Assembly (NCBI RefSeq): GCF_012275375.1
Contig: NZ_JAAZQJ010000006.1
Coordinates: 248,001 to 312,000, forward strand
Length of the DNA: 64,000 nt
Direction of reading: 5' to 3'
Source of the DNA: Dyella sp. SG609
GTDB taxonomy: Bacteria; Pseudomonadota; Gammaproteobacteria; Xanthomonadales; Rhodanobacteraceae
The notes below the pieces were generated by a model that was given only the letters and a program-made list of their open reading frames with translations, did no database searches and was not told the origin of the DNA. Made by a program: the position numbers and the translations under genes. Positions 1-64,000 of the stretch are shown here, piece after piece (position 1 is the stretch's first letter; every line of letters starts with the position of its first letter).

Positions 1-1
1 G

Positions 2-637
2 ACGCAGTTCGCGCTGGTGGCCTTTATCGCTTACGAGGCGATCGAGCGCCTGTTCACGCCGACGCCGATTCTTTCCGGCGTGATGTTCATCGTGGCGCTG
101 GTGGGCCTGGTGGTGAACCTGGTGGTGCTGCGCACCCTGCATGGCCATGACCATGACGACGTGAACGTGGCCGGCGCGGCGCTGCACGTGCTGGGCGACT
201 TGCTCGGTTCGGTGGCCGCGGTGCTTGCTGCCCTGGCGGTGCGCTGGATGGACTGGCTGTGGGCCGACCCGGTGCTGTCGCTGCTGGTGTCGCTGCTGAT
301 CCTCAACAGCGCCTGGCGCCTGCTGCGCCGCTCCGCGCACATCCTGCTGGAAGGCGTGCCGGAAGGGCTGGATACGGGCGAGATCGAAATCGCCTTGCGC
401 GAATCGGATGTCTCCATCAGCAATGTGCACCATCTGCACGTGTGGCAGCTCGCTTCGGGTTCGCGCATGGCCACCGTGCATGCGCAACTGCACGACGAGG
501 GCAGCGGCGCCACCGCGATCGCGGCGATCAACCGCGTGCTCGGCGAGCGCTTCGGCATACGGCATGTGACGGTGCAGATCGACCCCGGCCCGTGCCCGGA
601 TCACACCCGCGGCTGCGCCGGCCAGCGCCGCGATTGA
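2..637 (+). CDS. CDF family divalent cation (zinc/cadmium) efflux protein, 5' truncated by window edge
   Basis: C-terminal part of a cation diffusion facilitator, an inner-membrane metal/proton antiporter exporting Zn2+ or similar ions. The reading frame is open from base 2, so the true start lies outside the window. Visible are three membrane segments, a His/Asp-rich loop (GHDHDD, near residue 45 of the visible part), and the transmembrane metal-site signature HxxxD in ALHVLGDLLGS. The cytoplasmic dimerisation domain follows, with HHLHVWQLASG typical of ZT_dimer domains. It ends in a Cys-containing tail (CPDHTRGC). The exact metal cannot be told from this fragment; a CzcD/ZitB-like role is an inference. 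Confidence 0.88.
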   Translation, partial: TQFALVAFIAYEAIERLFTPTPILSGVMFIVALVGLVVNLVVLRTLHGHDHDDVNVAGAALHVLGDLLGSVAAVLAALAVRWMDWLWADPVLSLLVSLLILNSAWRLLRRSAHILLEGVPEGLDTGEIEIALRESDVSISNVHHLHVWQLASGSRMATVHAQLHDEGSGATAIAAINRVLGERFGIRHVTVQIDPGPCPDHTRGCAGQRRD

Positions 638-665
638 ACCTGCCTGGCCGCGCTCCGGGCGCCTA

Positions 666-693
666 TTGCGCTTTGGGCGGCCACTGCTAGGAT
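666..693 (+). promoter_or_regulatory. Candidate sigma70 promoter of the bTHX gene
   Basis: TTGCGC at 666-671 and TAGGAT at 688-693 are separated by 16 bp, about 40 bases before the start codon at 733. The elements match the consensus only in part. Confidence 0.35.
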
Positions 694-732
694 GATCGGC
701 CGTTCAACTTACGTCTAACCAAGGAGTTCCCC

Positions 733-894
733 ATGGGCAAGGGCGATCGCAAGACCCGTCGCGGCAAGACCTACCGTGGCAGCTACGGCAACACCCGCGT
801 GCACGGCGCGCAGCCTGCCGTGGTGGGCGCCAAGGAGACCGTGACCAAGCCGGCCGCCGCCAAGAAGGCCGCGCCGAAGAAGAAGTCGGCCTGA
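733..894 (+). CDS. Small-subunit ribosomal protein bTHX (30S ribosomal protein THX family)
   Basis: A 53-residue, strongly basic protein. It begins MGKGDRKTRRGKTYRGSYG, which is the signature of the bTHX family found at the head of the 30S subunit. The family core is about 25-30 residues; here it is followed by an Ala/Lys/Pro-rich tail ending AAPKKKSA, an extension common in Xanthomonadales. A perfect Shine-Dalgarno (AAGGAG, 721-726) lies 6 bases before the ATG, and a strong terminator follows about 40 bases after the stop, so this is a single-gene transcription unit. It is easily missed because of its length. Confidence 0.85.
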   Translation: MGKGDRKTRRGKTYRGSYGNTRVHGAQPAVVGAKETVTKPAAAKKAAPKKKSA

Positions 895-932
895 AGCGCC
901 GGCCTGTCTCGGGCAGAGACGGGTTCCGCTCG

Positions 933-960
933 AAAAGCCCCGCTACGGCGGGGCTTTTTC
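933..960. terminator. Bidirectional Rho-independent terminator
   Basis: An 11-bp perfect stem AAAAGCCCCGC/GCGGGGCTTTT with a TACG loop, A-rich on one side and T-rich on the other. It sits between the bTHX gene and the convergent gene ending at 988, so it can serve both. Confidence 0.85.
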
Positions 961-987
961 TTTGGGGCGACGGCGCCACACGCGTGC

Positions 988-2373
988 TCATTGCCATTGG
1001 GCCGCGATGCGGCGGTGGCGTTCGTTTTCCTGCCAGTCGGCGTGCTCGCGGGCGGAGGCGAGCTGGTTCCGCCAGGCCGTGGCGGCCTGCCGCCACGCTG
1101 GAGACAAGGCGCGCAAGCGCATGCCCGCCAGCCACGCCTTTGCGCACAGGCGGCAGGCGCGCGCGAATTCGCCATGGCGGATAAAGGTCTGGGCCATGCC
1201 TTCGATCGCTTCGGCCGGCGGCAGCGGCTGGCGCTCCAGCTTGCGCGCCAGGTCGAGCGCGACATGGCCTTGCGGCGACATTTCCGGCAAGGCTTCGTAA
1301 GCGAGCTGGATGGCGAGGCGGCAGCGCAGGCTGGCCTGTTGCCAGCGCGGCTCGCAGCCGGCGATGAAGGCGTGGGCGAGCGCGTGGGAAAAGATCTGCT
1401 TCGCCGATTCCACGGGGGCGGCGCGGCCGTGTTCCAGCGAGGCTTCGGCTACCGCCATGGCGACGCGCGCGCTGGAGGTGCGCGTAAACAGCGCATCCAG
1501 CAGGTGCTGTGCCTCGGCCAGCATCTGCAGGCGCACTTCGCCGCGCTCGCGGCCGGCGAGGCGCAGCAGCACCCGCGCCAGCAGGTACTCTCCGGCGTCG
1601 GCCATGCCCGGCACGGCGCACAGGCGCCGGGCTGCCAGCATGGCTTCGGTCAGCTTGCTCCGCGCGACGTCGCCCAGCTGCTGCTCGGCCGTGTAGAGCA
1701 GCGTTTCGATCCAGGCCTTGAGCACCGCGCCGGAACCTTGCTCGACCGCCGCTGCGTGGCGCAGGTCCATGTCGTGCAGCGCGAAGCGTCTCGATGCGCC
1801 GCTCAGCCGCCTGGCCAGCGCCAGATCCAGCTCGATGCGCCGCGCCTGCCACTCGGGTCTCGCGTCCTCCTGCGCCTGCTCTTCGCCATGCAGGGCATGC
1901 GCCTGCGCAACGCGATGCAGTGCATGCACCTGCGGCATGCCGGCCCGGTCCATCTGCATGGAGAGCACCTGGACGAGCAGCCAGCGTGCTTGATCGTCGC
2001 CCGCATCGCAGGCGTCGAGCAGGGCTGCTTGCCAGGCATCGAGCAGGGCCGCCGGCAGCAGGGCCGGATCGGCGGATTCGATCATGGCAAAGTCCGCGGC
2101 GCTTTCGATCGCGACGGAAACGTCCGGTGCGATGGCCCTTGCCACCGCTTGGAGGTGGGAGATAAGCGGAAGAATGCGACCGTCGGTCGCCGCGGCAGGA
2201 TCCGGCGGCAACTCCGCCGTCGCCTCGCGGCTCGTCGATACGCGCACGCACCAGCCTTCACGGCAAGGATCGGGCAGGGGCGCCCATGCCGTCGAGCCCG
2301 CGCCATCCACGCCCGGAAGCACCGGCACGGAACCGACATACCGCATGTTCGAAAACTGACTGAAATCCACCAT
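988..2373 (-). CDS. Hypothetical protein, all-alpha helical-repeat (TPR-like) architecture
   Basis: 461 residues, no signal peptide, no family I can name. From about residue 90 to the end it is a nearly continuous series of Ala/Leu-rich helices, with pieces such as DAGEYLLARVLLRLAGRERG and ARACRLCAKAWLAGMRLRAL, like a TPR or alpha-solenoid scaffold. This is inference from composition only. The start at 2373 is chosen because GGGAGG lies 6 bases upstream; a longer in-frame version from 2421 lacks this. It lies 94 bp downstream of hutI on the same strand and may be the last gene of that transcription unit. The reverse strand carries an equally long open frame, which I take as a high-GC shadow because the minus-strand frame has the ribosome site and normal codon usage. 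Confidence 0.6.
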   Translation of the reverse strand: MVDFSQFSNMRYVGSVPVLPGVDGAGSTAWAPLPDPCREGWCVRVSTSREATAELPPDPAAATDGRILPLISHLQAVARAIAPDVSVAIESAADFAMIESADPALLPAALLDAWQAALLDACDAGDDQARWLLVQVLSMQMDRAGMPQVHALHRVAQAHALHGEEQAQEDARPEWQARRIELDLALARRLSGASRRFALHDMDLRHAAAVEQGSGAVLKAWIETLLYTAEQQLGDVARSKLTEAMLAARRLCAVPGMADAGEYLLARVLLRLAGRERGEVRLQMLAEAQHLLDALFTRTSSARVAMAVAEASLEHGRAAPVESAKQIFSHALAHAFIAGCEPRWQQASLRCRLAIQLAYEALPEMSPQGHVALDLARKLERQPLPPAEAIEGMAQTFIRHGEFARACRLCAKAWLAGMRLRALSPAWRQAATAWRNQLASAREHADWQENERHRRIAAQWQ

Positions 2374-2467
2374 CGCGCCTCCCGCATGCGCCCGCACGTT
2401 CCGTGTGGGACCGCAGACCAAGGCTAGCGGGAGACGCGATCAGAGTGGTCTGAAAATCAATGGCAGC

Positions 2468-3691
2468 TCAAGCTTTCCGTCCGCCGCGATACACCGCACG
2501 CACCAGTTCGCCGCCGATCCAGTAGCACAGCTCCGCCGGCCGCTTTGCCTCCCACACGGCGAGATCCGCGCGCTTGCCCACTGCCAGCGTGCCGCGATCG
2601 TCCAGCCCCAGCGCGCGCGCCGCATGCACCGTGACGCCGCGCAAGGCTTCTTCCGGCGTCAGGCGGAACAGCGTGCAGGCCATCCCCGCCGCCATGCGCA
2701 GCGACAGCAGCGGCGAGGTGCCGGGATTGCAGTCCGTCGCCACCGCCATCGCCACGCCATGCTCGCGCAGTGCGGCGATCGGCGGCAGTTTCGTTTCGCG
2801 CAGCGCATAGAACGCCCCCGGCAGCAGCACCGCCACCGTGCCCTTCGCCGCCATCGCGCGCGCGCCGTCGTCGCTCAGGTATTCCAGATGATCGGCGGAA
2901 AGCCCGCCGTATTCGGCTACCAGCGCCGCGCCTTCCAGATTGGACAGCTGCTCGGCATGCAGCTTCACCGGCAGGCCCAGCGCACCCGCGCGTTCGAACA
3001 CGCGGCGCGTCTCCTCGCGGGTGAAGCCGATGCCTTCGCAGAACGCATCCACCGCATCGACCAGCCCTTCCTCCGCCAGCGCGGGCAGCATCCGTTCGCA
3101 CACCAGCGCGACGTAGGCGTCGCGGTCCTGCTGGTATTCCGGCGGCAGCGCGTGCAGGCCGAGGAAGGTGGTGCGCACGGTGATGCCCAGCGCTTCGCCG
3201 AGCCGGCGCGCCACCCGCAGCATGCACCGCTCGCTTTCGAGTTCCAGCCCGTAGCCGGATTTGATCTCGATGGTGGTGACGCCATCGGCAAGCAGCGCAC
3301 GCGCACGCGGCAGCGCCTGCGCGAACAAGCTGTCTTCATCGGCCTCGCGCGTCGCCTTCACCGTCGAAGCGATGCCGCCGCCGGCGCGCGCAATCTCCTC
3401 GTAGCTGGCGCCGTTGAGGCGCAGATCGAACTCGTGCGCGCGGTCGCCGCCGAACACCAGGTGCGTGTGGCAGTCGATCAGGCCGGGCGTGACCAGCGCG
3501 CCATCGAGCTCTTCGACGTGCGCTGCACGCTGCAGCGCATCGGCCGGCAACTGCGCACGCGGGCCGATCCAGGCGATGCGTCCGCCGGCCACGGCGATGG
3601 CGCCGTCCTCGATCAATCCATAGGGCTGCGCGCCTTCGAACGTGGCGAGCGCGGCGCCGGTCAGCAACAGGTCCCAGGCTTGCGTGTTCAT
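2468..3691 (-). CDS. hutI: Imidazolonepropionase
   Basis: 407 residues, full length. It hydrolyses 4-imidazolone-5-propanoate to N-formimino-glutamate, the third step of histidine degradation, in the cytosol. The amidohydrolase metal-site HxH is in [18 protein letters not shown] (residues about 66-83). Other family hallmarks are [24 protein letters not shown], the LHAEQLSN metal-binding histidine, and [17 protein letters not shown] near residue 310. Its start codon overlaps the stop of the upstream ClC gene (ATGA), so the two are translationally coupled. HutF lies divergently 3 kb away and HutU 24 kb away, so the pathway is dispersed. Confidence 0.96.
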
Positions 3692-5121
3692 GGCGTCTCG
3701 CGTGGTTCGGGTGGCGTGGGCGTGGCGGGGTCTTCCACCAGCGCCGCGTCGTTGTCGCCGGTAGCGGCGGGCGGTGTGTCGCGCCGCGCCAGCTCCTGCT
3801 CATAGCCTTCGATCAACCGGTCGGCCAGCGCGCGGTACACCGGCTTGCGGCACAGCAGCGAGGAGGCTGCGCGCGCCAGCAGGCAGGTGGCCATGATCGG
3901 CAGCGCCATCTGCTGGTTGGCGGTCAGTTCCATCGAGATCACGGTGGCGGTGAGCGGCGCCTGCGTCACGCCGGACAGATACGCGGCCATCGCCAGCAGC
4001 ACCACTGCCGGCACGTCCGCGCCGGGCAGCAGCGCGGCGATGTTCTGGCCGAGTCCGGCGCCCACCGCCAGCGCGGGCGAAAAGATGCCGCCGGGAATGC
4101 CGGCCCAGTACGAAGCGATATTGCCCAGGAATTTCAGCGCGCCGAATGCGCTGACGGTGTCCTGGTGCCCTTCCAGGATGGCGCGGGCCTGCGCATAGCC
4201 GGTGCCGTAGAGCCCGGTCTGCGTGAGCTGGCTGAGCAGCACCAGGGCGAGGCCGCAGGCCGCGGCGAACAGCACCGGATGGCGTGCGCGCAGGCGGCCC
4301 ATCGCGCCGCGCAGGCCTTGGTCGTGCGGCAGGATCAGGCGCGCGAACAGCCCGCCGGCCAGGCCGCAGCCGATGCCGGTGGCAAGCACCGCCCACCACG
4401 CGCGGCCCAGCGGCAAGCCGATGTCGAGGCGGCCGAAATACGCGTAGTTGCCGAGGATGCCCAGCGACACCACGCCCGCGATGATCACCGCGGTCAGCAG
4501 GATGCCGCTCATGCGGTGCTCGAACGCGCCGCTCATTTCCTCGATGGCGAACACCACGCCGGCCAGCGGCGTGTTGAAGGCGGCGGCCAGGCCCGCGGCG
4601 GAACCGGCCAGGATGAAGCGGCCCGCCGCGGCCGCGTCGGCAAAACCGAAGCGCCGGCCCAGCGAATACAGCAGTCCCGCGCCGACGTGCACCGTGGGGC
4701 CTTCGCGTCCCACCGAGGCGCCGCCGAGCAAGGCGGCCAGGGTGAGCGCCATCTTGCCCAGCGCCACGCGCAGCGACAGCAGGCTGCCGCGGAAGCCGTC
4801 GTCTTCCACCTTGAGTGCCGCGATGGCTTGCGGAATGCCCGAGCCGCGCGTGGGCTTGAGCGCGCCGGAGGTCAGCCAGGCCAGCACGGCGAACATCGCC
4901 GGCGTGACCAGGAAAGCCCACCAGCGGCTGTGTTCGAGCATGCGGTGGAACAGGCCGAACGCGTAGTCCGCCGCCTGCGCGAAGCCGACCGCGGCCAGGC
5001 CGACGATGACCGCGCCGCTCCAGAACAGCACCCGCCGGCGCCACTGCACCGGCGAGAACAGATCCGAACCGGCCAGCCGCCGCAGCCGGCTGGCCGGTGT
5101 TCCGGTGTCCGGTTCGCTCAT
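3688..5121 (-). CDS. ClC family chloride channel/transporter
   Basis: 477 residues with about 10-12 hydrophobic helices. The three anion-selectivity signatures are present: GSGIPQ (residues 93-98), [10 protein letters not shown] (138-147, with gating glutamate E140) and [15 protein letters not shown] near residue 350. The intact gating glutamate fits either a Cl-/H+ antiporter or a gated channel. The C-terminus is a hydrophilic Thr/Pro-rich tail without CBS domains. The start overlaps the stop of the GNAT/nitrilase gene by ATGA, and its own stop overlaps hutI the same way. An anion transporter coupled to histidine degradation is unusual; ionic or acid balance is a guess. Confidence 0.93.
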
Positions 5122-6689
5122 GATTTGCCGTCGCGCTTGGTGGTCCAGCGCGTTTCGTACAGGTCGAAGCGGCGGTCCTTGAGGTTCTGCACCGCGCCGG
5201 CGTTGCGCGCGCGCGCCAGGCTTTCCAGGCGCAGGTCGGCGAACAGCACGGTTTCGATGTTGGGCGTGGAGTCGGCGGCGATGCCGTCGCGCGCGAACGG
5301 GAAGTCGCTGGGTGTGAGGATGCAGCTCTGGCCGTACTGGATGTCGAAGTTGTTCACGCCCGGCAGGTTGCCGACGTTGCCGGACAGCACCACGTAGCAC
5401 TGGTTCTCGATCGCCCGCGCCTGCGAGCAGTAGCGCACGCGCAGGTAGCCTTCGCGCACGTCGGTGCAGAACGGCACGAACAGGATCAGCGCGCCCTGGT
5501 CGGTGAGGTGGCGCGCGACTTCCGGGAACTCGGAGTCGTAGCAGATCATCACGCCGATCGGGCCGCAGTCGGTCTGGATGGTGGCCGCGCTGTCGCCGCC
5601 GGTGATGTTCCACACCGTGCGTTCGCTGGGCGTGGGGTGCAGTTTTTCCTGCTCGTGGATCGAGCCGTCGCGCAGGCATACGTAGCAGACGTTGTGGATG
5701 TCGCCGTTCGGCTGCTCGGTGGGGTGCGAGCCGGCGATGATGTTGATGTTGTAGTGCACCGCCAGCCGGCTGAAGAGTTCCTTCACCTGCGGCGTGTACT
5801 GGCTGAGCTTGCGGATCGACTCCACCGGCGACAGTTCGGCGTTCTCGATCGACAGCAGCTGCAGGGTGATCAGCTCGGGGAAGGTGACGAAATCCGCGCT
5901 GTAGTCCGCTGCGATATCGGTGAAGTATTCCACCTGGGTGGCGAATTCCTCGAACGACTTGATGCGCCGCTGCTGGTACTGCACCGACGCCACGCGCACC
6001 GAGTCGGGCAGGCGCTGCGGCGAGGGGATCGATGGCACGTCCGGCTGGTTCAGCAGCTGCGGGTTGCGCCAGACCAGATGCGCCGCGTAGCCCAGCGATT
6101 CGTAATCCGACGGCACGTAGCCGCGCAGCACGCCGATCACCTGGAAATCGTTGGACAGCTGGAAGCTGAGCGTGGGATCGCGCCGCTTGCCTTCCACCAC
6201 CGCCTGCACATAGGCCTCGGCGCTGCCGTAGCGCTGGATGGCGCGGGCCAGGCCCGGCACGCGGCCGCCGAACACGATGCCGCGCAGCTTCAGGTCGGTG
6301 CACAGCCGCTTGCGCGCCTGGTACAGGCGCTGGCCGATGCGCATGCCGCGGTAATCCGGATGCACCACCACCTCCATGCCGTACAGCCAGTTGCCGTCCG
6401 GCTTGTGGCGCGAACCCATGCCGCCGCCGGTGATCTGCATCCAGGTATGCGGCGCCAGCGCGCTGGCCTCGTCGATGCGGAAGGTGGCGCAATAACCGAC
6501 GATGCGCCCTTCGTACTCGACCACGAACTGCCCTTCGGGAAAGTGCGTCTGCTGCGAACGCAGCATCTCGGCCGAATGCCCCCACTCGGGCGTGTAGACG
6601 CGGCCGGTGAGCGCGACCAGGGCGGGGACGTCGGCCGGCTGCGCCTGGCGCACCAGCAGCTTGGGAGTGTGTTCATTCTTCTTGGCCAT
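5118..6689 (-). CDS. Bifunctional GNAT acetyltransferase / carbon-nitrogen hydrolase (nitrilase superfamily) fusion
   Basis: About 523 residues in two domains. Residues 10-200 are a GNAT fold; the acetyl-CoA loop region is YRGMRIGQRLYQARK. Residues 225-510 are a nitrilase-superfamily amidase. Its Glu-Lys-Cys triad is visible as FVTFPELI (Glu), EKLHPTPSE (Lys) and GVMICYDSEFPE (Cys). This exact fusion is known in Xanthomonadaceae and relatives; its substrate is not established to my knowledge. ATG 6689 gives MAKKNEH; ATG 6698, in frame, adds three residues, and neither has a strong ribosome site. It is first in the minus-strand run GNAT/nitrilase-ClC-hutI. Confidence 0.9.
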   Translation of the reverse strand: MAKKNEHTPKLLVRQAQPADVPALVALTGRVYTPEWGHSAEMLRSQQTHFPEGQFVVEYEGRIVGYCATFRIDEASALAPHTWMQITGGGMGSRHKPDGNWLYGMEVVVHPDYRGMRIGQRLYQARKRLCTDLKLRGIVFGGRVPGLARAIQRYGSAEAYVQAVVEGKRRDPTLSFQLSNDFQVIGVLRGYVPSDYESLGYAAHLVWRNPQLLNQPDVPSIPSPQRLPDSVRVASVQYQQRRIKSFEEFATQVEYFTDIAADYSADFVTFPELITLQLLSIENAELSPVESIRKLSQYTPQVKELFSRLAVHYNINIIAGSHPTEQPNGDIHNVCYVCLRDGSIHEQEKLHPTPSERTVWNITGGDSAATIQTDCGPIGVMICYDSEFPEVARHLTDQGALILFVPFCTDVREGYLRVRYCSQARAIENQCYVVLSGNVGNLPGVNNFDIQYGQSCILTPSDFPFARDGIAADSTPNIETVLFADLRLESLARARNAGAVQNLKDRRFDLYETRWTTKRDGKS

Positions 6690-6760
6690 GCCGCGCATTA
6701 TGCCGTAGCCATCCGTGCAGGGCCGGTTACACTCCGCGCAACGCAGCCGGAGCCTTGTCG

Positions 6761-8137
6761 ATGAGCGATGCCACCCGTACTTACAGCGCCGACCAGCTGT
6801 GGCTGGCCGATGGCTGGAGCGCCGACGGCGCCTTCGCGGTGGACGCCACCGGCCATGTCGCGCCGCCCCTCGGCGAGCATGGCGGGGGCGAGGCCGAGCG
6901 GCTCGGCGCCTGGGTGCTGCCGGGCATGCCGAACCTGCATTCGCACGCGTTCCAGCGCGCCATGGCCGGCCTGGCCGAGCGCAAGGGACGCAGCGATGAC
7001 AGTTTCTGGACCTGGCGCGAGACCATGTATGCCTTCGCCGCCGCGATCGGTCCGGAGGAACTGAAGGCGATCGCCGCGCAGCTGTACGTGGAAATGCTCA
7101 AGGCCGGCTATACGCAGGTCTGCGAATTCCACTATCTGCACCACCAGCCCGGCGGCACGCCGTATGCGCAACCGGAGGCGATGTCGCTGGCGCTGATCGA
7201 AGCGGCGCGCGAAACCGGCATCGCGCTGACCCTGCTGCCGGTGCTGTACATGACCGGCGGTTTCGACGGGCGTCCGCTCGGCCCGCGCCAGCGTCGCTTC
7301 GGCCATGACCTTTCTTCCTACGTGAAGATGCTCGAAGCCCTGCGCCGCCACGAAGGCGACGGCCTGCGCATCGGCATCGCGCTGCATTCGCTGCGCGCGG
7401 TGCCGGAAGAAGCGATGCGCGGCCTGCTGGCTACGAACATCGCGCAGGACCTGCCCATCCATATCCATATCGCCGAGCAGATCGGCGAAGTGCAGGACTG
7501 CCTTGCCACGCGCGGCGCGCGCCCGGTGGAATGGCTGCTCGACCATGCACCGGTGGACGCGCGCTGGACCCTGGTGCATGCCACCCACCTGACCGGCCAC
7601 GAAACCTCGCGGCTCGCGCGCAGCGGCGCGGTGGCGGGGCTGTGCCCGACCACGGAAGCGAATCTCGGCGACGGCCTGTTTCCGCTGGGCGATTATCTCG
7701 ACGCCAAAGGCGTGCTCGGCGTCGGTTCGGATTCGCACATCTCGATCTCGCCGGTGGAAGAACTGCGTTGGCTGGAATACGGCCAGCGCCTGTCCACGCG
7801 CCACCGCAACATCGCGGCGCGGCACGAGGGCGACAGCGTCGGCGAGACCTTGTGGCGCGCCGCGCTGCGCGGCGGCGCACGCGCGGCCGGGCTGCCGGTG
7901 GGCGGCTTGAACACCGCCGCGCGCGCCGACCTGCTGGTGCTGGACGAGGCCTCGCCGCTGCTCGCGGCGCGCGACACGCGCTCGCTGCTGGACAGCTTCC
8001 TGTTCGCCGGCAACACGCCGCTGGTGCGCCACGTGATGTGCGGCGGCCGCTGGGTGGTGCGTGATTTCCATCATCAGGACGAAGCCGGCATCGCCGCACG
8101 CTACCGTGCGGTGGTGGAGCGCCTGGCGCGCGGCTGA
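6761..8137 (+). CDS. hutF: Formimidoylglutamate deiminase
   Basis: 458 residues. It deiminates N-formimino-L-glutamate to N-formyl-L-glutamate and ammonia, the HutF branch of histidine degradation that needs HutG afterwards. The amidohydrolase metal motif HSH lies in PGMPNLHSHAFQRAMAG (residues about 52-68). Other family marks are CEFHYLHH, IHIHIAEQ (metal His), LVHATHL and GVGSDSHISISPVEELRWLEYG (catalytic Asp/His region, near residue 320). The ATG at 6761 is preferred over an in-frame TTG at 6755. It is transcribed divergently from the GNAT/nitrilase-ClC-hutI run, so a shared 70-bp promoter region could co-control HutI and HutF. Confidence 0.95.
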   Translation: MSDATRTYSADQLWLADGWSADGAFAVDATGHVAPPLGEHGGGEAERLGAWVLPGMPNLHSHAFQRAMAGLAERKGRSDDSFWTWRETMYAFAAAIGPEELKAIAAQLYVEMLKAGYTQVCEFHYLHHQPGGTPYAQPEAMSLALIEAARETGIALTLLPVLYMTGGFDGRPLGPRQRRFGHDLSSYVKMLEALRRHEGDGLRIGIALHSLRAVPEEAMRGLLATNIAQDLPIHIHIAEQIGEVQDCLATRGARPVEWLLDHAPVDARWTLVHATHLTGHETSRLARSGAVAGLCPTTEANLGDGLFPLGDYLDAKGVLGVGSDSHISISPVEELRWLEYGQRLSTRHRNIAARHEGDSVGETLWRAALRGGARAAGLPVGGLNTAARADLLVLDEASPLLAARDTRSLLDSFLFAGNTPLVRHVMCGGRWVVRDFHHQDEAGIAARYRAVVERLARG

Positions 8138-8189
8138 GCTGCAACGCCCGGCCGCGCGGGGCGGCCGCTATATCGACGGAGAGCTTTCC

Positions 8190-8597
8190 ATGCAGTCCTC
8201 ATCCAACGAACTGGGCAAGCTGGTGCTGCGCGTGGTGCTGGGCGCGCTGATTTTGTTCCATGGCGTGTCCAAGCTGATCCATGGACCGGGCTTCGTCGTG
8301 CAGGTGCTGGCGCAGCAGGGCTTGCCGTCGTTTCTCGCCTACGGCGTGTACGTGGGCGAAGTGGTGGCGCCGCTGCTGCTGATCCTGGGCCTGTGGACGC
8401 GCATCGGCGCGCTGATCGTCGCGGTCAACATGGTGGTGGCCTTGCTGCTGGTGCACACCAGCCAGTTCCTGTCGCTGGCCGACACCGGCGGCTGGGCGCT
8501 GGAGCTGCAGGGCATGTACCTGGGCGGCGCCATCGCGGTGATGCTGCTGGGTGCGGGGCGCATTGCGCTGGGCAAGCCGTACAGTCGCTGGACCTGA
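8190..8597 (+). CDS. DoxX family membrane protein
   Basis: 135 residues with four hydrophobic helices, typical of the DoxX/SURF4-like family. The N-terminal pattern LVLRVVLGALILFHGVSKL and the loop VLAQQGLPSFLAYGVYVGE are characteristic. The family has been linked to redox or thiosulfate processes in some organisms, but no specific function can be assigned here. GGAGAGC precedes the ATG by about 6 bases, which decides this start against a longer in-frame reading. It lies 52 bp after hutF, close enough for co-transcription. Confidence 0.85.
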   Translation: MQSSSNELGKLVLRVVLGALILFHGVSKLIHGPGFVVQVLAQQGLPSFLAYGVYVGEVVAPLLLILGLWTRIGALIVAVNMVVALLLVHTSQFLSLADTGGWALELQGMYLGGAIAVMLLGAGRIALGKPYSRWT

Positions 8598-8601
8598 GAC
8601 T

Positions 8602-8687
8602 AGGGTGAGGGTGCGGGCGGGTTGGGGCGTTACGCTTTGCCCGCACCCTCATCCGGCTGCCGCCACCTTCTCCCAAGGGGAGAAGGA
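8602..8687. repeat. Intergenic palindromic repeat of the CCCTCACCC/CTTCTCCCC type
   Basis: GGGTGAGGGTGCGGGC (8602-8617) is mirrored by GCCCGCACCCTCA (8639-8651), followed by a small hairpin CTTCTCCCAAGGGGAGAAG. It lies between the DoxX gene and the next plus-strand gene. Related copies are at 26753-26904, 35313-35360 and 42331-42393. No coding potential seen. Confidence 0.6.
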
Positions 8688-8825
8688 AACAAGTTTGAAG
8701 CGTTGTCTTTCTCTGAACGCCGTCCCTCCGCGGCCTGAACGCACGGCATCGTGCGCCGCGCCGCTTCGTCATCGGCGTTTCACAGCCGCCGTTTTCCTGC
8801 CCACCTCTCCCACTCGGAGCACGTC

Positions 8826-8981
8826 ATGGGCCGGACCAGGATCTTCTTCTGCACTGCCTTGCTTGCCGCCACCACGGCGCTCAGCGGCTGCATCGTCGTT
8901 CCCGCACGGGGACGCGTATGGGTGCCCGGCTACTGGTCCGGCCCGCACGTATGGGTCGAAGGGCATTACCGCTATCGCTGA
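8826..8981 (+). CDS. Small YXWGXW/WXXGXW-repeat lipoprotein
   Basis: 51 residues. An N-terminal lipoprotein signal peptide ends in the lipobox LSGC (Cys about residue 22), followed by IVVP and the aromatic repeat WVPGYWSGPHVWVEGHYRYR, the WXXGXW-type repeat family of small surface lipoproteins. Function unknown. Its last 10 bases overlap the 3' end of the convergent LysR gene. Length is at the low end for the family because only one and a half repeats are present. Confidence 0.72.
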   Translation: MGRTRIFFCTALLAATTALSGCIVVPARGRVWVPGYWSGPHVWVEGHYRYR

Positions 8982-9874
8982 GCCATGCGCTCGCGCAGGA
9001 AGTCGATGAATGCGCGCAGCTTCGGCGGCACCTGGAAACGGCTGGGGTAGTAGAGATAGAAACCGTCGTAGGGCGGCAGCCAGGTGTCCAGTACGCTTTC
9101 CAGGCGGCCGGCGGTGAGGTGTTCGCGCACCGCCGGCTCCAGCGTATGGGTCAGGCCCAGTCCGTCCAGCGCGGCGCGGATCGCCAGCGAAGGATGGTTG
9201 ACGATCAGCGGCCCGCCCACGTCGAGATCGAACCAGCGTCCGCGCTGGGCGAACTCCCAGCGATAGATCGCGCCGCTGGTCACGTAGCGGTTGCGGATGC
9301 AGGCATGGTTCTGCAGATCGCGCGGATGCTGCGGCCGTCCGTGCTTGTCCAGGTATCCCGGCGCGGCCGCCACGATCGAACGCACTTTGCCGCCCAGCGG
9401 CACCGCCACCATGTCGCGCGCCAGGCGTTCGCCCAGGCGGATGCCGCAGTCGTAGCCTTCGGCGACGAGATCCACCAGGCCGCCGGTAACGCCGACATCC
9501 AGCGTGAGCTCCGGCCAGCGCCGCAGGAAGTCCGCCTGCAGCGGCGCCACCAGCCAGTCCAGCACGATCTCCGGCACGGTCACGCGCAAGGTGCCGGCGG
9601 GGCGGTCGCCGTGCTGGCGCAGTTCGTCCAGGGCGCCATCGATCGCGGCCAGCGCCGGCGTGATGCGCTCCAGGAACTGCCGGCCCGCTTCGGTCAGGCC
9701 GACCTTGCGCGTGGTCCGCTGCAGCAGGCGCACGCCGACGCGCTGCTCCAGCTGGCGCATGGTCTGGCTCAGCGCCGAGGCGGTGACCTCCATGTCGGCC
9801 GCGGCGCGGGTGAAGCTGCCGTAGCGGGCGATCAGGTGGAAGGCGCGCAGGGCGGGGGAGTGGTCGTCGCGCAT
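8972..9874 (-). CDS. LysR family transcriptional regulator
   Basis: 300 residues. An N-terminal winged helix-turn-helix (residues 5-64) carries the LysR pattern RAFHLIARYGSFTRAAADMEVTASALSQTM and LEQRVGVRLLQRTTRKVGLTEAG. A periplasmic-binding-like effector domain follows (about 90-295). It is transcribed divergently from the aldo/keto reductase operon with 97 bp between starts, the usual arrangement for a LysR activator and its target. The effector cannot be deduced. A 6-bp inverted repeat in the shared region (9881-9909) is a candidate binding site. Confidence 0.92.
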   Translation of the reverse strand: MRDDHSPALRAFHLIARYGSFTRAAADMEVTASALSQTMRQLEQRVGVRLLQRTTRKVGLTEAGRQFLERITPALAAIDGALDELRQHGDRPAGTLRVTVPEIVLDWLVAPLQADFLRRWPELTLDVGVTGGLVDLVAEGYDCGIRLGERLARDMVAVPLGGKVRSIVAAAPGYLDKHGRPQHPRDLQNHACIRNRYVTSGAIYRWEFAQRGRWFDLDVGGPLIVNHPSLAIRAALDGLGLTHTLEPAVREHLTAGRLESVLDTWLPPYDGFYLYYPSRFQVPPKLRAFIDFLRERMAQR

Positions 9875-9880
9875 TGATTA

Positions 9881-9909
9881 GATTCTCTAAATAACGCTTC
9901 AAAAGAATC
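9881..9909. promoter_or_regulatory. Candidate LysR operator between lysR-type gene and aldo/keto reductase operon
   Basis: GATTCT (9881-9886) and AGAATC (9904-9909) form an inverted repeat with a 17-bp AT-rich centre. It lies 7 bases upstream of the LysR start and about 63 bases upstream of the first reductase, a position suited to autorepression plus activation. Inference from symmetry and place only. Confidence 0.35.
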
Positions 9910-9971
9910 CGTATTTTTCTACGCAATGGCAAGGGCCAGACTGCCTCCATCACCACCGGAGGACTCCGCCC

Positions 9972-11039
9972 ATGCCGCTCGATCGCTACTACACCCTCGG
10001 CCGTTCCGGCCTGCGCGTCAGCCGCCTCTCGCTCGGCACCATGACCTTCGGCGAGGACTGGGGCTGGGGTTCGGACGCCGCCGAGTCGCGCCGCATCTTC
10101 GACCTCTACGTGGAGCGCGGCGGCAATTTCATCGACACCGCCAACTTCTATACTGGCGGCAGCTCGGAACGCCTGCTCGGCCAGTTCATTGGCGAGCGCC
10201 GCGATTCGCTGGTGGTGGCCACCAAGTATTCGCTCAACATGCGGCCGGACGATCCGAACGGCGGCGGTAACCACCGCAAGAACATGCTGCGTTCGGTGGA
10301 AGCGAGCCTGCGCCGCCTCGATACCGACTACATCGACCTGCTTTACCTGCACGCCTGGGACGACCTGACGCCGGTGGACGAAGTGATGCGCGGCTTCGAC
10401 GACCTGGTGCGTTCCGGCAAGGTGCTGTACGCCGGCATCTCCGACGCGCCGGCCTGGCAGGTCGCGCGCATGCAGACCATGGCCGACCTGCGCGGCTGGG
10501 CGCCGCTGGTGGCGCTGCAGGTGCAGTACAACCTGGCCGAGCGCACGGTGGAGCGCGAGCTGCTGCCGATGGCGAAGGAACTGGGTCTGGGCGTGCTGGC
10601 CTGGTCGCCGCTGGCCAGCGGCGTGCTCACCGGCAAGTACAGCCGCGCGGACCTGGCGCACGTCGGCCAGGTGGTCGGCAGCGACGTCACCGGCACGCGC
10701 AAGGATGTCGCCGCGGCGATCGGCGCACTGACGCCGCGCGCCCTGGATATCGCCGAGGTGGTCAAGCAGATCGCGCAGGAACTGGAACGCACGCCATCGC
10801 AGGTGGCGCTGGCGTGGACGCTGCTGCATCCCGCCGTCACCGGCCCGATCGTCGGCGCGCGCACGCTCGAGCAGCTGGAGGACAACCTCGGCGCGCTGGA
10901 GATCGCCTTCAGCGACGAACAGCGCCGCCGCCTGGACCAGGCCAGCGCCATCGAACTCGGTTTCCCGCACGACTTCATGCAGCTCGAACAGACCCGCCAG
11001 GTGCTGTTCGGCAACGCCAAGGTCGGCCGTCTCCCCTGA
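9972..11039 (+). CDS. Aldo/keto reductase (first of a tandem pair)
   Basis: 355 residues, a TIM-barrel NAD(P)H-dependent oxidoreductase of the AKR superfamily. Seen: the N-terminal beta hairpin LGRSGLRVSRLSLGTMTFG, catalytic Asp in NFIDTANFYTGGSSE, catalytic Tyr in the same stretch, Lys in VVATKYSLN, and His in LLYLHAWDD. The C-terminal cofactor segment is GPIVGARTLEQLEDNLGALE. It shares its first 28 residues almost exactly with the next gene, so the two arose by tandem duplication. The operon continues with the second reductase, an alpha/beta hydrolase and a GlcG-like protein. Likely controlled by the divergent LysR regulator. The natural substrate is unknown. Confidence 0.93.
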   Translation: MPLDRYYTLGRSGLRVSRLSLGTMTFGEDWGWGSDAAESRRIFDLYVERGGNFIDTANFYTGGSSERLLGQFIGERRDSLVVATKYSLNMRPDDPNGGGNHRKNMLRSVEASLRRLDTDYIDLLYLHAWDDLTPVDEVMRGFDDLVRSGKVLYAGISDAPAWQVARMQTMADLRGWAPLVALQVQYNLAERTVERELLPMAKELGLGVLAWSPLASGVLTGKYSRADLAHVGQVVGSDVTGTRKDVAAAIGALTPRALDIAEVVKQIAQELERTPSQVALAWTLLHPAVTGPIVGARTLEQLEDNLGALEIAFSDEQRRRLDQASAIELGFPHDFMQLEQTRQVLFGNAKVGRLP

Positions 11040-11086
11040 TTTTCCCTTCCACGATCTCCCCGCCCACGCTTTCAAGGAACAGAACG

Positions 11087-12205
11087 ATGTCACTCGACCG
11101 GTACTACACCCTGGGCCGCTCCGGCCTGCGCGTCAGCCGCCTCTCGCTCGGCACCATGACCTTCGGCGAGGACTGGGGCTGGGGCGCCGCGGAAGACACC
11201 GCGCGCGCCATGTTCGACCGCTATCTCGACACCGGCGGCAACTTCATCGACACCGCCGACATGTACACCGAAGGCAGCAGCGAAAGCCTGCTCGGCAAGT
11301 TCGTGGAGCAGGCCGGCGTGCGCGACCGCGTGGTGATCTCCACCAAGTTCAGCTACAACGCGCAGCCCGGCAATCCCAATGCCGGCGGCAACGGGCGCAA
11401 GAACATCCTGCGCGCGGTGGAAGGCTCGCTGCGCCGCCTGCGCACCGATTACATCGACCTCTATCTGCTGCACACCTGGGACCGCATCACGCCGGCCGAG
11501 GAAGTGGTGCGCACGCTCGACGACCTGGTCCGCGCCGGCAAGATCCGCTACGCCGGGCTGTCCGACACGCCGGCATGGTATGCGTCGCGTGCGCAGACCT
11601 ATGCCGAAGCGCATGCACTGACGCCGCTGGTGAACATGCAGCTGGAGTACTCGCTGGTGGAGCGGCATATCGAGCACGAGTTCGTGCCGCTGGCCACCGG
11701 GCTGGGCATGGGCATCACGGCGTGGAGTCCGCTCGGCATGGGCCTGCTGTCGGGCAAGTACCGGCCGAGCCAGGCCGGCGGCGAGGGCGATGGGCGTCTG
11801 GCCAAAGTCACCGCGGCGCCGGGCTTCGAGCGCTTCACCGAGCGCAACTGGCGCATCGTCGCCGCGCTGGAGGAAGTGGCGCGCGAAAGCGGCCGCAGCA
11901 TGGCGCAGGTGGCCTTGAACTGGGCGGCGAACCGGCCGGGCATCGCGGCGCTGATCGTCGGCGCGACCAGGCTGGCGCAGCTCGAAGACAACCTCGGCGC
12001 ACTCGACTTCACGCTGCCGGATGCTTTGCGTGCACGGCTGGACGAAGCCAGCGCACCGGATGCGCCATTCCCGTACTACATGTTCGCCGACCGCCAGCAG
12101 ACCCGCATCCACGGCGGCGTCGCGGTGGGCGACAAGCCGGCCGGCTACGCGCCGCCGGTGTGGGTGGATGCGGTGGAAGCGCGCGACGTGCGCGCCAGCC
12201 GTTGA
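11087..12205 (+). CDS. Aldo/keto reductase (second of a tandem pair)
   Basis: 372 residues, paralogous to the upstream reductase (DRYYTLGRSGLRVSRLS at the start of both). Catalytic residues are in NFIDTADMYTEGSSE (Asp, Tyr), VISTKFSYN (Lys) and LYLLHTWDR (His); the cofactor loop is ALIVGATRLAQLEDNLGALD. It has an extra C-terminal tail of about 30 residues with YMFADRQQTRIHGG. The start follows an AAGGAA-like ribosome site and lies 47 bases after the first reductase. An in-frame reading extends further upstream into the first gene, but the ATG at 11087 matches the paralogue's N-terminus. Confidence 0.93.
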   Translation: MSLDRYYTLGRSGLRVSRLSLGTMTFGEDWGWGAAEDTARAMFDRYLDTGGNFIDTADMYTEGSSESLLGKFVEQAGVRDRVVISTKFSYNAQPGNPNAGGNGRKNILRAVEGSLRRLRTDYIDLYLLHTWDRITPAEEVVRTLDDLVRAGKIRYAGLSDTPAWYASRAQTYAEAHALTPLVNMQLEYSLVERHIEHEFVPLATGLGMGITAWSPLGMGLLSGKYRPSQAGGEGDGRLAKVTAAPGFERFTERNWRIVAALEEVARESGRSMAQVALNWAANRPGIAALIVGATRLAQLEDNLGALDFTLPDALRARLDEASAPDAPFPYYMFADRQQTRIHGGVAVGDKPAGYAPPVWVDAVEARDVRASR

Positions 12206-12217
12206 GGAGACGCCTCC

Positions 12218-13069
12218 ATGTCAGCGACTTTTCTGCACAAGAAGACCGGCGCGCCGCAGGCGCGCTGGATCGAGGCGGACGGCGTGCATTTCCATGCCGA
12301 AGAAGCGGGACGCGGCGATGCCGTGACGATGCTGCACGGCTTCCTGGTCGACAGCGGCCAGTGGGACGAAGCATTCGCCGCGCTGGCCGATGAGCACCGC
12401 GTGCTGCGCTACGACCTGCGCGGCTTCGGCCGCTCGTCGATGCCCGCCGATACCACGTTCGCGCATCACCAAGACCTGCAGCGCGTGCTCGACGACCGCG
12501 GCATCGAATGCAGCGCCTTGCTGGGTTGTTCCGGCGGCGCCGGCACGGCGCTGGATTTCGCGCTGGCGCATCCGCAGCGGGTGACTGCGCTGGCGCTGAT
12601 CGGCGCGGGCTACTGGGGCTACTACGCCACGCGCACGCCGGAGGCACAGGCGTTCTGGGCGGCGGTGCAGGGCGGCGATGCCGATGCCTTGCTGGATACC
12701 TCGCTGCGCGCCTTCGTGGATGGACCGCGCCGCACGCCGCAGCAGAGCAACCAGGAAGCGCGCGCACGCATCGCCGCCATGAGCGCATGGAACTTCGGCC
12801 GTGCGGACGGCTATTGGAAGCACGCTTCGCTGCAGCGCAATCCGCCGGTCCCCGCGCCGGAGCGGCTGGCGGAACTGCGCATGCCGGTGCTGCTGATCGT
12901 GGGCGAGGAAGACCAGCCGGAAGTGATCGAGCTGTCCGAACGCCTCGCCGCCGGTTTGCCCGATGCGCGCCTGGTGCGCGTTCCGGATGCCGGCCATCAC
13001 GTGAATATCGAGCGGCCCGACGTGGTGCTGCCGCTGCTGCGCGAGTTCCTCGCCGCGGTGCGCGCATGA
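12218..13069 (+). CDS. Alpha/beta hydrolase
   Basis: 283 residues of the alpha/beta hydrolase fold. The oxyanion region is MLHGFLVDSGQWD, the nucleophile elbow is LLGCSGGAGTA (Ser about residue 106), a catalytic acid is likely in LLIVGEEDQPEV, and the catalytic His is in VPDAGHHVNIERPD near the C-terminus. It begins 12 bases after the second reductase with GAGGAGA upstream, and its stop overlaps the next start (ATGA). Related enzymes are esterases, lactonases or haloperoxidase-like hydrolases; no specific substrate is evident. Confidence 0.9.
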   Translation: MSATFLHKKTGAPQARWIEADGVHFHAEEAGRGDAVTMLHGFLVDSGQWDEAFAALADEHRVLRYDLRGFGRSSMPADTTFAHHQDLQRVLDDRGIECSALLGCSGGAGTALDFALAHPQRVTALALIGAGYWGYYATRTPEAQAFWAAVQGGDADALLDTSLRAFVDGPRRTPQQSNQEARARIAAMSAWNFGRADGYWKHASLQRNPPVPAPERLAELRMPVLLIVGEEDQPEVIELSERLAAGLPDARLVRVPDAGHHVNIERPDVVLPLLREFLAAVRA

Positions 13070-13488
13070 GCCGCCCGCCTTCGTACGGTGCGCCGATCAC
13101 GCTCGCCGATGCCGCCCGCGTGATGGCCGCGGCACAGGCCGAGGCGCAGCGCAACGACTGGCCGATGGCCATCGCCATCGTCGGCAGCGGAGGCCATCTG
13201 GTGATGCTGCATGCGCTGGACGACGTGCAGCATGCGAGCGTGGCGGTGGCGCAGGCGAAAGCCGAAACGGCGGTGAATTTCCGCCGCCCGTCGAAGCTGT
13301 TCGAGGACGCCGTGCGCGACGGCGGGCTGGGCCTGCGCCTCCTTGGCATGGACCACCTGTTGCCGCTGGATGGCGGCCTGCCGCTGTACCGCGACGGCAA
13401 GGTAGCCGGTGCGATCGGCGTCTCCGGCATGCAATCCACCCAGGACGCCCAGGTGGCCGCCGCCGGCGCGGCCTTGATGCAGGCGTAA
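13066..13488 (+). CDS. GlcG/HbpS family protein (heme-degrading/DUF336 domain)
   Basis: 140 residues forming one GlcG/HbpS (PF03928) domain. Marks are an N-terminal ITLADAARVMAAAQAEA helix, WPMAIAIVGSGGHLVMLHALDDV, the AKAETAVNFRRPSK stretch, and a C-terminal GGLPLYRDGKVAGAIGVSG. Members bind heme, corrinoid-like ligands or small organic compounds and often accompany redox operons. It is translationally coupled to the hydrolase (ATGA overlap) and closes the LysR-linked operon, followed at once by a strong terminator. Confidence 0.87.
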   Translation: MSRPPSYGAPITLADAARVMAAAQAEAQRNDWPMAIAIVGSGGHLVMLHALDDVQHASVAVAQAKAETAVNFRRPSKLFEDAVRDGGLGLRLLGMDHLLPLDGGLPLYRDGKVAGAIGVSGMQSTQDAQVAAAGAALMQA

Positions 13489-13525
13489 AAAAAGCCGCGT
13501 CCGCACGGGGCGGACGCGGCTTTCA
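13487..13525. terminator. Bidirectional Rho-independent terminator
   Basis: A 14-bp perfect stem AAAGCCGCGTCCGC/GCGGACGCGGCTTT with a 5-base loop, preceded by an A-run. It separates the GlcG-like gene from the convergent Spy-like gene and can end both transcripts. Confidence 0.88.
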
Positions 13526-13553
13526 CCGGGGCACTACCCTTCCAGAGAAGGTC

Positions 13554-14051
13554 TTACTGGGCCGTCGACGCGCTGGAGCCGGCGGCCTTCTGCTGCGCCT
13601 TGAACTGCATCCACTGCTGGCGGCGCTGTTCACGCTCCTGCTTCAGTGCGGCCCACTGCGCCTTCTGCTGCGTGGTCAGCAGGGCGTAGATCTGCGCCTT
13701 GAGCTGGGCCTGCTGCTGCACGCGGGTCTGCGTGGCGGCGGCTTCGGCCTGGGCCAGCTGGGCCGCGGCGGCCTGGTAGCCGGCCTGGTCCGGGGTCATC
13801 GATTCGAAGGACTGGCGCTGGGCGCGCAGGGCGTCGCGCTGGGCCTTGTTCTGGCTGAAGCTGTTCTTGACCAGGTCGTGGATGCTGGCCTTCTGCGCGT
13901 CGGTGAGGTTGAGCTTCTGCATGGCCATGAAGCCGTGGCCGCCGCGATGGCCGCCGAAATGCTGGCCGCCGTCCTGGCCGGCCGCGAACGCCGCGGTGCC
14001 AAGGGTCATGGCGGAAGCGAGGGCCAGGCCGAGGAAGAGGGACTTGCGCAT
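13554..14051 (-). CDS. Spy/CpxP family periplasmic protein (LTXXQ motif)
   Basis: 165 residues. A signal peptide (about 1-23, MRKSLFLGLALASAMTLGTA) is followed by a Gly/His-rich stretch (GGQHFGGHRGGHG, possibly metal-binding) and a helical domain with both family motifs, LTDAQ (about residue 50) and LTTQQ (about 122). Spy and CpxP are periplasmic chaperones and stress sensors; CpxP also restrains CpxA. The C-terminus is Gln/Lys/Ala-rich. It is divergent from a CpxR/CpxA-like pair and a CpxR-type box lies 76-90 bases upstream of its start, so it is probably a direct target. The ribosome site AAGGTG is 6 bases upstream. Confidence 0.88.
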   Translation of the reverse strand: MRKSLFLGLALASAMTLGTAAFAAGQDGGQHFGGHRGGHGFMAMQKLNLTDAQKASIHDLVKNSFSQNKAQRDALRAQRQSFESMTPDQAGYQAAAAQLAQAEAAATQTRVQQQAQLKAQIYALLTTQQKAQWAALKQEREQRRQQWMQFKAQQKAAGSSASTAQ

Positions 14052-14126
14052 GTTCTTCACCTTTCGGGTTGGGGGGACTTGCGGAGTATTTGACGACAAG
14101 CCCGCGTGTATGTTTTTTGCCGATGG

Positions 14127-14141
14127 GTAAAGAAGCGTAAA
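14127..14141. promoter_or_regulatory. CpxR-type binding box in the divergent spy-cpxRA region
   Basis: GTAAA-GAAGC-GTAAA, an exact match to the enterobacterial CpxR consensus GTAAA-N5-GTAAA. It lies 61-75 bases upstream of the response regulator start and 76-90 upstream of the Spy-like gene. Confidence 0.7.
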
Positions 14142-14201
14142 GCCCGTGGTTCCTCGGCTCCCGCGCCGTTTGAATGGCGCAAAAACCCACGCCAGCGACT
14201 C

Positions 14202-14888
14202 ATGCAACGAATCCTGCTTGCCGACGACGACCGCGCCCTGACCGACCTGCTGGCCGAATACCTGCGCCGGGAGGGCTTCACGGTCGACGTGGCCCACGAC
14301 GGCGAGGAAGCGCTGGCGCGCCTGAGCCATCCGGCACAGCGGCCGGATCTTTTGATCCTCGACGTGATGATGCCCGGCCGCGATGGCCTGGAGACCTTGC
14401 GCGAGCTGCGCCTGCAGCACCGGTTGCCGGTGATCATGCTGTCCGCCCGCGGCGAGCCGGTGGATCGGGTGATCGGCCTGGAACTCGGCGCGGACGACTA
14501 CCTTTCCAAACCCTGCCTGCCGCGCGAACTGCTGGCCCGCGTGCGCGCCCAGCTGCGCCGCCATTCGCCGGCCGCCGCGGGCACGCTGGAAGTGGGCGTG
14601 CTGCGCCTGCTGCCGGGCGAGCGGCGCGCGTATGCGGGCGAGGCGGAACTGTCGCTGACCGGCGCGGAATTCGGTTTGCTGCTGGCGCTGGCCCAGCGCG
14701 CCGGACAATTGGTGGACAAGGCCACGCTCACGCGCATGGCGCTGGGGCGCGAGCTGGAGCGCTTCGACCGCAGCATCGACGTGCACGTGAGCCGCCTGCG
14801 CCACAAGCTGGCGGAGGCTTCGGAGCAGGCGCCGCGGATCGAGTCGGTGCGTGGCGCCGGCTACGTGCTGGTGGCGGGCGCGGCATGA
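14202..14888 (+). CDS. cpxR: OmpR-family response regulator, CpxR-like
   Basis: 228 residues. A receiver domain (1-118) has the acidic pocket ADDD at 7-10, the phosphoacceptor Asp54 in LILDVMMPG and the conserved Lys in DYLSKPCLP. A winged-helix DNA-binding domain (about 130-226) has LSLTGAEFGLLLALAQ and FDRSIDVHVSRLRHKL. Stretches such as VAHDGEEAL, LPVIMLSARGEPVDRVIGLELGADDY and FDRSIDVHVS closely parallel E. coli CpxR. It overlaps the sensor kinase gene by ATGA. The divergent Spy-like gene and the CpxR box support the assignment. Confidence 0.9.
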   Translation: MQRILLADDDRALTDLLAEYLRREGFTVDVAHDGEEALARLSHPAQRPDLLILDVMMPGRDGLETLRELRLQHRLPVIMLSARGEPVDRVIGLELGADDYLSKPCLPRELLARVRAQLRRHSPAAAGTLEVGVLRLLPGERRAYAGEAELSLTGAEFGLLLALAQRAGQLVDKATLTRMALGRELERFDRSIDVHVSRLRHKLAEASEQAPRIESVRGAGYVLVAGAA

Positions 14889-16237
14889 ATCCGTTCAAGA
14901 CTTCGCTGTTCTGGCGCCTGCTGGTGTGGTTCGTGCTGGCCAACCTGACGGTGCTGCTGCTGGGCGGCTATGTCACGCGCAGCTTCATCGAATACAACAC
15001 CGCGGTGGAGATCAACTGGACCGCGCTGGCCGACAGCGCGAACGAAGCCTATGCAAGCGGAGGCGCCAGCGGCCTCGACGCATGGATCCGCGACCAGCGC
15101 CGCGACGGCGTCGACGCCACCTTGTACGAGAACGGCGAGCCGCTGGTGCCGATCCGCCTGCCCGGCAGCGTGCGCGATCAGTTGCCGCAGTGGCTGGCGT
15201 CGGGGCATGACCTGGTGATGCAGCCGTATCCGCGCATCTACCTGGCCGTGCAGCAGGTCACCGGCAGCGATGGCCGTGCGCGGCAGCTCGTCGCCCTGAG
15301 CCGCACGCATTCGCGCATTCCCATGCAGACGCGCAACCAGATCTACCTGGCCGTGCAGTTCGCGCTCTCGCTGCTGTTCATCGTGCTGATCGGCTGGTGG
15401 TTCGCGCGCGGCGTGGCGCGGCCGGTGGAAGCGATGCAGCGCGCGGCGCGGCGCATGGCGGCGGGCGAGCTGTCGACGCGGGTCGGCCCGGAAGGGCGGC
15501 GCGGGCCGGGCGAGCTGTCGCAGCTGGCGCAGGATTTCGACGCCATGGCCGTGCGCATCGAAGCGCTGGTGGCGCACGACCGCGCCGTGCTGCAGGACCT
15601 CTCGCACGAACTGCGCTCGCCGCTGGCGCGGCTGCAGCTGATCCTCGACCTGGCCCGGCGCAGCGACGGCGAGCAGGCCGACGCGTACTTCGCCCAGGCC
15701 GAGCGCGAGATCGTCCGCCTGGACCGCATGACCGGCGAGATGCTGGCCCTGTCGCGCCTGGAAGGCGGCTTGCCGGGGATGGAGCGCGAACCGGTGGACC
15801 TGGCCGCACTGGCGCGCGAATGCGTGGCCAAGGCGGCGATCGAGACCTCGGCGCGCGGCCTGCGCCTGAATGCGGCGATCGAGGCGCCGGCCTGGGTTTC
15901 CGGTAGCGGCCAGCTGCTCGAACGCGCGCTGGACAACCTGCTCGGCAACGCCCTCAAGTACAGCCCCGAAGGCGGCAGCGTGGAACTGGCGGTGCGCGCG
16001 GAGCACGGGCACGCCGAAGTGATCGTGCGCGACCACGGCGCCGGCGTGCCGGAGGAGGAGCTGTCCCAGCTGTTCCGGCCGTTCTTCCGCGGCAGCAATG
16101 CGCCCAAGGCGGAAGGGCACGGGCTGGGCCTGGCCATCGTCAGCCGGGTGGCGCAGGTGCACGGCGGCGAGGCGGGCGCCCGCAACGCCGAAGGCGGTGG
16201 GCTGGAAGTGCGCCTGAGCTTGCCGCTGCTGGGGTAA
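14885..16237 (+). CDS. cpxA: Sensor histidine kinase, CpxA-like
   Basis: 450 residues. Membrane helices at about 9-30 and 152-173 flank a periplasmic sensor region of about 120 residues. A HAMP linker (174-228) follows, then the phosphoacceptor His241 in LSHELRSPLARLQLI. The ATPase domain shows the N box DNLLGNALKYSPEGG, the G1 box DHGAGVPEE and the G2 box EGHGLGLAIV. The H-box neighbourhood HELRSPLARLQL parallels CpxA. It forms a two-gene operon with the response regulator, with overlapping stop and start. Its likely role is sensing envelope protein misfolding; this is inference from family and neighbours. Confidence 0.9.
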   Translation: MNPFKTSLFWRLLVWFVLANLTVLLLGGYVTRSFIEYNTAVEINWTALADSANEAYASGGASGLDAWIRDQRRDGVDATLYENGEPLVPIRLPGSVRDQLPQWLASGHDLVMQPYPRIYLAVQQVTGSDGRARQLVALSRTHSRIPMQTRNQIYLAVQFALSLLFIVLIGWWFARGVARPVEAMQRAARRMAAGELSTRVGPEGRRGPGELSQLAQDFDAMAVRIEALVAHDRAVLQDLSHELRSPLARLQLILDLARRSDGEQADAYFAQAEREIVRLDRMTGEMLALSRLEGGLPGMEREPVDLAALARECVAKAAIETSARGLRLNAAIEAPAWVSGSGQLLERALDNLLGNALKYSPEGGSVELAVRAEHGHAEVIVRDHGAGVPEEELSQLFRPFFRGSNAPKAEGHGLGLAIVSRVAQVHGGEAGARNAEGGGLEVRLSLPLLG

Positions 16238-16250
16238 GGGCGGGCTATAA

Positions 16251-16269
16251 GTAATGACATTGTCAGTAC
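16251..16269. promoter_or_regulatory. Palindromic operator upstream of the TacA-TacT pair
   Basis: A 19-bp dyad GTAATGACATTGTCAGTAC, symmetric except for the centre and one pair (positions 4 and 16), with a perfect core TGACA-T-TGTCA. It lies just after a TATAAG -10-like hexamer (16246-16251) and 40 bases before the antitoxin start, a good site for autorepression by a ribbon-helix-helix antitoxin. Confidence 0.55.
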
Positions 16270-16308
16270 GTCCTGGTAGGCTGGCGCCTTGCCTGGAGTC
16301 TGAAACTC

Positions 16309-17087
<779 letters not shown>

Positions 17088-17149
17088 ACGCCGGCATGCC
17101 GGCCGCATCGCCTAACATCGATCTTCGTGCCACCCGTCCTGAGTTCCCC

Positions 17150-18136
17150 ATGCGCTCCAATGCTCTCGCCGCCGTCGGGCTCGCCCTGTGCTCGGCGCTG
17201 TTCTTCACGCTGACCTATGTGCTCAACCGCAGCTTCGTCGCCGGCGGCGGGCATTGGGCGTGGGCGGGCATCCTGCGTTATCTGATCACCCTGCCGCTCC
17301 TCGCCGTGGTGCTGCCGTGGCAGGGCGGGCTGGGCGAGCTGCCGCGGGAACTGCGCCGCCATCCGCGCACCTGGCTGCTGTGGAGCAGCGTGGGCTTCGT
17401 GCTGTTCGGCGTGCCGCTGACCTGGGCCGCCAGCAGCGGGCCGTCGTGGCTGATCGCCGGCAGCTTCCAGACCACCGTGCTGGCCGGTCCGCTGATGGCG
17501 CCGCTGATCTACCGCGATGCGCGCGGCCGGCTGGCCTGGCGCACGCTGGCGATCGGCGCGTTGATCGTGGCCGGCGTGTTCGCGCTGCAGTGGGGGCATG
17601 CGCAGGGACGGTTGAGCGCGGGCGACTGGCTGGCGATCGGCGCGGTGGTGGTGTCGGCGTTCGCGTATCCGCTGGGCAATCGCATGCTGCTGCTGCATCT
17701 GGAGCATGGCCAGGCGCGGCTCGGCGCGGTGCAGCGCGTGTTCGGCATGACGCTGTGCAGCTGGCCGCTGTGGCTGCTGTTCGCCGGCATCGCGTGGGCC
17801 ACGGTCGGCCCGCCGTCGTGGCGCGACGTGCTGCTGGCCGGCGGCGTGGCGCTGTCCTCCGGTGTGATCGCCACCGTGCTGTTTTTCCGCGCCACCGACA
17901 TGGTGCGCAGCGAACCCACCGCGCTGGCCGCGGTGGAGGCAATGCAGGCGGCCGAGCTGCTGTTCGCCACCTTGCTCGGCGGCCTGCTGCTGGGCGAGGC
18001 CTGGCCGCATGGCTATGCCGCCTGCGGCGCGGTGCTGATCGTCGCGGGCATCGCCTTGTTCGGCTGGATCAGCGGCCGCGGCGCGGCCGGCCACGATGAG
18101 GAACTGCGCACATTGCGCACCGACCGCGGCGCTTGA
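17150..18136 (+). CDS. DMT superfamily transporter (putative multidrug resistance efflux family)
   Basis: 328 residues with ten predicted membrane helices in two five-helix halves. The N-terminus ALCSALFFTLTYVLNRSFVAGGGHW and the segment LRYLITLPLLAVVLPW resemble the EmrE-like multidrug efflux subgroup of the drug/metabolite transporters. The second half contains FFRATDMVRSEPTALAAVEAMQAAELLFATL, a conserved stretch of this subgroup. The start at ATG 17150 gives a membrane helix immediately; an in-frame ATG at 17096 would add a hydrophilic leader. The substrate is unknown and no regulator is adjacent. Confidence 0.8.
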   Translation: MRSNALAAVGLALCSALFFTLTYVLNRSFVAGGGHWAWAGILRYLITLPLLAVVLPWQGGLGELPRELRRHPRTWLLWSSVGFVLFGVPLTWAASSGPSWLIAGSFQTTVLAGPLMAPLIYRDARGRLAWRTLAIGALIVAGVFALQWGHAQGRLSAGDWLAIGAVVVSAFAYPLGNRMLLLHLEHGQARLGAVQRVFGMTLCSWPLWLLFAGIAWATVGPPSWRDVLLAGGVALSSGVIATVLFFRATDMVRSEPTALAAVEAMQAAELLFATLLGGLLLGEAWPHGYAACGAVLIVAGIALFGWISGRGAAGHDEELRTLRTDRGA

Positions 18137-18223
18137 ATCGCGGCCGTCCAGACGTCCGGAACTTGCCTCGCCCGCATGCATCGGGTTAAACACTTCCGTT
18201 TGGCAGCATGGGCGAGGTGGACG

Positions 18224-21200
18224 ATGCGGCAGTTCTACGCGCGGGCAGTGCTGGCCTGCATGATGGCGGGAGCGTCGCTGGCGCTGGCACCGGTGGCCAA
18301 TGCGGACGAACACGGCGCGCCCGTGCTGCGCTGGGATCCTGCCAAGCTGGGCAATCATCGCTATCTCGTGCAGGTCGACGCGCCGGCCGAGGCCGTGCAC
18401 GTAGTGATTCCCTGGCGCCGGCGCGATGCGCATCCGGAGAAGCTGGCGGTGATCGTGGCCGATCCCGACGGTGCGCCGGTGGCCAACCTCGTCACCGGCA
18501 AGATCGACCGCGCATCCGGCGAACTGGTGTTCCAGGCTGCGAAGGCCGGCACCTACGCGGTGTACTACCAGCCTTATGTCGGCGGCGGCCGCAGCAATTA
18601 CCCGGTGGTCACTTACGCCGCGGCGCGCGACATCGCCGACTCGGCCTGGGCCGGCAAGCTCGGCAAGGCCTCGGCCTGGAACCGCCTGCCGCAGGCGCAG
18701 GTGCTGCGCTACGAAGCGGTGGACGATTTCGATGCATATACCGAGATGGAACGCACCGCCACGCCGGCCGAACTCGACGCGCTGCTGGCGAAGCATGAAG
18801 GGCCGCTGCTGCTGTTTCCGGAAACGCGCGCCAATCCCGTGCGCATGTTCGACACGCTGCCGGCTTCGTGGGCGCAGCGCGGCCCCGGCGGCGACTTGAG
18901 CGACAGCGCACTGCGCGGCGAATACCTCAGCTTCCAGATCGGCCTGTGGGCAGCGCGCGCGCCGGCAAACGCGGTGCGCGTGGCCTTCGGCGACCTGCAC
19001 GGTCCCGACGGCGCGGTCATCCCCGCCACCGCGCTGACCTGCTTCAATCTGCGCGGCATCGACTACACCGGCCAGCCGTTCGGCACGCGCGTGGATGTGG
19101 CGAAGGGCCGCGTGCAGCCCTTGTGGATGGGCGTGGATATTCCCGCGGACGCCAAGCCCGGCGTGTACCAGGGCGAAGTGAGCATCGGCGCCGATGGCGT
19201 GGATGCGCAGCGCGTGCCGCTTTCCATCACGGTAGGCGACGGTGTGGCGGTTGCGCATGGCGACGACGATCCGTTCAAGCTCACCCGCCTGCGCTGGCTC
19301 GATTCCACCCTGGCGCAGGACGACGCCGTAGTGAAGCCGTTCACGCCCATCGCCGTGAAGGGCGCGACGCTGGACATTCTCGGCCGCGACATCGCGCTCG
19401 CCGACAGCGGCCTGCCCGCACAGATCCAGAGCCGCTTCGACGAGCGCATGACCGGCTTCGCCAGGCAGCCGCAGGCACTGCTGCAGGCGCCGATGCAGTT
19501 GCTGGTGGAAGACGGCTCGGGCGTGCATGCGCTGGCCGGCAAGGGCATGCCGAAAGTGGAGACCGACGGACCCGGCAAGGTGCACTGGACGGTGACCGGC
19601 AACGCCGGCCCGCTGCGCGGTGAAGTGAAGGCCTCGCTGGAAGCGGACGGCACCCTGCAGTACGCGATCGAGCTGCAGGCCGACCGGGAAACCCAGGTCG
19701 GCGACATCCGCCTGGAAATGCCGCTGCGCAACGAGGTGGCCCATTACCAGCTCGGCCTCGGCCAGCAGGGCGGCGAAGCGCCGGCCGGTTTCAGCTGGCA
19801 CTGGAACGTGCGCAACAACCAGGACGGCGCGTGGATCGGCGCGGTCAACGCCGGCCTGGAATTCCACCTGCGCGACGAGCACTACCTGCGCCCGCTCAAC
19901 ACCAACTTCTACCAGCAGCAGCCGCTGCGCATTCCGCAGTCCTGGGACAATGGCGGGCAGGGCGGCATCGACCTGGAGCGCGGCAAGGAGCGCTACCTGG
20001 TGCGCGCCTTCAGCGGCTCGCGCACGCTCAAGGCGGGGCAGACGCTGCGCTACGACGTGGTCCTGCGCGTGACGCCGTTCAAGACCATCCAGCCGGCCCA
20101 GCAGTTCGGCGAGCGCTTCTTCCACAAGTACGGCGACCTCGACGCGATCAAGGCCGACGGCGCGAACGTGGTGAACATCCATCACGCCACGCCGATCAAT
20201 CCGTGGATCAACTATCCGTTCCTGGAAGCCGAGGCGATGCGCAGATACATCGATGCGGCCCACCAGCGCGGCATGCGGGTGAAGATCTACGACACCATCC
20301 GCGAGCTGTCCGACCGCGCGCCCGAGCTGCCCATGCTCGAATCGCTGGGCCACGAGGTGATCAGCGCCGGCAAGGGCGGCGGCTTCTCCTGGCTGCAGGA
20401 ACACCTGGACGGCGATTACATCCCCGCCTGGCACGTGCCGGAAAACCGCGACGCGGCGGTGATCAATGCCGGACAGAGCCGCTGGCACAACTACTACATC
20501 GAGGGCCTGGACTGGCTGGCGCGCAACGAAGGCATCGACGGGCTGTATCTGGACGACGTCGCCTACGACCGCACCACCATGAAGCGCGTGCGCAAGGTGC
20601 TGCAGGCACGCCGGCAGGATCCGCTGATCGACCTGCATTCGGCCAACCAGTACAACCCGCGCGACGGCTATATCAACAGCTCGCTGCTGTACATGGAGCT
20701 GTTCCCCTACATCGACCGCCTGTGGTTCGGCGAATACTTCGACTACGAGAAGAGCACGCCGGCGTACTGGCTGACCGAGATCTCCGGCATTCCCTACGGC
20801 CTGATGGGCGAGATGCTGCAGAACGACGGCAACCCGTGGCGCGGCATGGTGTTCGGCATGACCAGCCGGCTGGGCTGGTCGCCCAAGAGCGATCCGCGTC
20901 CGCTGTGGAAGCTGTGGGACGACGTCGGCATCGCCAAGGCGGAGATGATCGGCTGGTGGGTGCACGATGCGCCGGTCAAGACCGGCCGCGACGACGTGCT
21001 CGCCACCAGCTACGTGCGCAAAGGGCAGGGCACCCTGGTGGCGCTGGCCTCGTGGGCGCCGGAGCGGACCGAGGCGAAGCTCGCCATCGACTGGAAGGCG
21101 CTGGGCCTGAATCCGGCCAAGGCGAAACTGGTGGCGCCGGCGATCCCGGGTTTCCAGCCGGCGGCGACGTTCAAGCCGGGCGACGCGATTCCGGTCGAGC

Positions 21201-21232
21201 CGGGCAAGGGCTGGCTGCTGCGGCTGGAATAA
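18224..21232 (+). CDS. Large secreted protein, putative glycoside hydrolase (DUF6067/GH123-N-like)
   Basis: About 1002 residues. A Sec signal peptide (RAVLACMMAGASLALAPVANA) leads into beta-rich domains (about 25-560). A probable TIM barrel follows (about 600-900), containing NIHHATPINPWINYPF, RGMRVKIYDTIRELSD, GIDGLYLDDVAYDR, DLHSANQYNPRDGYINS and LWFGEYFDYE; these acidic strand ends look like a glycosidase active site. A small C-terminal beta domain ends in GWLLRLE. The overall pattern fits DUF6067/GH123-N-type proteins; the substrate is unknown. ATG 18224 follows GAGG; an in-frame ATG at 18176 would lengthen the signal peptide. Confidence 0.7.
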   Translation: MRQFYARAVLACMMAGASLALAPVANADEHGAPVLRWDPAKLGNHRYLVQVDAPAEAVHVVIPWRRRDAHPEKLAVIVADPDGAPVANLVTGKIDRASGELVFQAAKAGTYAVYYQPYVGGGRSNYPVVTYAAARDIADSAWAGKLGKASAWNRLPQAQVLRYEAVDDFDAYTEMERTATPAELDALLAKHEGPLLLFPETRANPVRMFDTLPASWAQRGPGGDLSDSALRGEYLSFQIGLWAARAPANAVRVAFGDLHGPDGAVIPATALTCFNLRGIDYTGQPFGTRVDVAKGRVQPLWMGVDIPADAKPGVYQGEVSIGADGVDAQRVPLSITVGDGVAVAHGDDDPFKLTRLRWLDSTLAQDDAVVKPFTPIAVKGATLDILGRDIALADSGLPAQIQSRFDERMTGFARQPQALLQAPMQLLVEDGSGVHALAGKGMPKVETDGPGKVHWTVTGNAGPLRGEVKASLEADGTLQYAIELQADRETQVGDIRLEMPLRNEVAHYQLGLGQQGGEAPAGFSWHWNVRNNQDGAWIGAVNAGLEFHLRDEHYLRPLNTNFYQQQPLRIPQSWDNGGQGGIDLERGKERYLVRAFSGSRTLKAGQTLRYDVVLRVTPFKTIQPAQQFGERFFHKYGDLDAIKADGANVVNIHHATPINPWINYPFLEAEAMRRYIDAAHQRGMRVKIYDTIRELSDRAPELPMLESLGHEVISAGKGGGFSWLQEHLDGDYIPAWHVPENRDAAVINAGQSRWHNYYIEGLDWLARNEGIDGLYLDDVAYDRTTMKRVRKVLQARRQDPLIDLHSANQYNPRDGYINSSLLYMELFPYIDRLWFGEYFDYEKSTPAYWLTEISGIPYGLMGEMLQNDGNPWRGMVFGMTSRLGWSPKSDPRPLWKLWDDVGIAKAEMIGWWVHDAPVKTGRDDVLATSYVRKGQGTLVALASWAPERTEAKLAIDWKALGLNPAKAKLVAPAIPGFQPAATFKPGDAIPVEPGKGWLLRLE

Positions 21233-21309
21233 GTCCGGTCGATCGCACCGCACGATGGCTCTATCCTTGACGGACGCACCAGTCCCCCGGTGCGCCGCCA
21301 AGGATCTTT

Positions 21310-22572
21310 ATGCAAGCCCAGGCCGCCGCGAACCGCGCGGGCGAGGAGTTCATCCGCCACGGCACGCCGCTGTTCCGGCGCACCAATTTCGCCCTGTTCG
21401 CCGCGGGCATCGCCACCTTCGGCCTGCTGTATTGCGTGCAGCCGCTGATGCCGGAGTTCAGCAAGGACTTCGGCGTGAGCGCGGCCGGCGCGGCGCTGTC
21501 GCTGTCGGTCACCACCGGCGTGCTGGCGGTCGCGATGCTGGTGGCCGGCGCGGTGTCCGATGCCTGGGGCCGCAAGTCGGTGATGACGGTGTCGCTGCTC
21601 ACCTCCTCGCTGCTGGTCATCGCCACCGCGATGGTGCGCGACTGGCCCATGCTGCTGGTGCTGCGCACCTTGCTCGGGCTCACTCTTAGCGGACTGCCCG
21701 CGGTGGCGATGACGTATCTCAGCGAAGAGATGCATCCGGATTCGATCGGCCTGGGGATGGGCCTGTACATCAGCGGCAATGCGCTCGGCGGCATGGGCGG
21801 ACGCCTGGTGGCCGGCGTGATGGCCGACTTCGTCGGCTGGCGCGCGGGCGTCGGCGCGGTCGGCGCGATCGGCCTGCTGGCGGGGTTGGTGTTCTGGCGC
21901 AGCCTGCCGCCGTCGCGGCATTTCACGGTGCAGCCGTTTCACTGGAAAGCCCTGCGGCAGCGCTTTGCCGGCGCATTCCGCGACGCGGGCCTGCCGTGGC
22001 TGTTCGCCGAGGGCTTTTTGCTGCTGGGCGCGTTCGTCACTGTCTACAACTTCATCGGCTATCGCTTGCTGGCGCCGCCGTACGGGCTGAGCCAGGCGGT
22101 AGTAGGGCTGATTTTCAGCGTCTATCTGATCGGTACGTTCAGCTCGGCCTGGATGGGACACCTGGCCGGCAAGCTGGGGCGGCGCAAAGTGCTGTGGACC
22201 GCCTTCGCGCTGATGCTGGCCGGCGTGCTGCTGACCCTGGCCGCGCCGCTGGCGCTGATCGTGCTGGGCATCGTGGCGATTACCTTCGGTTTCTTCGGCG
22301 GGCACTCGATCGCCAGCAGCTGGGTGGGGCGCCGCGCGGGCCTGGCCAAGGCGCAGGCGTCGTCGATGTATCTGTTCGCCTACTACATGGGTTCCAGCGT
22401 GGCCGGTGCGGGCGGCGGGCTGTTCTATGCGTCCCATGGCTGGAACGGCGTGGCGGCCTTTGTCGGCGCGCTGGTGCTGGCGGGGCTGCTGATCGCGTGG
22501 CGGCTGCGCCATCTGGCGCCGTTGCCGGGGCCGCCGTCGAAGGGCGACGAGCCGCCGCTGGCGGAGCTTTGA
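21310..22572 (+). CDS. MFS transporter, YnfM/AraJ-like
   Basis: 420 residues, twelve membrane helices. The first helices ALFAAGIATFGLLYCVQPLMPEF and the loop VSDAWGRKSVMTVSLL are typical of the YnfM/inner-membrane-transport group of drug/sugar efflux MFS proteins; the central repeat has LAGKLGRRKVLW. The motif HSIASSWVGRRAGLAKAQASSMYLFAYYMGSSV is characteristic of the same group. The start is preceded by AAGGAT. The 3' end runs into a long palindromic repeat. Substrate unknown. Confidence 0.88.
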   Translation: MQAQAAANRAGEEFIRHGTPLFRRTNFALFAAGIATFGLLYCVQPLMPEFSKDFGVSAAGAALSLSVTTGVLAVAMLVAGAVSDAWGRKSVMTVSLLTSSLLVIATAMVRDWPMLLVLRTLLGLTLSGLPAVAMTYLSEEMHPDSIGLGMGLYISGNALGGMGGRLVAGVMADFVGWRAGVGAVGAIGLLAGLVFWRSLPPSRHFTVQPFHWKALRQRFAGAFRDAGLPWLFAEGFLLLGAFVTVYNFIGYRLLAPPYGLSQAVVGLIFSVYLIGTFSSAWMGHLAGKLGRRKVLWTAFALMLAGVLLTLAAPLALIVLGIVAITFGFFGGHSIASSWVGRRAGLAKAQASSMYLFAYYMGSSVAGAGGGLFYASHGWNGVAAFVGALVLAGLLIAWRLRHLAPLPGPPSKGDEPPLAEL

Positions 22573-22583
22573 TCGCTTTGGCG

Positions 22584-22740
22584 CAGGTTGGGGTGAGCCG
22601 CAGGCGACTGCGAAGGCAGGATGCCGTAGCGAACATCCGCGTAGCGGATGGCCCAAAGGGCTGGCTGCTGATGCAGCCAGTAACCCCAACAGTGCGAGGC
22701 CTTGATGTTGGGGTTTGCCTGCGGCTCACCCCAACCTACG
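22584..22740. repeat. Palindromic GGTTGGGGTGAGC repeat, long form (copy 1)
   Basis: A 157-bp imperfect palindrome bounded by AGGTTGGGGTGAGCCGCAGG and its complement CCTGCGGCTCACCCCAACCT. The middle holds about 70 bp shared with copy 5 (40213-40366), including the small hairpin ATCCGCGTAGCGGAT. It fills the gap between the convergent MFS and phosphodiesterase genes. Confidence 0.85.
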
Positions 22741-22747
22741 ACAGGCG

Positions 22748-24010
22748 TTATGGCTTCAGCGCAGCCTTCAGCGCCTGCGCATCGCCGTCGTTCTGCACCG
22801 GCGTCACACCCAGCAGCTGCGTCATCAGCGGATACACGTCCACGTTCGAGATCGCCGGCAGCACGGTGTCCTGGCGGAACGCCGGGCCGCGCGCGACGAA
22901 CAGCGCCTGCATGGTCGGGTCGGCATTGTCGTAGCCGTGCTCGCCCAGGCTCAGCTTGTCGCCCTTCTTGAGCTTCTTGGCCACGTAGTCGCTGGTGGTC
23001 ACGCGCCAGCCTACGTCGGCCAGGCACACCAGCTGCGGCACGCGCGGGTTCTTGCCGTAGGCCAGGCGCGCGGGGATGCGGGTCTTGTCCCAGCACTGCA
23101 TGTGCTGCTGCGGCTTCTCCAGCTTCGCCTCGATCTTGGCGAAGTCATGGCCCGGCTTGGCGTTGAAGCCGGCCAGCACGCCCAGGCTCACCACCTGCAC
23201 CTGGTTCAGCGGCACCAGCTTGTCCACCATCACGTTGTGCTTGGCCGGCACGCTGGCCATGCCGTGGTCGGACACCACGATCATATTGATGCGGTCGAGC
23301 AGGCCGCGCTGTTTCAGGCCGTCGACCAGGTGGGCGAGCGCGCCGTCGACCTTGGCGATGGATTCGTTCACCTGCTTCGAATCCGGGCCGTAGCCGTGGC
23401 CGGCATGGTCGACGTCGTCGAAGTACAGGGTGAGGAAGGTCGGGCGCTCGCCGGCCGGCAGGTCCAGCCAGCTCAGCACGGTGTCCACGCGCTGCTCCGG
23501 CGACATGGCGCCGTCGTAGGGCAGCCAGTGGTCGGGGCGGTAGTCGTGGATCGGCGCTTCGCTGCCGGGCCAGAACATGGTGGCGGTCTTCAGGCCCTGG
23601 CGGCCGGCGGTTTCCCAGATCGGCGTGCCCTGGGCCCACCAGCGGCCGTCGGCGCCGGCGGCGCGGTTGCTCAGCGAGAACTCGCCCAGCTCCGGGTCGA
23701 ACATGGTGTTGTTGACCATGCCGTGATGGTCCGGGCGCAGGCCGGTGACGATGGTGTAGTGGTTCGGGAAGGTCAGCGACGGAAACGACGGCTGCATCGC
23801 CTGGGCGCGCACGCCTTCGTGGGCCAGCGCGGCGAGGGTGGGGCTGAGGCCGCGCTGGATGTAGTCGGCGCGGAAGCCGTCGATCGAGATCAGCAGCAGC
23901 GGGGCCGGCGCGGCCTTGACCACCGGCGCGGGTTTAGCCGGGGGATGGGTGGCACACCCGGCGCTGAATGCGGCAACGGAGCAGAGCAGCAGGCGAAACA
24001 GGATTTTCAT
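22748..24010 (-). CDS. Ectonucleotide pyrophosphatase/phosphodiesterase family lipoprotein
   Basis: 420 residues of the alkaline phosphatase superfamily, NPP type. The N-terminus is a lipoprotein signal with lipobox FSAGC. Metal ligands and nucleophile are visible: LLISIDGFRADY (Asp), SFPSLTFPNHYTIVTG (nucleophilic Thr in TFPN), YFDDVDHAGHGYGPDS (Asp, His) and MIVVSDHGMASV (Asp, His). A final metal His is in LGEHGYDN. It should hydrolyse nucleotide phosphodiester or pyrophosphate bonds in the periplasm or at the surface. An in-frame ATG at 24022 adds four residues. It is divergent from the Gln-rich protein with only about 50 bp between. Confidence 0.9.
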   Translation of the reverse strand: MKILFRLLLCSVAAFSAGCATHPPAKPAPVVKAAPAPLLLISIDGFRADYIQRGLSPTLAALAHEGVRAQAMQPSFPSLTFPNHYTIVTGLRPDHHGMVNNTMFDPELGEFSLSNRAAGADGRWWAQGTPIWETAGRQGLKTATMFWPGSEAPIHDYRPDHWLPYDGAMSPEQRVDTVLSWLDLPAGERPTFLTLYFDDVDHAGHGYGPDSKQVNESIAKVDGALAHLVDGLKQRGLLDRINMIVVSDHGMASVPAKHNVMVDKLVPLNQVQVVSLGVLAGFNAKPGHDFAKIEAKLEKPQQHMQCWDKTRIPARLAYGKNPRVPQLVCLADVGWRVTTSDYVAKKLKKGDKLSLGEHGYDNADPTMQALFVARGPAFRQDTVLPAISNVDVYPLMTQLLGVTPVQNDGDAQALKAALKP

Positions 24011-24061
24011 ACGCGAGTCCATACGATGTTCCAGGCAATCCCACCATGATGGCGCACTCGT

Positions 24062-24562
24062 ATGACCATTACATCTCTGTCCATACAGCGTCTTGTCCGG
24101 CCGGCCCTGCTCGGACTGGCGGTGCTGGCCGCCGCGGCGCCGGCCGCCGCGCAACAGCAACAGCAGCAGCGCCAGCAGGCGCAGCAGCCCACTTACCAGC
24201 CCAACTACAACGCCATCAATGCGCAGCAGGCGAACCAGCAGGCGATCCTGCAGGACAAGCTGCGCACCAGCCAGCTGCAGGAGCAGCAGCGCCAGCTCAA
24301 TGCGGCGGCGGTGCGCCAGGCGCAGGCGAACAACCCCGCCGCGGCGCAGGGGCTGGACTTGTCCAGCCAGGCCCAGCAGGACCGCTTCGATGCGCGCCAG
24401 CGCGCGGCCGTGGACCAGTACCGCGCCGCGTCGTCCAGCGCGCCGCTGGTGCTGCCGCAGCCGGTGCGGCCGTCGTCGACGGCGAAGAAGCCGCCGCCGT
24501 CCGCGCTCGATCAGCTGCATCCCGCGCCGCAGGCGCAGCCGCAGAACCAGCCGCAGCGCTGA
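24062..24562 (+). CDS. Gln-rich exported protein of unknown function
   Basis: 166 residues, unrecognised. A signal peptide (LVRPALLGLAVLAAAAPAAA) precedes a low-complexity domain very rich in Gln and Ala, beginning with six consecutive Gln after the cleavage site and continuing with NAINAQQANQQAILQDKL and LQEQQRQLNAAAVRQ, which should be helical or coiled-coil. The tail is Pro/Ser/Lys-rich. The poly-Gln tract is coded by CAA/CAG runs (24150-24187). It is divergent from the phosphodiesterase. Confidence 0.6.
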   Translation: MTITSLSIQRLVRPALLGLAVLAAAAPAAAQQQQQQRQQAQQPTYQPNYNAINAQQANQQAILQDKLRTSQLQEQQRQLNAAAVRQAQANNPAAAQGLDLSSQAQQDRFDARQRAAVDQYRAASSSAPLVLPQPVRPSSTAKKPPPSALDQLHPAPQAQPQNQPQR

Positions 24563-24572
24563 GCGCGCAGCG

Positions 24573-24670
24573 CGTAGCTTGGGGTGAGCGCCAGCGAACC
24601 CCAACGCTAAAGTGCCTGGCCATGTCGTGCGGTGCCCGTTGGGGTTCGCTGGCGCTCACCCCAGCCTACG
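24573..24670. repeat. Palindromic GTAGSTTGGGGTGAGC repeat, short form (copy 2)
   Basis: CGTAGCTTGGGGTGAGCGCC at the left is mirrored by GGCGCTCACCCCAGCCTACG at the right, with inner arms GAACCCCAACG/CGTTGGGGTTC. It lies between the convergent Gln-rich and ogt genes and its right end supplies the ogt stop codon. Confidence 0.85.
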
Positions 24671-25175
24671 GCAGCGCGAACAGGTCACCGTGCGCAACGC
24701 GGTCTTCCATCGACAGCAGGAAACGCTTGGTCGGCAGCCCGCCGCCGAAGCCGGTGAGGCTGCCGTTGCTGCCGATCACGCGGTGGCAGGGCAGGATGAT
24801 CGGGATCGGATTGCGCCCGTTCGCCGCGCCCACCGCGCGCATTGCCGCGGGCTGGCCGATGCGCCGTGCCAGTTCCGCGTAGCTGATCGTCACGCCATAG
24901 GGGATGCGCCCCAGTTCTTCCCACACCGCGAGCTGGAACGGCGTGCCGACGGGATGCAGCTTCAGTTCGAAGGACGTGCGTTCGCCGGCGAAGTATTCCT
25001 CCAGCTGGCGGCGCGCCTGGGCCAGCGGCCTGGCGGCATGCACCCATGCCGGCTGCGGCGACTTGCGCTGCCGGCCGGTCTCGAACCACACCTCGCGCAA
25101 CCCCTGCGCATCCGCCACCAGCAGCAGCTGGCCGATCGGGGTGGGCAGCACGTCGTACCAGATCGTCTCGCTCAT
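24666..25175 (-). CDS. ogt: Methylated-DNA--[protein]-cysteine S-methyltransferase
   Basis: 169 residues. It transfers methyl groups from O6-methylguanine to its own cysteine, a suicide repair reaction. The active-site motif is ILPCHRVIG (Cys about residue 136); the helix-turn-helix with arginine finger is SYAELARRIGQPAAMRAVGAANGRNP, here within the standard spacing. The C-terminal GSLTGFGGGLPTKRFLL is diagnostic. Its start overlaps the stop of the upstream Ada-AlkA gene (ATGA). The stop codon lies inside a palindromic repeat. Confidence 0.95.
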   Translation of the reverse strand: MSETIWYDVLPTPIGQLLLVADAQGLREVWFETGRQRKSPQPAWVHAARPLAQARRQLEEYFAGERTSFELKLHPVGTPFQLAVWEELGRIPYGVTISYAELARRIGQPAAMRAVGAANGRNPIPIILPCHRVIGSNGSLTGFGGGLPTKRFLLSMEDRVAHGDLFALP

Positions 25176-26680
25176 GCGTTCTTTGCCTTCGGTCTGGCAC
25201 GTTCGGCCGCGTCGGTGGCGGCGCGCCACAGATGCATCACCGCATAGGCGCGCCAGGGGCGCCAGTCTTCGGCCAGCGCGGTGAGCGCTTTCGTGCTCAG
25301 TTCCGCGCCGTCGCCGGCGGCGGCGCGGCGCAGGATCAGGTCCGCGGCGGGGAACGCATCCGGATGGCTGAGCGCGCGCATCGCCATGTAGTGCGCGGTC
25401 CATTCGCCGATGCCGGCCAGCTCCACCCAGCTCGCCACGAACGCATCCAGCGGCTGTTCGCTGCGGAAATCGATGCGCCCGTCCAGCAGCGCGCGCGCCA
25501 CGCCTTGTACGGTATTGGCGCGCGCCGTAGTGAGGCCCACTTCGCGCAGGTCCACGTCGACCAGGATCTCCGGCCCCGGAAACAGGCGCTCCAGCCCCGG
25601 CGCCACGATGCCCGCCACCGGCGTGCCCCAGCGCTGCACGATGCGCGTAGCCAGCGTGCGCGCCGCCGCCACGCTCACCTGCTGGCCGAGAATCGCCCGC
25701 ACCGCGATCTCGAAACCGTCCCAGCCGCCCGGCAGGCGCAGGCCGGGGCGGCGCTGGTGCAGCGGCTTCAGCACGCCGCCGGCATGCATCACCGCGCCGA
25801 TCGCCTGCGGGTCCGCATCCAGGTCGAACATGCGCCGCAGCTTCGACACCACGCCGAGCATGCGCGCCGGCTGCGGGCACTGCAGTTCCAGTTTCAGCGC
25901 GTGCTCGCCGTTCGGCCACGCGCTCAGGCGCAGCCAGCCGGGCGCATCCGCCGGACCGAACACGCGCGCATAGCTGCGCTCGTCCACCTGCTCCACACCC
26001 GGCAGCGCACGCGTGCGCAGGAACGCCAGGATCGCCTCGAAGTCGTACGGCGGCCGGTAGTTGAGGCGTAGCGCCAGGCCGCCGTCCGCCGCCTTCGCCG
26101 GATGGCGGCGCAGTTCGCGCGGCGGCATCCGGTTCGCCTGCTGGAACGCCGCGTTGAAGCGGCGCAGGCTGCGGAAGCCGGATGCGAGCGCGACGTCGGT
26201 TACCGGCAGGTCGGTCTCGGTCAGCAGCTGCTTCGCGAACAGCAGGCGGCGCGTGGTGTGCACGCTGATCGGCGGCGCGCCCAGGCGCTCGACGAACACG
26301 CGGCGCAGCTGGCGCGCGCCCACGCCCAATCGCTGCGCCATGTCTTCCAGCGAATCGTCTTCCAGTACGCCTTGCTCCATCAGCTTCAGCGCGCGTGCGA
26401 TCACGTGGTCGCCGCGCTGCCAGCTGTCGTTGCCCGGCGCCAGCTCCGGCCGGCAGCGCAGGCAGGGGCGGAAACCGGCCGCTTCCGCCGCCGCGGCGCT
26501 GGCGTAGTAGCGGATGTTTTCCGGTTTCGGCGACGGCGCCGGGCAGACCGGGCGGCAATAGATGCGCGTGCTGGTGACGGCGGTGAAGAACAGCCCGTCG
26601 AAGCGCGCATCGCGGCTGAGGCGGGCCTGTTCGCAGAGGCGGTCGGGGAGGGGCGCGCTGGGGGCGGGGACGGTGGCCAT
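25172..26680 (-). CDS. Ada-like regulator fused to AlkA DNA-3-methyladenine glycosylase
   Basis: 502 residues. Residues 20-85 are the Ada zinc domain, with four Cys in RIYCRPVCPA and FRPCLRCRPE. An AraC-type helix-turn-helix follows (about 95-190: DVALASGFRSLRRFNAAFQ). Then an AlkA N-terminal domain and a helix-hairpin-helix glycosylase domain (about 320-480) with LGQQVSVAAARTLATRI, LAGIGEWTAHYMAMR and the catalytic Asp in FPAADLILRR. It should sense alkylation and remove 3-methyladenine-type bases. The downstream overlapping ogt supplies the O6-methylguanine transferase that the classical Ada protein carries itself. Confidence 0.93.
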   Translation of the reverse strand: MATVPAPSAPLPDRLCEQARLSRDARFDGLFFTAVTSTRIYCRPVCPAPSPKPENIRYYASAAAAEAAGFRPCLRCRPELAPGNDSWQRGDHVIARALKLMEQGVLEDDSLEDMAQRLGVGARQLRRVFVERLGAPPISVHTTRRLLFAKQLLTETDLPVTDVALASGFRSLRRFNAAFQQANRMPPRELRRHPAKAADGGLALRLNYRPPYDFEAILAFLRTRALPGVEQVDERSYARVFGPADAPGWLRLSAWPNGEHALKLELQCPQPARMLGVVSKLRRMFDLDADPQAIGAVMHAGGVLKPLHQRRPGLRLPGGWDGFEIAVRAILGQQVSVAAARTLATRIVQRWGTPVAGIVAPGLERLFPGPEILVDVDLREVGLTTARANTVQGVARALLDGRIDFRSEQPLDAFVASWVELAGIGEWTAHYMAMRALSHPDAFPAADLILRRAAAGDGAELSTKALTALAEDWRPWRAYAVMHLWRAATDAAERARPKAKNA

Positions 26681-26752
26681 GCATGCAGGCTAGCACCGGG
26701 GGCGGCGGGGGACTCGCCGTTTTCGGACATCAATAGGCCGGCTATGAAAACT

Positions 26753-26904
26753 CTTCTCCCCTTCGGGGAGAAGATGCCGGCAGGCAGATGAGGGGCGGGT
26801 GCTCGCGGTGGACGTTCGACGAAGCGTCGCGCGCTTCTATGCTTCCGCTTCACTGCTCCGTAGGTCCCCCTCACCCCGGCCCTCTCCCCGGAGGGGAGAG
26901 GGGG
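26753..26904. repeat. Two adjacent intergenic CTCTCCCC-type palindromes
   Basis: CTTCTCCCC-TTC-GGGGAGAAG (about 26753-26773) and, further on, CCCCCTCACCCCGGCCCTCTCCCC with GGGGAGAGGGGG (26866-26904). They fill most of the 234-bp gap between the Ada-AlkA gene start and the next minus-strand gene, and no other feature is seen there. Same family as 8602-8687. Confidence 0.6.
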
Positions 26905-26914
26905 CAAAGCGGAG

Positions 26915-27490
26915 CTATTTCACCGGCGCCATCAGATGCTGATACGGCGTCCCCGCCCACATCACATACGGCGCCGACGTATCCGGATCCGCGCCTTTCG
27001 GATACGCGTCGTAGAACGCCGCGTCCGCGCCCACCACCATGATGTGCGGGCCGGTCTTGATCCAGTGGTTGCTCGCGTCGGGTTTCGTCGCATACGGATC
27101 CGTGTTGCTCGCATCCGTGCCGCCCGACAGCATGTACATCACGCCCATCTTGCCGGCCGGCGGCGGCTTGTGGCTCATCCACGCCTGCGCCCATTCCATC
27201 GCGTTCTTGTCCATGCACATCGGATCCGGCCCGGGCGTTTCCGGGTTGTCCGGCATGCAGGTGTAGTCGTTCGTGCCCTTGCGCAGCATGCGCGCGCTGC
27301 CGTCCGCGTTCATCGCGATGATGGTGGCGCCCTTGGCCACGCCCGGCGGCGCGGCGCGCATCGCGCTGGCGATCAGTTCCGCATCGCTTGGCGCCTTCTT
27401 CGGCGCGGCCTTGTCGGCGGCGTTCGCGCTTGCCGTGACCAGCAGGGCGGCGATCAGCGCCGCGAGGTAGATGGTGCGTGTCGCGTACAT
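26915..27490 (-). CDS. Exported protein of unknown function
   Basis: 191 residues, unrecognised. A clear signal peptide ([19 protein letters not shown]) precedes a mature domain with a Cys pair (DYTCMPDN and DPMCMDK, about 20 residues apart), a Met-rich stretch [24 protein letters not shown], and a terminal [17 protein letters not shown] / [13 protein letters not shown]. The pattern suggests a small periplasmic domain, possibly ligand- or metal-binding, but nothing firmer. GGGAGGG lies just before the ATG and decides this start. It is divergent from hutU across 177 bp. Confidence 0.65.
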
Positions 27491-27667
27491 GGGACCCTCC
27501 CGTTCGAGCCGCGACGCGGCCATGGCCCGGCTTCCCCCGCGCAAAGTCTGGTCCCGCCGCGGACACCGCCACAATCGGCCAAACGGACGGTTTTGCCGCA
27601 GTGCAGTTGGCGGTCCCGAAAACCCGCGCCCATAATCGACGTTTCCCCCCGCAGGCCAGGATTTCCC

Positions 27668-29338
<1,671 letters not shown>

Positions 29339-29341
29339 AAG

Positions 29342-29428
29342 CGGGGAACGGGGAACGGGGAACGGGGGGAAGGATCGCAAGCTTCGCTTCCACTACAACC
29401 CGCACGTTCCCTGTTCCCCCGTCCCCCC
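29342..29428. repeat. GGGGAAC tandem repeat with inverted GTTCCC arm
   Basis: Three tandem GGGGAAC units just after the hutU stop, mirrored about 60 bases later by GTTCCCTGTTCCCCC, forming a G-rich palindrome likely to act as a terminator. The remaining gap to 29583 holds a hairpin (29538-29557) and otherwise nothing I can name. Confidence 0.55.
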
Positions 29429-29537
29429 AATCGTCACCCGGCCAATAGCCCTACCCCGAAGGGCCGGACGATTTTCCATGTCCTGCCACCTCCAGTCCGA
29501 AGATTATGTGATCTCCGGCACCTTTCTGGCGCCGGGG

Positions 29538-29557
29538 CGTCGGCCATTCGGCCGACG
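29538..29557 (+). other. Hairpin in the leader of the undA-like gene
   Basis: CGTCGGCC-ATTC-GGCCGACG, an 8-bp perfect stem with a 4-base loop ending 26 bases before the start codon. It could stabilise or regulate the leader; no U-run follows, so it is not a typical terminator. Confidence 0.4.
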
Positions 29558-29583
29558 TCAGTCAAAACACTGGAGATCGCATC

Positions 29584-30357
29584 ATGACTACGCAATTCGA
29601 ACGCACTGGCGCGCTGACCGAGCTGAGCAGCTATCCGCACTGGGCGCAGGACATCGTCCACGCTGCCGAGGAGACCAAGCGCACGGTGGTGGACCACGAG
29701 GTATGGGAGCTGATGATGAACAGTCGTCTTCACGCTGCCTCCACGCGAGACTTCATGGTGGGGATCTGGCCCGTCATCGAGCGTTTCCCGGCCTACATGG
29801 CGCTGAACCTGCTGAAGACCCAGTACGGCCGGACCCAGGGCGACAACCTGGCCCGGCGCTGGCTGGTGCGGAACATCCGCGTGGAGCAGAACCACGCCGA
29901 GTACTGGCTGGATTGGGCCGAAGCCGCGGGGATCAGCCGCGACGAGGTCCTGCACGGGTTGCCGCCCCATGGCACGGGAGCCTTGCCCGACTGGTGCGAA
30001 CAGGTGAGCACCAAGGCTTCCCTCGCCGCCGGCATGATCGCCACCAATTACGCGGTGGAAGGTGCAACCGGGGAGTGGTCCCAGAAGGTGTTCGAGAGTC
30101 CCTACAAGGAGGCCTTTGCGACCGAGACCCGGGGCAAGGGTTTGCGTTGGCTCCAACTTCACGCGGCCTACGACGATACTCATCCTTGGGAAGCGCTCGA
30201 AATTGTGTGTACGCTAATGGGGACGGCGCCGACGCCGGCCGAGGTGGCTTATCTGGGGGAATGCGTGCGACGCAGCTACGTCAGCATGCAGATCACCTTG
30301 GACCGCTGCCTGGACGTGCGCCAGGATCCGTGGTCAGTCAGTGAAGCCGCAGCCTGA
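29584..30357 (+). CDS. undA: UndA-like non-heme iron oxidase (medium-chain 1-alkene synthase)
   Basis: 257 residues of the TenA/PqqC heme-oxygenase-like diiron superfamily. Several stretches match what I recall of Pseudomonas UndA: RTGALTELSSYPHWAQ, ARRWLVRNIRVEQNHAEYW, ATNYAVEGATGEWS and LHAAYDDTHPWEALEIVCTL. Iron-ligand candidates are E101, H104, E159, H193, D197 and H200, against E101, H104 and H194 reported for UndA. UndA oxidatively decarboxylates C10-C14 fatty acids to terminal alkenes such as 1-undecene. GGAG lies about 8 bases before the ATG. A PAS-GGDEF-EAL gene follows 70 bases later. The alternative is another member of the same fold (CADD- or TenA-like), which I consider less likely. 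Confidence 0.85.
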   Translation: MTTQFERTGALTELSSYPHWAQDIVHAAEETKRTVVDHEVWELMMNSRLHAASTRDFMVGIWPVIERFPAYMALNLLKTQYGRTQGDNLARRWLVRNIRVEQNHAEYWLDWAEAAGISRDEVLHGLPPHGTGALPDWCEQVSTKASLAAGMIATNYAVEGATGEWSQKVFESPYKEAFATETRGKGLRWLQLHAAYDDTHPWEALEIVCTLMGTAPTPAEVAYLGECVRRSYVSMQITLDRCLDVRQDPWSVSEAAA

Positions 30358-30427
30358 CGCAACGCGTTTGCCGGGCGGGACGCATCGCAGGCAGTGGATG
30401 TCGGCTTGAATGAGGACACGGGACGCT

Positions 30428-33169
30428 ATGCGTAACGCTCGTACTGGCTTGCGAAGACCATTGCTGCAAAGGCTGCTGCCGCTGGCCTACGCACTGGCGG
30501 CAATGCTCGGGCTGGTCCTCGCCCTTACATGGGGAGCCTTGCAGCTCCAGGTGACTCTCGCCGGTTTTCTCAACGGCGAGAGTCTTTGGTCCAAGGCGCA
30601 GAAGCAGGCGGTGGTGGACCTGGAGAACTACGCCACCAAGGGCGATCCGGTCTACCTGCAGGGTTTCCGCCGCAACTACGCGGTGCTGGTGACCGACCGC
30701 TATGCGCGCGACAAGATCGACAGCGGCGACTTCGACCGGGCCGAAGTGATCGAGGCCTTCCGCCGCGGCGGGGTGATCCCCTCGGCGATCCCCGGCATGG
30801 TTTTCATCCTGCAGTATTTCTCCGCCGCCCCGCATATGCGCGAGGCGCTCGCCGACTGGCATTCGGTGGACGGCCAGATCGCCGAACTGAACGTGATCGC
30901 CGGCGAACTCGAACGCAGTTACGCCGCCGGCGCGCTGGCCCCGGCCGAGCTGGCGCGGCAGCGCGACCGCATCCACCAGCTCAACGATTTCATCGAGCCG
31001 CGCAGCAGCAGCTTCTCGCTGCACATCGCCAACGGCGCCACCTGGATGGGCCGGGTGCTGTTCGCCAGCGTGGCCCTGATCACCCTGGTGGCCGGACTGC
31101 TGTGGCTGCGCATGGCGCGCCGCATCCTGGCCGGCATCCGCGGCACCGAGGAACGCTACCGGCTGCTGTTCGACAGCGCCGCCTCGGCCATCGTGATGGT
31201 GGACGAGTCCTCCGGGCAGATCCTCGACGCCAACCGCACCGCCGCGCGCTGGACCGGGCGCGGCCCGGACGAACTGCTGGGCGAGTCGTTCGCGCGCCTG
31301 TTCGCCTCCGGCGAGGCGCCGCAGGACAGCAACGTCGCCCTGCTGCGCGATGCCGCCGGCGAGGCGCGCCCGGTGGAAACGCAGAGCGCGCTGGCGCTGT
31401 GGGGCGAGCGCTTCGTGCGGCAGGCGATCATCAGCGACGTGTCCGAGCGGCTGTCGATGGAGCACGAGCGGCGCATCGCCTCCGAAGCGCTGGCCGGCAT
31501 CGCCGAGGGCGTGGTGATCGCCGACGCCGAGCGCCGCATCACCACGGTCAACACTGCCTTTACCCGCATCACCGGCTATGACGCCGATGCCGTGCGCACG
31601 CGGCGCTTCGACGAGACGCGCACCCAGCTCGACGGCTCGCCGCTGCCGGCTTCGATCTGGGACACCGTCGCCAACGGCGGCAACTGGAAGGGCGAAGTGT
31701 CCAGCCGGCGGCAGGACGGCAGCAGCTATCCGGAACTGCTCAGCATCAGCGCCATCCGCGACACCTACGGCCGCGTGCAGCACTACGTGGCGGTGCTGAC
31801 CGACATCACCGCGATCAAGGCCGACCGCCTGCGCCTGGAACACCTGGCCACGCACGACCCGCTCACCGGCCTGGTCAACCGCGCCGAGTTCGAGCGCCTG
31901 TGCGAGCACGCCATCCTCGGCGCCACCCACGGCCGCAATGCGGTGGCGGTGCTGTTCGTGGACCTGGACGCCTTCAAGGTAGTCAACGACAGCTACAGCC
32001 ACGCGATCGGCGACAGCCTGCTGGTGAAGGTGGCCGAGCGCATCGACCGCGCGCTGGGTCCGCACGACGTGGCCGGGCGCATCGGCGGCGACGAGTTCAC
32101 CGTGCTGCTGGGCCGCCTGCCCACCCGCGAAGACGCGCGCACCATGGCCACGCGCCTGCTGTCCTCGCTGGCCGAGCCGGTGCTGGTGGGCGACTACGAG
32201 ATCGCGCTCAGCGCCAGCATCGGCATCGCCGGCTTCCCGCTGGACGGCGGCGACCCGATCACCCTGATCACCAATGCCGACGCAGCCATGTACGTGGCCA
32301 AGACCGAGGAGCGCAATGCGTTCCGCTTCTACACGCCGCTGATGCATGCCGACGCGCGCCGCCGCCTGATGCTGGGCGTGGACCTGCGCCAGGCCCTGGT
32401 GCGCGGCGAGCTGTACCTGGTCTACCAGCCGAACGTGGAGCTGCGCACCAGCCGCATCGTGGCGGTGGAGGCGCTGCTGCGCTGGCGCCATCCGGAACGC
32501 GGCGTGCTGCTGCCGGACGAATTCATCCCGATGGCGGAAAGCCTGGGTCTCATCCGCCAGATCGACGAATGGGTGATGCGCGAAGCCTGCGCCCAGGTGC
32601 GCCGCTGGGACCAGGCGCACCTGCCGCCGCTGCGCATGGCGATCAACGTCTCGGCCAGCACCTTCGGCCACCGCACTTTCATCGAGCGCCTCAGCGCGGC
32701 GCTGGATGCCGAACAGCTGGACGGCAAGCGCCTGCTGGTAGAGATCACCGAGAGCGCGATCCTGCGACTGGGCGAACAGACCGACCGCACCATGCACGCC
32801 TTGCACGCGCTGGGCGTGGGTGTGGCGATCGACGACTTCGGCACCGGCTATTCGTCGCTGGCCTATCTGAAGCTGTCGGCCATCGCCTTTTTGAAGATCG
32901 ACCGCTCCTTCATCAACGGCCTGCCGCAGGATTCCAACAACGCCGCGATCACCGAGGCGATGCTCGCCATCGCGCGCAGCCTGGGCCTGCGGCCCATCGC
33001 CGAAGGCATCGAGACCAAGGAGCAGCACGAGTTCCTGCTCAAGGCCGGCTGCGCCGAAGGCCAGGGCTTTTATTACTCGCGCCCCGAAGCGGCCGAGGAG
33101 ATCGCACGCCAGCTGGTGCGCAGCCCGAAGCCCGCGAAGCTGCGGCTGGTGCCGCCGAAGCAGCGTTGA
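30428..33169 (+). CDS. Membrane PAS-GGDEF-EAL cyclic-di-GMP enzyme
   Basis: 913 residues. Membrane helices at about 16-40 and 207-230 enclose an extracytoplasmic sensor region. Two PAS domains follow (about 240-340 and 350-465), then GGDEF (about 470-640; intact motif GGDEF near 553) and EAL (about 655-905; EALLRW near 681, DDFGTGYSSLAYL, EGIET). Both catalytic signatures look intact, so it may make and break c-di-GMP. The RxxD inhibitory site before GGDEF is absent (GPHD instead). The start at 30428 has GGGA upstream; an in-frame ATG at 30410 adds six residues. It lies close behind undA on the same strand. Confidence 0.93.
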   Translation: MRNARTGLRRPLLQRLLPLAYALAAMLGLVLALTWGALQLQVTLAGFLNGESLWSKAQKQAVVDLENYATKGDPVYLQGFRRNYAVLVTDRYARDKIDSGDFDRAEVIEAFRRGGVIPSAIPGMVFILQYFSAAPHMREALADWHSVDGQIAELNVIAGELERSYAAGALAPAELARQRDRIHQLNDFIEPRSSSFSLHIANGATWMGRVLFASVALITLVAGLLWLRMARRILAGIRGTEERYRLLFDSAASAIVMVDESSGQILDANRTAARWTGRGPDELLGESFARLFASGEAPQDSNVALLRDAAGEARPVETQSALALWGERFVRQAIISDVSERLSMEHERRIASEALAGIAEGVVIADAERRITTVNTAFTRITGYDADAVRTRRFDETRTQLDGSPLPASIWDTVANGGNWKGEVSSRRQDGSSYPELLSISAIRDTYGRVQHYVAVLTDITAIKADRLRLEHLATHDPLTGLVNRAEFERLCEHAILGATHGRNAVAVLFVDLDAFKVVNDSYSHAIGDSLLVKVAERIDRALGPHDVAGRIGGDEFTVLLGRLPTREDARTMATRLLSSLAEPVLVGDYEIALSASIGIAGFPLDGGDPITLITNADAAMYVAKTEERNAFRFYTPLMHADARRRLMLGVDLRQALVRGELYLVYQPNVELRTSRIVAVEALLRWRHPERGVLLPDEFIPMAESLGLIRQIDEWVMREACAQVRRWDQAHLPPLRMAINVSASTFGHRTFIERLSAALDAEQLDGKRLLVEITESAILRLGEQTDRTMHALHALGVGVAIDDFGTGYSSLAYLKLSAIAFLKIDRSFINGLPQDSNNAAITEAMLAIARSLGLRPIAEGIETKEQHEFLLKAGCAEGQGFYYSRPEAAEEIARQLVRSPKPAKLRLVPPKQR

Positions 33170-33187
33170 GGATGCCTGTGCGTAGTG

Positions 33188-33266
33188 CGTAGGTTGGGGT
33201 GAGCCGCAGGCGAACCCCAACTGTGCGGCAACGTTGGGGTTCGCCTGCGGCTCACCCCATCCTACG
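33188..33266. repeat. Palindromic GTAGGTTGGGGTGAGC repeat, short form (copy 3)
   Basis: A 79-bp near-perfect palindrome: CGTAGGTTGGGGTGAGCCGC mirrored by GCGGCTCACCCCATCCTACG, with inner CGAACCCCAAC/GTTGGGGTTCG. It lies between the convergent GGDEF-EAL and msrA genes, 18 bases from each. Confidence 0.88.
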
Positions 33267-33283
33267 CCGCCACGCCGTCCGTC

Positions 33284-33988
33284 TCAGTGCAACTGCACGT
33301 CCACGACGCTTTCGTCCGGCTTGTACTCCGCCGGGAACAGCTCCTTCAGGTGGCGCACCTTCGGCGCATCGTTGATCACGATGTACGGATAGTCCGGATG
33401 CAGCCGCGCGAAATCCTGGTGGTAGGCCTCGGCCATGTAGAAGGCCTTCAGCGGCGCGACCTGGGTGACGATGGGGGCGCGGAACACGTGGGCCTGGTCG
33501 AGCTGGGCGATATAGGCGCTGGCTACGCGCTTCTGCTCGTCGTTGCCGTAGAAGATCACCGAGCGGTACTGCGTGCCGGTGTCCGGGCCCTGGCGGTTGA
33601 GCTGGGTCGGGTCGGTGGCGACCGAGAAGAACACCTGCAGCAGCTTGCCGTAGCTGACCTTGGCCGGGTCGTACACCACCTTGACCGATTCGGCATGGCC
33701 GGTGTTGCCGCCGGAGACCTGCTCGTAGCTGGCCGTGGCGGCCTGGCCGCCGGCATAGCCGGACCAGACCTTCTTCACGCCCTTGACGTGCTCGAACACC
33801 GATTCGACGCCCCAGAAACAGCCGCCGGCGAATACGGCGATCTGCTCGCCCTGGGCGGGCGCGGCATCGACGGTGGGCGCCGGTGCGGCGACGGGTGCGC
33901 TGTCGGCGGCAACGACGCCGCAGGCGGTGGTGCCGGCGGCCAGCATCAGGCCGGCGAGCAGGCGGAGGCGGGGCAGGCGGGTACGCAT
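33284..33988 (-). CDS. msrA: Exported peptide-methionine (S)-S-oxide reductase
   Basis: 234 residues. It reduces methionine-S-sulfoxide in proteins. The catalytic motif is [15 protein letters not shown] (Cys about residue 57), followed by the family marks [36 protein letters not shown] and [11 protein letters not shown]. An N-terminal signal ([17 protein letters not shown]) with a possible, not canonical, lipobox places it in the periplasm or outer envelope. The start at 33988 is chosen for the signal peptide; an in-frame ATG lies at 34003. It is divergent from the arylamine acetyltransferase gene. Confidence 0.93.
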
Positions 33989-34129
33989 GGTGCGAGGCTC
34001 CATCGATCGAAAGGGGCGGCGCGCTGGGCGGCGCCGTTCGAACTGTTTTCGCCCACGAATGGCACGGGGTTACCTCCGGCCGCGGTGCTATGGTGCCGCC
34101 TCCCCAGCCTACCCCCCAAGGTGTTTTCC

Positions 34130-34966
34130 ATGAGCTACGCCATCGACCTGCCGGCCTATCTGCGGCGCATCGGTTTCCAGGGGGAGGCGAAGCCCGATGC
34201 GGCGACCTTGCGTGCCCTGGCGGTGGCGCACGTGGCGGCGATTCCGTTCGAGAATCTCGATCCGTTCCTGGGTATTCCGGTGGTGCTGGAGCGGCGGCGG
34301 CTGGAGCGCAAGCTGGTCGAGTTCGGGCGCGGCGGGTACTGCTTTGAGCAGAATTTCGTGTTCCGCGAAGTGCTGCGTGCGATCGGCTATGCGGTGCAGG
34401 GGCTGATCGCCCGCGTGCTATGGCAGCGTGACGACGATGACGTCACCGCGCAGAGCCATATGCTGCTGCGCATCGAGATCGATGGCGAGAGCTGGCTGGC
34501 CGATGTGGGGTTTGGGGGGATGGTGTTGCCGGGGGCGTTGAGGCTGGTGCCGCTGGTGGAGCAGGCGAGTACGCATGAGCCGTATCGGCTGCTGGAGCAG
34601 GGGGGCATTTGGCGCATGCAGGCGCTGGTGCGGGGGGTGTGGCAGACGCTGTATCGCTTCGATCTGCAGGCGAAGGATGATGTCGATTATGTGGTGGCTA
34701 ATCACTATACGTCGACGTTTCCGGAGTCGCATTTTTTGCATGGGTTGAATGTTGCGCGTACTGAGGCGGGGCGGAGGTTGACTTTGCGTGGTCGCGAATT
34801 CGCTGTGCATACGTTGGGCGGGGAGACTGTGCGGCGCACGCTTACCGATACGGATGAGATCCTTGAGGTTCTGGAGCGCGAGTTTCTGTTGCGGGTGCCG
34901 CAGGTGACGCATCTGCGGGCGCGGATTGATGCGATGCCGCTTCCTTCGCCTGGCGTGTCGGCGTAG
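34130..34966 (+). CDS. Arylamine N-acetyltransferase
   Basis: 278 residues, the usual NAT length. It transfers acetyl groups from acetyl-CoA to arylamines or hydrazines. The Cys-His-Asp triad is visible in GRGGYCFEQN (Cys70), AQSHMLLRI (His about 110) and WLADVGFGG (Asp about 125). PFENLDPFLG near residue 40 is the family N-terminal mark. The last third of the gene uses noticeably more T- and G-ending, lower-GC codons than its neighbours, and a stretch of repeat-rich DNA follows, suggesting relaxed composition or transfer at this end. Confidence 0.92.
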   Translation: MSYAIDLPAYLRRIGFQGEAKPDAATLRALAVAHVAAIPFENLDPFLGIPVVLERRRLERKLVEFGRGGYCFEQNFVFREVLRAIGYAVQGLIARVLWQRDDDDVTAQSHMLLRIEIDGESWLADVGFGGMVLPGALRLVPLVEQASTHEPYRLLEQGGIWRMQALVRGVWQTLYRFDLQAKDDVDYVVANHYTSTFPESHFLHGLNVARTEAGRRLTLRGREFAVHTLGGETVRRTLTDTDEILEVLEREFLLRVPQVTHLRARIDAMPLPSPGVSA

Positions 34967-34977
34967 GCCTCTTTGCT

Positions 34978-35135
34978 CGTCATCCCGGCGTAGGCCGGGA
35001 TCCAGTAACTGTATCGCTTGGTTTTCGCGTTATCGCGAATGGGCCGCTTATGCAGCGGGCATTCCGGACGCCTGCCGGCGCCCGGGTCACTTTCTCTTTG
35101 CTGGCTCAAAGAGAAAGTAACCAAAGAGAAATAGC
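34978..35135. repeat. Mosaic of intergenic repeats with two hairpins
   Basis: Begins with CATCCCGGCGTAGGCCGGGAT (CCCGGC/GCCGGG hairpin), then an AT-richer spacer, then a 12-bp perfect hairpin ACTTTCTCTTTG-CTGGCT-CAAAGAGAAAGT (35089-35118) followed by AACCAAAGAGAAA. Similar sequence mosaics are widespread between genes in this group of bacteria. The gap 34967-35391 contains this mosaic, about 170 bp in which I see nothing, and a third repeat (35313-35360). Confidence 0.65.
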
Positions 35136-35312
35136 CTTAGAGCAACGGCTCGCGACGCGACTAGAAGGAGCAGTGGGCGGCTGCGGTAGTCTGATTAACC
35201 TGGGTCTACACGAAACGGCAGTGCGTTTACGTAGCGGGTGCTTCAACGTGCCGTGGCGAAGAGGATGTTCAGGGACTGAGGCCAGCTTTTGTTCTTCGTT
35301 CCTGCTTACCTC

Positions 35313-35360
35313 ACGCCATCACCCCTCTCCCCTCCGGGGAGAGGGCAGGGTGAGGGGGCG
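35313..35360. repeat. Intergenic CTCTCCCC-type palindrome
   Basis: CACCCCTCTCCCCTCC-GGGGAGAGGGCAGGGTGAGG, same family as 8602-8687 and 26753-26904. It lies directly downstream of the minus-strand S4-domain gene and could end its transcript. Confidence 0.6.
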
Positions 35361-35391
35361 GGGCTCGCGGCGGAGTTTGTTCGGGCGTGCT

Positions 35392-35619
35392 TTACGGCGC
35401 GCGCTTCACGCGAATGCGGATGTCGTCGATCTCGACGACCTGGCCCGCGTGGATCTTGCAGGTCTTGCGCAGTTCCTGCTGCCCGTCGACGTATACCGCG
35501 CCGCTGGCCACGATCGCCTTGCCGGCGCCGCCGCTGTCGCACAGGCCGGTCAGTTTCAGGAGCTGGTTGAGTTCGACGTGCTCGTGGCGGTCGTCGAGGT
35601 CGAAATCGATGGACTGCAT
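35392..35619 (-). CDS. S4-domain RNA-binding protein, YbcJ-like
   Basis: 75 residues, one S4 domain. Pattern: HVELNQLLKLTGLCDSGGAGKAI, then VASGAVYVDGQQELRKTCKIHAGQVVEID, the classical S4 turn of small YbcJ/YaaA-type RNA-binding proteins. Its ATG shares a base with the stop of the barstar gene (TGATG), so it is translationally coupled to barstar and, through it, to the ribonuclease gene. The RNA target is unknown. Placement next to a ribonuclease and its inhibitor is suggestive. Confidence 0.88.
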   Translation of the reverse strand: MQSIDFDLDDRHEHVELNQLLKLTGLCDSGGAGKAIVASGAVYVDGQQELRKTCKIHAGQVVEIDDIRIRVKRAP

Positions 35620-36056
35620 CAGAAATCCGGGTCGTTGAAGGCGCTTTCGGGCATGGCGAAGAAAGCGAAGAACGGTTTGCTGTCTTCCTGCCAGGTCTCG
35701 GCGGCTTCGTCGAGGATGTCCAGCAGGATGTCGAAGTCTTCTTCGCTGGCTTCGCGCAGGTCGTCGGCGTGGTCGAACAGCAGCAGGTAGCCGGTGCCTT
35801 CGAGCCAGTCCAGGTCGTTGACGGCGTCGGCCAGGGCGTCCCAGTTGTCGCCGAATTCGGCGGGCAGGCGCCAGGAGGCTTTCAGGCGGCGCAGCAGTTC
35901 GTCCTTGCCGGTGCAGCCCTTGAGGCTGGTGCGGGCGACGAACAGGCCCTGGCTGGAACCCTGGGCGCCCAGCGGATCGAGGTCTTCCTCGATCACGAAG
36001 AACACGCCGCCGGCGTCGGGGTCGAGCAGGTCGATGTCGTGGTCCTGGGGAGTCAT
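35619..36056 (-). CDS. Barstar family ribonuclease inhibitor
   Basis: 145 residues, cytoplasmic, very acidic. The barstar core is LKGCTGKDELLRRLKASWRLPAEFGDNWDALADAVNDLDWL, in which the Asp/Trp residues of the barnase-binding helix (GDNWDAL, about 70-76) are conserved. Barstar folds bind and block barnase-type ribonucleases. It follows the ribonuclease gene with an ATGA overlap, so the inhibitor is made together with the enzyme. Longer than classical barstar (about 90 residues) by an N-terminal extension. Confidence 0.9.
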   Translation of the reverse strand: MTPQDHDIDLLDPDAGGVFFVIEEDLDPLGAQGSSQGLFVARTSLKGCTGKDELLRRLKASWRLPAEFGDNWDALADAVNDLDWLEGTGYLLLFDHADDLREASEEDFDILLDILDEAAETWQEDSKPFFAFFAMPESAFNDPDF

Positions 36057-36505
36057 CGCGGCACCTCGAAAGCGCGGAACGAGTTGTAGTGGTCGTCGGT
36101 GTAGTAGTAGACCACCGGAGGATTACCGCCAGTGATGATCCGGCGCGCACCGCGATAGCCGAGGCCGGGCGTGGCCACCGTGTACTCGTGGTAGTAGCCG
36201 CGCGGCTGCTGCGGCAGCAGGCCTTCGCGATTGCCGAACACGGTGCCGTCCTGCCGGTTCGGGAACGGGCCGCCGCGGGCGATCAGGGCCAGCGTGTCGC
36301 GCGCTTCGGACGGCAGGAACGAGGGCAGGCCGGTGGCCGGGGCCGGTGCGATGCGCGGCTGGCGCGCGGCGGGGGCCGGCTCCGCGGCGGACTGCGCCGG
36401 CGGGTCGGGCATGCGCACGGGCCGCGTGGCATGGCGGTTCCACAACAGGCCGGCGGCGAGCACCGCGGCCAGCAGCAGGAAGGTCTGGAGGTAGCGCATG
36501 GGCAT
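36053..36505 (-). CDS. Secreted barnase-type ribonuclease (RNase N1/T1/Sa family)
   Basis: 150 residues. A signal or anchor helix (YLQTFLLLAAVLAAGLLW) and a Pro/Ala-rich linker (about 30-60) precede a microbial ribonuclease domain. Catalytic positions are visible: Glu in GYYHEYTVATPG, Arg in YRGARRIITGG and His in YYTDDHYNSFRAF, matching the barnase Glu-Arg-His set. It should cleave RNA after guanosine outside the cytoplasm, with the adjacent barstar protecting the producer. The pair is common as stand-alone genes in this bacterial group, and no toxin-delivery domains are present. Confidence 0.9.
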   Translation of the reverse strand: MPMRYLQTFLLLAAVLAAGLLWNRHATRPVRMPDPPAQSAAEPAPAARQPRIAPAPATGLPSFLPSEARDTLALIARGGPFPNRQDGTVFGNREGLLPQQPRGYYHEYTVATPGLGYRGARRIITGGNPPVVYYYTDDHYNSFRAFEVPR

Positions 36506-36618
36506 CGCCGCCGTAAGGTGGCGCGCAGCTTAACAGGGCCGAATGACGCGCATCGGCTTGGTGTCCGCAAAATCTTGCGGCACACTCGAGGCTTTGGCCG
36601 GTCCCCCTGGAGCCACGC

Positions 36619-38172
36619 ATGAGCGCCGCCCCTTCCACCGCGCGCGGCCGCCTGCCGCGGCAGATCCCCTTCATCATCGGCAACGAGGGCTGCGAGCGCT
36701 TTTCGTTCTACGGGATGCGCAACATCCTCACCCCGTTCCTGATCACCTCGCTGCTGCTGCAGCTGCCGGAAGCCGAGCGGCCGGGCGCGGCCAAGGACGT
36801 GTTCCACACCTTCGTGATCGGCGTGTACTTCTTTCCGCTGCTCGGCGGCTGGCTGGCCGACCGCTTCTTCGGCAAGTACCGCACGGTGCTGTGGATGAGC
36901 CTCGTGTACTGCCTGGGGCATCTGTGCCTGGCGCTGTTCGAGCACCATCCCACCGGCTTCTACGTCGGCCTCGGCCTGATCGCGCTGGGCGCGGGCGGGA
37001 TCAAGCCGCTGGTGGCCTCGTTCGTCGGCGACCAGTTCGACAGCGCCAGCAAGCACCTGGCCAAGCCGGTGTTCGACGCCTTCTACTGGATCATCAACTT
37101 CGGCTCGTTCTTCGCCTCGCTGCTGGCGCCGATGTTCCTGCGCCATTTCGGCGCGGCGGTGGCGTTCGGCATTCCCGGCGCGCTGATGCTGGCGGCCACG
37201 TTCGTGCTGTGGCTGGGCCGCCACCGCTACGTGATGGTGCCGCCGTCGCCGCCCGATCCGGACGCGTTCACCCGCGTGGTGCGCACGGCGCTGCTCGCGC
37301 AGGCGCCGGGGCAGGCGCGGCCGGGCCTGTGGCTGGCCGGCGCGGGTGTGCTCGCCGCGCTGGCTGCCTTGGCCATGGCGCCCTCGCTGGGTTTCGTGAT
37401 CGCGCTGTGCCTGGCCATCGTGGCGCTGATCGGCGGCGTCGGCGGCGGCGCCTGGCTGCAGCTGGAGCGCTCGCGCGGGCGGCATGCGGATGCGGCGGTG
37501 GACGGCGCGCGCAACGTGCTGCGCGTGCTGGTGATCTTCGCGCTGACCACGCCGTTCTTCTCGCTGTTCGACCAGAAGGCCTCGACCTGGGTGCTGCAGG
37601 GCAATGCCATGGCCGCGCCGGACTGGTTCCATCCGGCGCAGATGCAGGCGCTCAATCCGCTGCTGGTGATGCTGCTGATCCCGTTCAACAACCTGGTGCT
37701 GTTTCCGCTGCTGCGCCGCCGCGGCGTCGAACCCACCGCGCTGCGCAAGATGACCATGGGCATCGCCTTCGCCGGGCTGGCCTGGATCGTGGTGGGCGGC
37801 TACCAGCTGCTGCTGGACGGCGGCCAGGCGCTGTCGATCGTGTGGCAGGTGCTGCCCTATCTGCTGCTGACCTTCGGCGAGGTGCTGGTCTCCGCGACGG
37901 GGCCGGAGTTCGCGTACAGCCAGGCGCCGGCGTCGATGAAGGGCGTGATGATGAGCTTCTGGTACCTGGCCACCACCATCGGCAACCTGTGGGTGCTGAT
38001 CGCCAATGCCGCGGTGCGGGACGAGGCGGTGACCGGGCATATCGCCAGCACGGGCCTGAGCGTCGACGCCTTCCAGATGTTCTTCTTCGCCGCCTTCGCG
38101 CTGCTCGCCGCGCTGGCGTTCGGCGCCTACGCACGCCGTTATCGCGAGGTCGACAACTACCGGGCGGCCTGA
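36619..38172 (+). CDS. POT family proton-dependent oligopeptide transporter
   Basis: 517 residues, about fourteen membrane helices. The POT signature is GNEGCERFSFYGMRNIL (residues about 18-34, the ExxERF proton motif). Further marks are GVYFFPLLGGWLADRFFGKY, ALGAGGIKPLVASFVGDQF and FYWIINFGSFFASLLAP. The C-terminal half contains GEVLVSATGPEFAYSQAPASMKG, typical for the family. It imports di- and tripeptides with protons. It is divergent from the ribonuclease gene. Confidence 0.94.
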   Translation: MSAAPSTARGRLPRQIPFIIGNEGCERFSFYGMRNILTPFLITSLLLQLPEAERPGAAKDVFHTFVIGVYFFPLLGGWLADRFFGKYRTVLWMSLVYCLGHLCLALFEHHPTGFYVGLGLIALGAGGIKPLVASFVGDQFDSASKHLAKPVFDAFYWIINFGSFFASLLAPMFLRHFGAAVAFGIPGALMLAATFVLWLGRHRYVMVPPSPPDPDAFTRVVRTALLAQAPGQARPGLWLAGAGVLAALAALAMAPSLGFVIALCLAIVALIGGVGGGAWLQLERSRGRHADAAVDGARNVLRVLVIFALTTPFFSLFDQKASTWVLQGNAMAAPDWFHPAQMQALNPLLVMLLIPFNNLVLFPLLRRRGVEPTALRKMTMGIAFAGLAWIVVGGYQLLLDGGQALSIVWQVLPYLLLTFGEVLVSATGPEFAYSQAPASMKGVMMSFWYLATTIGNLWVLIANAAVRDEAVTGHIASTGLSVDAFQMFFFAAFALLAALAFGAYARRYREVDNYRAA

Positions 38173-38256
38173 GCCGCCGCGGCGATTGGACGGCTAGACG
38201 GATGTGCCGGGCGGGCGATTCCTGCGAACCGCGCCGCATTGAGGCGCATCCGGCGT

Positions 38257-38286
38257 TGCCCGATTGCCGCAGTGCAAGGTACATTT
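38257..38286 (+). promoter_or_regulatory. Candidate sigma70 promoter of the lipoprotein gene
   Basis: TTGCCC (38257-38262) and TACATT (38281-38286) with an 18-bp spacer, about 26 bases before the ATG at 38312. Confidence 0.4.
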
Positions 38287-38311
38287 CGGGCTAATTAGCT
38301 GGGGGGAAATC

Positions 38312-38854
38312 ATGAACAAGACGACGATGGCCCGTGGGGCGGGCCTGGCCGCGATTGCGCTGGCGCTGGCCGCCTGCGGGGGACAGAAGGCACGCGAGAC
38401 CGTACCGGTGGATGCACTGGTGGTGCCGGCCTTCGCGCCGTGGATCAGCGTGGAGCCCACCGCGGGCGACCTGCAGGTGCGCGGCCTGGACGACAAGGTG
38501 GTGCTCAGCCCCTCGCGCCCCGTGTCCGAGGTGCTGCAGGCCCAGCTGCGCCAGGCGCTGCAGCCGGCCTATATCTCCAACCTCACCGTGGCCTGCGAGC
38601 GGGTCAAGACCGACATCCGCGTGCGCCGCGAGGACGACAAGCCCTCGATCGCCACGCTGGACATCAGCATGCGCTGCACCACCAATGCGCGCGGCTTCGT
38701 CACGCGCAGCGAGCCGCACCTGGAACCCACGGCCGAGGTCAACGGGCAGACCAACTATCCGAAGCTGTTCGTCAGCCTGCTCGACCATGCGTCGAAGGAG
38801 CTGGCGACCAAGCTGCAGGCGGATATCGACGCCAGCAAGGCGAACCTGAAGTAA
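38312..38854 (+). CDS. Lipoprotein of unknown function
   Basis: 180 residues, unrecognised. A lipoprotein signal with lipobox LAAC (Cys about residue 22) precedes a domain of about 150 residues with LVVPAFAPWISVEPTAGDLQVRG and a Cys pair (VACERVK and MRCTTN). The C-terminus is helical (LLDHASKELATKLQADIDASK). GGGGGGAA lies 6 bases before the ATG. It is an independent transcription unit that ends in a palindromic repeat 12 bases after the stop. Confidence 0.7.
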   Translation: MNKTTMARGAGLAAIALALAACGGQKARETVPVDALVVPAFAPWISVEPTAGDLQVRGLDDKVVLSPSRPVSEVLQAQLRQALQPAYISNLTVACERVKTDIRVRREDDKPSIATLDISMRCTTNARGFVTRSEPHLEPTAEVNGQTNYPKLFVSLLDHASKELATKLQADIDASKANLK

Positions 38855-38865
38855 GCAGCACTAGC

Positions 38866-38950
38866 CGTAGGTTGGGGTGAGCCACAGGCGAACCCCAACA
38901 ATGCGGTGAGCTGGATGTTGGGGTTCGCCTCTGGCTCACCCCAACCTACG
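38866..38950. repeat. Palindromic GTAGGTTGGGGTGAGC repeat, short form (copy 4)
   Basis: An 85-bp palindrome: CGTAGGTTGGGGTGAGCCAC and its mirror TGGCTCACCCCAACCTACG, with inner CGAACCCCAAC/GTTGGGGTTCG. It lies between the convergent lipoprotein and flavoprotein genes. Confidence 0.88.
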
Positions 38951-38959
38951 CGTCCTTAG

Positions 38960-40201
38960 CTAGCGCGGACGGGCCAGCGCCCACGCCGCCGCGGCGGCGC
39001 CCGCGCGCAGTCCGCTGGCGAAGCAGGCGGTCAGCAGGTAGCCGCCGGTCGGCGCTTCCCAGTCCAGCATCTCGCCGGCGCAGAAGGTGCCGGGCAGGGC
39101 GCTGAGCATCAGGCCCTGGTCCATCGCCTCCAGGCGCACGCCGCCCGCGCTGCTGATCGCTTCGGCGATGGGGCGGGGTTGCCGCAGCCGGAGATCGAGT
39201 CGTTTGATCGCGCGGGCCAGCTGTGCGCTGTCGTGCAGATCCTCCTTGCGTACCAGCTCGTGCAGCAGCGCGGCCTTGACGCCGGCGATGCCGGCCTGCC
39301 GCCGCAGGTGTTCGCTCAGCGAGCGGCTGCCGCGCGGCTTGGCCAGGTCCTGCTGCAGGCGTTCCAGCGGGCGGTCCGGTGCCAGATCCAGCGTCAGCGT
39401 GGCCTGCCCGTCGCGCGCGATCGCCTTGCGCAGCATCGCCGACAGCGCATACACCAGGCTGCCCTCGATGCCGGTAGCGGTGATCACGCACTCGCCCTGG
39501 CGCTGCTGCTCGCGGCCGTCCGCGTCGCGCCAGTGCGCCACCACCGGCTTGAGCGGCGCGCCGGCATGGCGCTCGGCCAGATGCGCGCTCCAGCCGATAT
39601 CGAAACCGCAATTGGCCGGCTCCAGCGGCGCCACCTCCACGCCGCGCGCAATCAGCCACGGCTGCCAGGCGCCATCCGAACCCAGCTGCGGCCAGCTGCC
39701 GCCGCCCAGCGCCAGCACCGTGGCATCCGTGCGCAGCGCCAGTTCGCCCGCGGGCGCGGCGAAGCGCAGCGCGCCGTCGTCCGTCCAGCCCAGCCAGCGG
39801 TGCTGCACGTGGAAGCGCACGCCGCTCTCGCGCAGGCGATGCACCCAGGCGCGCAGCAGCGGCGCGGCCTTGAGGTCGGCGGGAAACACCCGGTGGGACG
39901 TGCCGACGAAGGTCTCCACGCCCAGGCCGCGCGCCCATGCGCGCAGTGCGTCGGCGTCGAAGTCGTCCAGCCAGCGCCCGACTTCCGCCGCACGTTCGCC
40001 GTAACGCCCGTCGAAGGCGGGACGCGGCTCGCCATGCGTGAGGTTCATGCCACCCACGCCGGCCAGCAGGAATTTCCGGCCGACCGAACCCTTGGCTTCG
40101 TAGACGTCGACCTCGAGGCCGGCGGCGCGGGCGGTTTCGGCGGCCATCAGGCCGGCGGGGCCGGCGCCGACGATGGCGAGAGTGGGCGTGGGCTTGGACA
40201 T
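38960..40201 (-). CDS. TIGR03862-type NAD(P)/FAD-dependent flavoprotein (HI0933/YhiN-like)
   Basis: 413 residues. The N-terminal FAD-binding Rossmann motif is AIVGAGPAGLMAAETARAAG (residues 8-27). It continues with the HI0933-family marks KGSVGRKFLLAGVGGMNLTHGE, TDATVLALGGGSWPQLGSDG and the C-terminal GTFCAGEMLDWEAPTGGYLLTACFASG. The biochemical role of the family is not established. The gene is flanked on both sides by copies of the same palindromic repeat (38866-38950 and 40213-40366). Confidence 0.9.
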   Translation of the reverse strand: MSKPTPTLAIVGAGPAGLMAAETARAAGLEVDVYEAKGSVGRKFLLAGVGGMNLTHGEPRPAFDGRYGERAAEVGRWLDDFDADALRAWARGLGVETFVGTSHRVFPADLKAAPLLRAWVHRLRESGVRFHVQHRWLGWTDDGALRFAAPAGELALRTDATVLALGGGSWPQLGSDGAWQPWLIARGVEVAPLEPANCGFDIGWSAHLAERHAGAPLKPVVAHWRDADGREQQRQGECVITATGIEGSLVYALSAMLRKAIARDGQATLTLDLAPDRPLERLQQDLAKPRGSRSLSEHLRRQAGIAGVKAALLHELVRKEDLHDSAQLARAIKRLDLRLRQPRPIAEAISSAGGVRLEAMDQGLMLSALPGTFCAGEMLDWEAPTGGYLLTACFASGLRAGAAAAAWALARPR

Positions 40202-40212
40202 GAAGAACGCAT

Positions 40213-40366
40213 TGTAGGTTGGGGTGAGCCGAAGGCGACTGCGAAGGCAGGATGCCATAGCGAACATCCGCGCAGCGGATGGCCCGAAGGGCGGGCTGCG
40301 GATGCAGGCCGTCAGCCCAACGAGGGGTCGCATCGTTGGGGTTCGCTGCGCTCACCCCAACCTACG
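40213..40366. repeat. Palindromic GTAGGTTGGGGTGAGC repeat, long form (copy 5)
   Basis: TGTAGGTTGGGGTGAGCCGA at the left, GCTCACCCCAACCTACG at the right. The middle shares with copy 1 about 70 bp containing GACTGCGAAGGCAGGATGCC and the hairpin ATCCGCGCAGCGGAT. Unlike the other copies it lies between divergent genes. Confidence 0.85.
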
Positions 40367-40460
40367 CCCACTTGTGCCGCCGCTCCGCGGCCCTCAACTT
40401 GTCATCCCCCTCACCCCCTTTTCAGGCACCATGCCTCGCCTGGCATGGCAGGACCTCCCC

Positions 40461-42311
40461 ATGATCTTCCGCTGGTTCGAATCCCTGATCGACGCCTTCA
40501 AGGAACCCGAGGACGGCATGCCGCCGGACTCGGTCTGGCGTTTCTATGTGTTCTATCTGCGCCAGGTGTGGCCGGTGTTCGCCGCGGCGATCGTGGTCGG
40601 CTTCGGCGTGGCCATCGTGGAAGTGGCGATGTTCGGCTTTATCGGCCGCATCGTGGACCTGGCCAAGGGCGTGCCCACCCCCGGCTTCTTCGCCGAGCAC
40701 GGCAACGAGCTCATGTGGATGGTGTTCGTCACCCTGCTTGCGCGCCCCGTGCTGATCCTGCTGCACGACCTGCTGGTGAACCAGGCCATCGTGCCCAACC
40801 TCACCAGCCGCATCCGCTGGCAGAACCACCGCTATGTGATCCGCCAGAGCCTGGGCTTCTTCCAGAACGACTACGCCGGGCGCATTGCCAACCGCATCAT
40901 GCAGACGGCCGGCTCGCTGCGCGAATCGGCGGTGCAGATTGTCGATGCGATCTGGTACGTCACCATCTACACCGGCAGCGCCCTGGTGATGTTCGCCCAC
41001 GCCGACGTGTGGCTGGCCGCGCCGCTGCTGGCCTGGCTGGTGCTGTACGTGATCACCCTGGCGTACTTCGTGCCGCGCACCAAGGAGCGCTCCTGGAAGC
41101 AGTCCGAAGCGCGCTCGCGCCTGATGGGCCGCATCGTCGACGGCTACAGCAATATCCTCACCCTGAAGCTGTTCGCGCATACCCGCCGCGAGGAGGCCTA
41201 CGTGGCCGAGGCGATGGGCGAGCAGATCCAGCGCATGCGGGCGATGACCCGCCTCACCACCGCCATGGACGCCACCATCAGCGCGCTCAACGGCCTGCTG
41301 ATCGTCGGCACCTCGGCGCTGGCGGTGTGGCTGTGGAGCCAGGGCCGGGTGACGGTGGGCGCGATCGCGCTGTCCACCGGGCTGGTCATCCGCATCCACA
41401 ACATGTCCGGCTGGATCATGTGGGTGGTCAACGGCATCTTCGAAAACGTCGGCACCGTGCAGGACGGCCTGGAAACCATCGCCAGGCCGCGCCTGGTGCA
41501 GGACCGCGCGGACGCCGTGCCGCTGCAGGTGAGCCACGGCGCCGTGCGCTTCGACGAGATCCATTTCCACTACGGCAAGCAGGGCGGCGTGATCGCCGGC
41601 CTGGACCTGGCGGTGCGCCCCGGCGAGAAGATCGGCCTGGTCGGCCCTTCCGGCGCCGGCAAATCCACCCTGGTGAACGTGCTGCTGCGCCTGTACGACC
41701 TGGAAGGCGGCCGCATCCTGATCGACGGCCAGGACATCGCCCAGGTGCAGCAGGAAAGCCTGCGCTCGCAGATCGGCGTGGTCACCCAGGACACCTCGCT
41801 GCTGCACCGCTCGATCCGCGACAACCTGCTGTACGGCCGCCCCGACGCCACCGAGGAAGACATCCGCGAGGCCGTGCGCAAGGCCCGCGCCGACGAATTC
41901 ATTCCGCAGCTGGTGGATGGCGAAGGCCGCACCGGCTACGACGCGCACGTCGGCGAGCGCGGCGTGAAACTGAGCGGCGGCCAGCGCCAGCGCATCGCCA
42001 TCGCGCGTGTGCTGCTGAAGGACGCGCCGATCCTGATCCTGGACGAAGCCACCTCGGCGCTGGATTCCGAAGCGGAAGCCGCGATCCAGGACAGCCTGGA
42101 ACTGCTGATGCGCGGCAAGACGGTGATCGCCATCGCCCATCGCCTGTCCACCATCGCGCGGATGGACCGGCTGGTGGTGATGGACAAGGGGCATATCGTG
42201 GAAACCGGCACGCATGCGGAGCTGATCGCGCACGACGGCCTGTATGCGCGCTTGTGGAAGCGGCAGACGGGTGGGTTTGTCGCGGCGGAAGACGACGCAG
42301 TCATTGCCTAA
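40461..42311 (+). CDS. ABC transporter, fused permease and ATPase (exporter type)
   Basis: 616 residues. Six membrane helices (about 40-320) in the ABC exporter fold precede an ATPase domain with Walker A GPSGAGKST (about 396-404), the Q-loop VVTQDTSLL, signature LSGGQRQR, Walker B ILILDEATSALD and switch His in IAIAHRLSTI. A homodimer should pump lipid, peptide or drug outward. AGGA lies 7 bases before the ATG at 40461; an in-frame ATG at 40431 would add 10 residues. Confidence 0.92.
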   Translation: MIFRWFESLIDAFKEPEDGMPPDSVWRFYVFYLRQVWPVFAAAIVVGFGVAIVEVAMFGFIGRIVDLAKGVPTPGFFAEHGNELMWMVFVTLLARPVLILLHDLLVNQAIVPNLTSRIRWQNHRYVIRQSLGFFQNDYAGRIANRIMQTAGSLRESAVQIVDAIWYVTIYTGSALVMFAHADVWLAAPLLAWLVLYVITLAYFVPRTKERSWKQSEARSRLMGRIVDGYSNILTLKLFAHTRREEAYVAEAMGEQIQRMRAMTRLTTAMDATISALNGLLIVGTSALAVWLWSQGRVTVGAIALSTGLVIRIHNMSGWIMWVVNGIFENVGTVQDGLETIARPRLVQDRADAVPLQVSHGAVRFDEIHFHYGKQGGVIAGLDLAVRPGEKIGLVGPSGAGKSTLVNVLLRLYDLEGGRILIDGQDIAQVQQESLRSQIGVVTQDTSLLHRSIRDNLLYGRPDATEEDIREAVRKARADEFIPQLVDGEGRTGYDAHVGERGVKLSGGQRQRIAIARVLLKDAPILILDEATSALDSEAEAAIQDSLELLMRGKTVIAIAHRLSTIARMDRLVVMDKGHIVETGTHAELIAHDGLYARLWKRQTGGFVAAEDDAVIA

Positions 42312-42330
42312 GCTTGCCCCACCGCTTCGG

Positions 42331-42393
42331 CTCCCTCTCCCCTCCGGGCGACCCGAAGGTAGTCCCTGTGGGAGAGAGGGTCGGGGTGAGGGG
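42331..42393. repeat. Intergenic CTCCCTCTCCCC palindrome
   Basis: CTCCCTCTCCCCTCCGGG mirrored by GGGAGAGAGGGTCGGGGTGAGG, same family as 8602-8687. The gap 42312-42641 between the ABC exporter and pilV contains this repeat; in the remaining roughly 250 bp I see only AT-poor spacer and no convincing gene or promoter. Confidence 0.6.
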
Positions 42394-42641
42394 CCGGCCG
42401 GAGCGCTGAGCTGACGGCCACGGCACCCGCAAAGCTCTTCATCGCGTGCTCAAAACGCGCCGATTGTCTCCAAACCCGATGCCTCAGTCAGCGAGGCATC
42501 GCGCACCGCCCTCGTGATGCACTTCTAGCTTTTCCCCCTCCGCACCCCACTTCTGCACGCCCCGCAGAAAAACACCGCCACCTCTTCCAGCAACTCCCGC
42601 CCTGCCTAAGCTGAGCATCCTCCCCTCACGGACGGAACCCG

Positions 42642-43160
42642 ATGCTCACCCCAACGCCCCCACGCGGCGCCTCCCTGCTCGAAGTCCTGGTCGCCCTCGC
42701 CATCTTCAGCATCGGCGCCATCGGCGTCAGCGGCTGGATGCTGCTGGCCACGCGTTCCAGCCACACGGCCTACCTGCGCACCCAGGCCAGCTTTCTCGCC
42801 AGCGACATGGCCGAACGCATGCGCGCGAATCCCGCCGCGGTGTGGAGCGGTGCCTACGATGGCGAAGCGGACGCCGGCGCTTCGGCCTGCGACACCGTCA
42901 TGGGATGCATGCCCGAAGCGCTGGCGAAGCACGACCGCGCATTGTGGGCGGCGCGCCTGCGGACCGTGCTGCCGGAAGGCAAGGGCGCCATTCGCTGCGA
43001 CCGCGGCATCGGCGTTGCGCTCACCGCCGAACAGCTGCGGCTGCCGCCGCCGTTCGCCGGCCTGTGCACGATGACGGTGCGCTGGCTCGAGCGTGGCGCA
43101 GGCGGCGACGCGCATCGTGGCGCGGCGTTGCGCAGCTTCGCATGGGTGTTCCAGCCATGA
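42642..43160 (+). CDS. pilV: Type IV pilus minor pilin/modification protein PilV
   Basis: 172 residues. A class III signal GASLLEVLVALAIFSIGAIGVSGW (prepilin peptidase cleaves after Gly9, Glu at +5 position) leads into the N-terminal helix and the PilV mark ATRSSHTAYLRTQASFLASDMAERMRANP. Two Cys pairs in the C-terminal domain (CDTVMGC; RCDRG and LCTMT) can form disulfides. It primes pilus assembly with PilW, PilX and PilE. First gene of a four-gene operon; its stop overlaps the next start (ATGA). Confidence 0.92.
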   Translation: MLTPTPPRGASLLEVLVALAIFSIGAIGVSGWMLLATRSSHTAYLRTQASFLASDMAERMRANPAAVWSGAYDGEADAGASACDTVMGCMPEALAKHDRALWAARLRTVLPEGKGAIRCDRGIGVALTAEQLRLPPPFAGLCTMTVRWLERGAGGDAHRGAALRSFAWVFQP

Positions 43161-44461
43161 ACGTGCCGTCGCTGGAGCGCTGCGTACGCGGCCACTCGCT
43201 GATCGAGTTGATGGTGGCGATGGTGCTGGGCCTGATGGTGGCCGGCGGCTTCGTTGCCGTCTTCGTGGCCACCTCCGCCAGCTACCGCGCGCAGACCCAG
43301 CTCGCCCTGCTGCAGGAGAGCGGCCGCTATGCCATGGCGCGCCTCACCAGCGACCTGCGCACGGCGAATGCGTTCTACTGCGGCCGCGCCGGCGCCGTAC
43401 CCATCGTGCAGGCCAGCGGGATGATGGGTGCGCTGCATGACCTCACCACGCGGTGGGGCCATGCGCCGTATCCATCCTCACCGGCTGCGCCGTATCGCTT
43501 TCCGCCCTTCCTGTCGATGCGCGGCTACGACTGCGGCAGAACGAGTTGCGTGCCCGCGGCCCCGCCCGACCTGCCGGCGATGGGGCGTACCGCAGGGCAG
43601 CGCGTGATCGGCGCCGGCATGCTTACGCTGCGTTATCTGGATCCGGACAGCGGATGGGCGGCAGGTGGCGCCGCGGCGATCGCCGGCAGCGTAGGCGGCG
43701 CGATCCATCACCTCGTTATCCAGCCTGCCGCAGATGAGCCGGCGATCGCCGAGGTTTACCAGCCGGGCGATCTGCTGATGCTCGCCGACTGCCCGCTCGC
43801 GCAGATCTTCTCGGCGAACCTGCAGGGCGGCGATACGTTCTATCCCGATGCGCCGGAGACCGGCCGCAACCTGGCGATGCCGCGCATGCCGCCGTCGTTC
43901 AACGCCCCGCGCCTGTTCGACTTCAACCGCGACTTCCGCACCGTCACTTACTACCTGCAGGTAGTGGATGCCGGCGATGGCGTCACCACCGGCGCCCTAA
44001 TGCGGCGCGAAAACGGCAGTGCCAGCGAAGTCGTGCGCGGGGTGGAGCGGCTGGACCTCCGCTATGGCGTGGAGGACGCCGCCGGCGCCACGCGCTATCT
44101 CGCCGCCGCGCAGGTCGACGACCGGGCCGGCGGCAGTATCGCCTGTCCGCAGCTTCCATCCGATTCAGTCGACGACGACTACGGTTGCCTTTGGCATGCG
44201 GTGAAATCGATCGAAGTCCATCTGCTGGTGGATGGCCAGCAGGTACACGCGGCATCGGGTGCGGACGCAACGCACTACGCCTACAGCATCGACGGCGATC
44301 AGAGGCCCGCCGCGCCCGAGGCAGCCACGCGCAAGCTGCGTCCGGCCGAACAGGGCTTCGAGCCACGGATGCTGCGCCGCGAGTTCAGCGCGCTGGTCGC
44401 GCTGCGCAGCTATCGCCCTGAGGCCGCTTTGGCGAGGAGTCCCCATGCGTCGATCCCATGA
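43157..44461 (+). CDS. pilW: Type IV pilus minor pilin PilW
   Basis: 434 residues. The class III signal is RGHSLIELMVAMVLGLMVAGGFVAVF (Glu at +5 of the mature pilin), followed by the PilW-typical LLQESGRYAMARLTSDLRTANAFYC. The large C-terminal domain (about 90-420) has a PilW-like beta fold with TYYLQVVDAGDGVTTGALMRRE and VVRGVERLDLRYGVE. It is translationally coupled to pilV and its 3' end overlaps pilX by 17 bases. Confidence 0.92.
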   Translation: MNVPSLERCVRGHSLIELMVAMVLGLMVAGGFVAVFVATSASYRAQTQLALLQESGRYAMARLTSDLRTANAFYCGRAGAVPIVQASGMMGALHDLTTRWGHAPYPSSPAAPYRFPPFLSMRGYDCGRTSCVPAAPPDLPAMGRTAGQRVIGAGMLTLRYLDPDSGWAAGGAAAIAGSVGGAIHHLVIQPAADEPAIAEVYQPGDLLMLADCPLAQIFSANLQGGDTFYPDAPETGRNLAMPRMPPSFNAPRLFDFNRDFRTVTYYLQVVDAGDGVTTGALMRRENGSASEVVRGVERLDLRYGVEDAAGATRYLAAAQVDDRAGGSIACPQLPSDSVDDDYGCLWHAVKSIEVHLLVDGQQVHAASGADATHYAYSIDGDQRPAAPEAATRKLRPAEQGFEPRMLRREFSALVALRSYRPEAALARSPHASIP

Positions 44462-44984
44462 TGCGCAACGTGCTGCCGGCCGTGCGCGACAGCACGGCAT
44501 CGTATTGGTGCTGGCGCTGATCTTCCTGCTGCTGTCGGCGATGCTCGCGGCGGGTGCGCTCGACCAGGCGCTGCTGCAGCAGCGCATGGCCGGCCATCAG
44601 CGCAGCGCGCAACTGGCCGGGATGGCCGCGGAGTCGGCGCTGCGCGGCGCCGAGTGGAAACTGTGGCGCGATGCTTCGGCGGCACCCGTGAGCGACTGCG
44701 CTGCTTTCGATCCGGCGCACCCGGCAGCGTATCGGGGCACCGATGGCCGCCACGACTTCACCACCCAGGCAGGCCTTGGCCTGGAAGACGATGCGCGCAG
44801 GACCGCCGTGCTGGCGCAGCCTCCGTCCTACCTGATCGAGAGCCTCGGTCCGGCCTGGCCGGCCGCGCCGGGCACGGCAGCGGGTGCCGCGGGCTGCGTC
44901 TACCGCATCGTCGCGCGAGCCGTGGGGAGCGACGCGAATACGGTGCGCGTGGCGCGGAGCGTGTTCGTGGCCGGAGGCGACTGA
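44445..44984 (+). CDS. pilX: Type IV pilus minor pilin PilX
   Basis: 179 residues. The N-terminus RARQHGIVLVLALIFLLLSAMLAAGALDQALLQQRM is the PilX hydrophobic helix; it lacks the Glu at +5, as PilX proteins do. The segment SAQLAGMAAESALRGAEWKLW is family typical. GAGGAG lies 7 bases before the ATG, deciding this start within the overlapped end of pilW. Confidence 0.88.
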   Translation: MRRSHDAQRAAGRARQHGIVLVLALIFLLLSAMLAAGALDQALLQQRMAGHQRSAQLAGMAAESALRGAEWKLWRDASAAPVSDCAAFDPAHPAAYRGTDGRHDFTTQAGLGLEDDARRTAVLAQPPSYLIESLGPAWPAAPGTAAGAAGCVYRIVARAVGSDANTVRVARSVFVAGGD

Positions 44985-44985
44985 G

Positions 44986-45408
44986 GTGCCCCGCGTGCCG
45001 CGCGGCTTTTCCCTGATCGAGCTTCTGGCTGCCCTGGCCATCGCCGCCGTGCTGGCCGCGCTGGCCGTGCCTGCCTACCGGCAGCATGCGTATCGCGTGC
45101 GCCGCATCGAAGGCAAGGAGCTGCTGCTGCGCATCGCCCAGGCGCAGGAGCGCTACTACGCCAGCTATGGCCGTTACGGCGCGCTGGCCGAACTGGGTTT
45201 TGCGGAGCCTGTGCAATCCGTGCGTGGGCACTACCTGGCCAGGTTGAGCCTGGGCTCGGGCGGGAGCATGCAGTCCTTTATTGCGACGGCACAGCCGGTG
45301 CGGGTCCAGAAGGACGATCGCTGCGGGGCGCTGGCCATCGACGACACCGGCCGGAAACTCCCGGAGGCCGGCGACGCTGCGGCAAACGGAAATGGCGCCT
45401 GCTGGTGA
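44986..45408 (+). CDS. pilE: Type IV minor pilin PilE
   Basis: 140 residues. Prepilin signal RGFSLIELLAALAIAAVLAALAVPAYRQ with Glu at +5, then a pilin globular domain with LLLRIAQAQERYYASYGRYGALAELGF, the PilE mark. A Cys pair near the end (DDRCGAL, GACW) forms the pilin disulfide loop. It starts at GTG with GGAGG about 9 bases upstream, one base after the pilX stop. PilY1 and FimT/FimU, commonly in this cluster, are not present nearby. Confidence 0.88.
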   Translation: MPRVPRGFSLIELLAALAIAAVLAALAVPAYRQHAYRVRRIEGKELLLRIAQAQERYYASYGRYGALAELGFAEPVQSVRGHYLARLSLGSGGSMQSFIATAQPVRVQKDDRCGALAIDDTGRKLPEAGDAAANGNGACW

Positions 45409-45439
45409 CGGCGTGCGGCGGCGTCCCGCCGGCACGCCG
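45409..45439. terminator. Strong hairpin between convergent genes
   Basis: CGGCGTGC and GCACGCCG arms with an inner GGCGG/CCGCC stem and a CGTC loop, one bulge. It starts directly after the pilE stop and lies 9 bases before the convergent gene's stop. No clear T-run, so terminator function is likely but not certain. Confidence 0.45.
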
Positions 45440-45447
45440 CCGGTGAC

Positions 45448-46584
45448 TTACTGCCGCGGACAATCGTCGACGCCCACGACATGCGGGCAGAAGCTCGCCG
45501 TGGCATTGGCCCTTGCACCGACCAGGTCGGTATAGCCGCGTCCCTTTTCGACGAGGTAGAACGAGTCGACATAGTCGTTGTTGTCGGTGAGCAGGGATTT
45601 GGGCAGCGCGCCGAGAATGGCCTCGCCGATGGCCGAGACGGCGGCAGCCGCGGGCTTGGGTACAGGTACCTTGTTTATGAGGGCGCCAAGGATTCTCGAG
45701 ACGAGTTCCGCGTAATTGAGGTCGTCCTGATCGCGCTCGAACAGCTGTACGTTGGCTACCCCGGCACCGTAGTTGGCCCAGGACACCATGTCCTGGTATG
45801 GCTTGTAAGTCGTTTTGTCGTAGTCCAGGTACTTCATGTCCTTCACTTCGACCTGCGGCTCTGCCTTGCCTTGTTTTATGCCGGACACGATGGCGAAGAT
45901 CTCCGCCTTGCCCTTGATCCAGGGTTCCTCGTCGTTATTGAGGTGGATCTTGGTCAGCACGGTCAGTTGGGCGCCTTCCTCGGCAGCATCGGTATGGCGT
46001 GTCTGCAGATTCGCCTGTCGGAGCGCGTCGTTCATGAGCATGACACCGGCGCGCACCGATTCCTGGCTGTCCAGGTCCAGAACCAGCACGGGGATCGCGG
46101 GTGGCGTCTGCGCATCCAGGTCGTGGCGCTTGCCGCTGGCATCGAAGGCCGGCACCGATGTCCAATGCCGGTCGTCGCCGGCGGGTTCCACGGCGACCAG
46201 AAGGTCACCCAGTTCCGAGGGCAATCGGCCCGCGGCATGACTGGGCAGATGTATGCGCAGGCGCAGTATGCCTTCGGACCAGCCATTGAGCCCTTTCGCC
46301 GCGGTGAGCTTGCGGTTGGCGTCGTCGATCCGGGAGATTTCCCCGCTCTGGCCCAGGTTTGCGGTCAGGGCATGCAGGGAGATGCCTTCGCGCTCGCCCG
46401 CGCCAGCCTGCGCGGCGAACAAACGCGACGCGGCTTGGGAGAAGTTCGGATCCTGCAGTTGTTTAGCGATGGTCTTTGCGGTGTCTTCCTTGATCTGCTG
46501 GATGGTTTGCGTATCCGCAGCATGAAGCGAGAGCGGAATGGTCACGGCCAGCAACGCGACCCAAAGTCTGGTTCTGGTGATCAT
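45448..46584 (-). CDS. Exported protein of unknown function (possibly DUF3103-like)
   Basis: 378 residues. A signal peptide (LWVALLAVTIPLSLHA) precedes a domain with TAKTIAKQLQDPNFSQAASRLF, EEPWIKGKAEIFAIVSGIKQ, LDYDKTTYKPYQDMVSW and NVQLFERDQDDLNYAELV. These last stretches resemble the DUF3103 family as I recall it; I am not certain. A C-terminal Cys pair (FCPHVVGVDDCP) may form a disulfide. It stands alone, convergent with pilE, and about 145 bases downstream of the recCBD operon. Function unknown. Confidence 0.6.
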   Translation of the reverse strand: MITRTRLWVALLAVTIPLSLHAADTQTIQQIKEDTAKTIAKQLQDPNFSQAASRLFAAQAGAGEREGISLHALTANLGQSGEISRIDDANRKLTAAKGLNGWSEGILRLRIHLPSHAAGRLPSELGDLLVAVEPAGDDRHWTSVPAFDASGKRHDLDAQTPPAIPVLVLDLDSQESVRAGVMLMNDALRQANLQTRHTDAAEEGAQLTVLTKIHLNNDEEPWIKGKAEIFAIVSGIKQGKAEPQVEVKDMKYLDYDKTTYKPYQDMVSWANYGAGVANVQLFERDQDDLNYAELVSRILGALINKVPVPKPAAAAVSAIGEAILGALPKSLLTDNNDYVDSFYLVEKGRGYTDLVGARANATASFCPHVVGVDDCPRQ

Positions 46585-46727
46585 GGCGTCATTTCCTGGA
46601 GAGGCATGCGCGGTTTCCCGCGTGGTCCATGGTCGAGCGGCCGGCCCGATTCGGCTATCGCCTGTCCATCGGGATGCTGTACCCCATGGAATGGATCCGA
46701 TCCGGCCGCCGCGTGGAAAGCCGCGCA

Positions 46728-48674
46728 TCACTGCGCTACCAGCCGCTCCCGCAGACCCGAATGCCGCAAGGTGAGCCGCTGCGCGGCAAGCTCCACCACC
46801 CGCTCCCCGCCCACCAGCATGAAGCGCCGCCGTGCACGCGTGATCCCGGTATACAAAAGTTCGCGGGTAAGAATCCCGCTGTCCTGCGCCGGCAGCACCA
46901 GGGCGGTGGAATCGAATTCCGACCCCTGCGATTTGTGCACGGTCATCGCATAGACCGTTTCCAGCTCGCCCAGCCGCGACGGCAACACGAAGCGCACGCG
47001 CGCGCCGTCCGGTCCTTCCGACGGGCCTGCCGCGGCAAAGGCCACGCGCAGGCGCGGCACGCCATCCTCGCCGGGCATCGTCAGCGCCACGCCGACGTCG
47101 CCGTTCATCAGGCCCAGGTTGTAGTCGTTGCGCGTGACCAGCACCGGCCGCCCTTCGTACCAGACGTGGACCGGATCGATCAGCCGCGCGCGGCCCAGGA
47201 TGTCCTCGATCTGCCGGTTCAGCCCTTCGGTGCCGTAGTCGCCGCGCCGCAGCGCGCACAGCAGCTGGAAGCGGCCGAAGGCATCGAGCACGCAATGCGC
47301 CCAGTCCTCGTGCGCGGCCTCGCCCGCACCGGTCGCGGGGCGTTCGCGCCGCAGCAGTTCGAGATAGTGGCGATAACCCTGCGGCGCCTGGTCGTCCGCC
47401 GCGAAGCGCTCGCCGCCGCCGTGCAGCACCAGTTCGGCGAGGTCGGCCTGGCCAGCCGCATGCGCCATCCACGCGATGTCCGTCCGCGGCGCCGCCAGCA
47501 GCGCGCGCAGCGCGGACATGTCGCCCGCATTCACCGCCTGCGCCAGCCGCCCGATGCCGCTGTCCGCGCCGAAGCGATGGCTGTGGCGCAGCATCACCAC
47601 CTGCTGGTCGAGCGCCTGCGCATCGGCCGCGGTCCACGCGCCGACATCGTCGCCGGATACGCCATGCAGCCACGCGGCCGTGTCCTGTGAGTAATGCCCC
47701 GCCTCGGCGCGCCGGCACAGATCGCCCAGCACCGCGCCGGCTTCCACCGACGACAGCTGGTCCTTGTCGCCCAGCAGCACCAGCCGCGCCGACGGCGGCA
47801 GCGCGGCAAGCACGGCGGACATCATTTCCAGGTCGACCATCGAGGCTTCGTCGATCACCAGCACGTCCAGCGGCAGCGGATGCGCCGCGCCGTGGCGGAA
47901 GCGGCGCGTGTCCGGGCGCGCGCCGAGCAGGCGGTGCAGCGTGTCCACCTGGGCGGGAATGGCCGCGCGCGCCGCTTCGTCCACGTCCAGCCGCGCCAGC
48001 TGGCCCTGGATCGAAGCCTGCAGGCGCGCCGCGGCCTTGCCGGTCGGAGCGGCCAGGCGGATGCGTAGCGGCCGCTCGCCGGCGCGCAGGCGCAGCGTCT
48101 GCAGCAGGCCGAGCAGGCGCACCACGGTGGTGGTCTTGCCCGTACCGGGGCCACCGGTGATGACGGTAAAGGCGCCGCGCGCAGCCAGCGCGCAGGCGAT
48201 GCGCGGCCAGTCGGGCGAGGCTTCGCCGGGAAACAGGCGCGCCAGCTGCTCGCGCAGATGCGCCGGCGCGGCGTGCGCTTGCGCCAGCCGCGCGCGGATC
48301 GCCTCGGCCACCTGGCGCTCGTGGTTCCAGTAGCGGCGCAGATACAGGCGCGTGCCTTCCAGTACCAGGGGCGTGGCGTCGCTGCCGGCGCCGATCCACG
48401 CCGGTACGCGCTGTTCGTCGAGCACGTTCGCCACCGCCTCGCGCCACGGCGCGGGCCAGGCCTGCTCTTCGGCCAGCGGTTGCCACAGCGACAGATCCAG
48501 GCACAGATGCCCGTCCGCCACGCGCCGGCTGAGCAGCGCGGCGAGCAGCAGCCAGGCGCCGTCGGCCTGTGCATCCAGTTCGGCGAGGAAGCGCGCGAAC
48601 GCCACGTCCAACGCCCGCAGGCGCTGCTGCTCCTCGGCGGCGAACAAGGGAATAAGGCGCTGATCAGGCGGCAT
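46728..48674 (-). CDS. recD: Exodeoxyribonuclease V subunit alpha (RecD helicase)
   Basis: 648 residues. A 5'-3' helicase subunit of RecBCD that processes double-strand breaks. Walker A is VITGGPGTGKTTTVVRLLGLL (about 170-190); further helicase motifs are LAAPTGKAAARLQASI, DVLVIDEASMVDLEMM, LVLLGDKDQLSSVEAGAVLGDLC and AMTVHKSQGSEFD near the C-terminus. The start overlaps the recB stop by 11 bases. Last gene of the recC-recB-recD operon. Confidence 0.94.
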   Translation of the reverse strand: MPPDQRLIPLFAAEEQQRLRALDVAFARFLAELDAQADGAWLLLAALLSRRVADGHLCLDLSLWQPLAEEQAWPAPWREAVANVLDEQRVPAWIGAGSDATPLVLEGTRLYLRRYWNHERQVAEAIRARLAQAHAAPAHLREQLARLFPGEASPDWPRIACALAARGAFTVITGGPGTGKTTTVVRLLGLLQTLRLRAGERPLRIRLAAPTGKAAARLQASIQGQLARLDVDEAARAAIPAQVDTLHRLLGARPDTRRFRHGAAHPLPLDVLVIDEASMVDLEMMSAVLAALPPSARLVLLGDKDQLSSVEAGAVLGDLCRRAEAGHYSQDTAAWLHGVSGDDVGAWTAADAQALDQQVVMLRHSHRFGADSGIGRLAQAVNAGDMSALRALLAAPRTDIAWMAHAAGQADLAELVLHGGGERFAADDQAPQGYRHYLELLRRERPATGAGEAAHEDWAHCVLDAFGRFQLLCALRRGDYGTEGLNRQIEDILGRARLIDPVHVWYEGRPVLVTRNDYNLGLMNGDVGVALTMPGEDGVPRLRVAFAAAGPSEGPDGARVRFVLPSRLGELETVYAMTVHKSQGSEFDSTALVLPAQDSGILTRELLYTGITRARRRFMLVGGERVVELAAQRLTLRHSGLRERLVAQ

Positions 48675-51600
48675 CGGCGCGGCCTCCCTCGGCGAACAGC
48701 CGGTCCATCGCCTCGACCAGGCGCAGCGGCAGGCGCTCGTAGTGCACACCATGGCCTTCGCCATCGAGGCCGCGCAGATACAGATAGAGCACGCCGCCGA
48801 CATGCCGCTCGTAGTCGTAGTCCGGCAGGCGCGCGCGCAGCTGGCGGTGCAGGGCCAGGGTGTAGATCGCGTACTGCAGGTCGTAGCGCTCGCGCAGCAC
48901 CGAATCGCGCACCGCCTCGGCGGTGTAGGCCCCGGCGTCCGCGCCCAGCCAGTTGGATTTGTAGTCGACCACGTAATAGCGGCCGCCATGCTCGAACAGC
49001 AGATCGATAAAACCCTTGAGCATGCCGTTGAGCCGGTCGTACAGCAGCGGCATGCGCGGACGTCCGTCCAGCGTGCCGGCGGTGACCAGGCGGTCCAGCG
49101 CCCGCGTATCCACCTCGCGCACGGCAAACCAGAATTCCAGCTCGGCGCGGTAGCGCGCCGGGTCGGCGAGCTCCGCCAGGGCCACGGCATGTCCATCGCC
49201 CAGCGGCAGCGGCGTGCGCAGCAGCGCCGGCACCCACTGCGCCAGCAGCGCGGCCTGCGCCTGCCAGCCGTGGCGCTGCACGCGGCGCGCGATCAGCTCG
49301 GCCAGCGGCCGCGGGTCGGCGGCGGTTTCGGCAAAACCCTGCTCGGCCGCCCATTCCAGCAGGTCGTGCAGGAAGGTGCCGGCCACCGCGCCGCGCTGGA
49401 AGGCGTGGATGCCGCTGCCTTGCGCGTCGGCCACCGGCGCGGGCTTTTCCGCGCCGGCCTCGGCGAGCACGTCCTGCGCCGGCGTTTCGGGCGCGGCCGG
49501 CGCGTCGCCGGAGATCTGCACGCCGATGCTCTCGTCGTACTTCAGCGCGCTGTAGCTGGCGATCCACCAGCGTTCGCCGGGACGGCCGGCATACGTCCGG
49601 GCCGGTCGCGTGTCTTCGCGTTCGTGCGGCGCGGGTGGCGCGATGCGCGGCTGCGGCATGTCCGGCAGCGCATCCACGGCGATGGCGGTCTCGCCGCCGC
49701 GCAGCGCCAGCAGCGCGGGCAGCAGATCGGAAGCGTCGATCGCCGTGCCGCCCGCCAGCAGATAGCCGAACGCGGACTTGTGCAGCGACGAGGCCTTGGC
49801 ATTGCCTACGCTCACGCTGGCCACGCCCACCCAGCACGCATAGCGCGCACGGGTCAGCGCCACGTAGAGCAGGCGCAGGTCTTCCTGCAGACGTTCGCGC
49901 TCGGCCTGGCTCCAGGCGGCATCGTCCGGTTCCAGGTCCATATGCGGCTGGCCGTCGCCGTCGTGCCAGACGAACAGGTCGTCGCGCTTCACCTCGCGCG
50001 CGGCGCAGGCGAACGGCAGCAGCACCAGGGGATATTCCAGGCCCTTGGACTTGTGCACCGTCACCACCTTGACCAGTTCGGCCTCGCTCTCCAGCCGCAC
50101 GATCTGTTCCTCGGCGGCCTCGGCCAGGCCTTCGCGCGCCTCGGCGATCTGCTCGGCCAGATAGCGGATCAGCGCATGCTCGCCGTCCAGCGCGGCGGCC
50201 GCCTGCTGCAGCAGTTCGGCCAGGTGCAGCAGGTTCGTCAGCGCACGCTCGCCGCCGTCGTATGCCAGCAGGCGCGCGGGCAGGTCGAAGGCGTGCAGCA
50301 GGTCGTGCAGCATGGCCAGCACGCCGTGGCGGCGCCAGGTCTGCTGCAGTTCGCGCAGGCGTTCGCCGCAGGCTTCCCACCAGCGCTCGTCGGTATTGAG
50401 GCGGTCCAGTTCGGCGTCGCCGCGGTCCAGGCTGCGCGTGGCCAGCGCGGCGCGCATGGCGCGGTCGGAGCCCGGTTCCGCGCAGGCCTTCAGCCACAGC
50501 AGCAGGTCGGCCGCCTCGGGCGAGCTGAATACCGAGTCGCGATCGGACAGGTACACGCTGCGCAGCCCGGTGTCGCGCAAAGCCGCGCGCACCAGCGCCG
50601 CCTCGCGACCGCTGCGCACCAGGATGGCGACGTCGCCCGGCGCCAGCGGCAGCAGCAGGCCATCGGGCGTGGCGAAGCCGCAGCGGCCTTCGCGCGCGGC
50701 ATCGAACAGGCCGGCCAGCCATGCGGCCGCCTGTTCCGCCATGCGCTGGCGATACGCGGTGCTGCCCACGTTGCGGCCTTCGTCCAGCACCGCCAGCTGC
50801 AAGGCCGGCAAGGGTTCGCCGTCAAGCACCAGGGTCGCTTCGCGGCCGCGCGCGGCGACCGGATGGAACGGCAGCCCGCGCTCGCCGCGGCCGAACGCGA
50901 ACGCGCCTTCGGCGTGGCGGTCGCCTTGTTCGAATACGCGGTTCACCGCGGCGACCAGCGCGGCGGTGGAACGATGGTTGGTGCCCAGCGTCCATACCGG
51001 CGGCGCGGCCGCGGCGCGCGCCTGCAGATAGGTATGGATATCGGCGCCGCGGAAGGCATAGATCGCCTGCTTGGGATCGCCGATCAGCAGCAGGCCCAGC
51101 TCCGCGCGGTCCGCATACAGGCGATGGAAGATGCGCCACTGCAGCGGGTCGGTGTCCTGGAACTCGTCGATCAGCGCCACCGGATACTGCGCGGCGATGG
51201 TGCCGGCCAGGCGTTCGCCGGCCGGGCCGTGCAGGGCTTCGTCGAGGCGGCGCAGCATGTCGTCGAAGCCGAGCAGGGCGCGCTGCCGCTTGACCAGATC
51301 GACGCGCGTGGCCGTCCAGGCCGTGGCGTGGGCGAGGATCAGCGGACGCGCAAGGTCTAGTTCGGCGGCGCTGTCGATCACCGCGTCGATCGCAGCGAAT
51401 GCGTCGTGCGCCGGCGCGGTGCGGCCCTGGTTGACGGCGCCATCCAGTCGCGATTGCGCGTAGCGGGCCGGCAGCTTGTCGTCGCCATCGCCGCCCGCCG
51501 CCCAGGCGCGCAGCGCGGCAAGGTCCTGCGGCAGGCGCTTGGCGGGATAGCGGGTGCCGTTCAGCGCCTTGTCGCGCAGCGCATCGTCCAGCAGCCGTTC

Positions 51601-52359
51601 CAGCGTTTCCCGATGCGCCAGCCACAGTGCGCGAGCGTGTCCCTCGGCGGCGTGGAAGCGCGCCAGCGGCGCTTCCAGGATCGCGCGCACGTCCGCCGTC
51701 TGCGGCAGCGGCTGCCCGTGCAGGCGCAGGTTCGCCGCCGGCTGGCGCAGCAGCGGGCGCAGGCTCTGCTGCAGTTCGCGCGGGTCGCTCCACCAGCGCG
51801 CCAGCAGCGCGGCGGCAGCGCGGCCCAGCGGCAGGCATTGCAGGCGCCAGTAGTCGCGCACCGCCTCGGCGAGCAGGTCGCCATCGTCGGTCTGGATGTC
51901 CTGCACGAACGGATGGCCGCTGTCGAACGCGTGCTGCGCCAGCATGCGCTGCGCCCAGCCGTGGATGGTGTGCACGGCGGCTTCGTCCATCCATTGCGCG
52001 GCCAGTTCGAGCTGGCGCGCGGCGGCGGCGCGCGCGTCCGCCTCCGGATATTCGGCGAGCAGCGCGGCGAGGAATTCGTCCGCTGCCTTCTGCGCGCGGA
52101 ACACCGCGGCCGCTTCGGTCAGCCGCGCGCGGATGCGGTCGCGCAGCTCCGCCGTGGCGGCCTTGGTAAAGGTCAGCACCAGGATCTGCGCCGGCAGCAG
52201 CGGCGCGGCGGTGCCGTGGCCGAGCACCAGGCGCAGGTACAGCGCGGCGATGGTCCAGGTCTTGCCGGTGCCGGCGCTGGCTTCGATCAGGCGCACGCCG
52301 TGCAGCGGCAGGCGCAGCGGATCGAGCGTCATGGAGGCCGGCGGCTGCACCGCGCTCAT
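48664..52359 (-). CDS. recB: Exodeoxyribonuclease V subunit beta (RecB helicase-nuclease)
   Basis: 1231 residues. A 3'-5' UvrD-type helicase and nuclease. Walker A ASAGTGKTWTIAALYLRL lies at about 27-44; LVLTFTKAATAELRDRIR, VALIDEFQDTDPLQWRIFHRLY and VVTVHKSKGLEYPLVLLPF are helicase motifs. The C-terminal nuclease domain has the metal-binding VVDYKSNWLG (about 1120-1130) and TAEAVRDSVLRERYDLQYAIYTLALHRQL. The start at 52359 follows the overlapped stop of recC (ATGA); an in-frame longer reading is unlikely. Confidence 0.95.
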   Translation of the reverse strand: MSAVQPPASMTLDPLRLPLHGVRLIEASAGTGKTWTIAALYLRLVLGHGTAAPLLPAQILVLTFTKAATAELRDRIRARLTEAAAVFRAQKAADEFLAALLAEYPEADARAAAARQLELAAQWMDEAAVHTIHGWAQRMLAQHAFDSGHPFVQDIQTDDGDLLAEAVRDYWRLQCLPLGRAAAALLARWWSDPRELQQSLRPLLRQPAANLRLHGQPLPQTADVRAILEAPLARFHAAEGHARALWLAHRETLERLLDDALRDKALNGTRYPAKRLPQDLAALRAWAAGGDGDDKLPARYAQSRLDGAVNQGRTAPAHDAFAAIDAVIDSAAELDLARPLILAHATAWTATRVDLVKRQRALLGFDDMLRRLDEALHGPAGERLAGTIAAQYPVALIDEFQDTDPLQWRIFHRLYADRAELGLLLIGDPKQAIYAFRGADIHTYLQARAAAAPPVWTLGTNHRSTAALVAAVNRVFEQGDRHAEGAFAFGRGERGLPFHPVAARGREATLVLDGEPLPALQLAVLDEGRNVGSTAYRQRMAEQAAAWLAGLFDAAREGRCGFATPDGLLLPLAPGDVAILVRSGREAALVRAALRDTGLRSVYLSDRDSVFSSPEAADLLLWLKACAEPGSDRAMRAALATRSLDRGDAELDRLNTDERWWEACGERLRELQQTWRRHGVLAMLHDLLHAFDLPARLLAYDGGERALTNLLHLAELLQQAAAALDGEHALIRYLAEQIAEAREGLAEAAEEQIVRLESEAELVKVVTVHKSKGLEYPLVLLPFACAAREVKRDDLFVWHDGDGQPHMDLEPDDAAWSQAERERLQEDLRLLYVALTRARYACWVGVASVSVGNAKASSLHKSAFGYLLAGGTAIDASDLLPALLALRGGETAIAVDALPDMPQPRIAPPAPHEREDTRPARTYAGRPGERWWIASYSALKYDESIGVQISGDAPAAPETPAQDVLAEAGAEKPAPVADAQGSGIHAFQRGAVAGTFLHDLLEWAAEQGFAETAADPRPLAELIARRVQRHGWQAQAALLAQWVPALLRTPLPLGDGHAVALAELADPARYRAELEFWFAVREVDTRALDRLVTAGTLDGRPRMPLLYDRLNGMLKGFIDLLFEHGGRYYVVDYKSNWLGADAGAYTAEAVRDSVLRERYDLQYAIYTLALHRQLRARLPDYDYERHVGGVLYLYLRGLDGEGHGVHYERLPLRLVEAMDRLFAEGGRADAA

Positions 52360-55300
52360 GCGCCGTCCTCCCAGCGCACGCTCTGCGCCATCGCGCGGTA
52401 CAGCGGCAGCCAGTGTTCGAAGCCGGCGTCGTGCATGGCTTCGAAGGCGGGCCAGGCGCGTTGCAGGTAGGCGTCTTCGTCCACTTCGGCAAAGCGCTGG
52501 CCGCTGTCGTCGCGGTCGTAGCACAGGCGCGCGGCGGCCGCGGCGTCGCGGCCTTCGTGTTCGGCCTGCAGCCAGGCGAAGGCGGTCTTGCGCGCGACCG
52601 GCAGCGGCGCGCGCATGCCGTGGCGCAGCGCATCGAGCAGGGCATCGAGCAGGGCGCGCGCCTGCGGCGGGTCCAGCGCAGGGAAATACGGCTGCGCATC
52701 CGCCGCGACCACGCGCGTCTCCACCCGCAGCCCGCCCGCATGCGCGAACAGGTGCGCGACCCAGGCCGCGACCAGCTTGTCCAGGCGGCGTCCGCGCGGG
52801 CGGGCCAGCAGCGGCCCCTGGATCAGTTCGAGCCGCACGAAGTCGATGTCTGCCTGGGTTGATCCGGGCCGGCGCAGATCGGACAGCCAGTCCTCCAGCA
52901 CCAGCCCGTGCGCTTCGTGGCGCAGCTCGAACTTGTCATCCACCCGCGGCCAGCGCCGGTCGGCGGCATGCCAGTGCGCGGCGAGCACGCCGGCTTCGGC
53001 GGCGATCTTGTCCTGCCACAGTTCGCCGAAGCCGCCGGTGGGCAGGCGGCCCTGCTGGGCCAGTCGCTGCACGGCGTCGTTGACGGCTTGCGGCGCGCGG
53101 TCGCCATCGGCGACCAGCGCCGCCTGCAGCACGCCGAGAATCGCCTGGTAGCGCTCCAGTCCGTCGAGCGCGAACGGCTCGTCGTCGAGCGTGTCGGCTT
53201 CCTCGCCGCCGAAATGCACCTTCAGGCGCTGGTTGAAGAAGTGGCGCACGGGGCGGGCCAGGAAGCCTTGCAGTGCATCCAGCGCGATGGGGGCTTCCGG
53301 CAGCCACGGCGCCAGCGGTCCGGTTTCCGCCGCCCGCCCGTCGAGCGCGTGCGCGCGCTGCCATTCGTGCGCATAGGTAAAGAGGGCCGGGTCGCCGTCC
53401 GCGCCGAAGTAGCGCCGGCTGAACGGCTGCAGCGGGTATTCGGTGGTGAGCGCATCCAGCAGTTCGCCAACCGCCGCCTGCCAGCCGCCCGCGAGGTAGT
53501 CGCGCAGCTGGCCGACCAGCACCGACGGCGGCAGCACCGCGTTGTCGCGCACGCTGCGGCCGACCCAGCTCACATGCAGGGTGTCGCGCGCGGACAGCAG
53601 CGCTTCCAGGAACAGATAGCGGTCGTCCTCGCGGCGCGAGCGGTCGCCGGGCATGGCCTGGCCCGGCTGTGCCATCAGGTCGAAGTCGGCCGGCGCCTGC
53701 TGGCGCGGGTAGTCGCCGTCGTTCATGCCGAGCAGGCAGACCACGCGGAACGGAATCGCGCGCATCGGCATCAGCGTGCCGAAGCCCACCGCGCCGCCCA
53801 TGAAGCGCTGCGACAGGCGGCTGGCGTCGATGCTTTCCAGCCAGTGCTCGCGCACGATCTCCAGCGGCAGCGGTTCGTCCAGCGCCGCTTCGGCGCAGGC
53901 TTCCAGCCAGGCGTCCAAGGCTTCGTCGAGGCGGCGCAGGCGGTCGCCGTCGGTGTGGTCCGCGCTGTCGAAGAAGGCGGCGAGCAGGTCGCGCAGGCGC
54001 GCCGCCCAGACGGCCGGCGCGGCGGGCGCGCGCAGCGCGTGCCAGTGCAGTTCGAGCTGGTCGAGCAGGCGGCTGAGCGGACCGAGCAGGCCGGCGTCGA
54101 GGCCGCCGACTTCGCCGTAGGGCGCCATCTCCGCCCAGGTGTCGCCGTGTCCCACCGCATAGCCGAGCAGCAGCCGGCGCATGCCGAAGGCCCAGCTGTT
54201 CTGCGCCTGCGGCGGCAGGCCCAGGCTTTCCTTCTGCGCGCCGTCCAGGCCCCAGCGGATGCCGGCGCCTTCGATCCAGCGGCGCAGGGTGGGCAGGCCG
54301 GTTTCGTCGAGGCCGAAGCGCTGGCGCAGCGCGGGCACCTCGAGCAGGTCGAGGATGTCGCTCACCGTGAAGCGCGACTCCGGCAGCGACAGCAGATGTT
54401 CCAGCGCCACCAGCAGCGGCGCGGCGCCGCGGTCCGGCTGGTCGGCGACGGCATAGGGCAGGTAGCGCGGATCGTCCGGCGGGATGCGCCCGAACACCGC
54501 CTGCACGTGCGGCGCGTAGCTCTGGATGTCCGGCACCATCACGATCACGTCGCGCGGCGCGAGCGGACGGCCGTCGCGCTGGGCCTGCTCGAACAGCGCC
54601 AGCAGGCGGTCGTGCAGGATCTCCACCTCGCGCTGCGCGTTGTGCGCGACGTGGAAGCTGAGCGAGCCGTCGCCCACGCGCCAGGTTTGCCGTTGCGCCG
54701 GGTCGGCGGGCAGCGGTTCCAGGTCGAGCACGGCCTGCTGCACCTGGTGCAGCAGGGTGTCGCGGCCGGGGTCTTCGAACAGGTCGATGCTCGAACCCCA
54801 GGAAGCGAAGCGGCGGCGATAGCGCTCGGGCTGGTCGAAGCTGTCGAGCAGGCGGATGTAATCGCGCCCCTGCCTGCCCCAGGCGGCCAGCAGCGGGTTG
54901 GCATGCAGATGCAGTTCTTCATAGCGCGGCTGTTCGGGCAGGCCGGGCTTGCCCGGCTGGCGGCGGCGTTCGCCGCGCAGCAGCTCGCGGTCTTCGATGA
55001 TGTCGGCCCAGTAGTGGCGGCAGGGATTGGCCACCATCAGCAGCACCTGGCTGTGCCGCGCCAGCGCGGTGAGCGCTTCCAGCGTCTGCAGCGGCAGCGA
55101 GGAGATGCCGAACACCACGATGCGCCGCGGCAGCCGCGCGGGCCGTTCGGCCAGCGCCTGCGCGCGCGCGAGGAAGGCGGCGTGCACGGCGGCGCGGTGG
55201 CTGTGGCGGAACTCGCCGCCGACGTCGTCCAGCAGCAGGCGCCACAGCTGCGCCTGCCAGCGCTGGCCCGGCGGCAGCGGCGCGTGCCGGCCGCGCCAGT

Positions 55301-55838
55301 CGTCGTACAGCGCGTCGACGCCGCGTTCCCAGTCGGCCAGCCAATGCGCGCGATAAACCTGGTACTGGTCGAACAGGTCGGCGATGCGCGCGGCCAGTTG
55401 ATGGCGCTTGCGCCAGTCCGGCTGCTCGCCGAGGAAGTCGCGCAGCGGGCGGAAGTCGGCGTCGTCCAGATGCCGCGGGATCAGCCGCAGCAGCCGCCAG
55501 GCCAGGCGCGACTTGTCGAACGGCGAGGTGGGCGGCACCGCATCGCGGCCGAGCACGGCGCGATAGGCCTCCCATAGAAAGCGTCCCGGCAACTGCACCT
55601 GCACCGCGGCGCTGATGCCCAGGCCGCCTTCCTGCGGCGGCCGCGCCAGCGCCAGCTTCAGCCACTGCGCGATGCCGTTGCTCTGCACCAGCATCAGCTC
55701 GTCTTCCAGCGGACGCAGCGGCGTGCGCTGGATCCAGGCGGTGAGCAGGTCGCGCAGATCTTCCAGGCGGTTGCCATGGATGACCATCAGGCCCGGTTCG
55801 ATCGGCACGTCGAGGGGCAGGGCCAGGGAAGAGGTCAT
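52356..55838 (-). CDS. recC: Exodeoxyribonuclease V subunit gamma (RecC)
   Basis: 1160 residues. The inactive-helicase subunit that holds RecB and RecD and recognises Chi. N-terminal MVIHGNRLEDLRDLLTAWI and SNGIAQWLKLALA are typical, as are RIVVFGISSLPLQTLEAL, DVIVMVPDIQSYAPHVQAVFG and the C-terminal VRHFFNQRLKVHF. Chi specificity of this lineage cannot be predicted from sequence alone. First gene of the operon; about 280 bp separate it from the upstream TonB-dependent receptor. Confidence 0.94.
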   Translation of the reverse strand: MTSSLALPLDVPIEPGLMVIHGNRLEDLRDLLTAWIQRTPLRPLEDELMLVQSNGIAQWLKLALARPPQEGGLGISAAVQVQLPGRFLWEAYRAVLGRDAVPPTSPFDKSRLAWRLLRLIPRHLDDADFRPLRDFLGEQPDWRKRHQLAARIADLFDQYQVYRAHWLADWERGVDALYDDWRGRHAPLPPGQRWQAQLWRLLLDDVGGEFRHSHRAAVHAAFLARAQALAERPARLPRRIVVFGISSLPLQTLEALTALARHSQVLLMVANPCRHYWADIIEDRELLRGERRRQPGKPGLPEQPRYEELHLHANPLLAAWGRQGRDYIRLLDSFDQPERYRRRFASWGSSIDLFEDPGRDTLLHQVQQAVLDLEPLPADPAQRQTWRVGDGSLSFHVAHNAQREVEILHDRLLALFEQAQRDGRPLAPRDVIVMVPDIQSYAPHVQAVFGRIPPDDPRYLPYAVADQPDRGAAPLLVALEHLLSLPESRFTVSDILDLLEVPALRQRFGLDETGLPTLRRWIEGAGIRWGLDGAQKESLGLPPQAQNSWAFGMRRLLLGYAVGHGDTWAEMAPYGEVGGLDAGLLGPLSRLLDQLELHWHALRAPAAPAVWAARLRDLLAAFFDSADHTDGDRLRRLDEALDAWLEACAEAALDEPLPLEIVREHWLESIDASRLSQRFMGGAVGFGTLMPMRAIPFRVVCLLGMNDGDYPRQQAPADFDLMAQPGQAMPGDRSRREDDRYLFLEALLSARDTLHVSWVGRSVRDNAVLPPSVLVGQLRDYLAGGWQAAVGELLDALTTEYPLQPFSRRYFGADGDPALFTYAHEWQRAHALDGRAAETGPLAPWLPEAPIALDALQGFLARPVRHFFNQRLKVHFGGEEADTLDDEPFALDGLERYQAILGVLQAALVADGDRAPQAVNDAVQRLAQQGRLPTGGFGELWQDKIAAEAGVLAAHWHAADRRWPRVDDKFELRHEAHGLVLEDWLSDLRRPGSTQADIDFVRLELIQGPLLARPRGRRLDKLVAAWVAHLFAHAGGLRVETRVVAADAQPYFPALDPPQARALLDALLDALRHGMRAPLPVARKTAFAWLQAEHEGRDAAAAARLCYDRDDSGQRFAEVDEDAYLQRAWPAFEAMHDAGFEHWLPLYRAMAQSVRWEDGA

Positions 55839-55912
55839 GCGGGAATTGTGGCGGACATCGGCGCGGCGGGCGAGTGGCGGCGGCGTGCCGTGGCGGCGTG
55901 CCCTGAAACGAA

Positions 55913-55943
55913 CATCGCCGCATGCGGTGAGCATGCGGCGATG
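55913..55943 (-). terminator. Perfect 13-bp hairpin, probable terminator of the TonB receptor gene
   Basis: CATCGCCGCATGC-GGTGA-GCATGCGGCGATG. On the minus strand it is followed by TTCGTTTC, a short U-rich run. It lies about 175 bases downstream of the receptor stop and 75 bases upstream of recC. Confidence 0.5.
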
Positions 55944-56118
55944 GGTGTTGCGGGTGAAGCTTGGCAGTGGGCCCACGCGTATTCGAGCGCGGGTGGTGCA
56001 TTGTGCGCCAACGTACGTGGTCGGTGTCAACTACTTTAGTTGCGCAAGCGGTGGGCGACAGTGGCGGTTGCGGATGCCGTTGCGCGTGTACGGTGCATGC
56101 GCGCGACGGCATTCATGA

Positions 56119-58572
56119 TCAGAACGTGTAGCGCGCACGCCCATACCAATACGCGCCGTTGACGCCGATCGGCGAGATCACGTCGTAAGGAAAATTGCCG
56201 GCGTAATTGATGTCGCTGTTGGAGCGCGTGGGGTATTGGTTGGTGAGGTTGTAGCCGCCCAGCGCCAGGCTGAAGCGCCCGGTCACGTGCAGTTCCGCTT
56301 CGGCATCCAGCTGCCAGCGCGCGGCATAGACCTGGCGCGGTTCGAAGCCGCCGCCGAAGTCGAACACGCGCACCGTCGAACCCTGCCGCGTGATGCGGCC
56401 GAGCAGGGACCAGCGCCGGTTGCTCCAGTTGGCGCTGAACGAACCGCGCTGGCGTGGCGCGGCGTCGGTGAGGGTGTTGCGCTCCTCGTCGCCGAACAGC
56501 ACGTTGCCGGCGCCGGTCGCCGCCAGTTCCGGCGGCGTGGCGCGCACGCCGCGGATGTCGGTGTGGTTGCGGCTGTAGGCGAGGGTGAGCAGCAGCCGGC
56601 CGCCGGCCCAGGGCGTGCGGTAGTTGCCGACCAGCTCGGCGCCGCGCGTGCGGGTGTCCACCGCATTGGTGAAGAAGGCCACGCTTTGCACGCCGGGGAC
56701 GCCGAAGTGCTGCAGGATGTAGTCCTCCAGGCCGGCGCTGTCGATGGTTTCGGACAGGGTGACGCGGTCGTCGATGCTGATCTGGTACGCGTCGAGGCTG
56801 AAGTCGAAGTGCTCGCCGAGCTGGCCGGTCAGCCCGAGGCTGAAGTTGCGCGACTTCTCCGGCTTCAGCGCCTGCGCACCCAGGCCGCGCGCGAGCGGGT
56901 TGTTCACCGACAGGATGCGGCCGGTGACCAGCTTGCCGTCGGCGCCGTAGCCGCTGGTGGTGGACTCGAAACCGATCTGGCTGAGCGAGGGGGCGCGGAA
57001 GTTGTTGGAGGCGGCGCCGCGCAGCGCGAAGCCCGGGGCGAATTCCCAGCGCGCGCTGAGCTTGCCGCTCCAGTTGCCGCCGAAGTCGCTGTAGTGCTCG
57101 TAGCGCGCGGCGGCGTCGGCAAAGAAATGGTCGGTGATGTCGCTGGATACTTCCGCGTAAGCCGCGCCGACGTTGCGCGACAGCCGCGCCGCATCCTGCG
57201 GCTGCAGGCCGCCGCCGGCCTGTGCTCCGACCGGTGCGTCAAGATAGGGGCCGACCGCGTACGAGGCCGGATCGCCGGGCAGGGTGCGGAACTGCTCGTG
57301 GCGGTATTCGCCGCCCAGCGACACGGTGACGTAGCGGCTGCCGGCGGCGAACTCGCGGTTGGCGTCCAGGTTGGCGCTGCCCTGATTGAAGCGGTAACTG
57401 CCGATATGGAACGAGGTGGGGCTGGCGGGACCGAGCGAGGCGTTGAGCGAATCGCGCAGGTCGTAGTCGAAGGCATTGCTGCCCCAGTTGAGGCTGCCGT
57501 CGAGATGCCAGTCGGCCAGCGTGCCGCGGACGCCGGCGGCGGTCTGCACGTCGCGGTTGCTGCCGACCGATTCGGGGCGGTAGCCGTCGGGGTAGATCGA
57601 GGTCACATTCGCGCTGCTGTCCGGATAGCGGAAATAGTTGTCGCCGATGGTGTGGCGCTGGGTGTAGGTGCCGAACCAGTACAGCCGGGCGTTGTCGCCC
57701 AGCGGCAGTTCGCTGTTGAGCCAGCCGCTGTAGTTCTCCGACTTCGGATCGCCCGCCGCATAGTTGCGCCGCCCGCGCAGCGCCAGGTTGGCGGGCGTGG
57801 GATCGGCCAGCCAGTCCGGCACGGTGTCGAGGCCCGCGCGGTTGGTGGCGTCGTGGTGGCCGGCCTCGATGCCGGCGCGGAAGAAGCCGGTGCCGGCCAG
57901 CCGCGTGCCGAACTTGGCGGCGCCGTAGCTGCTGTTGCCGTCGGTGATGGTGCGGTCGGCGGGGCTGAAGCGGGTGTGGTTGGCGCCGTAGCTGCCGGTG
58001 ACTTCGCCGCCTTCGGGCGCGTCGTCCAGGATGATGTTGACCACGCCTGCGATGGCGTCCGAACCGTATTGCGCGCCGGCGCCGTCGCGCAGCACTTCCA
58101 CCCGCTTGATCGCGCTGATCGGGATGGCGTTGAAATCCACCGGCGTGGTGCCGCGCCCGATCTTGGTATCGCTGTTGACCAGGGCCGAGGTGTGGAAGCG
58201 CTTGCCGTTGACCAGCACCAGCACCTGGTCGGGCGACAGTCCGCGCAGCTGCGCGGCGCGCACGTGGTCCGAGCCGCCGGAATTGGACTGGCGCGGGAAA
58301 TTGAACGAAGGCAGCAGGTTGGCCAGCGCCTGGCCCAGTTCGCCGTTGACCGCGCCGGCGGCGCGCAGGTCGTCCTGGCTCAGCACGTCCACGGGTACCG
58401 GCGATTCCAGTGCGGTGCGGCTGCTGGCGCGCACGCCGGTGACCACGACCTGGTCCAGCGTGCGCGGCGCGGCGTTGTCGGCCTGCTGGGCCTGCGCGTG
58501 GACGGCGGACGCGGCGAGCAGCAGCGCCGTGGACAGGCAGGTACGGCGATACGTGCGGGAAACGATGGACAT
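56119..58572 (-). CDS. TonB-dependent outer-membrane receptor
   Basis: 817 residues. A signal peptide (TCLSTALLLAASAVHAQAQ), a TonB-box-like LDQVVVTGVRAS (about 40-50), a plug domain (about 55-190: LRGLSPDQVLVLVNGKRFHTSAL, VEVLRDGAGAQYGSDAIAGVVNIIL) and a 22-strand barrel ending GAYWYGRARYTF with the terminal aromatic. This subgroup (SPDQVLVLVNGKR) often imports carbohydrates or iron chelates in Xanthomonadales; the ligand is not evident. No Fur box or riboswitch was recognised in its leader. Confidence 0.93.
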   Translation of the reverse strand: MSIVSRTYRRTCLSTALLLAASAVHAQAQQADNAAPRTLDQVVVTGVRASSRTALESPVPVDVLSQDDLRAAGAVNGELGQALANLLPSFNFPRQSNSGGSDHVRAAQLRGLSPDQVLVLVNGKRFHTSALVNSDTKIGRGTTPVDFNAIPISAIKRVEVLRDGAGAQYGSDAIAGVVNIILDDAPEGGEVTGSYGANHTRFSPADRTITDGNSSYGAAKFGTRLAGTGFFRAGIEAGHHDATNRAGLDTVPDWLADPTPANLALRGRRNYAAGDPKSENYSGWLNSELPLGDNARLYWFGTYTQRHTIGDNYFRYPDSSANVTSIYPDGYRPESVGSNRDVQTAAGVRGTLADWHLDGSLNWGSNAFDYDLRDSLNASLGPASPTSFHIGSYRFNQGSANLDANREFAAGSRYVTVSLGGEYRHEQFRTLPGDPASYAVGPYLDAPVGAQAGGGLQPQDAARLSRNVGAAYAEVSSDITDHFFADAAARYEHYSDFGGNWSGKLSARWEFAPGFALRGAASNNFRAPSLSQIGFESTTSGYGADGKLVTGRILSVNNPLARGLGAQALKPEKSRNFSLGLTGQLGEHFDFSLDAYQISIDDRVTLSETIDSAGLEDYILQHFGVPGVQSVAFFTNAVDTRTRGAELVGNYRTPWAGGRLLLTLAYSRNHTDIRGVRATPPELAATGAGNVLFGDEERNTLTDAAPRQRGSFSANWSNRRWSLLGRITRQGSTVRVFDFGGGFEPRQVYAARWQLDAEAELHVTGRFSLALGGYNLTNQYPTRSNSDINYAGNFPYDVISPIGVNGAYWYGRARYTF

Positions 58573-58800
58573 GCGGATTCCTTGCAGCGGGCAGCAGCGG
58601 GGCGCGCCGCATGGGGGTGCGGCGTCGAAGGTCTTGTCTGGAAGGCGCTGGATCAGCGCGTCGCGAAAAAAATCAGCGACAGCAACATCGCCGCATTCGG
58701 GCGGTACGCGGCAAGCGGCGTTGTCCGGCGGTCGTGATGGTCACGGCGAGGTTCGCGAAGATAGGGAAGGGCGCGTTGCTCCCGCGCCGTCCGGCATTTG

Positions 58801-58829
58801 TTGCATTGCGCAAGGTTCATGTCAATACT
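58801..58829 (+). promoter_or_regulatory. Candidate promoter of the DUF3574-NCS2 permease operon
   Basis: TTGCAT (58801-58806) and AATACT (58824-58829) with a 17-bp spacer, about 70 bases before the lipoprotein start. The gap 58573-58899 otherwise holds the palindrome at 58866-58883 and, nearer the receptor gene, nothing recognised. Confidence 0.4.
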
Positions 58830-58865
58830 TCGTCACGAAACTTTCCGGGCGTACGACGGTTTATC

Positions 58866-58883
58866 CGTCTGGACGTCCAAACG
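58866..58883. promoter_or_regulatory. 18-bp palindromic operator candidate
   Basis: CGTCTGGACGTCCAAACG is symmetric except for one pair (C/A at positions 4/15), with a perfect core TGGACGTCCA. It lies between the candidate promoter and the start codon at 58900, where a repressor would block transcription. It resembles MetJ-type GACGTC boxes only in its core. Confidence 0.5.
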
Positions 58884-58899
58884 ACGACAGGGAATCCCT

Positions 58900-59352
58900 A
58901 TGCAATTTCAGCGTGCGCTGGCGGCGGTGCTGGCTTTTGGCCTGGTGGCGGGTTGCGCCACGCAACCGCAGGCCACCGCCGGTGCGACCCTGCAGGGCGA
59001 CCATGCGCATCCGGCTGCGACTCAGGGCTGGGTGGAGACGCGGCTGTATTTCGGCCTGGGGCTGGCGGACCAGCCGGGCAACGGCGTGAGCGAGCAGGCC
59101 TGGCGCGAGTTCCTCGATCGCGAAGTGACGCCGCGCTTTCCCGACGGGCTGAGCGTGATCGACGTCTACGGCCAGTGGCAGGGCAAGCAGCAGAGCACGC
59201 CCGAGCGGCTGCGCTCCAAGCAGCTGGTGATCGATTATCCGGACACGGCCGAGAACCGCGCCAAGGTTGAGGCGATCCGCGCGGCGTGGAAGCAGCGCAC
59301 GGGTGATCAGTCGGTGCTGCGGGTGACGCAGCCGGCGGATGTGTCGTTCTAA
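58900..59352 (+). CDS. DUF3574 lipoprotein
   Basis: 150 residues. A lipoprotein signal with lipobox VAGC (Cys about 18) precedes the DUF3574 domain: WVETRLYFGLGLADQPGNGVSEQAWREFLDREVTPRFPDGLSVIDVYGQW, a conserved stretch. Function unknown. The start at 58900 is chosen because the signal peptide begins there; longer in-frame readings add a non-signal leader. It precedes the NCS2 permease by 21 bases, so the two are likely co-transcribed under the palindrome at 58866. Confidence 0.82.
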   Translation: MQFQRALAAVLAFGLVAGCATQPQATAGATLQGDHAHPAATQGWVETRLYFGLGLADQPGNGVSEQAWREFLDREVTPRFPDGLSVIDVYGQWQGKQQSTPERLRSKQLVIDYPDTAENRAKVEAIRAAWKQRTGDQSVLRVTQPADVSF

Positions 59353-59373
59353 TCAGCGCATCAGGACATCACT

Positions 59374-60960
59374 TTGAACAATACCGCGACACGCCGCTGG
59401 CTGACGCCCGGCGACCTCAATGGTTTCCTCGGCCTGGTGGTGGACAACCTGTCCATCATGGCCTTCCTCGCCACCGCGCTGATCGGCATCTTCGGGTTCC
59501 CCGCCGACATCGTGTTCCTGCGCATGTTTCCCGGCACCGCGCTGGGCGTGCTGCTGGGCAATCTCGCCTATACCGCCATGGCGCGCCGGCTGGCCGCGCG
59601 GGTGGGCCGCGACGACGTGACCGCGATGCCGCTGGGCCTGGACGCGCCGACCAGCATCGGCATGGCCCTGCTGGTGCTCGGCCCGGCCTTCGTGCATTTC
59701 AAGCAGGGCGGCATGGACGAAGCGGCTGCCGCGCAGGCCACCTGGGAACTGGGCATGGCCTCGCTGGTGGTGATGGGCGTGCTGAAGTTCGTGCTGTCGT
59801 TCTTCGGCGGCGCGGTGCAGCGGCATGTGCCGCGCGCGGGGCTGCTCGGCTCGATCGCCGGCATCGCCCTGGTGCTGATGGGCTTCCTGCCGCTGGTGGA
59901 AATCATGAAAGTGCCGCTGGTCGGTTTCGCCGGCCTTGGCGTGGTGCTGTACGCGCTGGTGGCGAAAGGGCGCCTGCCGTTCGGCGTGCCGGGCGTGCTG
60001 GCGGCGGTGGCGATCGGCGCGGCGCTGTACTACGTGCTGGGGCCGCTGGGCTGGCTGGGCAGCGGCTATCACGCGCCGGCCGGATGGACCTGGCGCTTCG
60101 CGCTGCCGCTGCCGACGCTGAAGTGGCTGGACGGCATCGCCTACACCGTGCCGTACCTGCCGCTGATCCTGCCGTTCGGCCTGCTGATGGTGGTGGGCGG
60201 CATCAACGTCACCGAAAGCGCGCGCGCGGCCGGCGACGAATACCGCACCCGCGACATCCTGCTGGTGGAAGCGCTGGCCACCCTGGTCGCCGGTTTCTGC
60301 GGCGGCGTGGCGCAGACCACGCCGTACATCGGCCAGCCTTCGTACAAGGCGATGGGCGCGCGCAGCGGCTATACGCTGCTGACCGGCATCGTGATCGGGC
60401 TGGGCGGCGTGTTCGGCTATCTGTCCAACCTGGTGGAGCTGGTGCCGCTGTCGGTGCTGGCGCCGATCCTGGTGTTCGTGGCGATCGGCATCACCGTGCA
60501 GGCGTTCGAAGCCACGCCGATGCGCTATGCGGCCGCGGTGGTGTTCAGTTTCTTTCCGGCGATCGCGCGGATGGTGACGATCAAGCTGAGCGACCCGACT
60601 TACGTCTCGCCGCAGCGTTTCGGCGAACTGTTCAACCAGCAGGGGCACGGCATCGCGGAGCTGGCGGTGATCACCATCCTGGGCAACGGCTTCATCATCA
60701 CCTCGATGGTGTGGGCCAGCTTCGTGGTGGCGATGATCGACGGCAAGAGCGGGCGCGCGGCACTGATCCTGCTGCTCGGCGCCGGCCTGGCCTTGTTCGG
60801 CTTGATCCATTCGGTGGATCCGGCGGGCGGCGTGTACCTGCCCTGGCTGCTCGATGCCGGTGCGCGCGCGCTGGTGTGGCAATTCGCCGGGGCTTATGCG
60901 GTGCTGGCGGCGGGACTGCTGCTGCTCAGCCTGCAGCGTTCGAAGCCATCGGCCATATGA
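59374..60960 (+). CDS. NCS2/AzgA-like purine or uracil permease family protein
   Basis: 528 residues, about 12-14 membrane helices. It begins with TTG; AGGA lies 6 bases upstream and no ATG fits. The region LNGFLGLVVDNLSIMAFLATALIGIFGFPADIVFLRMFPGTALGVL and GGINVTESARAAGDEYRTRDILLVEALATLVAGFCGGVAQTTPYIGQPSYKAMGARSGYT resemble NCS2 nucleobase permeases, the latter corresponding to their substrate-site helix 8-10 segment. The substrate, probably a purine, is inferred. A terminator follows (60992-61019). Confidence 0.8.
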   Translation: MNNTATRRWLTPGDLNGFLGLVVDNLSIMAFLATALIGIFGFPADIVFLRMFPGTALGVLLGNLAYTAMARRLAARVGRDDVTAMPLGLDAPTSIGMALLVLGPAFVHFKQGGMDEAAAAQATWELGMASLVVMGVLKFVLSFFGGAVQRHVPRAGLLGSIAGIALVLMGFLPLVEIMKVPLVGFAGLGVVLYALVAKGRLPFGVPGVLAAVAIGAALYYVLGPLGWLGSGYHAPAGWTWRFALPLPTLKWLDGIAYTVPYLPLILPFGLLMVVGGINVTESARAAGDEYRTRDILLVEALATLVAGFCGGVAQTTPYIGQPSYKAMGARSGYTLLTGIVIGLGGVFGYLSNLVELVPLSVLAPILVFVAIGITVQAFEATPMRYAAAVVFSFFPAIARMVTIKLSDPTYVSPQRFGELFNQQGHGIAELAVITILGNGFIITSMVWASFVVAMIDGKSGRAALILLLGAGLALFGLIHSVDPAGGVYLPWLLDAGARALVWQFAGAYAVLAAGLLLLSLQRSKPSAI

Positions 60961-60991
60961 CATAGACCGCATGGCCGAAGTCCGCCACCGG

Positions 60992-61019
60992 AGACCCGTC
61001 AACGGCGGGTCTTTTTTTG
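60992..61019 (+). terminator. Rho-independent terminator after the NCS2 permease
   Basis: AGACCCG-TCAACGG-CGGGTCT followed by seven T. It begins 32 bases after the permease stop. Confidence 0.85.
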
Positions 61020-61126
61020 CGTTCTGCATCACACGCGCGCAAGACGCAAGGAACCCAGGTCCGCACGGCGCAACTCATTGCGTCCGGAAATCGCTAGCCT
61101 AGGCACCGGAACGCATCTCTGCGGGC

Positions 61127-61184
61127 GTATCCTGGCAGGGACTGCCGCGCCGCAAGGCGAAGGGGACGGGATACCCGGCAGTCC
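61127..61184 (+). promoter_or_regulatory. Interleaved inverted repeats in the leader of the GNAT gene (possible pseudoknot)
   Basis: GTATCC (61127-61132) pairs with GGATAC (61169-61174), and GGACTGCCG (61139-61147) pairs with CGGCAGTCC (61176-61184). The arms are interleaved, so they form either alternative hairpins or a pseudoknot, ending 30 bases before the start codon at 61215. Confidence 0.35.
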
Positions 61185-61214
61185 GGTCAGAACGTTTTGC
61201 TCAAGGGGACATCG

Positions 61215-61772
61215 ATGCTGCTCAATAACGCCGGACTGGTGGTGGACGACCGTGTCGTGCTGGCACCCGGTGAGCCTTGGGATATTTTCTTCTTCGTCGG
61301 CGAAATCGTCGAAGGCGCGCGCCAGGGGCATTTCGCCGGTGCCTATGCATCGATGCCCTATGTGATGCGCAAGCACGGGCTGGACTGCGCCAGGGCCATC
61401 CTGGCCAGGCGCCTGCCTTGGCGCCGCGGCAAGGCAGGCATCCGCTTCGTGGTCGCGCGCAAGGCGGGGCAGGTCCTGGGCGCGATGCTGCTGAAGGACG
61501 TGAGCCTCGACGACGGCGCACCCGCCGTGCTGCTCGAATACCTGGTGGTGGCGGAATCCGCGCGCCGCGCCGGCATCGGCCGCCTGCTGGTGGACTATGC
61601 GCTGCGCCGCGCGCCGGCCGGCGGCGTGGAATGCTTCTGCACCGACTTCTCGCGCGGCATGCAGCGCCTGCTCAAGCGGCAGGGTTTCGTGCGCACGCAT
61701 CGCGCCAAGGAGATCCAGGTGAACCAGGACAGCCGGGTCGCGTTGCCGGCGCGGTTCCTCTGGAAACCCTGA
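61215..61772 (+). CDS. GNAT family N-acetyltransferase
   Basis: 185 residues. The acetyl-CoA-binding segment is VAESARRAGIGRLLVDYALRRA (about 116-137); the preceding strand is LLEYLVV. The C-terminal MQRLLKRQGFVRTHRAKEIQVNQ is typical for GNAT folds. The start at 61215 has GGGG 6 bases upstream; an in-frame TTG at 61197 is less likely. Substrate unknown. Its leader contains interleaved inverted repeats, and a terminator follows. Confidence 0.82.
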   Translation: MLLNNAGLVVDDRVVLAPGEPWDIFFFVGEIVEGARQGHFAGAYASMPYVMRKHGLDCARAILARRLPWRRGKAGIRFVVARKAGQVLGAMLLKDVSLDDGAPAVLLEYLVVAESARRAGIGRLLVDYALRRAPAGGVECFCTDFSRGMQRLLKRQGFVRTHRAKEIQVNQDSRVALPARFLWKP

Positions 61773-61775
61773 AAT

Positions 61776-61805
61776 AAAAAAGCCCGGCGCTGCCGGGCCT
61801 TTTTT
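61776..61805. terminator. Bidirectional Rho-independent terminator
   Basis: A-run, GCCCGGC-GCT-GCCGGGC stem, then a T-run. It lies between the GNAT gene and the convergent MFS gene. Confidence 0.85.
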
Positions 61806-61824
61806 ATGGCATGCACGCCGATGC

Positions 61825-63168
61825 TCAGTCGCGCGCTTCGAGCGCCCGGTTCAGGCGCAGTGCGCCCAGCGTGCAGATCGCGCCGGACAGCAGGTACACC
61901 GTGACCGCGCCCAGGCCGAACTTGCTGGACAGGCCCAGCGCCACCAGCGGCGCGAAGGCGGCGCCGATCAGCCAGGCCACGTCGGCGGTGAGGGCCGCGC
62001 CGGTGTAGCGGAAGCGGATCGGGAAGTTCGAGGTCACCGTGCCGGCGGACTGGCCGTAGGACAGGCCGAGCAGGGCGAAGCCGATCAGGATGAAGGCGTC
62101 CTGCGCGGCGCGGCTGCCGCCGAGCAGCCAGGGCGCGAAGAAGCTGAACAGGCCGATCAGCGCGGCCAGCGTGCCCAGGGTGGTGCGGCGGCCGATGCGG
62201 TCGGCCACGAAGCCCGAGGCGATGGTGCCCAGGATGCCGACACCGGCGCCGACCACCTGGATCAGCAGCACCTGGTTGACCGACTGGGTCGAGCCCAGGC
62301 TGATCCACGACAGCGGGAACACCGTGACCAGATGGAACAGCGCATAGCTGGCCAGCGCGGCGAACGCGCCCAGGAAGATGTTGTAGTCCTGCTTGCGCAG
62401 CATCTCGAAGATGCCGATCGGTTCCAGCGCGCTTTCTTCCAGCGCCTGGGTGTACTCCTCGGTCACCACCAGGCGCAGGCGCGCGAACAGCGCCACCACG
62501 TTGATGGCGAAGGCCACGAAGAACGGATAGCGCCAGCCCCAGCTGAGGAAGTCTTCGCTGGACAGCTGGCTGTGCAGGAACAGGAACAGCCCGCTGGCCA
62601 GCATGAAGCCGATCGGCGCGCCGAGCTGGCCGAGCATGGCGTACCAGCCGCGGCGGCCCTTCGGCGTGTTCAGCGCCAGCAGCGAGGGCAGGCCGTCCCA
62701 GGAGCCGCCGAAGGCGATGCCCTGCAGCAGGCGGAAGAAGGCGAGCAGGGCGATCGCGCGCCAGCCCAGCGTGTCGAAGCCGGGCAGGAAGGCCATGCCC
62801 ACGGTGGCGCTGCCCAGCAGGAACAGCGCGGCGGTGAGCTTGGTGCCGCGGCTCCAGCGGCGCTGGATGGTCATGAACAGGGCGGTGCCGAACGGGCGCG
62901 CCACGAAGGCCAGGGCGAACACCACGAAGGACAGCAGCAGGCCGTGCAGGCGGTCGCGGAACGGGAAGAACACCGACGGAAACACCAGCACCGAGGCGAT
63001 GCCGAACACGAAGAAGTCGAAGTACTCGGAAGCGCGCCCGATCACCACGCCGACGGCGATCTCGCCGGGGGCGACCTGGGAGTGGCCGGGGGCGGGCCTG
63101 TCCTGGAGCGCGTCCTGGCGGGCCGTGTCCGGGGATCCGTGTTGGTCAAAAGTGCTCGACATGGCCAT
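61825..63168 (-). CDS. MFS transporter, metabolite:H+ symporter (MHS/ShiA-like) group
   Basis: 447 residues, twelve membrane helices. The MHS marks are GRASEYFDFFVFGIASVLVFPSVFFPF in the first helix, AFVARPFGTALFM and LQGIAFGGSWDGLPSLLALN. Loop GFVADRIGRRTTLG is the second MFS motif A. Group members import dicarboxylates, shikimate, proline/betaine or similar solutes with protons; the substrate is open. Two ATGs (63168, 63162) are possible starts. It is divergent from cyoA. Confidence 0.85.
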   Translation of the reverse strand: MAMSSTFDQHGSPDTARQDALQDRPAPGHSQVAPGEIAVGVVIGRASEYFDFFVFGIASVLVFPSVFFPFRDRLHGLLLSFVVFALAFVARPFGTALFMTIQRRWSRGTKLTAALFLLGSATVGMAFLPGFDTLGWRAIALLAFFRLLQGIAFGGSWDGLPSLLALNTPKGRRGWYAMLGQLGAPIGFMLASGLFLFLHSQLSSEDFLSWGWRYPFFVAFAINVVALFARLRLVVTEEYTQALEESALEPIGIFEMLRKQDYNIFLGAFAALASYALFHLVTVFPLSWISLGSTQSVNQVLLIQVVGAGVGILGTIASGFVADRIGRRTTLGTLAALIGLFSFFAPWLLGGSRAAQDAFILIGFALLGLSYGQSAGTVTSNFPIRFRYTGAALTADVAWLIGAAFAPLVALGLSSKFGLGAVTVYLLSGAICTLGALRLNRALEARD

Positions 63169-63291
63169 GCTTGAACTTGAGAACTGGGGTGGTTCGCGTA
63201 AGGATCGCACCGGCGGCGTTTAATCGCCATGAGACAAAGTGTCCTATTCCGCGGCGCAGCACGCGTAGGTTAACTTTCCGGGTCTCTCCCC

Positions 63292-64000
63292 ATGCTTCTG
63301 CTCCCCTTCCGGCCCATGTCCTCCAAGGCTCTCCGCGGACTGCTGCTCCCCGCCGTCCTGTTGCTGTCGGGCTGCCAGACCGTGCTCATGTCGCCGTCCG
63401 GCGACATGGCCGTCCAGCAGCGCGACATCATCCTGATCTCGCTGGTGCTGATGCTGCTCATCGTCGTACCGGTGATCGGCCTCACCCTGTTCTTCGCCTG
63501 GCGCTACCGCGCGTCCAACCAGAAAGCCACCTACAAGCCGGACTGGGACCACTCCACCGTGCTGGAGCTGCTGATCTGGTCGGCCCCGCTGCTGATCATC
63601 ATCGCGCTGGGCGCGCTGACCTGGGTGAGCACGCACAAGCTCGATCCGTTCCGGCCGCTGGAGCGCATCGCCGCCGGCCGCGAAATTCCGGCCGGCGCCA
63701 GGCCGCTGGAAGTGGACGTGGTGGCGCTGGACTGGAAATGGCTGTTCATCTATCCGGAGCAGGGCATCGCCACGGTGAACGAGCTGGCCGCGCCGGTCGA
63801 CCGCCCGATCCAGTTCAAGATCACCGCCTCGACCGTGATGAACTCGTTCTTCATCCCCTCGCTGGCCGGCCAGATCTACGCCATGCCGGGCATGGAGACC
63901 AAGCTGCATGCGGTGATCAACAAGCCGGGTAGCTACGAGGGCATTTCGGCGAACTACAGCGGCGCCGGTTTCTCGGGCATGCACTTCAAGTTCCTGGGGC
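63292..64000 (+). CDS. cyoA: Ubiquinol oxidase subunit II, 3' truncated by window edge
   Basis: The first 236 residues are visible. A lipoprotein signal with lipobox LSGC (Cys about 28) and two membrane helices (about 47-70 and 92-112) precede the periplasmic cupredoxin-like domain. Its marks LEVDVVALDWKWLFIYPEQGIATVNELAAP and MNSFFIPSLAGQIYAMPGMETKLH are typical of cyo-type quinol oxidases, which lack the CuA site of cytochrome c oxidases. It transfers electrons from ubiquinol to the heme-copper core while protons are pumped. ATG 63316 is an alternative start. cyoBCD should follow outside the window. Confidence 0.93.
   Translation, partial: MLLLPFRPMSSKALRGLLLPAVLLLSGCQTVLMSPSGDMAVQQRDIILISLVLMLLIVVPVIGLTLFFAWRYRASNQKATYKPDWDHSTVLELLIWSAPLLIIIALGALTWVSTHKLDPFRPLERIAAGREIPAGARPLEVDVVALDWKWLFIYPEQGIATVNELAAPVDRPIQFKITASTVMNSFFIPSLAGQIYAMPGMETKLHAVINKPGSYEGISANYSGAGFSGMHFKFLG

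Follow-up and report, generated by a model that had tools for sequence, protein, structure and literature searches.

In a 64,000-nucleotide stretch of the genome of Dyella sp. SG609 (hereafter the window), a gene for an orthologue of the alkene-forming decarboxylase UndA is followed directly by a gene for a sensor protein with PAS, GGDEF and EAL domains. From the whole analysis, we consider it likely that the first gene encodes a true UndA making 1-alkenes, iso-branched ones among them, and that it is paired in a two-gene unit with a c-di-GMP sensor which would read the alkene or the fatty acid. The Dyella enzyme very probably turns fatty acids into volatile alkenes, the membrane sensor encoded beside it probably controls a biofilm-related signal, and the adjacency of the two genes hints at a joint role of volatile and sensor. 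The sensor-GGDEF-EAL neighbour, absent from a first-pass annotation of this DNA that had described the UndA-type protein, is the more interesting part of the locus. The features are listed below with the evidence for each.

29584..30357, + strand: undA, predicted diiron fatty-acid decarboxylase (UndA orthologue, 257 aa); sequence, ligands, tree and predicted fold
29884..29895, + strand: ligand codons E101 and H104 (ExxH); alignment
30058..30060, + strand: ligand codon E159; alignment
30148..30150, + strand: codon W189, the equivalent of UndA W190; alignment
30160..30183, + strand: ligand codons H193, D197 and H200; alignment
30410..33169, + strand: second gene, for the sensor-PAS-PAS-GGDEF-EAL protein (919 aa when counted from the first ATG); ORF and domain search
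30410..31147, + strand: N-terminal sensor domain, modelled as all-helical and flanked on either side by hydrophobic helices; model and hhalign
31151..31807, + strand: region containing the two PAS domains (residues 248-303 and 361-466); domain search
31847..32317, + strand: GGDEF domain with intact motif; domain search and motif
32381..33085, + strand: EAL domain with intact EAL and DDFG motifs; domain search and motif

The undA ORF (29584-30357 on the forward strand) starts with ATG and has a G+C content of 64%, against 69% in the window. The first-pass annotation had described a protein of 257 residues with E101, H104, E159, H193, D197 and H200 in the UndA pattern, and all of these are present in the ORF. 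The alignment that it had proposed as a check shows that the six diiron ligands (three His and three carboxylate residues) and W189 are identical in 95/95 aligned UndA or UndA-like rows. W190 of UndA is a suggested site of radical initiation (PMC13108848; the papers cited here by PMC number were accessible in part, and what is said of them refers to those parts). Judged from the sequence, this ORF with its ligand pattern is not a product of chance.

The UndA-type assignment made in that annotation agrees with database searches, phylogeny and predicted fold. A phmmer search against the PDB sequences matched the window protein to 3oql (9e-78), 4wwj (3e-73) and 6p5q (named 'UndA', 5e-73), the next match having an E-value of about 1, and the identity to two stretches of Pseudomonas UndA is 46-49%. 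The protein matches Haem_oxygenas_2 in Pfam (3e-11), and its sole NCBIfam match is CADD (TIGR04305), at 33 bits, which is below the cut-off of 200. The AlphaFold2 model (pLDDT 92) agrees over its full length with lauric-acid-bound UndA; the top seven rows in Foldseek are chains of 3oql, 4wwj, 4wx0 and 6p5q with TM scores of 0.89-0.95, while the listed CADD, TenA, BesC and PqqC structures reach 0.49-0.87 with 8-18% identity. In a tree of 59 rows, the window UndA, Pseudomonas UndA and the two UndA-like proteins L112 and L126 form one clade (98/99), and the CADD, TenA-like and PqqC rows fall outside it; of the two outcomes named earlier as refuting the assignment, a place with TenA or CADD and a lack of the six ligands, neither was seen. 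The outgroups, on very long branches, are one CADD row, related rows, two rows matching PF03070, which are the TenA-like rows and include no bona fide TenA, and nine PqqC rows named from sequence; the three PqqC rows checked all pass the PqqC NCBIfam cut-off, and the CADD row passes its own. The branching order among the window's group, Pseudomonas UndA and L112/L126 is not resolved in this tree. The Rhodanobacteraceae rows form a clade (96/98), which takes in L111 as well, although the short contig that carries L111 belongs to a different family. Thirteen positions, each at least 90% conserved, differ between the window's group (81 rows) and Pseudomonas UndA (10 rows), for example Q102 beside the ligand E101, which is L in Pseudomonas. 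By ligands, predicted fold and ancestry, the window gene very probably encodes a true UndA, a soluble diiron enzyme of the heme-oxygenase fold, whose activity would be that of the characterised Pseudomonas UndA.

An identity as TenA, CADD or PqqC, with which the protein has the fold in common, is ruled out by the tree, which sets the window UndA apart from the CADD row and the PqqC rows, by the 8-18% identity to those structures and by the CADD score itself, since the weak match that might speak for CADD reaches 33 bits of the 200 required; we give this identity practically no chance. It is improbable, though less so, that a member of the UndA clade among the HDO enzymes has here come to act on other substrates, such as 3-hydroxy acids, or to catalyse a different reaction, such as hydroxylation, and forms no terminal alkene. 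Such a shift would fit an identity to the Pseudomonas stretches of just 46-49%, the 13 positions fixed differently in the two groups and the many reactions run by HDO enzymes with mostly the same 3H/3C ligand set (PMC13108848). Against it, the ligands, the W190 equivalent and most of the surrounding motifs are unaltered, the model matches lauric-acid-bound UndA from end to end, and a C12 1-alkene has been reported from a member of the family (PMC9330711). A decarboxylating, alkene-forming UndA thus remains the preferred reading of the gene.

The host, called Xanthomonadales-like in the first-pass annotation, is rightly placed there and can be narrowed to Dyella in the Rhodanobacteraceae; the nearest named relative among the matches listed is Dyella marensis (99% protein identity). 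The gene is found in 6/6 Dyella genomes, the present one included, and in 166/233 Rhodanobacteraceae genomes (147/192 of those of good quality, 20/26 genera), which rules out a recent isolated acquisition by this genome. The same annotation had raised the possibility of a volatile-producing trait in a genus from which it knew of no description: no report of UndA in Rhodanobacteraceae was found in a literature search with most subscription journals outside its reach, but the gene itself is ordinary in Dyella and common in the family. In a sample of the order, 102 of 398 genomes match undA, 101 from the same family and the remaining one at 19 bits. The class sample gave five matches among 369 genomes, with the own genome included and one at just 20 bits, and the phylum sample 11 among 398, namely two Rhodanobacteraceae, eight members of one other family (f171) and one more distant genome. 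Since the f171 proteins group with those of Pf-5 and P. syringae in the UndA tree, and the one neighbouring protein searched matches the PA0861 structure, their loci are regarded as Pseudomonas-like. The SG609 genome has one UndA; a second, weaker Haem_oxygenas_2 match on contig C14 (L116, 30 bits, above the cut-off) was not picked up by the UndA search. Two further observations concern single genomes. One family genome (G049) has two undA and two sensor matches, which suggests a duplicated pair, and a 6.6-kb contig of a genome assigned to another family (L111/L152 in G763) holds a Rhodanobacteraceae-like undA with the start of a sensor gene, either by a binning error or by transfer.

The sensor gene lies directly downstream of undA and on the same strand in 81/81 loci (the window and its best 80 relatives), with a median gap of 63 bp (range -49 to 138, measured to the first possible start codon). 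These 80 loci are the best among the matches listed, that is, the closest relatives (60-99% identity) and no random draw; 70 of their records carry the names of Rhodanobacteraceae genera or of the family, and 10 are metagenomic or broadly named, one of them as 'Candidatus Eremiobacteraeota'. The sensor gene also stands next to undA in 5/5 further loci of the family with a UndA identity of 52-64%, which brings the total to 86/86, counts that are not independent because the genomes are related. In the family as a whole, 182 genomes are sensor-positive, and these include every one of the 166 with undA; 16 have the sensor without undA (five of them with a strong sensor match, E 6e-69 or better), and 51 have neither. 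The other neighbours vary, the upstream urocanase being matched in 12/80 other loci and the downstream MsrA in 38/80, and they were rejected as members of the unit for this variability. Adjacency, strand and spacing make it very probable that undA opens a two-gene unit, the two genes of which would be co-transcribed.

The DNA upstream of undA, inspected by eye in 20 loci, showed no motif common to all, and a promoter and terminator scan gave no promoter-like site (0.3 expected) and one terminator-like site (1.7 expected). A perfect inverted repeat lies at 29539-29556, about 28 bases before undA, and several relatives were seen by eye to have other G+C-rich inverted repeats. Behind the sensor gene follow the MsrA gene (33284-34003, - strand) and a gene for a Barstar-family protein (35619-36056, - strand). 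The DipA phosphodiesterase gene of Pseudomonas adjoins msrA as well, which would fit a DibA-like output half in the sensor protein.

As for the architecture of this protein, translation may in truth begin at Met7 (30428), a residue that does not vary in alignment A3. The hydrophobic helices at both ends of the modelled sensor domain, judged by eye, are probably membrane helices. No Pfam match to the sensor domain was obtained in the three proteins scanned (window, L149 and L090), and a structure search with its model gave a best E-value of 0.1 and none at or below 0.001. A pattern search located the GGDEF, EAL and DDFG motifs in 76/81 loci; of the remaining five, four are truncated where the contig stops, and in L057 the motifs are seen when the sequence is read. 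The best NCBIfam match of the PAS-GGDEF-EAL half is the DibA phosphodiesterase (NF045675), at 581 bits, short of the cut-off of 980. With these domains and motifs, the partner is probably an inner-membrane sensor that sets c-di-GMP.

A comparable arrangement exists in the Pseudomonas-type loci, where in 8/8 cases undA is immediately preceded by a PAS-GGDEF-EAL gene of the same orientation, with a gap of 42-76 bp. The neighbour in L149, the sole one searched among the Pseudomonas-type (f171) loci, matches the structure of PA0861, known as RbdA, with 884 bits. The association itself is already published for Pseudomonas, where undA is described as always associated with rbdA, a statement credited to Rui 2014 (PMC10614000). 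Homology between the N-terminal sensors of the window type and the Pseudomonas type is shown by hhalign (probability 99.7, E 1e-25, 222 columns, 24% identity, with 7/8 Pseudomonas-type loci in the alignments and L146 left out), and a stretch ESxW(S/A)KxQK is common to both; by hhalign, the window partner therefore has an RbdA-type sensor. Its PAS-GGDEF-EAL half, however, is not of the RbdA type. The match of the window partner to the PA0861 structure 5xgb (201 bits) ranks eleventh, behind 5m3c, 4rnh, DosP and others, and the catalytic half of L149 finds two closer matches elsewhere in the SG609 genome (205 and 202 bits, versus 186 for the window partner); the output half of L149 has PRK09776 as its best NCBIfam match, below the cut-off. 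Moreover, the catalytic-domain tree splits the window-type from the Pseudomonas-type halves (100/100), with 6/8 Pseudomonas-type loci and a single comparison row from the own genome (L159, the only one of five GGDEF-EAL stretches to enter, the others being too short); L208 was dropped.

GGDEF-EAL genes also adjoin those of the UndA-like proteins L112 and L126 (stretches L151 and L150), which come from two further families, are 35% identical and have the complete set of six ligands. The N-termini of these neighbours differ, with GAF and PAS in one and nothing above the Pfam cut-off in the other, and the two proteins are a possible sister subfamily of UndA with the same link to c-di-GMP. With the neighbours checked in all four sampled lineages of the UndA clade, UndA adjoins a GGDEF-EAL gene in each, and the comparison of the window type with the Pseudomonas type shows a tie to this particular sensor in two lineages, which differ in gene order and output.

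The sensor domain is also found outside the undA loci. In the phylum sample, 29/249 genomes have it, 7 with UndA and 22 without a UndA match in the samples searched for UndA, and across the proteobacteria it occurs, as seen by eye, on GGDEF-EAL, lone GGDEF and histidine-kinase-like proteins (L182-L204). The neighbours of 17 sensor genes from loci without undA showed no common partner by eye (the eighteenth stretch, L222, was left out). In a sensor tree, from which the broken match L203 was omitted, the UndA-linked sensors of the window type and the Pseudomonas type fall apart, so that the pairing may have had two origins or undergone frequent loss. An AU test rejected a single clade of UndA-linked sensors (p = 0.02, for a group named after the tree had been seen and with long branches); for the Pseudomonas-type sensors alone as a clade it gave p = 0.371, so that their split by two undA-less rows is not firm.

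A single ancient origin of the pairing with many later losses, in place of two origins, is an explanation to which we give appreciable weight, though we lean against it. The homology of the sensor domains would fit it, and losses of undA are plausible given the five family genomes with a strong sensor match and no undA match; the AU result, with its post hoc group and long branches, as well as the opposite gene orders and the different output halves, point to separate origins. Just as much weight goes to the view that undA and the sensor gene are mere neighbours, through linkage inherited in each family or through co-regulation, and that the sensor reads the redox state or some other small molecule. 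Adjacency inherited within a family is indeed not independent evidence, and the sensor domain exists without undA in many bacteria, also on what appear by eye to be lone-GGDEF or histidine-kinase-like proteins. On the other side, the upstream and downstream neighbours change within the group while the pair stays, the same kind of sensor stands beside Pseudomonas undA in reversed order and with a different output half, and the UndA-linked sensors are not one clade in the tree. A functional link between enzyme and sensor is the reading that we carry forward.

With regard to the product, the first-pass annotation had expected terminal alkenes such as 1-undecene; the alkene prediction is kept, but the products may be iso-branched 1-alkenes as well as 1-undecene. 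In Dyella and the rest of the Rhodanobacteraceae, medium-chain fatty acids are largely iso-branched. The substrates of UndA are reported to be C10-C14 fatty acids (PMC12344977, PMC6410514). Among five Luteibacter strains, iso-C11:0 was present in 5/5 (3.6-4.7%), together with iso-C11:0 3-OH and iso-C13:0 3-OH; iso-C13:0 was present in 3/5 strains at no more than 0.5%, with no value detected or reported for L. yeojuensis DSM 17673, C14:0 reached at most 0.5%, and straight C12:0 is absent from the table (PMC9965599). In a study of volatiles, 10-methyl-1-undecene was specific to Dyella (now Luteibacter) yeojuensis, D. japonica not being credited with it in the part of the paper accessible; compounds were named there from NIST20 spectra and peaks below 2% of the total were not counted, and the authors speculate that the compound attracts C. 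elegans or triggers egg-laying (PMC9330711). By its formula, 10-methyl-1-undecene corresponds to iso-C13:0 that has lost CO2 and gained a terminal double bond, as in the UndA reaction, and its occurrence in L. yeojuensis thus makes branched terminal alkenes a likely product of the enzyme. L. yeojuensis SU11, which is not shown to be the strain of that study, has an intact undA (L090), and undA is also present in Dyella japonica (L110). The same compound name has been reported for Pseudomonas aeruginosa and a Pseudomonas strain from olive roots, so that the branched assignment could be a library error. We regard iso-branched terminal alkenes as the likely product of the UndA of this family; the literature search found no data on activity, product or ligand binding for a Rhodanobacteraceae UndA or its sensor.

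Based on the Pseudomonas enzyme, UndA would form terminal alkenes by decarboxylation of free C10-C14 fatty acids, with O2 and a reductant, and would probably release 10-methyl-1-undecene from iso-C13:0 and 8-methyl-1-nonene from iso-C11:0, with 1-undecene being formed where lauric acid is available. The sensor protein, presumably in the inner membrane, would set c-di-GMP through its PAS, GGDEF and EAL domains, and its sensor domain might read the alkene, or the precursor fatty acid, for a decision on biofilm or motility. We put forward, tentatively and as something rather doubtful, that UndA and the RbdA-type sensor act as synthase and receptor of a volatile signal, an iso-branched alkene in Rhodanobacteraceae and a straight one in Pseudomonas, and that this pair was assembled at least twice; the double assembly is suggested by the same kind of sensor joined to different c-di-GMP output halves in opposite gene orders. 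In a Pseudomonas, 1-undecene is reported to signal biofilm maturation through the air, and RbdA is among the proteins that the authors of that work intend to study (PMC10614000). If our proposal is true, the sensor domain would be the missing receptor for communication by 1-alkenes. A second family with the same sensor type, but another output half and gene order, points to the sensor domain as the part that matters, and through its pairing the receptor question becomes directly testable. A further prediction is that common soil bacteria emit branched volatile alkenes.

Compared with the known systems, the window protein has the fold, the six ligands and the W190 equivalent of Pseudomonas UndA (4wwj/4wx0/6p5q, and 3oql of P. 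syringae), shares a clade with it (98/99) and is 46-49% identical, whereas 13 positions are fixed otherwise, the order of undA and the sensor gene is reversed, and the fatty acids of the host are mainly iso-branched, as far as the Luteibacter data tell (PMC9965599). Relative to 10-methyl-1-undecene of L. yeojuensis, a species with undA (SU11), the C12 terminal alkene fits UndA acting on iso-C13:0; the difference is that no enzyme is named in the accessible part of that report and the identification is by NIST20 spectrum (PMC9330711). DibA-type c-di-GMP phosphodiesterases (NF045675) are the best NCBIfam match of the partner's PAS-GGDEF-EAL half, but the partner stays below the cut-off (581 versus 980 bits) and has an additional N-terminal sensor and PAS. 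With rbdA-undA of Pseudomonas, the locus has in common a PAS-GGDEF-EAL gene that lies close to undA in the same orientation and has a homologous N-terminal sensor; it differs in that undA comes first, two PAS stretches are matched instead of the one in L149, and the GGDEF-EAL half is not of the RbdA type.
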